Source: Chloroflexota bacterium (GTDB lineage Bacteria; Chloroflexota; Limnocylindria; Limnocylindrales; CSP1-4). From it: a DNA stretch of 32,301 nucleotides. This document shows, piece after piece, positions 1 through 32,301 of this stretch. Made by a program: the position numbers and the translations under genes. Under the pieces are notes generated by a model. The model ran no database searches. It saw nothing but the letters and a program-made list of their open reading frames with translations, and was not told the origin of the DNA. The first letter of the stretch is position 1; each line of letters begins with the position of its first letter. The stretch lies in contig PLOC01000078.1 in assembly GCA_003141955.1 (NCBI GenBank), positions 1-32,301 on the forward strand. Reading direction: 5' to 3'.

Positions 1-22
1 CCGATCTCGATGGGGGAGAGGG

Positions 23-1246
23 TCATGCGTCCAGCTTGACCTCGCCCGCGCCGTCGACGGCGGCGACGATGTAGACGCGGGGCTCGAGCCCGGTCTGGTT
101 CCGATACTGGGCCAGCACGGCGTCGCGCAGGGCTTCCTCCGCCCCGTGCTCGACCAGGTTCACGGTGCAGCCTCCGAAGCCTGCGCCGGTCATCCGGCTT
201 GCGACGACGCCGGGGACCGCCACGGCGATATCGACCATGGCGTCGAGCTCGGCGGAGCTCACTTCGTAGAGGTCCCGAAGCGATGCGTGCGAGGCCGCGA
301 AGAGCCGGCCGAGCGCATCGAGATCTCCGTCCCGGAGCGCTGCCACGGTGTCCATCACGCGCCCGTCTTCGCGGACGACGTGCTCGCAGCGACGGGCCAC
401 GACTTCGGGCAGCCGGTCCCGATTGCGCTCCAGCATCGCGTCATTGACGTCACGCAAAGACCTGACGCCCGGTTCGCGCTCGGCGATGAGCTTGACCCCG
501 AGCTCGCATTCCGAGCGTCGGGTGTTGTAGGCGGAGGCCTCGAGCCGGCGAGACGAGCCGGTTTCGCAGACGACGAGCGAGAGGCCCGCCGGCATCAGCG
601 CGGTCTTGAACTGGTTGATCCGACAGTCGATCAACAGCGCGTGTCCGGCCCGGCCGGCCGCGCTGGCGAACTGATCCATGATCCCGCAGTTGACGCCCAC
701 GTAGCGGTTCTCTCCTCGCTGCGCGATGGCGGCCATCGCGCCGGCGTCCGGCCGCGGCGCTCCGGGAACGGCAAGGGCACAGCTCGAGGCCATTTCGATC
801 GCGGCCGACGAGCTCAGCCCCGACCCGATCGGAACGGTGGAGTCCATCACGCCCCGGAAGCCGCGCACGCCCAGGCCGGCGTCCCGCATGGCCCAGGCCG
901 TGGCCGCGACGTAGTCGATCCAGGACCTGGCGCCGCGTGTCTCCGGTGAGAGCCCTGCCAGGGAGAACGAGCGAGTCTCCCCGAACTCGACGGAGGTCAG
1001 CTCCACCTCGGAGCGGTCCCATGGCCAGAACGCTATCCAGACCTCGCGGTCGATCGCGGCCGGCAGGACCAGTCCCTGGTTGTAGTCGGTGTGCTCGCCA
1101 ATGAGATTGACGCGCCCCGGGGCGCGAACCAGGCGGATTGGCCCGGAGGCTCCGGAATCGGCACCGGCCGGCAGCGCTTCGAGCTTGCCTCGCAGGGCGG
1201 CGGCTCGCGCCGCGGTCGAAGGGTTGCCGGTGTGTCCGTCGCTCAT
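23..1246 (-). CDS. galK: Galactokinase
   Basis: Phosphorylates alpha-D-galactose to galactose 1-phosphate with ATP, the first committed Leloir step, in the cytoplasm. The 407-residue product has the usual GHMP-kinase length and order: galactose-binding signature PGRVNLIGEHTDYNQG (residues 43-58, Glu51 and Asp54 binding sugar), ATP-binding glycine/serine loop PIGSGLSSSAA (139-149), catalytic Asp191 in MDQF, and the C-terminal motif RMTGAGFGGC. The ATG at 1246 has an AAGGAG Shine-Dalgarno 8 bases upstream. It is the last gene of galT - tatA-like - galK, all on the minus strand; 136 bases separate it from the tatA-like gene. galE and galM are not in the window. Identification is very secure from motifs and from galT nearby. 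Confidence 0.97.
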   Translation of the reverse strand: MSDGHTGNPSTAARAAALRGKLEALPAGADSGASGPIRLVRAPGRVNLIGEHTDYNQGLVLPAAIDREVWIAFWPWDRSEVELTSVEFGETRSFSLAGLSPETRGARSWIDYVAATAWAMRDAGLGVRGFRGVMDSTVPIGSGLSSSAAIEMASSCALAVPGAPRPDAGAMAAIAQRGENRYVGVNCGIMDQFASAAGRAGHALLIDCRINQFKTALMPAGLSLVVCETGSSRRLEASAYNTRRSECELGVKLIAEREPGVRSLRDVNDAMLERNRDRLPEVVARRCEHVVREDGRVMDTVAALRDGDLDALGRLFAASHASLRDLYEVSSAELDAMVDIAVAVPGVVASRMTGAGFGGCTVNLVEHGAEEALRDAVLAQYRNQTGLEPRVYIVAAVDGAGEVKLDA

Positions 1247-1382
1247 TCCATTGGCTCCTTCGCTCTGCAGCCGCGGCGGCCGGTTTCAGCTGAATCGGCC
1301 CTGGCCTCGACCCTCGTCTCAGCGCGGAGGTCGTGGAACGAGGCCGAGATGCAGGCTGAGGCCGACCTCGAGCCCGTAACTC

Positions 1383-1784
1383 TCAGCCGACACTCGGGGA
1401 CGAGGGGGGTTGCTGCTCGGTGGAGTTCGGCAGCGGGTCGCCGGCCGGAACGATCGGAGCGGGCGCAGCCGGCGCGGCCTGGACGGTGCCCATGACCGGG
1501 TAGTTGACCGGCGCGGGCGCCGCCGGCGCGGGATATGCCGGCCCGGCCGCGTAGTAGGACTGGGCCGGTGGGGCGGGCTGCATCGGCTGGGGGGTGTTCG
1601 CGGGCGGCGCCATCGTTCCGGCCATCGCTCCGGTCACCGTGTCGGTAATCCCGGAGGTGGCCTTCTGGAACTCGCGGAGACTCCTGCCGATCGCGGCGCC
1701 CACCTCGGGCAGCTTCCCCGGTCCGACCACGATCAGCGCGACCAGCATGATGATCAACAGGTGGGCGGGTGAAAGGCCAGCCAT
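1383..1784 (-). CDS. tatA: TatA/TatE-like twin-arginine translocase subunit (paralog 1)
   Basis: A 133-residue protein with the TatA plan: a short periplasmic start, one membrane helix (about residues 6-19, LLIIMLVALIVVGPGKLP), the conserved hinge GPGKLPEVG, then an amphipathic helix (GAAIGRSLREFQKAT). TatA family members oligomerise to form the export pore for folded proteins with twin-arginine signals. The remaining ~80 residues are a low-complexity Ala/Pro tail. The start at 1784 is chosen because AGAAGGA lies just upstream and the TatA core begins at once; a longer reading frame would run back through galT. It sits between galT (46 bases away) and galK, an odd place for a Tat component. 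A second paralog lies at 3956-4399. TatB is a possible alternative name; TatC is not in the window. Confidence 0.85.
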   Translation of the reverse strand: MAGLSPAHLLIIMLVALIVVGPGKLPEVGAAIGRSLREFQKATSGITDTVTGAMAGTMAPPANTPQPMQPAPPAQSYYAAGPAYPAPAAPAPVNYPVMGTVQAAPAAPAPIVPAGDPLPNSTEQQPPSSPSVG

Positions 1785-1828
1785 GCAGTTCCTTCTCTTC
1801 CTCGGTTGTCGCCTGCAGCCGCGGGGCT

Positions 1829-1856
1829 CCTCAGCCGCCCGGTTGGGCGGCTGAGG
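1829..1856 (-). terminator. Perfect 12-bp hairpin over the galT stop codon
   Basis: The arms 1829-1840 (CCTCAGCCGCCC) and 1845-1856 (GGGCGGCTGAGG) are perfectly complementary around a 4-base loop. The galT stop codon lies inside the hairpin, which ends about 45 bases before the tatA-like start. There is no T run, so it may be an attenuator, an mRNA-stabilising element or a weak terminator that lowers expression of the downstream tatA-like and galK genes. Confidence 0.5.
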
Positions 1857-2928
1857 GACTGGCGGCGTTGATCGCCGATCGTAGTCGTTCTGCGGCATCT
1901 TCGGCGGTTATGTCGCGCTGCGGCTCGGAGAGGAGCTCGTAGCCGACCATGAACTTGCGAACCGTCGCCCGCAGGAGCGGCGGATAGAAGTGGGCGTGAA
2001 GCTGCCAGTGAGGACGGTCGACACCGTCGAACGGCGCCTGGTGCCATCCCATCGAGTAGGGGAACGGCGCCCCGAACAGTCCGTCGTAGCCGCGCAGCAA
2101 GCCTAGCAGCCGATCGGCCAGCAAGTCGCGCGCGCGATCGTCCAGGTCCGGGAGCCGCGAGACGGGCCGTCGGGGGATGACCAATGTCTCGAACGGCCAC
2201 GTTGCCCAGTACGGGACGACGGTCAGCCAGTCATCGTCGCTTCCTAGCTCTCTGGGGCCACCGGCTTCCTGGTCAGCGTAGTCGAGCAGCAACCGCCGGC
2301 CCGTGGCCTCGAAGTGGCGGCGCCCGGTCGCGTCCTCCTTCTCCGCCTCGCGCGGCAGGGCGTCCCCGGCCCAGATCTGGCCGTGCGGGTGAGGGTTCGA
2401 GGCCCCCATCGCCGAGCCTCGGTTCTCGAAGACCTGGACCCACTCGAACTGTTCGCCCAGAGAGGCCGTCTGACTAGCCCACAGATCCACGACGGTCCGC
2501 ACCTGGCCGGCCCCCATAAGCGACAGGCTCAGGTCGTGGCGCGGCGAGAAGCAGATGACCCGGCAGGTGCCGCGTCCGCTCTCCGCTCGCAGCAGGCCGT
2601 CTTGCACCGATGCCTCGGGCGTGTCCGGTCGCAGGGCGGCGAAGTCGTTGGTGAACACGAAGGTTGAGTTGTATACGGGGTTCCGCTCGCCGTTGGCCCG
2701 CGAGTTGCCCGGGCACAGGTAGCAGGACGGGTCGTATGTGGGCAGGTTCGCCGGCGGCGGGACCTCCTCGCGGCCGAGCCACGGTCGGCTTGTCCGTTCA
2801 GCCGAAACCAGCAGCCACTCGTCGGTGAGGGCGTTGTATCGGCGGTGCGGCTGCGACAGCAGCACGGCCGGGGATGGGACCCTGCTCAAGCCTGCTCTCC
2901 GAGCTTGCGCGGACCGGCTGGCCGGCAT
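1831..2928 (-). CDS. galT: Galactose-1-phosphate uridylyltransferase
   Basis: Exchanges UMP between UDP-glucose and galactose 1-phosphate, the central Leloir reaction. The 365-residue HIT-superfamily protein shows the expected marks: [22 protein letters not shown] near the N-terminus, the zinc-ligand-like pair C69/C72 in CYLCPG, His131 in SPRHDLSL, and the active site [11 protein letters not shown] with His180-Pro-His182, His182 being the expected uridylylated nucleophile. The ATG at 2928 has no obvious Shine-Dalgarno sequence. A TTG at 2889 has GGAG 7 bases upstream and would remove 13 poorly conserved residues, so the real start may be there; its first bases would overlap the stop of a small upstream ORF (TTGA). 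First recognisable enzyme gene of the minus-strand gal cluster. Confidence 0.95.
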
Positions 2929-3044
2929 CGGCCGCCATCGATGGCGCGAGCAATGCGAACCGTGCCCTGGTCGTGGGCGTGCTTCGTCATAACGGTCGGC
3001 CGCTGCCTGGCCGGCGCGAGTCTCTGGATGCCCGCAACGAGCAC
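2886..3044 (-). CDS. Candidate small ORF coupled to galT
   Basis: A possible 52-residue product that I do not recognise. It is supported only by signals: a GTG at 3044 with GGAGGAG placed 6 bases upstream, GC-rich third positions like the neighbouring genes, and a stop codon that overlaps the likely TTG start of galT in a TTGA arrangement, as in translationally coupled genes. The reading frame stays open to an ATG at 3113, which would give 75 residues. The product is Arg/Ala/Pro-rich, with no membrane segment or familiar motif. It could be a leader peptide, a remnant of a larger gene, or a chance frame in GC-rich DNA. Confidence 0.3.
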
Positions 3045-3328
3045 GCGCGCCTCCTCCGTCAGTCGCTCAACTGGCCCGTAACCCAATCTGTCTCCGCTCG
3101 ATGGCGTGCCCATCCGGCCCCGCGCCCTCGCAATCCTGCCGCAGTCAACTTGTTAAGTCAACGTTTTCCACCACAATCGCACGCTTTCCGGTGTTCCGCC
3201 TTGGGGTCTAAGGCGCTCGGGCCGGCGGATCGCGACGGCCTGTTGGTTCCTGTTGAAACCACGCCGTCCTCCCAGCCCGGGTCTGGACGCACGGACACCC
3301 GCGAAAGCATCCCCACAGGGCGTCCGGC
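3045..3328. other. Non-coding stretch upstream of the gal cluster
   Basis: Apart from the small-ORF extension up to about 3113, I see no gene here. The stretch contains the AT-rich patch at 3141-3168, the most likely site of the gal promoter, and the 3' side of the membrane-protein gene that ends at 3329. Confidence 0.5.
3141..3168 (-). promoter_or_regulatory. Possible gal promoter/operator patch
   Basis: An AT-rich island in otherwise very GC-rich DNA. On the minus strand it carries two copies of GTTGACT 13 bases apart (3143-3149 and 3156-3162), each containing a TTGACT that could serve as a -35 box. The copy at 3156-3162 has a weak CAGGAT 17 bases downstream as -10. The direct repeat could equally be a repressor site. 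No regulator gene is next to it. Confidence 0.3.
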
Positions 3329-3742
3329 TCAGTGCGGCCCGACCAGCGTGCCGACCACGAGGCCGAGCATCACCACGACCGCGACCAGGACTATGAACAC
3401 CGGCCATGTCGCAATCGCGACCAGTCGACCGCGCCGCGAAGCCGGGGCCGCCGCGGCAGCTCGGGCCTCCTCCGCCCGCAGCCGCGAGGCTCGCGTGGCG
3501 CTCAGCAGCCAGCGGACGGTGACCCCGAACGGCACGAACGCGACCGCCACCAGTGGGATGGAGAAGATCCCGAGCCAGTGGGCGGCGTATACCACGGCGC
3601 CCAGAACGACCACTGTGAGCACGGCCCAGGCGAGCTGACCCAGCGTCGACCGCCGGGACCGGCCGCTCCGTCGCTCCCAGATGAGTATCTGGAACGAGAG
3701 GGCAGCCGCCCCAATTGCCGCAAGAACGATCAGCCACTTCAT
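3329..3742 (-). CDS. Small integral membrane protein of unknown function
   Basis: A 137-residue protein, not recognised as a named family. It starts at the ATG at 3742, directly in a hydrophobic segment (MKWLIVLAAIGAAALSFQILIW). Two further hydrophobic stretches follow at about residues 35-80, then a basic Ala-rich cytoplasmic loop (about 81-105, with RASRLRAEEARAAAAA), and a last long helix (about 106-133) rich in Val/Ile. Four membrane helices are likely. It lies between the gal cluster and the divergent second tatA-like gene, with no tight spacing to either. The frame stays open further upstream, but that extension is low-complexity antisense of the PQY repeats and is not believed. Confidence 0.6.
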   Translation of the reverse strand: MKWLIVLAAIGAAALSFQILIWERRSGRSRRSTLGQLAWAVLTVVVLGAVVYAAHWLGIFSIPLVAVAFVPFGVTVRWLLSATRASRLRAEEARAAAAAPASRRGRLVAIATWPVFIVLVAVVVMLGLVVGTLVGPH

Positions 3743-3955
3743 GTCGGCGACAAGTCTAGGTCCCGGGTCCGCCGGCCACAGGAGGCCGTAGCGGGCCCGT
3801 CTCGGGGTCAGACACCCACCCTCGCGTGCTGCGCGTCTGCTCAACGGGTGTGACTCGGCCGCTCTCAAGGAGTATTGTTGGTGCGGCGGTGAAGGTATCT
3901 CGACCGCCTCGTAGGACGTGGCCCACGTTACAGTCGGCCCGCAAGGAGAAACGTC

Positions 3956-4399
3956 ATGCCGTGGGGCCTCACTCCCGCCCACCTCATCATCATCCTCGTG
4001 ATCGTGCTGATCGTCGTTGGGCCCGGCAAGCTGCCGGACACGGGGGCGGCGCTTGGCAAGGCTCTGCGCGGCTTCAAGGACGCCGTGGAGACAGGCGAGA
4101 CGCCGCATCCTGCGCCGCAGCAGCCGGTTCCGCCAGTCCAGCCTCAGGCACCGGTCTACCCGGCGCAGTACGCGCCGCAGCAGCCGCAGCAGCCGCAGTA
4201 CACGCCGCAGCAGCCGCAGTACGCGCCGCCGCAGTACGCGCCGCCGCAGTACGCCCCGCAGCAGCCGTACGCCCAGGCACCCTACCCGCAGCAGCCGATG
4301 CCGGCTCAGCCCTATATTCCGCAGGCTGGACAGCCGGCTCCGTTCGTGCCGACCGATCAGCCGGTTGCGCCGCAGGCTGAGCCGCCCCGCCAGGGGTAA
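3956..4399 (+). CDS. tatA: TatA/TatE-like protein with PQY-repeat tail (paralog 2)
   Basis: A 147-residue TatA-type protein. Residues 1-45 hold the membrane helix and hinge (LIIILVIVLIVVGPGKLPD) and the amphipathic helix (GAALGKALRGFKDAVE), closely matching the paralog at 1383-1784. The rest (about residues 50-147) is a Pro/Gln/Tyr-rich disordered tail with repeated PQYAP and PQQP units. AAGGAG sits 7 bases upstream of the ATG, a good ribosome site. The gene is divergent from the small membrane protein and convergent with the Kelch lipoprotein. The core fits a Tat pore subunit; the long tail is unlike E. coli TatA and may be an accessory interaction region. No tatC is nearby. Confidence 0.85.
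   Translation: MPWGLTPAHLIIILVIVLIVVGPGKLPDTGAALGKALRGFKDAVETGETPHPAPQQPVPPVQPQAPVYPAQYAPQQPQQPQYTPQQPQYAPPQYAPPQYAPQQPYAQAPYPQQPMPAQPYIPQAGQPAPFVPTDQPVAPQAEPPRQG
4165..4290 (+). repeat. Degenerate tandem repeat coding for PQQP/PQYAP
   Basis: Within the tatA-like gene, units such as CCGCAGTACGCG and CCGCAGCAG are tandemly repeated, for example around 4217-4251, and stay in frame. The array encodes the PQY tail and is the kind of sequence that expands or contracts by slippage. Confidence 0.7.
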
Positions 4400-4650
4400 T
4401 CGAGGCAACCCGGCTGGCTCTCGAGGACTTGGTTCTCCTGCAGCCTGCCCACGGTTCTGACGGGCTGGTTCGACGAGACTCCATCTGGCCTCGTAGATCT
4501 GACGGTTCTATCGACGCGTCGAGATCGCGCACGCCGGCCCACGCGATCTGCAGCCATGGAGGGCGCGCCACGCAGTAGCCGATGGCGTTAGCTTCGATCT
4601 GCCGGCGGCTCGCGCCCGCAGCGGGCGACGCGCCTCCGGGCGACGCCGGG
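4400..4650. other. Intergenic stretch between convergent genes
   Basis: No credible gene is seen between the convergent tatA-like and Kelch genes. Near 4610-4650 there are GC-rich inverted repeats (CGCCC/GGGCG arms and a repeated GGGCGACGC) that could fold downstream of the Kelch gene. They lack a T run, so they are only a possible terminator. Confidence 0.35.
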
Positions 4651-5862
4651 CTAGGGCTGATACAACTCCGCCGAGTCGAGGACCGTGTCGGCGTCCGCCC
4701 CGCCTGCGACCAGGATCTGGCCATTGGCCAGCGTGGTCGCGGTGTGGTTGCCGCGGGCGTCGTTGAGCGAGCCCGTCGCCGTGAACGACCCACTGGACGG
4801 GTCGAACAACTCGGCCGAGGCCAGGCCATTCCCGTCAGCGTCCACGCCGCCGATCAGCAGGACAAGGCCGTTCGGTAGCAAGTTGGCCGTATGGGCGACC
4901 CGCGGGGTCGTCATCGCCTCCGTGGCCGTGAACGTCCCCGCCGAAGGGTCGAATAGTTCCGCGCTCTGGAGGAGCGTTTCGTTGGCGTCCTCGCCGCCCG
5001 CGACAAGGACCTGGCCGTTGGCCAGCAGCGTGGCGGTCTGGCCGAATCGCTCGGTCGTCATCGAGCCGGTCGCGGTGAAGGTGCCTGAGGTTGGGTTGTA
5101 GATCTCGGCGGTGGCCACCGTGTCGCCATTCTCGTCCTGGCCGCCCGCGAGCAGGACGGTGCCGTCCTTCAGGAGCGTGGCGGTCTGGCCCCACCGACCG
5201 GAAGTCATCTGGCCGGTGGGAGTGAAGGTGTTGGTGCTCGGATCGAAGAGTTCGGCCGAGGCGATCCCGTAGTTGTTTACGTCTGCGCCTCCGGCGATGA
5301 GGACCTTGCCGTTCTGGAGGAGCGTGGCCGTCTGGTTCACGCGCCCTACCGACATCTTGCCGGCAGTGGTGAACGTCCCGTTGGAGGGGTCGAAGATCTC
5401 GGCGGAGTCGAGCGGCACAACGCCCTCGTTCTCGCCCCCGGTGACCAGCACCCGGCCGTCCTGGAGCACCGTCTCCGTCTGGCCCCAGCGCGGAATCTTC
5501 ATCGATCCGGTCGCAGTGAACTTCCCGGTCTTGGGGTCGAAGATCTCGGCAGAAGCCAGCGTGGCGCCATTGTCGTCCTGGCCGCCTAGGATCAGGACTC
5601 GGCCGTCGGCCAGCAGGCCGTCAGTTTGGGATCTGCGCGGGGTCGTCATCGATCCGGTCGCCGTGAACTTGCCTATCGGGATCGCCGAAGGAGCGGCGGC
5701 GGATGTGCTGGGCGCGGAGGACGGTGCGGCCGAGGCCGCAGAGGCGCCATTGGTCATCGAGGGGGTCGGAACGAGGAGATTTGGCGTCGCCGTTTGGGTC
5801 CCGCACCCGGCTATGGCCAACAGGACGAGCGCACTGCTCGCAACCCGCAACAAGAAGCGCAC
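4651..5862 (-). CDS. Kelch-repeat lipoprotein (seven-bladed propeller)
   Basis: A 403-residue predicted surface lipoprotein. From the GTG at 5862 the product opens with RFLLRVASSALVLLAIAGC, a lipoprotein signal whose lipobox IAGC places the lipid on Cys20. A Ser/Ala/Pro/Thr linker (about 21-63) follows, then seven repeats of about 49 residues. Each reads roughly GxFTATGSM..R..QTATLL.NGxVLVAGG...AELFDPS, the Kelch/galactose-oxidase-like blade, so a closed seven-bladed beta-propeller is likely. GGGAGGA lies 6 bases before the GTG; an ATG at 5889 is in frame but has no such signal. Function is unknown; such propellers commonly bind glycans or proteins outside the cell. It is divergent from the nucleoside hydrolase gene. 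Confidence 0.85.
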   Translation of the reverse strand: MRFLLRVASSALVLLAIAGCGTQTATPNLLVPTPSMTNGASAASAAPSSAPSTSAAAPSAIPIGKFTATGSMTTPRRSQTDGLLADGRVLILGGQDDNGATLASAEIFDPKTGKFTATGSMKIPRWGQTETVLQDGRVLVTGGENEGVVPLDSAEIFDPSNGTFTTAGKMSVGRVNQTATLLQNGKVLIAGGADVNNYGIASAELFDPSTNTFTPTGQMTSGRWGQTATLLKDGTVLLAGGQDENGDTVATAEIYNPTSGTFTATGSMTTERFGQTATLLANGQVLVAGGEDANETLLQSAELFDPSAGTFTATEAMTTPRVAHTANLLPNGLVLLIGGVDADGNGLASAELFDPSSGSFTATGSLNDARGNHTATTLANGQILVAGGADADTVLDSAELYQP

Positions 5863-6000
5863 GCCGCTTCCTCCCTTTCGATTCCACATTCCCCGGCGCA
5901 GGACGATCCGGCGCAACACCGCCAGTCTACCCAGTCCGCGCGGAGAGGAGTTTCTGGCGCGGGTCGGGCCATGCGGGTCTCGCCTGCCCGCCGCCCGGAC

Positions 6001-7134
6001 ATGGCATACGATCCGGTCGTGAGCGAGACTGCCGCGGAGCGCGGCACCCAGCAGACCCCGATGATCGTCGACTGCGACACCGGCATCGACGACAGCCTGG
6101 CGCTGCTCTACGCCGCCGCCTCCCCCGACTGTGACCTGGTGGCCGTGACCTGCACCGGCGGCAACGTGGACGCTCGCCAGGTCGCGGAGAATACCCGCGC
6201 CGTGCTGGAACTGGCCGGACGTTCGGACGTGGAGGTGGCGATCGGCCGCGAGACGCCGCTGGCCCGGCCACTCGTCACCACGCCCGAGACCCATGGACCG
6301 CGCGGCATCGGCTACGCGGAGCTGCCTCCGGCCCGCATGCCGCTCTCCCCGCGTCTCAGCCCCGACCTGATCGTCGAGGAAGCCCGCCGCCGCCCCGGCG
6401 AGCTGACCCTGGTGACGCTGGCGCCGCTCACCAACGTGGCCCTGGCCGTGTTGCGCGAGCCCGAGCTGCCGCGGCTGCTTCGCCGAGTGGTGATCATGGG
6501 CGGCTCGTACCGGTCCGCCGGAAACACCGCGCCCACCACCGAATGGAACGTCAGCGTCGACCCGGAGGCGGCGCGGATCGTCTTCGAGGCGTTCGGAGGT
6601 GCGGGGCCGAATGCCGGGCCGAACGCGCGCCCGGCTCGACCGACCGCGCTTGGGTTGGACGTGACCGAACGAGCCAAGCTCTTGCCCGAGCACCTGGCCC
6701 GGCTGGCCGCGCTGGCCGGCTGTGAGCCCGACGGTTCGGTCCCGCGTGGCGGCGCGGCCGCCGCGGCGGCTCGTGGCGGCTCGGCCGTCAACCCGATCGT
6801 CCGCTACCTTGCCGACGCGCTCCGGTTCTACATGGAGTTCCACAGCCGCTACGACCACTTCTACGGCGCCTTCATCCACGACCCGCTGGCCCTGGCCGCG
6901 GCTCTGGATCCGACCCTGGTGCGGACCGAGGCGGTGACCGTCGACGTGGAGCTGGGCGGGCGCCTCACCACCGGCGAGACCGTGACGGACTGGCGCCGCG
7001 TGTGGGGCAGGCCGCCGAATGTGGATGTCGCCGTCGAAGCGGATATCGGCCGCTTCTTCGAGCGCTTCATCGAGCGAGTCGGCGGGCTGGCCGCGCGGCG
7101 CGATCCGGGCGCCCCGCCGCGCGATCTCGCCTGA
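6001..7134 (+). CDS. Inosine-uridine-preferring nucleoside hydrolase family protein
   Basis: Hydrolyses the N-glycosidic bond of nucleosides to base plus ribose, typically for salvage. The 377-residue protein has the calcium-binding Asp cluster DCDTGIDD (residues 24-31), APLTNVALAV, VIMGGSYRSAGN, the EWNVSVDPEAA motif with substrate-side Asn/Asp, and the late conserved His in AFIHDPLALAAALDP. An Ala/Gly/Pro-rich insertion (with repeated GPNA) lies between the EWNVSVDPEAA region and the C-terminal helices. The ATG at 6001 is the best start before the motif; GTG 6019 and ATG 6061 are alternatives. The ECF transporter genes follow 129 bases downstream on the same strand, suggesting import and cleavage of nucleosides. 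Substrate preference cannot be read from sequence. Confidence 0.9.
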   Translation: MAYDPVVSETAAERGTQQTPMIVDCDTGIDDSLALLYAAASPDCDLVAVTCTGGNVDARQVAENTRAVLELAGRSDVEVAIGRETPLARPLVTTPETHGPRGIGYAELPPARMPLSPRLSPDLIVEEARRRPGELTLVTLAPLTNVALAVLREPELPRLLRRVVIMGGSYRSAGNTAPTTEWNVSVDPEAARIVFEAFGGAGPNAGPNARPARPTALGLDVTERAKLLPEHLARLAALAGCEPDGSVPRGGAAAAAARGGSAVNPIVRYLADALRFYMEFHSRYDHFYGAFIHDPLALAAALDPTLVRTEAVTVDVELGGRLTTGETVTDWRRVWGRPPNVDVAVEADIGRFFERFIERVGGLAARRDPGAPPRDLA

Positions 7135-7263
7135 CGCCGCCGCGCGGACATTGGGGAGCTTGTGGCGCGTTCGGCGTGACGGCCGAGCGTCAGACCTGCC
7201 AAGCTTTCGCGGCGCGGCACCCGAACATCCTGACCTGGCCGCGCCAACTGCCGGAGGTCTTCG

Positions 7264-8457
7264 ATGAGCTTCGATTGGATGCACGTCTGCAAGGCAAACG
7301 AAACGGCGTGCATGCAACCCGTCCAGGTTGCCTACCTGGCGGCCCTGCTGCTCGGCGTGGCGATCTTCGCCGTCGCCCTGGCTCGAAGCCGAAGCCTCCG
7401 GACCGCGACCCTGGCGCTCATTCCGGTCGCGATCGCCATCAACATCGCCATGGGCTCCATCGTCGCCTACCTCAAGCTGCCCATCTACCTCGACTCGATC
7501 GGCACCGTTCTCGTAGGCGTGCTGTGCGGGCCGCTCGCCGGCGCACTGACCGGGCTCCTGTCGGACCTCATCTGGTCGATCCTGCCCCTGCCGGGCGGCG
7601 GCGGCCCGACGATCGCCTTCTTCGCACCGGTCGGGGGCGTCATCGGCCTGATGGCCGGGTTCTGGGCCAGCCGCGGAGTCTTCCGGCTGCGTTCGGGTGA
7701 CGAGCGAGTCGGCTCGTTCCTGGCCCTGGCCACGGGAGTCGCGGCGGCCGCGGTAGCCCTGCTGGCCGTCCAGCAAACAACGGGCATCCCTAACGTCGGC
7801 GGCAGCACCGACGACCAGAACCGTTTCGTGCTGATGTCCGTCGCCATCGCGCTCTTCGCCGTCCTCGTGGCGTTGGTCACGCGGCGAACCATGTTCGCCT
7901 TCAAGCCCGACGACAGGCGCATCCTGCCTTCGTTGACCGTGGCGAGCGGGCTGGCCGCCGGAGTCCTGGCGGTGGCCGTCCTGCGCCTGCTCTTCGCCCC
8001 CGCAGGCTACTTCTCGACGGTCAACGGCGATCCGGCCTTCCTGAACGGCTTGAACCTGACCGGGCTCGCCTTTCCGGATCCGGCCGCCATGATCGGTGCT
8101 CTGGTTGTGGCGGTCCTGGCCGCCCTGGGCGCCGGCTATTGGGCATCGCGCGGCGAGAACGCGCGCCTGTTCCCCGTCTGGATCGGCGGGCTTACGACGG
8201 GCCTGGTCGCGGCGAGCATGTCCGCCCCGATCGCCGCGGGCGTGTTCGGCGGCGTCACGGGCGGCGGTACCGATGCCCTCGTCGCGCTCTTCCGCACCCT
8301 CGGCCTGAACGTCTTCCAGTCGGCGTTCGCGCAGGGGCTGACCAGCGATCCGCTCGACAAGACGATCAGCTACACGGTTGTCTTCCTGATCCTGGCGGCG
8401 CTGCCCGTCTCGGTCCGGGCGATGTTCAGCCACGGCGAGGAAACGGTCGCCGAGTGA
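7264..8457 (+). CDS. ECF transporter substrate-binding (S) component, long form
   Basis: Integral membrane protein of 397 residues that should bind the imported substrate and dock on EcfT/EcfA. Recognised by the block LPIYLDSIGTVLVGVLCGPLAGALTGLLSDLIW (72-104, interrupted here only by name), by APIAAGVFGGVTGGGTD (321-337) and SDPLDKTIS near the C-terminus, and by the EcfT and EcfA genes directly after it. It is about twice the length of ordinary S components, with roughly ten hydrophobic segments. The motif G-[FY]-WASRG occurs twice (132-138 and 291-297), flanking about 150 extra membrane-rich residues. GGAGG is 6 bases before the ATG; a 7-bp stem (7211-7217 with 7239-7245) precedes it. A nucleoside substrate is inferred from the neighbouring hydrolase. 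Confidence 0.85.
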   Translation: MSFDWMHVCKANETACMQPVQVAYLAALLLGVAIFAVALARSRSLRTATLALIPVAIAINIAMGSIVAYLKLPIYLDSIGTVLVGVLCGPLAGALTGLLSDLIWSILPLPGGGGPTIAFFAPVGGVIGLMAGFWASRGVFRLRSGDERVGSFLALATGVAAAAVALLAVQQTTGIPNVGGSTDDQNRFVLMSVAIALFAVLVALVTRRTMFAFKPDDRRILPSLTVASGLAAGVLAVAVLRLLFAPAGYFSTVNGDPAFLNGLNLTGLAFPDPAAMIGALVVAVLAALGAGYWASRGENARLFPVWIGGLTTGLVAASMSAPIAAGVFGGVTGGGTDALVALFRTLGLNVFQSAFAQGLTSDPLDKTISYTVVFLILAALPVSVRAMFSHGEETVAE

Positions 8458-8512
8458 GCGGCCGAACCGGGCCCGAACCGGCCGAGGATCGACGGACGGA
8501 GGCCGGCCCGAC

Positions 8513-9292
8513 ATGAGCGCTCGGGCGACCGGCTACTTCCGACCGGGCGCCTCATGGCTCCACCGGCGCAATCCGGTCACCAAGCTGCTGGCCCTGCTGT
8601 GGGTCATCCTGGCCGCGTTCCTGCTGCCGCCGCCGGCGCTCGTTGCGCTCGTGGCCCTGGTGGCGGGCGCGGCCGCCTCCGTGCGGCTGCTGGGGGCGGT
8701 GATCAGAAGCCTGAGGATCCCAGCCCTGCTCTTCGCCTCGATCCTCGTCGTCAACGCGTTCTTCTACCCGGGAGCCCGGGACGTGGTCGGCGGGCTGGGT
8801 CCGCTGTCGATCACCCGCGAGGGTCTGACCTTCGGCGCCGTGTCGGCCGGGCGGCTGCTGGTCGCCTTCTCGGCCTCCATCCTGTTCCTGTTCACGACCC
8901 TCGCCGACGACCTGCTCGAGGCGCTCGTCGAGCGGGGCGCGAGCCACCGGATCGCGTTCGTGATCCTCTCTTCGGTCCAGATGGTGCCACGCTTGCAGAG
9001 CCGCGCCGCGGCGATCCTCGAAGCTCAGCAGGCCCGCGGCCTGGAGATCGGCGGGTCGCTGCCACGCCGGGCGAGGGCGCTGGTGCCGCTCGTCGGGCCT
9101 CTTCTGCTCGGGTCGCTGATCGACGTTCGCGAGAGGACCTTCGCCCTGGAGGCCCGTGCCTTCGGCGCCCGACCCGACCGGACGGCCTACCGGGTCGTGT
9201 CCGATCCGGCGGTTGATCGCGTGCTGCGCTGGCTGATCGTGGCGGCGGCCGTGGGCGTCGTGGCTGCGGCGATCGCGAGGCCACTCGGATGA
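8513..9292 (+). CDS. ecfT: ECF transporter transmembrane (T) component
   Basis: The 259-residue membrane scaffold that links the S component to the ATPases. It begins with the typical GYFRPGASWLHRRNPVTKLLALL, has hydrophobic segments at about 25-55, 68-84, 107-130 and a C-terminal helix (about 236-256), and carries the two cytoplasmic coupling motifs Ala-Arg-Gly (174-176, in AQQARGLE) and Ala-Arg-Ala (214-216, in ALEARAFG) that contact the ATPases. The last four bases overlap the EcfA start (ATGA), so the two are translationally coupled. It starts 55 bases after the S gene. Confidence 0.93.
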   Translation: MSARATGYFRPGASWLHRRNPVTKLLALLWVILAAFLLPPPALVALVALVAGAAASVRLLGAVIRSLRIPALLFASILVVNAFFYPGARDVVGGLGPLSITREGLTFGAVSAGRLLVAFSASILFLFTTLADDLLEALVERGASHRIAFVILSSVQMVPRLQSRAAAILEAQQARGLEIGGSLPRRARALVPLVGPLLLGSLIDVRERTFALEARAFGARPDRTAYRVVSDPAVDRVLRWLIVAAAVGVVAAAIARPLG

Positions 9293-11034
9293 GCGAGGCC
9301 ATCGCCCGCGTGGCCACGGCGCGCGTGGCCCTCGACGGGGTCTCGGTCCGGTATCCGGGGCGGGGCGACGCGGCGCTGGAGCTGTCGCTGACCGTCGAGG
9401 CGGGTGAGCTCGTCGGGGTCGCCGGTCGGACGGGAGCGGGCAAGTCGACCCTGGCCCTGACTGCCGGGGGTTTCGTGCCGCGCGTGGTTCGGGCCCGGGT
9501 TGGCGGCACGGTCCAGATAGGCGGCGTGGACGCGCTGCGCTCCAACGGCTCGGATCTGGCGGGTCGGGTCGGGATCGTCTTCTCCACTCCGGCCAACCAG
9601 CTCTCGGCCTCGAAGCCGACCGTGCGCGAAGAGCTGGCGTTCGGCCTGGAGAACCTGGGCGTGCTGCGCGCCGAGATGGACGGGCGGATCGACGGCGTGC
9701 TGGACCGGCTGGCCATCGCGCATCTCGCCGATCGAGACCCCTTTGCCCTCTCCGGCGGGGAACAGCAACGCGTGGCCATCGCCAGCATCCTGGTCATGGG
9801 CACGTCCGTGCTGATCCTCGACGAGCCCGTGGCCCAGCTCGACCCGGCCGGCAGCCGGGGAGTGGCGGCGCTGCTGCGCCAGCTCGCCGGCGAGGGGCGG
9901 GCGATCCTCTGCGCCGAGCACGACTCCGGCGTCCTGGCCGTCGCCGATCGTTGCCTGGTGCTCGAGTCTGGGCGGGCCGTCGTCCTGGACCGGCCGGGCG
10001 TTGCCCTTGGGTCGGCCGTGCAGAGGCCGCTCGGCCTGGAGCCGCCTGCGCTCGTTGCCCTGGCGGAGCTGGCTGGTCTCCCGCCGGCTCGGGCGTTCGA
10101 CGAGGAGGCCGTGGTAGCCGCGTTGGGCAGGCTGCGGCAGACCCGACCGGCCGCGCCGCCTGCTTCGGCCTCAGCCCCCGCGATGGACTGGTCGCCGCTG
10201 CGAGGGGACGCCACGCCTGCGATCGCGGCACGCAACCTGGTCCACCGCTATCCGGGCGGGCCGGATGTCCTCCATGGCGTCGATCTGGTCGTCCGGCCCG
10301 GCGAGGGAGTCGCCATCGTCGGCCAGAATGGCTCGGGCAAGACGACGCTCGTGAAGCACCTCAACGGCCTGCTTCGACCGGACGCCGGCTCGGTCGGGAT
10401 CGAAGGCTCCGACATCCGATCGGTCGCGGTCGGCACGCTGGCTCGAACGGTCGGGTTCGTCTTCCAGAACCCGGACGACCAGCTGTTCAATCGATCGGTC
10501 GAGCGCGAGGTCGCCTTCGGGACCCACAACCTCGGGCTCGAAGGCCGGCTGGCTCGCGAGCTGGTCGATCGGGCGCTCGAGCTGACCGGCCTCGCGTCCG
10601 TTCGAACCGTCAACCCGTACGACCTCGGGCTGTCGGTGCGCAAGCTCGTGGCTCTCGCCAGCGTGCTGGCGATGGAGCCGGCCGTCCTGGTGCTCGACGA
10701 GCCGACGACCGGCCAGGACGGCCCGGGCGTGGCGCGCATCGGCAGCATCGTCGACGCCTACCGGCGGGCGGGGCGGACCGTGATCGCGATCACCCACGAC
10801 ATGGAGTTCGCGGCCGGCCATTTCGAGCGCGTCGTGGTGATGCGCGACGGAGAGATCGTCGCGGATGCCTCACCCGCAGAGGTCTTCGCTCCGGACCGTG
10901 CGGCCCTGCTCGCGTCCACCGGGCTGGTGGCCCCGGTCGCCGCCCGCCTCGGCGCGCGTCTGGGCCTGGGCTCGACGCCGTCGATCGCCATGCTCCTGGC
11001 CGCGCTCGGGGGTCCGGCGCGCAGTCTCGGGTAA
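9289..11034 (+). CDS. ecfA: ECF transporter ATPase, two fused nucleotide-binding domains
   Basis: A single 581-residue chain holding both ECF ATPases. NBD1 (about 10-240): Walker A GRTGAGKST (46-54), signature LSGGEQQ (154-160), Walker B LILDEP with Glu179, switch His211. NBD2 (about 312-530): Walker A GQNGSGKTT (345-353), Q-loop VFQNPDDQLF (Gln392), Walker B VLDEP with Glu471, His503. The halves are asymmetric: NBD1 has Ser99 where the Q-loop Gln is expected (VFSTPANQ), and NBD2 has LSVRK (448-452) instead of LSGGQ. A composite site pairing NBD2 Walker A with the NBD1 signature looks canonical, and the other looks degenerate. An Ala/Pro linker (286-300) joins them. Energises the adjacent S/T pair. 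Confidence 0.95.
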   Translation: MSEAIARVATARVALDGVSVRYPGRGDAALELSLTVEAGELVGVAGRTGAGKSTLALTAGGFVPRVVRARVGGTVQIGGVDALRSNGSDLAGRVGIVFSTPANQLSASKPTVREELAFGLENLGVLRAEMDGRIDGVLDRLAIAHLADRDPFALSGGEQQRVAIASILVMGTSVLILDEPVAQLDPAGSRGVAALLRQLAGEGRAILCAEHDSGVLAVADRCLVLESGRAVVLDRPGVALGSAVQRPLGLEPPALVALAELAGLPPARAFDEEAVVAALGRLRQTRPAAPPASASAPAMDWSPLRGDATPAIAARNLVHRYPGGPDVLHGVDLVVRPGEGVAIVGQNGSGKTTLVKHLNGLLRPDAGSVGIEGSDIRSVAVGTLARTVGFVFQNPDDQLFNRSVEREVAFGTHNLGLEGRLARELVDRALELTGLASVRTVNPYDLGLSVRKLVALASVLAMEPAVLVLDEPTTGQDGPGVARIGSIVDAYRRAGRTVIAITHDMEFAAGHFERVVVMRDGEIVADASPAEVFAPDRAALLASTGLVAPVAARLGARLGLGSTPSIAMLLAALGGPARSLG

Positions 11035-11052
11035 GCGCCGGCCAAGCCCCAG

Positions 11053-11577
11053 GTGATCGGCCGGCGAGATGCTGCGCTCGTGGACGATCTCCAGGTAGGC
11101 CGATGGGTGCGATCCGAGCGGCGCCGCGTCGGGCTGCGACAGGCGGACCTGGCGGCCAGGGCCGGCGTGAGCAGGAGCAGCGTATCGCGCGTCGAGAACG
11201 GCCTGCTTGGGAAACGGCCGTCGAGTACTCGTTCAACGACTACGGCGACCGCGGATCGGTGGACATCCTCGGCTGGCAGCCCGAGGCCCGCGCGCTGCTC
11301 ATCGTCGAAACCAAGAGCGACCTGCGCAACGTGCAGGAGACTCTGCACGCCCTGGACGTCAAGCTTCGGGTTGTGCCGCGGCTGGTGCGGGCGGAGAGGG
11401 GCTGGCGGGCCGCCGCCGTCGGCGTCGTGATGGTGCTGGCGGACGTGCGAGCGGAGCGCCAGCGGGTCGACCGCCATCGGTCGACCTTCGATGCGGCGCT
11501 CCCGGCGCGCACCGTCGAGGTCAGGCGATGGCTGGAACGGCCCGCCGGCCCGCTTCGAGGCCTCTCGTTTCTGCAGG
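11053..11577 (+). pseudogene. Decayed HTH plus nuclease-like-domain gene
   Basis: Two frames carry the ends of one recognisable gene type. From the GTG at 11053 (or GTG 11080) there is an XRE-like helix-turn-helix (VGRWVRSERRRVGLRQADLA, then RAGVSRSSVSRVENG). At about 11,200 this frame becomes nonsense, while another frame opens with WETAVEYSFNDYGDRGSVDILGW and continues with LLIVETKSDLRNVQETLHALD, RGWRAAAVG and RRWLERPAGPLRGLSFL. Intact relatives known to me place about 50 residues between the HTH and the nuclease-like part, so an internal deletion that also shifted the frame is the simplest reading. The D-x-L...E-x-K residues resemble a PD-(D/E)XK core. The second frame reads on to a stop at 11762 without family similarity. 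Confidence 0.7.
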
Positions 11578-11856
11578 TTTCTCAGCCCAAGGGCGCTATG
11601 CGAGAACCGGCGGGCCGGTGTCGGGTCCGGCGCGCCGTTGGCCCTGCTGGACCTATCGTGAACGGCTGTGGGCAGGGTGGCTGGCGCTCAGATCGTGGCT
11701 CTGCGGCCCTTCGAGGCGGCCCGAAGCCCGACGCGGAGGGAGAGCGCGCGGCAAGGTCCTGAATAGCGTTCGCCGGTAGGGAATCTTGCAGAAACGGGAG
11801 CCGGCGCGGCGCCTCTCTCGCCCAGTGTGTCCGCGGAACGGCTAGCCTACGAGGCG

Positions 11857-13053
11857 ATGCGCGTACTCGTCCTGAACCCGGGGTCAAGCTCGCTCAAGTC
11901 GAGTGTCGTCGAGTCCTCGGCCATTCCGGCGGAGACCGCGGGGCGCCCCGGAACTGCGGACGCGGACTCGGCGGCGCTGGCGCCGCTGGCCAGCGTGGAC
12001 GTCGACTGGGGCGTGGACGCCACTGCCGAGAGCGACCCCGCCGACGACATCCGCGGCCTGCTCCGCCGCTGCGAGGCGGAGGGAGTTCCGACCGCGTCGC
12101 TGGGCGCGGTCGGCTACCGCGTCGTTCACGGCGGCGAGCGGTTCCGGGAGCCCGTGCTCGTGACCCCGGAAGTGATCGAGGAAGTGGACGCGATGCGCAG
12201 CCTGGCCCCGCTCCACAACGGCATCGCCGTGGCCACGATGAAGGCCGGTCTGGCCGCGATCCCGCAACTCCCCCACGTGGCGGTCTTCGACACCGCCTTC
12301 CACGCGACGCTGCCGGAGGACGCCTACCGCTACCCTGTCCCGGAGCTCTGGTATCGGGAGTGGGGCGTTCGACGGTACGGCTTCCACGGCATGTCGGTCG
12401 AGTGGTCGACCGAGCGAGCGGCCCAACTGCTCGGCCGCCCCGCCGCCGACCTCCGCCTCGTGGTGGCTCACCTGGGGAGCGGCTGCTCGGTAACGGCCAC
12501 CGATGGCGGCCGTTCCGTCGCCACGTCCATGGGCCTCACGCCGCTGGAGGGGCTGATGATGGGCACTCGCAGCGGCTCGATCGACCCCGGGATCGTGTTC
12601 TACCTGCTCCGCAACGGCTGGCTCACGCAGGACGAACTGGACGATCAGCTCGAACACCAATCCGGGCTGGTCGGCGTCTCGGGCCGAACGTCCGACGTTC
12701 GCGAGCTGCTGCGCCTGGAGGCCGATGGCGACGGCCCCGCTACCCTGGCTCTCCGGATCTTCGTTCTCCGCGCGGCCGAATGCATCGCGGCGGCGGCGAC
12801 CTCCCTGCCGGCACTGGACGCGATCGTCTTCACCGGCGGAATCGGCGAGAACGCCGCGGGCATGCGCGCCCGCATCGTCGCCCGTCTGGCCTCCGCCGGC
12901 GTCGCGCCGATCGCGGACGCTCCGGCGCCTTCGGACGCCGTCATCAGCTCGCCGGGCAGCGCGCCTGCCGTCTTGAGGATCGAGGCCCGCGAGGACCTGG
13001 TCGTCGCGCGCGCCGCGGCCCGGCTGGTCGAGGCCGGCCGGCCTTCGGCATAG
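11857..13053 (+). CDS. ackA: Acetate kinase
   Basis: Interconverts acetate plus ATP with acetyl phosphate plus ADP. The 398-residue protein has the family signatures: VLNPGSSSLKSS at the N-terminus, GYRVVHGGERF, FDTAFHATLPE, the RRYGFHGMS motif, the phosphate-binding AHLGSG (usually GNG), GLTPLEGLMMGTRSGSIDPG, and FTGGIGEN near the end. The ATG at 11857 is preferred over a GTG at 11827 because the NPGSSS motif starts at once and GAGG lies just upstream. No phosphotransacetylase gene is next to it. It is convergent with the MBL-fold hydrolase, with only 17 bases between the stops. An insert of acidic and Ala-rich residues follows the first motif (about 15-50). Confidence 0.96.
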   Translation: MRVLVLNPGSSSLKSSVVESSAIPAETAGRPGTADADSAALAPLASVDVDWGVDATAESDPADDIRGLLRRCEAEGVPTASLGAVGYRVVHGGERFREPVLVTPEVIEEVDAMRSLAPLHNGIAVATMKAGLAAIPQLPHVAVFDTAFHATLPEDAYRYPVPELWYREWGVRRYGFHGMSVEWSTERAAQLLGRPAADLRLVVAHLGSGCSVTATDGGRSVATSMGLTPLEGLMMGTRSGSIDPGIVFYLLRNGWLTQDELDDQLEHQSGLVGVSGRTSDVRELLRLEADGDGPATLALRIFVLRAAECIAAAATSLPALDAIVFTGGIGENAAGMRARIVARLASAGVAPIADAPAPSDAVISSPGSAPAVLRIEAREDLVVARAAARLVEAGRPSA

Positions 13054-13070
13054 GGTCCTGTCGGGAGCGC

Positions 13071-13907
13071 CTACAGGTCGCCGGCGAGCTGGGCGAAGGC
13101 CCGCACCAGCGCCTGTCGTGCGGCCATCGACGGGAAAGGCGCCAGCGGCAGGGCATCCGTCACGGAGCCGCCGTCGAAGCGGACCCGGCGAGCCAGCTCG
13201 GCCAGGGCCGAAAGGTCGGCCAGCTGCCCCTCGACGAAGGATCGCCCCACCACCTCCCCGTGACCGGGCACGACCGGCCCGTGCGCCACCTCCAGCATCC
13301 GGCCGACGGTCCCGGGCCAGTCCAGCGGGTAGGAGTCCTCGAAGGAGGGGGGGCCGCCCTGCTCGATCAGATCGCCTGCGAAGACCACATGCACGTCGGG
13401 CACGACCACGACCACGTCGTTGTCGGTATGCCCGCGGCCGAAATGGGCGAGCGTCACGGGCCGACCGCCGAGCTCCAGCTCCACGCTCTCGCGGAAAGTC
13501 TTGTCGGGCGGCGTGATCCGGGTTTCCACGTACTCCGGCGCGACCTCGGGCATTGCGGCGGCCAGGGCGAACTGGGCGGTTCGACTGTCCTCTCGCAGCC
13601 GTGTGGCGCACCTCTCGTGGCCCCATATCTCGGACGGAACGAAGGCGTAGTTGCCGAAGGCGTGGTCGTAGTGGTGGTGAGTGTTCACGACCCGCATTCG
13701 GGTGGAGGTCACCCAGCGGATCTCGTCCATCAGTTCGCGGCCCTGCCGCTCCGAGCCACGCGTGTCGATCACCAGCGAGTCGTAATCGCCGACGACCAGC
13801 CCGATCGTGACGTTGTAGTCGGAGTAGCGACGGACGAAGACGCGGTCGGCGATCTCGCGCCACATCCGGGTCGCGCGAGTCGCGGCCGGCTTGATGTAGT
13901 AGCTCAT
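13071..13907 (-). CDS. MBL-fold metallo-hydrolase
   Basis: A 278-residue metallo-beta-lactamase-fold hydrolase, probably binuclear zinc. The metal motif THHHYDH (76-82; His77, His79, Asp81, His82) is complete, followed by HFGRGHTDND (next His), VVFAGDLIEQGG (bridging Asp) and VVPGHGEVV (last His). There is no signal peptide, so it is cytoplasmic. The substrate is not evident; the layout resembles the broad glyoxalase-II/quinoprotein-relay-like hydrolase group. The ATG at 13907 has only a weak GGTGAG upstream. It is convergent with ackA and separated by about 310 bases from the suf genes on the same strand, so it is likely its own unit. Confidence 0.88.
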   Translation of the reverse strand: MSYYIKPAATRATRMWREIADRVFVRRYSDYNVTIGLVVGDYDSLVIDTRGSERQGRELMDEIRWVTSTRMRVVNTHHHYDHAFGNYAFVPSEIWGHERCATRLREDSRTAQFALAAAMPEVAPEYVETRITPPDKTFRESVELELGGRPVTLAHFGRGHTDNDVVVVVPDVHVVFAGDLIEQGGPPSFEDSYPLDWPGTVGRMLEVAHGPVVPGHGEVVGRSFVEGQLADLSALAELARRVRFDGGSVTDALPLAPFPSMAARQALVRAFAQLAGDL

Positions 13908-14216
13908 CGGCTCACCGAGGGCAGCCGGAAAGGCACGCCAGGGGTCTTCGCGTTCACGCTAGCCCGCACAGATCGCTCCCCTGAGATGTTCCCGCAAGAA
14001 AAGGTACCGCCGATGGCCACCGCCGGCCCCGCAACGATGGTGCCGACGGGTATAACCCGACCGAATGGGCATCGAGGGGAAGGCTCTCCAGGCTCCTCCG
14101 TCATGCCGCCGACAAACGATACGCCGTCGGCGTCCGAATGGCGCGTCCGGCCCGGCTGTCCGCGGCACGTCGCCGGCGGATCCGGGCCAGCCCCGGTTCG
14201 GGCTCGAAGTCGAGGA
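13908..14216. other. Intergenic, no gene seen
   Basis: About 310 bases between sufU and the MBL hydrolase. Short frames are present, but none has a ribosome site plus recognisable sequence. I see no convincing tRNA, terminator or repeat; an AT-containing TATAAC near 14,053 has no matching -35 box. Confidence 0.5.
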
Positions 14217-14639
14217 CTAAGCCGAAGTCGAGGACGGAGCCGAGGCCGAGCCGTCGGGCTCCGCCTTCTCCGCCGCCTCGTCCGCCAGCGCGTGCGCGAC
14301 CGTGTCGAGCGAGAGCAGGGCGCACTTGAGGCGAGCCGGGCTGATTTCGATCCCGATCAGTTCGAGCAGGTCGTCGGGCGTCATGCCTTCGACCTCCTCG
14401 ACGGTCTTGCCCTTGATCTCGTCCGTCAGCAGAGAGGCGCTGGCCTGGCTGATGGCGCAGCCCCGGCCGGTGAAGGCCACCTCGCGCACGATCCCGTCCG
14501 AGATGCCGAGCATCATCGTGATGCGGTCGCCGCAGAGGGGGTTCGAGCCTTCATAGCTCGCCGTGGGTGCGTCGAGGACGCCGAAGTTGTGGGGGTGCCG
14601 GTAGTGCTCGAGGATGTAGTCGCGGTACAGGTCGTCCAT
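14217..14639 (-). CDS. sufU: SufU-type Fe-S cluster assembly/sulfur-transfer protein
   Basis: A 140-residue IscU-fold protein. In SUF systems with SufU it accepts persulfide sulfur from SufS through a zinc site. Cys36, Asp38 (PLCGDR), Cys61 (GRGCAIS) and Cys106 (PARLKC) match the zinc ligands. The Lys before Cys106 in ARLKC is SufU-like, where IscU has His. The Cys61-Cys106 spacing is about 45 residues, close to IscU, whereas B. subtilis SufU has an extra stretch of about 18 residues there. The tail (121-140) is a Glu/Ala/Ser-rich disordered end. It starts 17 bases after sufS and is the last gene of rrf2-sufC-sufS-sufU. Confidence 0.92.
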   Translation of the reverse strand: MDDLYRDYILEHYRHPHNFGVLDAPTASYEGSNPLCGDRITMMLGISDGIVREVAFTGRGCAISQASASLLTDEIKGKTVEEVEGMTPDDLLELIGIEISPARLKCALLSLDTVAHALADEAAEKAEPDGSASAPSSTSA

Positions 14640-14656
14640 CGGGGTGGAGGATACGC

Positions 14657-15934
14657 CTAGCGGTCGAAGATGCGGGTGACCTCGCGCAGGCCGACCGCCA
14701 GCGCGTCGATCTCCTCCGGAACGGTGTAGACGTTGAAGCTGGCCCGGGCCGTGGCCGCCAGATCGAACCGCTCGTGGAGCGGCATCGTGCAGTGGTGGCC
14801 GGCGCGGACGCAGATCCCCGAGCGGTCGAGTATCTGGGCCACGTCGTGGGGGTGGATGCCCGGCAGGTTGAACGACACGACACCGCCTCGAAGCTCCGCG
14901 GCCGGGCCGTACAGCTCGATGCCGGGGACCTCGCGCGGCAGGACGTCCAGGGCGTAGCGCGCCAGATCCTGCTCGTGGACTCGCACCGCTTCCATGCCCA
15001 GGTTCATGAGGTAGTCCGCGGCCGCGCCCATCCCGATCTCCGCGGCGATGTCCGGCGTCCCCGCCTCGAACTTGTAGGGGACCTCGTTCCATTCGGAGCG
15101 GCGCAGATGAACCTCGCGGATCATGTCGCCGCCGGCCATGAACGGCGGCATCGCCTCGAGCAGCTCGCGGCGGGCCCACAGCGCCCCCGAGCCCGTCGGC
15201 CCGAGCATCTTGTGGCCGCTGAAGACGTAGAAGTCGGCGCCGATCTCCCGGACGTCGACCGGCATGTGCGGGACCGCCTGGGCGCCGTCGATCAGGACCA
15301 GAGCACCGGCCGCGTGGGCCATCTCGGTCATCTCGCGTACGGGATTGACCGTTCCGAGCATGTTCGAGACGTGGGTGAAGGCGATGAGCTTCGGCCGCAG
15401 GTGCAGCAAGACCTCGTACACCTCGAGACGCAGGATGCCGTCGTCGGTGATGGGGACGAACTCCAGGTCGCCGTCCATCTCCTGGACCACGAGCTGCCAG
15501 GGCACGAGGTTGGCGTGGTGCTCCATCTCGGTCAGGACGATCGTGTCGCCCCGGCCGATGTTGCGCCGACCCCATGAATACGCCACGAGGTTGATGGCCT
15601 CCGTGGCGTTCCGGACGAAGACGATCTCGTGCGGATCCGGGGCGTTGATCAGGCGAGCGATCTTGACTCGCGTCTCCTCGTAGGCGCCGGTCGCGCGCTC
15701 CGCCATCTCGTAGATGCCGCGGTGGATGTTCGCGCTGTACTCGCGGTTGTAGCCGTCCACCGCCTCGATGACGGCGAGCGGCTTGAGGCTGGTGGCGGCG
15801 GAGTCGAGGTAGACGAGCGGCTTGCCGAAGCGATTGGCGGTCGACAGGATCGGGAAGTCGCCGCGGAGGCGGTAGGGATCGAGGCGGGCCGGCGCCGCCT
15901 GGCTCGTGGGCCCGGTTGTCGCGAGGTCGGCCAT
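14657..15934 (-). CDS. sufS: Cysteine desulfurase
   Basis: A PLP-dependent enzyme that removes sulfur from cysteine as an enzyme-bound persulfide for Fe-S assembly. The 425-residue length is normal for group II desulfurases. It shows YLDSAATSLKP (42-52), TEMEHHANLVPW with the PLP-stacking His (135-146), FTHVSNMLGT (186-195), the PLP-binding Lys242 in FSGHKMLGPTG, and the active-site Cys382 in VRAGHHCTMPLH. The residues GHHC and the short Cys loop are typical of SufS rather than IscS. It starts 14 bases after sufC and leads to sufU, its usual partner. Confidence 0.97.
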   Translation of the reverse strand: MADLATTGPTSQAAPARLDPYRLRGDFPILSTANRFGKPLVYLDSAATSLKPLAVIEAVDGYNREYSANIHRGIYEMAERATGAYEETRVKIARLINAPDPHEIVFVRNATEAINLVAYSWGRRNIGRGDTIVLTEMEHHANLVPWQLVVQEMDGDLEFVPITDDGILRLEVYEVLLHLRPKLIAFTHVSNMLGTVNPVREMTEMAHAAGALVLIDGAQAVPHMPVDVREIGADFYVFSGHKMLGPTGSGALWARRELLEAMPPFMAGGDMIREVHLRRSEWNEVPYKFEAGTPDIAAEIGMGAAADYLMNLGMEAVRVHEQDLARYALDVLPREVPGIELYGPAAELRGGVVSFNLPGIHPHDVAQILDRSGICVRAGHHCTMPLHERFDLAATARASFNVYTVPEEIDALAVGLREVTRIFDR

Positions 15935-15948
15935 TCGATCGGCCCGCC

Positions 15949-16811
<863 letters not shown>

Positions 16812-16815
<4 letters not shown>

Positions 16816-17366
16816 GTTGACTGGTGTGCTCCTTGGGTCCGATGTGGCGCCGGCAGGCCGACTGCCGCCAGGCGCGCCGACGGTGGTACCAGATCTGCCA
16901 GGGTCATCGACTCCAGGGCGCCGGCGATGGCGTCCCGAACCCGGACCCACATGAAGTTGACGGTGCAGTAACCGGTTCGTGCGCAGATGTTGTGGGTTGG
17001 GTCGTCCGTGGCGCAGATCATGGGCGCGATCGGGCCCTCGAGAGCGCGCAGGACTTCGGCCATGTGAATCTGGTCGGGCGGACGCGTGAGCTCGTAGCCG
17101 CCGTGGGCGCCGCGGGTGCTCTGCACCAGGTCGGCGTCGCGAAGGCTGATGACGAGCTGCTCGAGGTAGGCCCTCGGCAGGTCCTCCTGTTCGGCGATCT
17201 CCGTCAGGCTGGCCGGCCCAAGGCCGTGTCGCTGGGCGAGCTGGGCCATTAGGCGAACGCCGTACTCGCCCTTCGTGGAGAAGGAGACGGCGCCGGTGCT
17301 GTGGTACGTCCTGGTGGCCAGCTTGATGCTCCTGCCCGACGCTCGGCCGGGCCGGTGGGGACTCAC
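16812..17366 (-). CDS. Rrf2-family Fe-S-responsive repressor of the suf operon
   Basis: A 184-residue Rrf2/IscR-type transcription regulator. The N-terminal winged helix starts at [21 protein letters not shown], then [29 protein letters not shown] (recognition helix) and the wing [14 protein letters not shown]. Three cysteines ([18 protein letters not shown], spacing C-x9-C-x5-C) are placed as in cluster-binding IscR and SufR. The annotated start is a GTG at 17366; the conserved part begins about 28 residues later, so the true start could be downstream. It leads the sufC-sufS-sufU genes and overlaps sufC by 4 bases. The promoter and palindrome just upstream imply autoregulation by cluster status; this is inferred. 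Confidence 0.9.
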
Positions 17367-17373
17367 CGGCTAA

Positions 17374-17394
17374 TTCCGACCTAATCCGTCGGAA
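17374..17394 (-). promoter_or_regulatory. Rrf2/IscR-like operator over the suf transcription start
   Basis: A perfect inverted repeat, TTCCGAC (17374-17380) and GTCGGAA (17388-17394), with a 7-base AT-containing spacer. The core CCGAC-N7-GTCGG fits the E. coli IscR type 1 pattern YYGAC-N7-GTCRR. It lies immediately downstream of the -10 box, so a bound repressor would cover the transcription start. Confidence 0.7.
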
Positions 17395-17397
17395 ATG

Positions 17398-17426
17398 AGT
17401 ATAGGAGCGCGGCCGTGGAGCGTCAA
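17398..17426 (-). promoter_or_regulatory. Sigma70-type promoter of rrf2-sufCSU
   Basis: Reading the minus strand: -35 TTGACG (17421-17426), 17-base spacer, -10 TATACT (17398-17403). This is one of the best promoter matches in the window. The start is predicted at about 17,390, giving a leader of about 25 bases before the GTG of the regulator. Confidence 0.75.
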
Positions 17427-17516
17427 CGACGGGCGGGGGGGCTATGCCATTGGTCCGCCATCGGCGGCTGGATGCTACGCTTGGCCGAGTCCGGCATGGA
17501 GTGCGAAGGGACGAGC

Positions 17517-20147
17517 ATGACTGGCTCCGCCCAGATCGTCGTGGATGGGGTGGCGCGCGAGCTGGCGCTCGAGCCGGATCGAAGTCTGCTGCACGTGCTC
17601 CGCGAGGAGCTCGGGCGCACCGGCGCTAAGCCGGGTTGCGGCGAGGGTGCGTGCGGCGCCTGCACCGTGCTCCTCGACGGTGCGCCTGCGCGGGCCTGCC
17701 AGGTGCGCATCTCGGACGTTGCCGGCCGAGCCGTCACCACCGTCGAAGGGCTCGCGAGCGACGGCCGCCTGCATCCGGTGCAGCGCGCCTTCGTCGAGGT
17801 CGGCGCCTTCCAGTGCGGCTACTGCACGGCCGGCATGATCATCAGCACGGTCGCGCTGCTGGAGCGGAACGCCGATCCGGACGACGCCCAGATCAAGACG
17901 GCGCTGGAGGGCAACGTCTGCCGCTGCTGCACGTACCCCCGCATCCTGCGCGCGGTGCGCCGCGCGGCCGAGCTGGCGCGGAATCCAGAGGTCGGGACCG
18001 GGCTCGAGCGGATCGCTACCGGCGCCGGCCCGCTCCCCCTTGCGGCCCGGCCCAAGCAACCGTGGGACCTGACTCCCGCCGAGCAGCGCGACTACTTCGA
18101 CGTCCTGCCCGAGGGGCTGGTCGTGGTCCGGGAGCCGGGCCAGTCGCCGCGCCGCGGACAGGCGCCGGGTGGCTGGACGACGAGTGCGAGCGCCTGGCTC
18201 CACGTCGGCGCCGACGGAACGGTGACGGCCTTCACGGGCAAGGTCGACGTCGGGCAGGACAACCGAACTGCGCTGTCCTTGAGGGTCGCGGAGGAGCTGC
18301 GCGTTCCGCTGGCCGCGGTCCGGCTGGTGATGGGAGACACGGACGTCTGCCCCTTCGACGTCGGCACGTTCGGCAGCCGCTCCATGCCCGATGCGGGCGA
18401 GCTCCTGCGGCAGGTTGCCGCGTCCGCGCGCGAGTGCCTGCTCGGCCTTGCCGCTGCCCGATGGAACGCCGCACCCGCGGAGCTGGTGGCATCAGACGGC
18501 TGCGTTCGGAAGTCCGACGGCAGCCGCTCCGTCTCCTACGGCGAGCTCGTGCGGGGCATGCGGCGCGTGGAGGCCACCTCCTCCGGCGCGGCCGTGACGC
18601 CGGGGCCGGCGGAAGTGGTGGTCGGACGACCGACCGCGCGCCTCACCGGGCCCGAGATCGTGACGGGCGCCAAGCGCTATCCCTCCGACCTGTCCCGCCC
18701 CGGCATGCTCCACGGGCGTGTGCTGCGACCGCCGGCATTCGGCGCGAGCCTCCGCTCGGTCGACGTCTCGGGGGCCAGGGCGCTGCCCGGCGTGACCGTC
18801 GTGCACGAGGGCTCGTTCGTAGGGGTGGCCGCCCCCGACCCGCTCACTGCCAGACGCGCGCTGCGTGCGATCGAGGCGCAGTGGGACCTGGCGCCGCAGC
18901 CATCCGAGGCCGAGCTCGACGGCCATCTGCGGAGCCATCCGGTGGAGCAGGAGGGCTGGGAAGGGCCGTTCCATCACGACGTCGGCGACCCCGACGCGGC
19001 GCTGGCCAAGGCGCCGGTCCAGCTTGCCGCCACGTACACCACCGCGTACATCGCCCACGTACCCCTCGAGACGCACGCGGCGCTGGCAGAGTGGGACGGC
19101 GACCGCCTGACCGCGTGGTGCGGGACGCAGCAGCCCTTCGGTGCGCGGAGCGCTCTTGCCGAGGCGCTCGGCGTCTCCGAAGCGCAGGTGCGCGTCATCG
19201 TGCCGGACACGGGCGGCGGCTTCGGCGGCAAGCACGGAGATGAGGTCGCGGAGGAGGCTGCGCGTCTGTCGCGCGCCACCGGCCGCCCGGTCAAGGTGCG
19301 CTGGAACCGCGAGGAAGAGTTCACCCTCGGCCACCTTCGACCGGCGGCGTTGATCGACGTCCGCAGCGGCGCGAACCGGGATGGCACCATCACGGCGTTG
19401 GAGCTGCGCAACACGAACTCCGGCGTGTTCGGCGCCGTCGGTCCCTACGAGATACCCAACCAGCGCATCGACTTCCAGCCGGCCGACTCGCCACTGCCAC
19501 AGGGCCCGTATCGGTCCCTGGCGGCGGCGGCGAACCACTTCGCCCGCGAATCCCACATGGACGAGCTGGCGGACGCGCTGGGCGTCGATCCACTCGAGCT
19601 CCGCCTCAGGCACCTCCGCGACGAACGGCTCGCGGAAGCCTTCCGCGTCTCGGCCGAGCGGATGGACTGGGCGGGCCGGCCGCGCGAGCCCGGTTTCGGG
19701 GTTGGAATCGCCGGCGGCGTGGAGAAGGGCGCCCGCGTCGCCACCTGCGTGGCGGTGCGCGTCGGCGAGGACCGGCGCCTCGAGATCCTCCGCATCGTGA
19801 CCACCTTCGAGTGCGGCGCGATCGTCAACCCCGACGGCCTGACGAACCAGGTCGAGGGCGCGACGGTCATGGGCCTCGGCGCCGCGCTCTTCGAGGCCAT
19901 CCACTTCGAGGCCGGCAAGATCCAGAACGCGTCCATGACGGACTATCGCGTCCCGCGCATCGGCGATGTTCCCCCCATCGAGGTGGTGCTCCTCGATCGA
20001 AGGGATCTCCCCTCGGCCGGAGGTGGCGAGACGCCCATCATTGCGATCGCCCCGGCGCTCGCCAACGCGATCTTCGCCGCGACTGGGGTGCGGTTGCGCT
20101 CGCTGCCACTGGTGCCGGACGGCGTCGTCCCCGCGGCGACCTCGTAG
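17517..20147 (+). CDS. Fused 2Fe-2S/molybdopterin hydroxylase (isoquinoline/nicotinate dehydrogenase type)
   Basis: A single 876-residue chain joining the small Fe-S subunit and the large molybdenum subunit of the xanthine oxidase family. Residues 1-90 are a plant-type 2Fe-2S domain (Cys41, 46, 49, 61). Residues 95-150 are the four-helix 2Fe-2S domain (CGYC and CRC, Cys100, 103, 135, 137). After a linker the Moco part follows in IorB order: [27 protein letters not shown], the hammerhead-like [62 protein letters not shown], and the end [19 protein letters not shown] with the catalytic Glu. There is no FAD domain and no Tat signal. GAAGGG lies just upstream of ATG 17517; in-frame ATGs at 17472 and 17496 are alternatives. 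The substrate is unknown, probably an N-heterocycle or aldehyde. Confidence 0.88.
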
Positions 20148-20229
20148 GCTGCCGGAGGCGCGATCGCGGTCACCGCCGGAGCGAGCTGGCTCTGGCTGAG
20201 ACTACTTCAAGGCTCCGACGACTTCCTCG

Positions 20230-20292
20230 TTGACCTGACGCAGCCCGCGTTGTAGGGTCGCTCCTTGCGTCGAGGCGGGCAGGTTCCTGCCC
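20230..20292 (+). promoter_or_regulatory. Possible subtilase promoter and inverted repeat
   Basis: TTGACC (20230-20235), a 17-base spacer and TAGGGT (20253-20258) form a moderate sigma70-like promoter. Just downstream, GGGCAGG-TT-CCTGCCC (20277-20292) is a perfect 7-bp inverted repeat that could be an operator or leader hairpin. The subtilase ATG follows 80 bases later. Confidence 0.35.
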
Positions 20293-20372
20293 ATCGACGG
20301 GACGTCAGCCGTGGGAACAGGTCGCCGCGATGGTGCGACCCCCTCACGAAGGAACTCGACTGGAGGAGTCGG

Positions 20373-23300
20373 ATGAGACGTCGCGCATTCACCGCCCTGG
20401 CCATCGCGGCCCTTGTATTCGGGGCGATGGCCCCAACCGCAGCGGTTGCAGGGAGTTCGAAGATCGCCCGATTCCAGCGGATCGACGTGAGCAAGATCGA
20501 TCCCCAGCTGCTGCCGGCGCTCATCGACCCCAGCCGCGTCATGGACGTCATGGTCGAGCTGGCCGATGAGCCCGTTGCCAGCCAGGTTGGCGATGCCAAA
20601 GACAACGGCACGACCGTGACGGCTTCCCAGCGCAACACCTGGCGAACGCAGATCCAGGCCAGCCAGAAGCCGGTCGTCGATGCCGTCCACAAGTCCGGCG
20701 GTATCGTCATCAGCCAGATGCAGGATGCGTACGACGGCATCCACGTCCACGTAAAGGCCGCCGATCTGACCTCGCTCGCCTCGATGGCGGGCGTGACCGG
20801 CATCCACCTGATCCCGATCTACCAGCCGGCTCTCACCGAGAGCGTGCCGTACGTTGGTGCGCCCCAGGCCTGGACTTCGACCGGCTACACCGGCGCGGGC
20901 GTCAAGATCGCGATCATCGACACCGGCATCGACTACTACCACGCCGACTTCGGCGGCTCGGGCAACCCGGCCGACTACACGTACGGCCTGGCCCACGACA
21001 CCACGCTGCCGGCCACCGATGCCGGCGGTACGACTGTGGCCTTCCCGAGCGCCAAGATTCCCGTGGGCTACGACTTCGTCGGCGATGACTACGATGCCAG
21101 CGCCCCGGCCGGCTCTCCGGATCTGATTCCGCATCCGGACGGCAACCCGCTCGACTGCAACAGCCACGGCACCCACACCGCCAGCACGGCGGCAGGCGAG
21201 GGCGTCCTCGAGGACGGCTCGACCTACACCGGGCCGTACAACTCGTCGATCTACGGATCCACGGACTTCGCGATCGGCCCCGGAGTGGCGCCGCAGGCGA
21301 CGCTCTACATCTACCGCGTCTTCGGCTGCGAAGGCTCCTCTGACGTCGTGACCGAGGCCATCAACCAGGCTGTCAAGGACGGCGCGGACGTGATCAGCAT
21401 GTCGCTTGGCTCCGACTTCGGAACCTCCGACACCCCTGACGCCGTCGCCGCCAACAACGCCTCTCGCGCGGGCGTCGTGGTCGTCGCCGCCTCCGGCAAC
21501 GAAGGCAGCAGCGCCTACATGACCAGCACGCCCGCCTCGAGCAGCAGCGCGATCTCGGTTGCGGCCCTGGACTCCAACGCCACACTGTTCCCTGGTGCGA
21601 CCATCAAGCTCACTTCCGGCAGCCTTTCCGCTCTCAACGCCAACAACGGCCCGCTTCCTGTCAGCGGCACGCTGGACGTGCTGATGTCTGACGGAGGCAT
21701 CTCTTTGGGCTGTGAAGCCTCGGACTACTCAGCCAACGGAGGCGTTGCCGGAAAGATCGTCGTCACTGAACGCGGCGTCTGTGCGCGGGTGCTCCGCGCC
21801 CAGCTCGGCCAGGCGGCCGGCGCTGCGGCAGTGATCATGGTCAACGCCGACAACGGCCCCGGCTACCCGCCGTTGGAAGGGTCCATCCCGGGGGTCACGA
21901 TTCCTTTCCTCGGTGTCCTGGAGTCGGACGGGCCCGCGCTCATCGACGCGAACGGCTCGTCCGTGACGATCTCGTCAGCCGGCCTGATTGCCAACCCCAC
22001 GTACAAGGATCTAGCCAGCTTCACGTCCTACGGGCCCCGCTTCGGCGACAGCGCCCTCAAGCCTGAGGTGACCGCTCCGGGAGTGAGCATCGTCGCCGCG
22101 GGCATGGGCACCGGCACCGGTGTCCTCGTGGACTCGGGCACCTCCATGGCCACTCCGCACGTCGCGGGCGTCGCCGCCCTCGTCATCGCCGCCCACCCGA
22201 ACTGGTCGGTGAACGAGGTCAAGGCGGCGATCATGAGCACCGCCGACGACTCCTCGACCAAGATCCTGGGCTACGACCCGGTTGGGGCCGGCTCCGGGGT
22301 CGTGCAGGCGCAGCTCGCCACGACGACAGCCGCTATCGCCCTGACCCGTGACAAGCTCGACACGCTCTCGTTCGACAACGTGGCTCTCAGTGGCCCCTAC
22401 TCGGCGACCCGGTCGTTCACGATCGAAAACAAGAGCTCCAGCTCGATCACGTACAAACTGTCCGCAGCCTTCATCGGCAGCCCGGCCGGGGCTCACGTCT
22501 CGGTCTCGCCGTCGAAGATCACCGTTCCCGCCCACCAGTCGCGGGACGTCGCCACCAGGCTGACCCTCTCCGCCTCGGCGGTCGCGGCGCTGCCCGCGGC
22601 CGACACCTTCGCGGGCATGGGCCCCGGCGCCGTCCTGACGGTGGAGGGCGTCGTGAACGCGACTCCAACCACCGCTCGGGCGGGCGTGTACCAGCTGCAC
22701 GTGCCGTTCCTGGTGGTGCCGCGCGGCGTCTCGAATGTCGTCGTCGGGCCGTCCGGGCCCTACAAGCTCAATGCCGGCGTGGCAACGACGAACGTCAAGC
22801 TGAGCAACTACGGCATCCACTCCGGGACCGCGGACGTGTACGCGTGGGGTCTCTTTGACAAGGACCACACTCCCGGCATCTCCAGCGTCCGGGCCGTGGG
22901 CGTCCAGTCACAACTCGGGTCGTTCTGCGACCCGAGCATCCCCGACACGGACCGCTGCCTGGTCTTCGCGGTCAACGGCTGGCACCAGTGGTCCAACGCC
23001 GCCGGCGCCGAGTTCGACATCGGAATCGACACCAACGGCGACGGCGTCGCGGACTACCTCGTCGTGGGCGTGGATCTGGGAGCCGAGCTCACAGGGTCGT
23101 TCGACGGCGTCGAAGCCTCGTTCACGTTCGATGCCGCCGGCGACCTCATCGACGCGTGGTATGCGGACGCGCCGATGAACGGATCGGTCATCGAGTTGCC
23201 TGCCCTGGCCAGCGACATGGGCATCACCTCCGCTGCGTCGGGCTTCAGCTACTCGATCACCGGCTTCGATCTGATCTACGGCACGATCGACGCGGTGCCC

Positions 23301-23513
23301 GGCAGCGCGAAGTTCGACGCGTTCACCCCGAGCGTCTCGAACGGCCAGTTCGTTTCGCTCGCGTCGGGCAAGTCGGCCAAGCTGCCGCTCAGCGTCAGTC
23401 CGGCCCTCCAGGCGACGACCCCGTCGCTCGGCTGGATGATCGTCAGCCTGGACAACCGGAACGGGGCCGCGCAGGCGGCGCTCGTCCCGGTTGGCAAGCT
23501 GCCCAAGAAGTAG
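20373..23513 (+). CDS. Secreted S8 (subtilisin-like) serine protease with PA domain
   Basis: A large exported protease of 1046 residues. A Sec signal peptide (RRR, hydrophobic core 6-20, cleavage near AVA at 24-26) is followed by an I9-like propeptide region (about 55-155). The peptidase S8 domain holds Asp183 (IAIIDTGID), His265 (NSHGTHTAS) and Ser591 (GTSMATPHVAG), with the oxyanion Asn in ASGNEG. A protease-associated insert (about 455-535, GKIVVTERGVCARVL) sits between His and Ser. The C-terminal ~400 residues look like beta-sandwich domains, including an EF-hand-like loop DTNGDGVAD (886-894). GGAGGAG lies 5 bases before the ATG. It is likely a monocistronic scavenging enzyme, since a strong hairpin follows. 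Confidence 0.95.
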   Translation: MRRRAFTALAIAALVFGAMAPTAAVAGSSKIARFQRIDVSKIDPQLLPALIDPSRVMDVMVELADEPVASQVGDAKDNGTTVTASQRNTWRTQIQASQKPVVDAVHKSGGIVISQMQDAYDGIHVHVKAADLTSLASMAGVTGIHLIPIYQPALTESVPYVGAPQAWTSTGYTGAGVKIAIIDTGIDYYHADFGGSGNPADYTYGLAHDTTLPATDAGGTTVAFPSAKIPVGYDFVGDDYDASAPAGSPDLIPHPDGNPLDCNSHGTHTASTAAGEGVLEDGSTYTGPYNSSIYGSTDFAIGPGVAPQATLYIYRVFGCEGSSDVVTEAINQAVKDGADVISMSLGSDFGTSDTPDAVAANNASRAGVVVVAASGNEGSSAYMTSTPASSSSAISVAALDSNATLFPGATIKLTSGSLSALNANNGPLPVSGTLDVLMSDGGISLGCEASDYSANGGVAGKIVVTERGVCARVLRAQLGQAAGAAAVIMVNADNGPGYPPLEGSIPGVTIPFLGVLESDGPALIDANGSSVTISSAGLIANPTYKDLASFTSYGPRFGDSALKPEVTAPGVSIVAAGMGTGTGVLVDSGTSMATPHVAGVAALVIAAHPNWSVNEVKAAIMSTADDSSTKILGYDPVGAGSGVVQAQLATTTAAIALTRDKLDTLSFDNVALSGPYSATRSFTIENKSSSSITYKLSAAFIGSPAGAHVSVSPSKITVPAHQSRDVATRLTLSASAVAALPAADTFAGMGPGAVLTVEGVVNATPTTARAGVYQLHVPFLVVPRGVSNVVVGPSGPYKLNAGVATTNVKLSNYGIHSGTADVYAWGLFDKDHTPGISSVRAVGVQSQLGSFCDPSIPDTDRCLVFAVNGWHQWSNAAGAEFDIGIDTNGDGVADYLVVGVDLGAELTGSFDGVEASFTFDAAGDLIDAWYADAPMNGSVIELPALASDMGITSAASGFSYSITGFDLIYGTIDAVPGSAKFDAFTPSVSNGQFVSLASGKSAKLPLSVSPALQATTPSLGWMIVSLDNRNGAAQAALVPVGKLPKK

Positions 23514-23536
23514 CTTTCGCTTCGATCCATTGGGTG

Positions 23537-23566
23537 GCGGCCCGTCCGGTCCCCCGGACGGGCCGC
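23537..23566 (+). terminator. Strong hairpin after the protease gene
   Basis: A perfect 13-bp GC-rich stem, 23537-23549 with 23554-23566, and a TCCC loop, 24 bases after the protease stop, followed by a weak T-containing TTCCGTTCT. It is a likely intrinsic terminator. Confidence 0.7.
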
Positions 23567-23765
23567 TTCCGTTCTAGCCGGACGTCGAGCTTCGGGCCTC
23601 GATCTTCGGCCGTCGATCGAACCTGGAACGGGCCGGCGCGGTCTAACGAGTGGTGTTGCGGGCCCGCGATGCGCGCACCAGCGCGCTTCCGAAACCGCCC
23701 GTCCTGGAATCGCCGAAGCACTAACATGAGCGGGCTGTTCCAGGCAGGTGTTCGGAGATTCAGGC

Positions 23766-23993
23766 GTGTCCTACGACGTCATCGGCAAGATGGGGAGAGT
23801 GACCGCGGATATCACTCCGGGGCATCTCGGAGAAGTCATGATCGAAGTGCGTGCGGGAACTGAGAGGTTCCTCGCGCGCGCATCAGATCCCGAGGCGACG
23901 ATCAAGAAGTACGCTCAGGTCCTGGTGGTCGGCAGTCTGAGCGGCCGGACGGTCGAGGTGGAACCGACCGATACAGTGAGGCTCCCGCGATGA
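23766..23993 (+). CDS. Small NfeD-like OB-fold protein
   Basis: A 75-residue protein whose sequence (VIGKMGRVTADITPGHLGEVMI, FLARASDP, VLVVGSLSGRTVEVEPTD) resembles the C-terminal OB-fold domain of NfeD proteins, which pair with SPFH/flotillin proteins. It has no membrane helix. The GTG at 23766 has GGAG 8 bases upstream; a GTG at 23748 in the same frame would add six residues. Its stop overlaps the flotillin start in an ATGA, so it is translationally coupled to it. The NfeD assignment rests on weak sequence similarity plus this linkage. Confidence 0.7.
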   Translation: MSYDVIGKMGRVTADITPGHLGEVMIEVRAGTERFLARASDPEATIKKYAQVLVVGSLSGRTVEVEPTDTVRLPR

Positions 23994-25549
23994 CTGATTC
24001 TCAGACGACTCTGATCGTTGTCGGAGTCGCCGTGCTCATAGTCCTGATCCTGCTCATCCTCCTGCTCAAGTCCTCCTGGCGGATCGCGGAGCCGGACGAG
24101 GCGCTGATCATCTCCGGCATCGCGCACGGAAAGTCGCCGGCAAACGTGGCCGGCGAGAGCATGCGGTTCAAGATCATGACCGGCGGCGGAACGATCGTCA
24201 TGCCCGGCCTGTCCAAGGTCCGCGCTCTCTCCCTGATGGCTCACGAGAGCGAAGTCTCCGTCCCGTGCGTCAGCCAGCAGAAGATCCGCCTGGACCTGCG
24301 TGGCGTCATCGTCTACAAGGTCGGCGACGACTACCGCTCGATCGCCAACGCCGCCCGCCGCTTCCTGGATCGCCCGGCAGCGGAGCTCGAGTCCAAGGTC
24401 CAGAACGTCTTCGTCGGCCACCTGCGCGCCATTGCCGGGTCGATGACCGTCGAGGAGATGATCAGCGACCAGGACAAGTTCGCCCAGCAGGTCCGCGACC
24501 GCTGCACGAGCGAGATGGAGTCGTTCGGCCTCGTCATCGACAGCTTCCAGATCCAGGCCATCACCAGCCCCAGCAACTACATCGAAAACCTGGCCGTGCC
24601 GCACCAGGCCGAAGTCGAGCAGAACGCCCGCATCGCCCGCGCCCAGGCCGACCAGGCCGCGGTCGCCCAGGAGCAGACCGCTCAGGCGCAGATCGCCGAA
24701 TCGATCAGGAGCACCGAGATCAAGAAGGCCGGCTTCCAGGCCGAGATCGACCGTGCCCAGAAGGTCGCCGGCCAGCAGGGCCCGCTCGCCGAAGCGCAGT
24801 CTCGCCAGGCCGTCGTCGAGCAGGAAACCCGCGTCGCAGAGCTGCAGGCGCAGCAGAAGGAGCAGCAGCTCCAGGTAGACGTCCGCAAGCCGGCCGACGC
24901 CGAGGCCTACCGCCAGGTCACTCTGGCCGCGGCAGGGCGCGACGTCCGCATCCGCCAGGCGGAAGCCGCCGCTCAGGAAGTCCGTCTCGCCGCCGAGGCC
25001 CAAGCTGCCGCGGTGAAGGTCCAGGCCGAGGCCCAGGCCAACGCCACGCGTGTCAACGGCCAGGCCGACGGCGACGCGATCAAGGCCCGCGGTCTCGCCG
25101 AAGCCGAGGCGATCAGGGCTCGAACCCAGGCCGAGGCGGCCGGCATCGAGAGCCGCGCCGCGGCCCTGAGCCAGAACCAGGAAGCGGTCATCGCCCAGCA
25201 GATCGCCCAGACCATGCCGGACATCGTTCGCGCGGCGGCGTCGCCGTTCGAGCACATCGGCCAGTTCACGGTCCTCAACGGCGCTCAGGGCGTGACGAGC
25301 GCCCTAGCGGAGATCATCCAGTCGGCCGGGGCACTCACCGCCGTGGCCCGCCGGACGCTGGTTCCGGCACTGCTCGCCGCCGGGGAGCAGGACAACGACG
25401 GCGATGGCTCGAAGGCAGCCCCCGCCCCGAAGCCGGCCCCGGCCGCCAGGGCTGCGGCGCCCGCCACGGCGAAGCCGGCCCCGGCTTCGGCCTCGAGGCA
25501 GGGCACGGCTCCCGCTTCGGACGCCAAGCCCGCCGGCTCGGCGAAGTAG
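23990..25549 (+). CDS. Flotillin/SPFH-domain membrane scaffold protein
   Basis: A 519-residue SPFH protein, likely organising membrane microdomains. It has an N-terminal membrane helix (about 8-28, TLIVVGVAVLIVLILLILLL), an SPFH domain (about 30-200, including EPDEALIISG, GGGTIVMPGL and DQDKFAQQVRDRCTSEMESFG), and a long Ala/Gln/Glu-rich coiled coil (about 205-400), the flotillin hallmark. The C-terminal tail (about 455-519) is an Ala/Pro/Lys-rich disordered extension longer than in YuaG-like proteins. The start overlaps the NfeD-like stop. The TelA-like gene follows after 26 bases, so three genes form one operon. Confidence 0.93.
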   Translation: MTDSQTTLIVVGVAVLIVLILLILLLKSSWRIAEPDEALIISGIAHGKSPANVAGESMRFKIMTGGGTIVMPGLSKVRALSLMAHESEVSVPCVSQQKIRLDLRGVIVYKVGDDYRSIANAARRFLDRPAAELESKVQNVFVGHLRAIAGSMTVEEMISDQDKFAQQVRDRCTSEMESFGLVIDSFQIQAITSPSNYIENLAVPHQAEVEQNARIARAQADQAAVAQEQTAQAQIAESIRSTEIKKAGFQAEIDRAQKVAGQQGPLAEAQSRQAVVEQETRVAELQAQQKEQQLQVDVRKPADAEAYRQVTLAAAGRDVRIRQAEAAAQEVRLAAEAQAAAVKVQAEAQANATRVNGQADGDAIKARGLAEAEAIRARTQAEAAGIESRAAALSQNQEAVIAQQIAQTMPDIVRAAASPFEHIGQFTVLNGAQGVTSALAEIIQSAGALTAVARRTLVPALLAAGEQDNDGDGSKAAPAPKPAPAARAAAPATAKPAPASASRQGTAPASDAKPAGSAK

Positions 25550-25575
25550 GAGCTGAAAGGCGCCGTGGCGCGCCA

Positions 25576-26691
25576 ATGAGTGAAACCGGAAGCCAGTCGG
25601 ACCCGGCCCAACCCGCCGGGTCCGATATGTCCTGGGCGGTCGATCCCGCCCAGGCGCAGAAGGTCGAGCGCACCGTCGCCGAGTACGTCGAGGCCGTGGC
25701 GTCGCTCGATCCGGGCACCCAGGAGTTTCTGCGGACTGTGGCCTCGATCGATCGGCTTGGTCAGCGAGAGTTCAGCGCCGCCGCCGCCATGAGCAACCGG
25801 ATGCTGGAGCGGCGCCTCGATTCGGCGCGCGGGCTGATCGCGGCCAAAGCTCCGCTGGCGCACCGGCTGGCCGAGCTGCGCAAGATCATTGACGAGCTCG
25901 ATCCCGCGCGGCTGGAGGAAGGTCACAGGCGATCCCGAGGACCGTTCGGGCTTGGGTCGCCGCGCGACGAGATGGACGAGCTGGCCGACTACTTCGAGCG
26001 TTTTGCCCATTCTCAGGAACGCGTCGAAGCGATCCTGCAGACGCTCGCCGAGGGACGCCTCGCGCTCGAGCGGGACAACGCGGTGCTCGGCCAGGAGCAG
26101 GTTTCGCTGGCCGCGGTGATGGAGTCGCTCCGAGAGCACGCCTATCTGACGGGCCGGCTGGACGAGGCGCTGACGGCGCAGATAGACGTCGTCGCCCGGA
26201 CGGACCCCGAGCGGGCCGACTGCCTGCGCGCCGACCTCCTGCACGCAATCCGGCGCCGCCGCCAGGAGATCCTGACCCAGCTCGCGGTCACGACCCAGGG
26301 GTATGCCTCGCTGCGGATCGTCGAAGAGAGCAACGAGGGAATCGTACGGGCTCTCGCGACCGCCACCACGACCACGGCTACGGCCCTGCGCACGGCAGTG
26401 ATAGTGGCCCAGGCCGTCGCCGGCCAGCGCATGGGCCGCCAGCAGATCGAGGCTGCCGACGCGGCCGCGGAAGACATGACCGAGGATGCCGGCGCTCTCC
26501 TCGAGCGCCAGTCCGCCGCCGTCAGAGACGAGCTGGAGCGGGCGAACGCCCGCGTGGCGATGCTCCGGCGCGCCTGGGATGAGGTCTTCGCCGCCCTGGA
26601 TAGGGTCGATGCCGAGAAGGAGCGGGCGCTGCGGGCGATCTCCTCGGCAGCCGGGTCCGAGAGTCCGCGAGGGTCGGCGACCGGGGACTGA
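25576..26691 (+). CDS. TelA-like toxic anion resistance family protein
   Basis: A 371-residue soluble, almost wholly helical protein that I assign to the TelA family (toxic anion resistance). It shows the family's long heptad-like helices, LRTVASIDRLGQREFSAAA, the conserved DELADYFERFAHSQERVEAIL, LERDNAVLGQEQ, RRRQEILTQLAVTTQGYASLRIV, and the Thr-rich TATTTTATALRTAVIVAQAVAGQ. Members are linked to tellurite and cell-envelope stress tolerance, but the biochemical role is unknown. It follows the flotillin gene after 26 bases, with a spaced AAAGG upstream. The tie to a flotillin suggests membrane stress rather than tellurite in particular; that is an inference. Confidence 0.85.
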   Translation: MSETGSQSDPAQPAGSDMSWAVDPAQAQKVERTVAEYVEAVASLDPGTQEFLRTVASIDRLGQREFSAAAAMSNRMLERRLDSARGLIAAKAPLAHRLAELRKIIDELDPARLEEGHRRSRGPFGLGSPRDEMDELADYFERFAHSQERVEAILQTLAEGRLALERDNAVLGQEQVSLAAVMESLREHAYLTGRLDEALTAQIDVVARTDPERADCLRADLLHAIRRRRQEILTQLAVTTQGYASLRIVEESNEGIVRALATATTTTATALRTAVIVAQAVAGQRMGRQQIEAADAAAEDMTEDAGALLERQSAAVRDELERANARVAMLRRAWDEVFAALDRVDAEKERALRAISSAAGSESPRGSATGD

Positions 26692-26711
26692 GCCGGGCGG
26701 AGACGCCCGGC
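26692..26711 (+). terminator. Hairpin between convergent genes
   Basis: An 8-bp perfect stem, GCCGGGCG (26692-26699) and CGCCCGGC (26704-26711), with a GAGA tetraloop, directly after the telA stop. It has no T run, so it is a possible terminator for the flotillin operon. Confidence 0.45.
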
Positions 26712-26743
26712 CGGACCGGATCGGAGTCGGGCCCGACCCGGCC

Positions 26744-27568
26744 CTACTGCGCCAGGCGCGGATACAGCCGAGCCGCGATCACGATGAGGACGACGGTCGA
26801 TCCGATCAGCACGGCAAAGTCCAGGGCCAGCGGGAAGCTCTCGACCGCGCCCTGGATCATCAAGCCGCGCAGGGCGTCGACCTGGTATGTGAGCGGGTTG
26901 ACCTGGGCGACCACCTTGAGCCAGCCCGGCATCATGGCGATCGGATAGATCGCGCTGCTGGCGAAGAAGAGGGGCATCGTCAGAACCTGGCCGATTCCCA
27001 TGAAGCGTTCCCGGGTCCGGACTAGGCAGGCGATCACCAGCGAGAAGGTCGCGAAGGCGGCCGAGCCGATGACCACGACGAGGGCGACCCCGACCAGAGA
27101 CACCGGATCCAGCCGAAGATGCACGCCGATGAGCAATGCGACGATATAGACCATCGCGGCCTGGACGAGCGCGCGAAGCCCTCCCGCAATCGCCTTCCCG
27201 GTGACCAGGGCGCTTCGAGCCGCGGGGCTCACCAGGTACTTGTGCAGGACGCCGAGGTCGCGCTCCCAGATGACGGCGATGCCGAAGAAGATGGCCGAGA
27301 AGAGGGCGCTCTGGGCCAGGATGCCGGGCGCCAGGAAATCCTCGTAGCCGAGGTTCCCCGTCGAGATCGCCCGAGTCTGCGCCATCACCTGCCCGAAGAC
27401 GAGGAGCCACAGGATCGGCTGGACGGCCCTGGTCAGGAGCTCGGTGGGGTCGTGGCGGAGCTTGCGCAGCTCGCCCTCGGCGATCGTCCAGGCGTCCAGG
27501 ACGAACCGGATGGCGGCCGGCGGATCAGCCCAGGCGGCGGGCCGTCCGACGCGTTCGAGCGACGTCAC
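26744..27568 (-). CDS. ABC-2 type exporter permease (drug-resistance type)
   Basis: A 274-residue membrane protein of the ABC-2 family with about six hydrophobic segments. The TM1 region lies near 50-65 (VQPILWLLVFGQVMAQ), and the loop after the second segment carries ERDLGVLHKYLVSPAARSALVTGK. Later segments include VYIVALLIGVHL, GVALVVVIGSAAFATFSLVIACL, PLFFASSAIYPI with the conserved NPLTYQVDALRG, and FAVLIGSTVVLIVIAARLY. A GTG start at 27568 is supported by a near-perfect AAGGAGGT 7 bases upstream. It overlaps the end of the ATPase gene by 44 bases. It exports an unknown substrate, with drug or lipid efflux as family precedent. Confidence 0.93.
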   Translation of the reverse strand: MTSLERVGRPAAWADPPAAIRFVLDAWTIAEGELRKLRHDPTELLTRAVQPILWLLVFGQVMAQTRAISTGNLGYEDFLAPGILAQSALFSAIFFGIAVIWERDLGVLHKYLVSPAARSALVTGKAIAGGLRALVQAAMVYIVALLIGVHLRLDPVSLVGVALVVVIGSAAFATFSLVIACLVRTRERFMGIGQVLTMPLFFASSAIYPIAMMPGWLKVVAQVNPLTYQVDALRGLMIQGAVESFPLALDFAVLIGSTVVLIVIAARLYPRLAQ

Positions 27569-28334
27569 GGTATTGACCTCCTTGCTCGCCGGTCTCGCTC
27601 AGCCCCGAGCCGGTGAAGTAGGTGAATGCGTCATCGAGGTTCTTGCCCGGCCCCGCCTGCCTGGAGAGCTCCGCCGGCGTCCCGAGGGCCACGAGCTTGC
27701 CCAGGTGCATGAACCCGACCCGCCCGCACAGCTCGGCGGCCTCGTCCATGTAGTGCGTGGTCAGCAAGATGGTGGTTCCCTCGGCCTGGCGGAGTTCGCG
27801 GATGTGGCCCCACACCGCTCGCCGGGCGTTTGGATCCAGCCCTACCGTCGGCTCGTCGAGGAACAGGACCTCGGGCCGGTGGAGCATCGCCTGGGCGATC
27901 TCCAGGCGGCGGATCATCCCGCCGGAGAAGGTTCGAACGAGCCGGTCGGCCGAAGACTCAAGGGCCATGAACTCGAGCGCCTCATCTATTCGGGCGCGTC
28001 GCTGCTCGGCCGGGAGGTGGTAGAGCCGCGCGCTCGTCATCAGGTTCTCGCGCGCCGACAGCGCCCCATCCGACGAGAGCAGCTGCGGCACGTAGCCGAT
28101 CGACCGCCGCACCAGCCTCGGGTCGCGCCGGATGTCGTGGCCCGCGACGCTGGCATCCCCGGCGCTCGGGGGGAGGAGCGTGATCAGCATCTTGATTGTC
28201 GTGGTCTTGCCCGCCCCGTTGGGCCCGAGCAGCCCGAACACCTCGCCCGGTTGAACGTCCAGGTTGAGGGCGTCAACCGCGGTGAGGGCATCGAAACGCC
28301 TGGTCAACTCACGGGTCGAAATCGCCGGGGGCAT
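27525..28334 (-). CDS. ABC exporter ATPase (DrrA-like)
   Basis: A 269-residue ATPase partner of the permease. It has Walker A GPNGAGKTT (37-45), Q-loop GYVPQLLSSDGALSARENL, signature FSGGMIRRLEIAQ, Walker B VLFLDEPTVGLDP and switch His in TTHYMDEAAEL. The signature form SGGMxRRLEIA is typical of DrrA/NodI-type exporters of antibiotics or lipids. The ATG at 28334 has AGGAG 4 bases before it. The last 44 bases overlap the permease gene, so the two are co-expressed. It is divergent from a MarR regulator 81 bases away, probably sharing one regulated intergenic region. Confidence 0.95.
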   Translation of the reverse strand: MPPAISTRELTRRFDALTAVDALNLDVQPGEVFGLLGPNGAGKTTTIKMLITLLPPSAGDASVAGHDIRRDPRLVRRSIGYVPQLLSSDGALSARENLMTSARLYHLPAEQRRARIDEALEFMALESSADRLVRTFSGGMIRRLEIAQAMLHRPEVLFLDEPTVGLDPNARRAVWGHIRELRQAEGTTILLTTHYMDEAAELCGRVGFMHLGKLVALGTPAELSRQAGPGKNLDDAFTYFTGSGLSETGEQGGQYRDVARTRRTARRLG

Positions 28335-28398
28335 CGATCTCCTGTGTCTGTCTGGGCTGCCCTCGGGCGCCCGACCGTCCGGGCGCGAGCGGAGGACT

Positions 28399-28417
28399 AT
28401 TAGCTTGCTTAACTAAT
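28399..28417. promoter_or_regulatory. Likely MarR operator in the divergent promoter region
   Basis: An AT-rich imperfect palindrome with outer arms ATTAG (28399-28403) and CTAAT (28413-28417) around a 9-base spacer. It is about the size of MarR-family sites and lies between the divergent marR-type and ABC-exporter genes. It overlaps the first annotated ATG (28416) of the regulator, which makes a leaderless or later start plausible. Confidence 0.5.
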
Positions 28418-28877
28418 GTACCATACGCCCGTGGAGACGACGACACCCGATCAGGTTGCGGTCGCGATCCTCGAAGCGATCCCGCCGTCCATGCGCGCGA
28501 TTCGCGAGCAGATGCGGTCGAGCCGCGCGGCCAGTCTGTCCGTGGCGCAATTCCGGCTCCTGCTCTTCGTCCGGCGCCATCCCGGCACTAGCCTCTCCCC
28601 AGTGGCTGAGCATCTCGGCGTGAGTCTCCCCGGGGCCTCGCAGGTGGTCCAACGGCTCGTCCTGGCGGGCCTCGTGACCAGGCAGCAGAACGCCGAGGAG
28701 CGCCGCCGTGTGGAGTTGCGTCTCACCGACTCGGGTGCCGCGACCCTCGCAGAATGCGATGCCCGAACGCGGGCCTGGCTGTGTGAGCACCTTGAGGGGC
28801 TGGACGGCCCCGAGCTCGACCGTCTTGCCGGCGCGCTCCATGAGTTGCGCGAGCTCCTCGCTCGCCCCGGTGTGTAA
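28416..28877 (+). CDS. MarR-family transcriptional regulator
   Basis: A 153-residue winged-helix regulator. SVAQFRLLLFVRRHPGTSLSPVAEHLGVSLPGASQVVQRLVLAGLVTRQQNAEERRR is split here across the helix-turn-helix and the basic wing (about residues 42-100). The flanking helices form the dimer interface. A GTG at 28431 is an alternative start, as the operator covers the ATG. It is divergent from the ABC exporter pair, so it probably represses exporter and self until a ligand binds, as for MarR. The ligand is unknown. Confidence 0.9.
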   Translation: MYHTPVETTTPDQVAVAILEAIPPSMRAIREQMRSSRAASLSVAQFRLLLFVRRHPGTSLSPVAEHLGVSLPGASQVVQRLVLAGLVTRQQNAEERRRVELRLTDSGAATLAECDARTRAWLCEHLEGLDGPELDRLAGALHELRELLARPGV

Positions 28878-28940
28878 CGCCCGCCGGCTGACAGCAAGAC
28901 GCTATTGACAGAAACTGCGGCCGGTGCGGCAGCGACCGGA

Positions 28941-28961
28941 GGCGCCACAATGGCGCCATGA
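28941..28961 (+). promoter_or_regulatory. Palindrome and mini-ORF before the tetR-type gene
   Basis: GGCGCC-ACAAT-GGCGCC (28941-28957) is a perfect inverted repeat directly before the ATG at 28958, in the position of a TetR autorepression site. GGAGG at 28938-28942 is 7 bases before a different ATG at 28950, which opens a three-codon frame (ATG GCG CCA TGA) whose stop overlaps the tetR start. TTGACA at 28905-28910 may be a -35 box, but no good -10 was found. Confidence 0.45.
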
Positions 28962-29560
28962 GCGAATCGCTGGCGGTCGGCAGACCCGGCCTGCGCGAAC
29001 GCAAGAAGGCCAGGACTCGGGCAGCGATCCAGGAGCACGCCCTGCGGCTCTTCCGCGAGCAGGGCTACGACGCCACGACGGTCGAGCAGATCGCCGAGGC
29101 GGCGGAAGTCTCACCCAGCACATTCTTCCGGTATTTCCCGACCAAGGAAGATGTCGTCGCCTACGACGCCCTGGACCCCATGGTCATGACAGCCTGGCGG
29201 GCTCAACCACTCGACGTCGGGCCGATCCGGGCCTTCCGCAACGCGATGGTCCAGGTGTTCCAGGCCATGACTTCCGACCAGCTCGAGGAATTGCTGAGCC
29301 GAGGCCGCCTGCTCTTCTCGGTCCCCGAGCTGCGGCAAGCGGCGATCAACGAGCTGCTCCGTTCGGGCAAGATGGTCACCGACGAACTGGCCGTGCGACT
29401 GGGCCGGCCGGCGGACGACTTCGAGCTGAAGATCTTTGGCGGCGCCGTCATGGGTGCCATGATGGCCGCGCTGATACCCATGCTGGAAGACGGATCGATC
29501 GACATGATGTCCCAGCTCGATCGAGCCTTCGAATTCCTCGAGAAGGGGATGCCCCTCTAG
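28958..29560 (+). CDS. TetR-family transcriptional regulator
   Basis: A 200-residue regulator. The N-terminal HTH is typical of TetR proteins: RKKARTRAAIQEHALRLF, then EQGYDATTVEQIAEAAEVSPSTFFRYFPTKEDVV is split over residues 35-70 (TTVEQIAEAAEVSPSTFFRYF is the recognition region). The C-terminal ligand domain (about 80-200) is helical, with EELLSRGRLLFSVPEL and LEDGSIDMM. The nearest genes are the MarR regulator and a diguanylate cyclase; no target is evident beyond its own palindrome. The start is not well supported by a ribosome site because GGAGG favours a three-codon mini-ORF. Confidence 0.9.
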   Translation: MSESLAVGRPGLRERKKARTRAAIQEHALRLFREQGYDATTVEQIAEAAEVSPSTFFRYFPTKEDVVAYDALDPMVMTAWRAQPLDVGPIRAFRNAMVQVFQAMTSDQLEELLSRGRLLFSVPELRQAAINELLRSGKMVTDELAVRLGRPADDFELKIFGGAVMGAMMAALIPMLEDGSIDMMSQLDRAFEFLEKGMPL

Positions 29561-29834
29561 CGCCATCATCGCCATGGGCGCCCGTACTTTTGGCCTGTCC
29601 CACCATTCGCGGCGCGGTCAAGTCGTGCCCGCCGGGGCCGACGCCTAGAGCGACCGATTCGCGAAAGGATGGGCTCGGCGACCATGGTTCGACTCGCGGG
29701 GGCACCGGCGTCCCGCGCCGGCGCTGCCGCGCCGGCGGGCCGCCTCGGCTCGCCGTCGATCGGGCGGTGGCGTCGCTCCTGTCTCCCTGCCCGCGCTGCA
29801 CGCCCTGGAGCGGGCGCCGGCGCCCGCGATCGCC
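29561..29834. other. Intergenic stretch with no clear gene
   Basis: GC-rich DNA between the TetR and GGDEF genes. A CGCGCCGGCG-type repeat cluster near 29,715-29,735 can fold. A stop at 29,646 in the GGDEF frame limits any upstream extension of that gene. No promoter or RNA gene is convincing. Confidence 0.4.
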
Positions 29835-31373
29835 TTGCCCCGCCTCGACCCGATCCTCGAGGCGCTGGCCGACAGCGAGCGCCACTTCCGGATCCTGATC
29901 GAGCAGGCCGCCGACGGGATCCTGGTCGTCGATGGCCGAGGGCTCGTAACCCTGGCCAACTCCCGTTCGTGCGAGCTGACCGGCTACGGCCCCGACGAGA
30001 TCGTCGGCTTGGTCCTGCTCGAAACGTACATGCCCGAGGAGCGCGAGGTCGGCCGCCGGCGCCTGGCGGAGGTGCCCGCCGGAGCGACCGTCCGGTTCGA
30101 GCGCCTGCTCCGCCGCAAGGACGGCTCCAGCATCCCGATCGACGTCAGCGTCGCCTCGCTTCCCGACGGCGAGCGCCAGTCGATCATGCGCGACATCTCG
30201 GCCCGAAAGCGCGCCGAGGAGACCCGCCGCGCCGAGGAGGCCCGGCTTCGGGCGCTCGTTCGGCTCTCGGAAGTGGAGAGCAAGAGCCTCCCGGAGCTCC
30301 TGGATGCGACGCTGGAGGAGATCGTTGCACTGAGCGACAGCCTCTACGGCCACATCTACTACTACAGCGCGGAGACGCAGCAGTTCGTTCGTCATGCCTG
30401 GTCCAGGGCGGTGATGGACGCCTGTCGCATCGGCGACCGGCCCCAGACGCGCCGGCTTTCCGACGTCGGCATATGGGGCGAGGCCGTGCGCCAGCGCCGG
30501 CCGATCGTGGTCAACAACTTCGCAGCCCCGAATCCGCTCAGGCGCGGGTATCCGGAGGGGCACGCGCCGCTGACCCGGTTCATGACCATCCCGGTCATCA
30601 GCCGCGGCAAGATCGTCGCCGTCGCGGGCGTCGCCAACAAACAGACCGCGTACACGGATGCGGACGTCAGCCAGCTGACCCAGATGATGGACGTGGTCTG
30701 GAAGATCGCCGAGCGTCAGCGGGCCGAGGACGAGCTGCGCCGGCTGGCCGGGGAGCTCGAATGCCGTGTGGACGAGCGAACTCGCGAGTTCGAGCACGCC
30801 AACGCCGAGCTGGAGGCCGCCAACACCGAGCTCGGCGGCGCGAACCGCGAACTCCAGAGCCTGCTGCGCGAACAGGAGCGCCTGCAGGCCGAGCTGGCAT
30901 ACCGGGCCATGCACGATCCGCTCACCGGCCTGGCCAATCGCATCATGTTCGGCGAGCGCCTGGACCACGCCCTTCGAGTCGGCGAGCGAGGCGTGGCGGT
31001 GGTCTGGATCGACCTGGACCACTTCAAGGAGGTCAACGACATATTCGGCCACGACGTGGGCGACGAGATGCTGGTCGCCGTCGCGGATCGGCTCAGAGAT
31101 GTGGTTCGCGAAACCGACGACATAGCCCGAATGGGCGGCGACGAATTCGCCGTCATCCTGCCAAACGTCATCGAGACGGAAGCGCAGATGGTGGCCGAAC
31201 GAATCATCAGCGCTCTTTCCGATAGGTCCGCATTCCGGCTTCAGGTGGGTGCCAGCGTCGGTGTCGCCTGGCAGCGCCCGGCAGGCGGTGATGGAGTGGC
31301 TCTGGTCAGGCACGCAGACGAGGCGATGTACCGCGCCAAGACGGCCGGCGGCGGCATGGCGGTCATGTACTGA
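29835..31373 (+). CDS. PAS-GAF-GGDEF diguanylate cyclase
   Basis: A 512-residue predicted c-di-GMP synthase with sensory domains. It contains a PAS domain (about 12-127, FRILIEQAADGILVVDGRG, SIMRDISARKRAEE), a GAF domain (about 145-300, LYGHIYYYSAET, RFMTIPVISRGKIVAV), a coiled coil (about 303-350, rich in Glu/Leu/Arg) and a GGDEF domain (355-512, HDPLTGLANR at 360-369). The catalytic motif GGDEF (434-438) is intact, and the inhibitory I-site RETD stands 5 residues before it, so feedback by c-di-GMP is likely. There are no membrane helices. The start is a TTG at 29835 with poor ribosome support; the stretch upstream (open to 29,649) has no ATG or GTG in frame. Confidence 0.92.
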   Translation: MPRLDPILEALADSERHFRILIEQAADGILVVDGRGLVTLANSRSCELTGYGPDEIVGLVLLETYMPEEREVGRRRLAEVPAGATVRFERLLRRKDGSSIPIDVSVASLPDGERQSIMRDISARKRAEETRRAEEARLRALVRLSEVESKSLPELLDATLEEIVALSDSLYGHIYYYSAETQQFVRHAWSRAVMDACRIGDRPQTRRLSDVGIWGEAVRQRRPIVVNNFAAPNPLRRGYPEGHAPLTRFMTIPVISRGKIVAVAGVANKQTAYTDADVSQLTQMMDVVWKIAERQRAEDELRRLAGELECRVDERTREFEHANAELEAANTELGGANRELQSLLREQERLQAELAYRAMHDPLTGLANRIMFGERLDHALRVGERGVAVVWIDLDHFKEVNDIFGHDVGDEMLVAVADRLRDVVRETDDIARMGGDEFAVILPNVIETEAQMVAERIISALSDRSAFRLQVGASVGVAWQRPAGGDGVALVRHADEAMYRAKTAGGGMAVMY

Positions 31374-31378
31374 GACAG

Positions 31379-31408
31379 TAGACAAAGCGCCTGCGATACG
31401 TGTACGCT
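31379..31408 (+). promoter_or_regulatory. Possible promoter of the zinc-protein gene
   Basis: TAGACA (31379-31384), an 18-base spacer and TACGCT (31403-31408) form a moderate sigma70-like pair just after the GGDEF stop, about 95 bases before the ATG at 31502. The leader between them has no structure that I can call. Confidence 0.3.
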
Positions 31409-31501
31409 CCGGCCAACGGGCCAATAGGCCCCGAATCCAGCGGCTGCCACGATCGCTCCTCTCAACGGTTCTCGGCGAGACAGACGTGTCGCTGAGGCCG
31501 C

Positions 31502-31852
31502 ATGAGCAAGGAGCGTTCTTTGTACGCGTCGGACAAGACCCTGGTTTGCCAGGATTGCAACCAGGAGTTCGTCTTCAGTGCGAGCGAGCAGGCCTTCTTC
31601 GCTGAGCGACAGTTCAGCGAGCCGCGCCGCTGCCCCTCGTGCCGCGCCGCCCGCAAGGCCCAGCGCGGTGATTTCGGTGGTGGATCTCACATGGGTGGCA
31701 GTGGCGGCGGCCGCGGTGGCTACTCCTCCGGTCCGCGTGAGATGTTCTCGGCCACGTGCTCGAGCTGCGGCCGCGAGGCCCAGGTCCCGTTCCGGCCGAG
31801 CGGCGCCAAGCCGGTCTACTGCAGCGACTGCTTCACTGCCCGTCGCGGGTAG
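31502..31852 (+). CDS. Small zinc-ribbon protein with four CxxC pairs
   Basis: A 116-residue protein with two zinc-ribbon-like modules joined by a Gly/Ser linker. Cys16/Cys19 (CQDC) and Cys44/Cys47 (CPSC) form the first module, which matches the bacterial probable-zinc-ribbon type (DKTLVCQDCNQEFVFSASEQ, FFAERQFSEPRRCPSCRAARK). The linker (about 58-78) is GGGSHMGGSGGGRGG. Cys86/Cys89 and Cys107/Cys110 form the second, CxxC-17-CxxC module (CSSCGREAQVPFRP, PVYCSDCF), close to the known CxxC-20-CxxC-type family. The ATG at 31502 has GAGG 4 bases upstream. Its function is unknown; a nucleic-acid-binding or stress role is only inferred. It ends in a strong terminator. Confidence 0.85.
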   Translation: MSKERSLYASDKTLVCQDCNQEFVFSASEQAFFAERQFSEPRRCPSCRAARKAQRGDFGGGSHMGGSGGGRGGYSSGPREMFSATCSSCGREAQVPFRPSGAKPVYCSDCFTARRG

Positions 31853-31882
31853 CACCCGGCCGAAAGGCCACAGCGCAAGACG

Positions 31883-31910
31883 AGAGCCCGGCGATTTCGC
31901 CGGGCTCTTT
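31883..31910 (+). terminator. Intrinsic terminator of the zinc-protein gene
   Basis: An 11-bp perfect stem, AGAGCCCGGCG (31883-31893) and CGCCGGGCTCT (31898-31908), with an ATTT loop, followed by a short T run. It is 30 bases after the stop codon. The group II intron begins only 4 bases after the T run. Confidence 0.9.
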
Positions 31911-31914
31911 CAAT

Positions 31915-32301
31915 GTACGCCCGGCATGGGCAGCAGCTTGAAGGTGAAAGTCCTTTGAGGATGTAGGTGGTACGAACCTCTAGCCGGAGGCAACGGCGTC
32001 ACCGTGAGGTGGGGTCGGAAGGAAGCCCGAGGCAAAGCTCCGACCCGAGGAACACGAACCGCATACGAGGCTGGGCAGCCCGGATGAGCCGGCAAGACAC
32101 GGTGAAGTCCGCGACCACCAAAGGGCTGTCAGGTAGATGCGGCGGGGCTGGAGCGAAAGCGGCTGCCCTTATCCGGGGAGGCCTCGCCGGGTGCCGGAGC
32201 GATCCGGCCGTCCTCATCGCAAGGTGGCGATGGACCGGTCAGGAGTCAGCAGCGGCCATAGTACCGGCGGGGATCAGCATCGCCGGGAAGGGCCAAACGT
32301 C
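31915..32301 (+). mobile_element. Group II intron, 5' part (continues beyond the window)
   Basis: The sequence from about 31915 matches the 5' ribozyme region of bacterial group II introns as I know them: an opening GTACGCCCGGCATGGGC (usually GTGCG), AAGGTGAAAGTCCTTT, GAGGAACACGAACCGCAT, and GGCTGGGCAGCCCGGATGAG. At 32246-32301 there is the block AGTCAGCAGCGGCCATAGTAC and then GAAGGGCCAAACG, which precedes the start of the intron-encoded reverse transcriptase in relatives. The maturase gene and domains V-VI should lie just past the window end. The insertion point is directly behind an intrinsic terminator, a preference known for class C introns, but I cannot assign the class. The third base differs from the GUGYG consensus. 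Confidence 0.85.

Follow-up and report, generated by a model that had tools for sequence, protein, structure and literature searches.

A probable group IIC intron, cut short by a contig end, downstream of a terminator hairpin in a Chloroflexota genome

The last bases of a contig from a Chloroflexota MAG, positions 31915–32301 on the plus strand, are the first 387 nt of a group II intron, and we assign the element, with a probability of about 0.94, to the 5′ portion of a mobile intron of class C (group IIC). The window, by which we mean the whole stretch of 32,301 nucleotides that was analysed, is the complete contig C88, and the maturase, domains V–VI and the 3′ end of the intron therefore fall outside it. 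As a representative of a known family the element is unremarkable; it is placed where class C introns normally insert, and it extends their already documented terminator-targeting habit to a Chloroflexota MAG lineage. It also offers clean comparative evidence on site choice, in the form of empty sites, an orthologous filled site and the matching of EBS1–IBS1 words. Only two points are mildly unusual, the misfit between EBS1 and IBS1 in the window copy and the intron 5′ stubs that linger behind terminators, and these provide small leads on how such introns change targets and die out.

An intron 5′ end behind a terminator hairpin

Two Rfam models match the plus strand in succession, RF02001 (group-II-D1D4-3, 31998–32167, 134.3 bits, E 8e-28) followed by RF01998 (group-II-D1D4-1, 32208–32293, 59.6 bits), the latter at a position that lies shortly upstream of the maturase start in relatives. 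Together they place conserved domain I–IV RNA in the window copy. The identification of 31915–32301 draws as well on 87% identity to a further copy elsewhere in this genome and on longer relatives (L007, L044 and L046).

Upstream of the intron lies the hairpin AGAGCCCGGCG-ATTT-CGCCGGGCTCT (31883–31908, plus strand), with an 11-bp stem and a 4-nt loop, which serves as the target-site recognition element. Folded as DNA it has an energy of −15.3 kcal/mol, with a z-score of −5.9 against shuffles. The hairpin closes the gene of a 116-residue CxxC-x17-CxxC zinc-ribbon protein (31502–31852, plus strand; NCBIfam TIGR04272, 67.8 bits). This gene and its 3′ end have strong matches in most sister genomes, and in most of them the orthologous gene likewise ends in a comparable hairpin, which is present in orthologues that have the intron as well as in those that lack it. 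A strict U-tract terminator scan left the 31883–31908 hairpin unscored, and the T-run here is short (TTTC). Terminators of this high-GC lineage, as seen at 31883–31914 and in the sister genomes, combine strong stems with short T-runs, and because the T-runs are short the standard scan misses them.

The exon boundary was set by comparison with empty sites in sister genomes. CTCTTTCAAT runs directly into TGCC in G014 and into GTACG in the window, while in G005 and G002 the orthologous CTCTTTGAT runs into TC. Taken to another extent, the same junction reads CGGGCTCTTTCAAT followed by TGCC in G014 and by GTACGCC in the window. The 5′ exon thus ends at 31914 and the intron begins with G1 at 31915, with a spacer of 6 nt between hairpin and intron. 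The last four bases of the exon, CAAT (31911–31914, plus strand), are assigned to IBS1 from EBS1–IBS1 pairing in relatives and from the empty sites. A preliminary description of this DNA, made from the sequence alone, had placed a group II intron directly behind an intrinsic terminator, starting about 6 bases past its stem. The Rfam domains and the hairpin fold (z = −5.9) bear out the first of these statements, and the empty-site comparison confirms the second.

The missing parts were supplied by the second copy in the window genome (C49), by an orthologue in a sister species (G003) and by about 30 relatives, and what is said here of the maturase and domains V–VI of the window copy is taken from copies 87–88% identical to it. 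The C49 copy (87% identical) lies behind a different hairpin, downstream of a tRNA gene; a scaffold gap interrupts its maturase ORF, and the contig edge carries a domain V-like sequence. The G003 copy (88% identical) lies behind the same hairpin as the window copy and includes the maturase and the 3′ end, on a contig that matches GenBank PMXQ01000095 (Chloroflexi MAG). Its junctions read CTCTTTCGAT/GTACG at the 5′ side and CCCGAT/TCTC at the 3′ side. The insertion probably predates the split between the window species and G003, and would have been inherited in place from their shared ancestor. When the 3′ flank of the G003 copy was used to look for that of the window copy in its own genome, no match was obtained. 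Of the other copies, that in G006 has both ends with internal gaps, and RF00029 identifies domain V in G190 and in the relative L046. Full copies end in CCCGAT or CTCAAT, consistent with AY, and the intron is about 1.9 kb long in this family.

Intron class and the GTACG start

By protein sequence comparison, the maturases of the intron copies are class C. With these copies, and not the window, as the query, the best PDB matches were GsI-IIC (1.2e-110) and E. rectale IIC (2.9e-77), against 6.3e-25 for LtrA (IIA) and 1.1e-19 for TeI4c (IIB), which are not the nearest. The GsI-IIC reverse transcriptase of Geobacillus stearothermophilus (PDB 6ar1) is itself a class C maturase, alignable across nearly the whole query (E 1e-110), and differs in its host phylum and at about half of the residues. 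The G003 maturase contains RVT_1 and GIIM domains, the only ones found by Pfam, with no endonuclease (En) domain, and in relatives the maturase ORF runs directly into domain V. TIGR04416 scored 296 bits on a partial maturase protein, relative to a cut-off of 300.

In a tree of 31 maturases, from which labelled members of classes D, E and F are absent and which does not resolve the deep order of its class C part, the copies form a clade (100/99) with introns of Streptomyces, Nocardiopsis, Geodermatophilus and other actinobacteria. GsI-IIC, E. rectale IIC and an integron intron lie in the same part of the tree as this clade, and distant plasmid maturases are separate from it. The actinobacterial introns (L055–L086) share the domain I layout and likewise all lie behind hairpins, but have EBS1/IBS1 words of their own (CATG/CRTG, ACGA/NCGT and CACG/CGTG) and mostly GTGTG starts. 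The C-attC integron introns (Klebsiella L188 and possibly Planctomycetota L099–L122) belong to a class C-type maturase lineage as well, whereas their sites look like integron attC and those described here are terminators. Three planctomycete introns (L099, L102 and L122) share the 5′ bases GTACGCCCGGCATGGGC with this intron; their sites are possibly integron attC, and their maturases group with that of the Klebsiella integron intron (88/88).

The preliminary description had raised the possibility that the intron targets terminators but belongs to another class than C, on the grounds that the opening bases and the block before the maturase resemble longer non-C introns. We consider this barely credible. 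The same opening occurs in relatives that carry class C maturases, the maturase E-values for GsI-IIC and E. rectale IIC are better than those for IIA and IIB by over 50 orders of magnitude, the EBS1 word is only 4 nt long, and the 6-nt gap between hairpin and intron leaves no single-stranded IBS2. Maturase phylogeny, which had been proposed as a check and was carried out on the copies, groups them with class C within the set of 31 and so also speaks against a non-C intron. The other suggestion was that pairing at the 5′ splice site is altered in this intron; on that reading we would expect GTACG to stand in for GTGYG together with a compensating partner. The observation behind it is sound, as the window copy does open with GTACG and not GTGCG, and relatives open with GTACG, GTGCG or GTGTG. 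A partner is conceivable in the IC1 hairpin CACC-GTGA-GGTG (32000–32011, plus strand), located from the alignment of relatives and the RF02001 alignment, whose loop is presumably ε′: A3–C4 could pair with G–U in the GTGA loop of the window copy. However, GTACG also opens six other introns of the aligned set (C49, G003, L046, L055, L085 and L119). It is found with a GTGA loop in the window, G003, L046 and L055 and with a GCGA loop in C49, L085 and L119; GTGYG starts likewise occur with both loops, and no covariation between GTACG and the IC1 loop was found among the aligned introns. Since GTACG is common and is combined with either loop, it is not evidence for altered pairing, which we regard as very unlikely. 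The GTACG start instead appears as a frequent 5′ variant with no sign of changed splice-site pairing.

Target-site choice and the EBS1 mismatch

IIC introns are known to insert at intrinsic terminators (PMC4424553), and the class C target has been described as a stem-loop with relaxed sequence requirements (PMC7161350). The search for further copies behind terminators that the preliminary description had advised was productive: all 37 insertion sites, stubs included, have a hairpin in the 50 bases upstream that lies above the 95th percentile of controls (740 positions from the same loci), and the hairpin mostly ends 4–7 nt before the intron. The placement of the intron behind a hairpin is not chance.

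Alignment of 15 introns revealed that four bases of domain I, immediately 3′ of GAGCCGGC or the corresponding sequence, complement the last four exon bases. The EBS1/IBS1 words are AAGA/TCTT, AATC/GATT, ATTG/CGAT, CACG/CGTG, CATG/CRTG and CAAA/TTTG. Over 16 combinations, 53 of 64 positions pair, compared to a mean of 30.8 with shuffled partners, and none of 20,000 shuffles was as good. The signal is present only at zero shift and is lost on sliding the exon word by one base. An earlier candidate for EBS1, the stretch AAAGGG / AAGGGG combined with a gap of 4 nt ahead of G1, was dropped, as the 15-intron alignment puts EBS1 after GAGCCGGC. With the stem beginning 6 nt upstream of the intron, and no room for a single-stranded IBS2, exon recognition is of the short class C type, through a 4-nt EBS1–IBS1 pairing without an extended IBS2–EBS2.

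Ta.it.I1 and other IIC introns resemble this intron in that the 5′ splice site is read by a stem-loop plus a short IBS–EBS pairing, and in their insertion at terminators (PMC7161350, PMC4424553). The window copy differs from them in having GTACG rather than GTGYG and in the mismatch of its own EBS1 to IBS1. Following the IIC literature, we propose that the ribonucleoprotein would bind the hairpin in single-stranded DNA, that reverse splicing would take place between IBS1 and the 3′ exon, and that the maturase would then copy the intron from a replication-fork primer. Going by what is known of IIC introns, insertion behind terminators would spare host genes.

EBS–IBS pairing was a further check named in the preliminary description, and its outcome is divided, in that the family pairs as described above but the window copy does not. 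The alignment and pairing test locate the window EBS1, AAGA, in domain I at 32094–32097 (plus strand), where it fails to match CAAT at 31911–31914, pairing at one of four positions. The EBS1 of the G003 orthologue, ATTG, fits its own site. The window word AAGA is the EBS1 of the C49 copy, whose site is TCTT. Class C introns splice mainly by hydrolysis unless the maturase helps. Given the lack of a match between AAGA and CAAT, the window copy is probably unable to splice efficiently from its present site, or to re-home to it.

Gene conversion from a C49-like copy, an independent change and an assembly chimera would all explain the EBS1 mismatch. As a chimera, the window copy would combine the 5′ flank and first bases of the orthologous locus with an EBS1 region from the C49 copy. 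At positions that distinguish C49 from G003, the window follows G003 at many and C49 around EBS1; the final ~30 nt up to the contig end match C49 exactly, and each of the two copies is interrupted by a contig end or a scaffold gap, all of which favours such a joining. However, window-specific bases and alternating affinities extend along the whole intron with no single junction, and gene conversion or an independent change of EBS1 would give the same picture. We therefore view a chimera as possible though doubtful. If true, the EBS1 mismatch would be an artefact, but the intron itself would stand.

Intron stubs and rearranged copies

Isolated intron 5′ stubs of 21–71 nt are found directly behind terminator hairpins in related genomes, mostly ones without a maturase gene. 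Four are in G026 (L010:1501, 71 nt; L018, minus strand, 1501, 57 nt; L025:1501, 57 nt; L041:1501, 30 nt), and the others are in G006 (L023:1501, 22 nt), G081 (L032:1501, ~21 nt) and G074 (L131:1501, 69 nt). All are very short relative to the ~1.9 kb intron. G026 additionally has a single 3′ remnant that stands apart from them, and a reverse transcriptase gene was not found in this genome. Downstream of the stubs, no remnant of an intron 3′ end was found above shuffles. In G006, the spacer that separates the stub from the convergent gene is at the lower end of the lengths found in sister genomes.

The most plausible interpretation of the stubs is that they are fossils left by an intron that has been lost. 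We had considered functional mini-elements, which are disfavoured: the best case, G026, has no reverse transcriptase gene and the G006 spacer is short, and for these reasons decay by deletion is preferred. The G006 spacer fits a deletion that also shortened the spacer, in what is a single sister-genome comparison, and such deletion only partly explains why the stubs are uniformly short. In a more far-reaching scenario, gene conversion would rapidly swap the 4-nt EBS1 among copies of class C introns and thereby re-target them, stranding introns like the window copy at sites that they have ceased to recognise, and the stubs would be direct products of aborted insertion instead of later deletion; we think this improbable.

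In L007 (G006:C79), some 20 bases of the hairpin upstream of the intron (CCGGTTCGCCGGCGGCCGTTC) are found again a few tens of bases past the intron 3′ end, which would fit either a partial duplication of the target hairpin or a near-identical terminator of the convergent gene. In L106:1026-7103 (Gemmatales KatS3mg105, BPJP01000020), three near-identical introns are arranged head-to-tail; the first and second agree at 2025 of 2030 bases, and the second and third each begin directly after the preceding CCCGAT. Here, the domain VI hairpin and tail may itself serve as a target. Finally, in L144:1-1680 (G073:C45), a unit of ~730 bp comprising an intron 3′ remnant and a downstream hairpin is duplicated in tandem.
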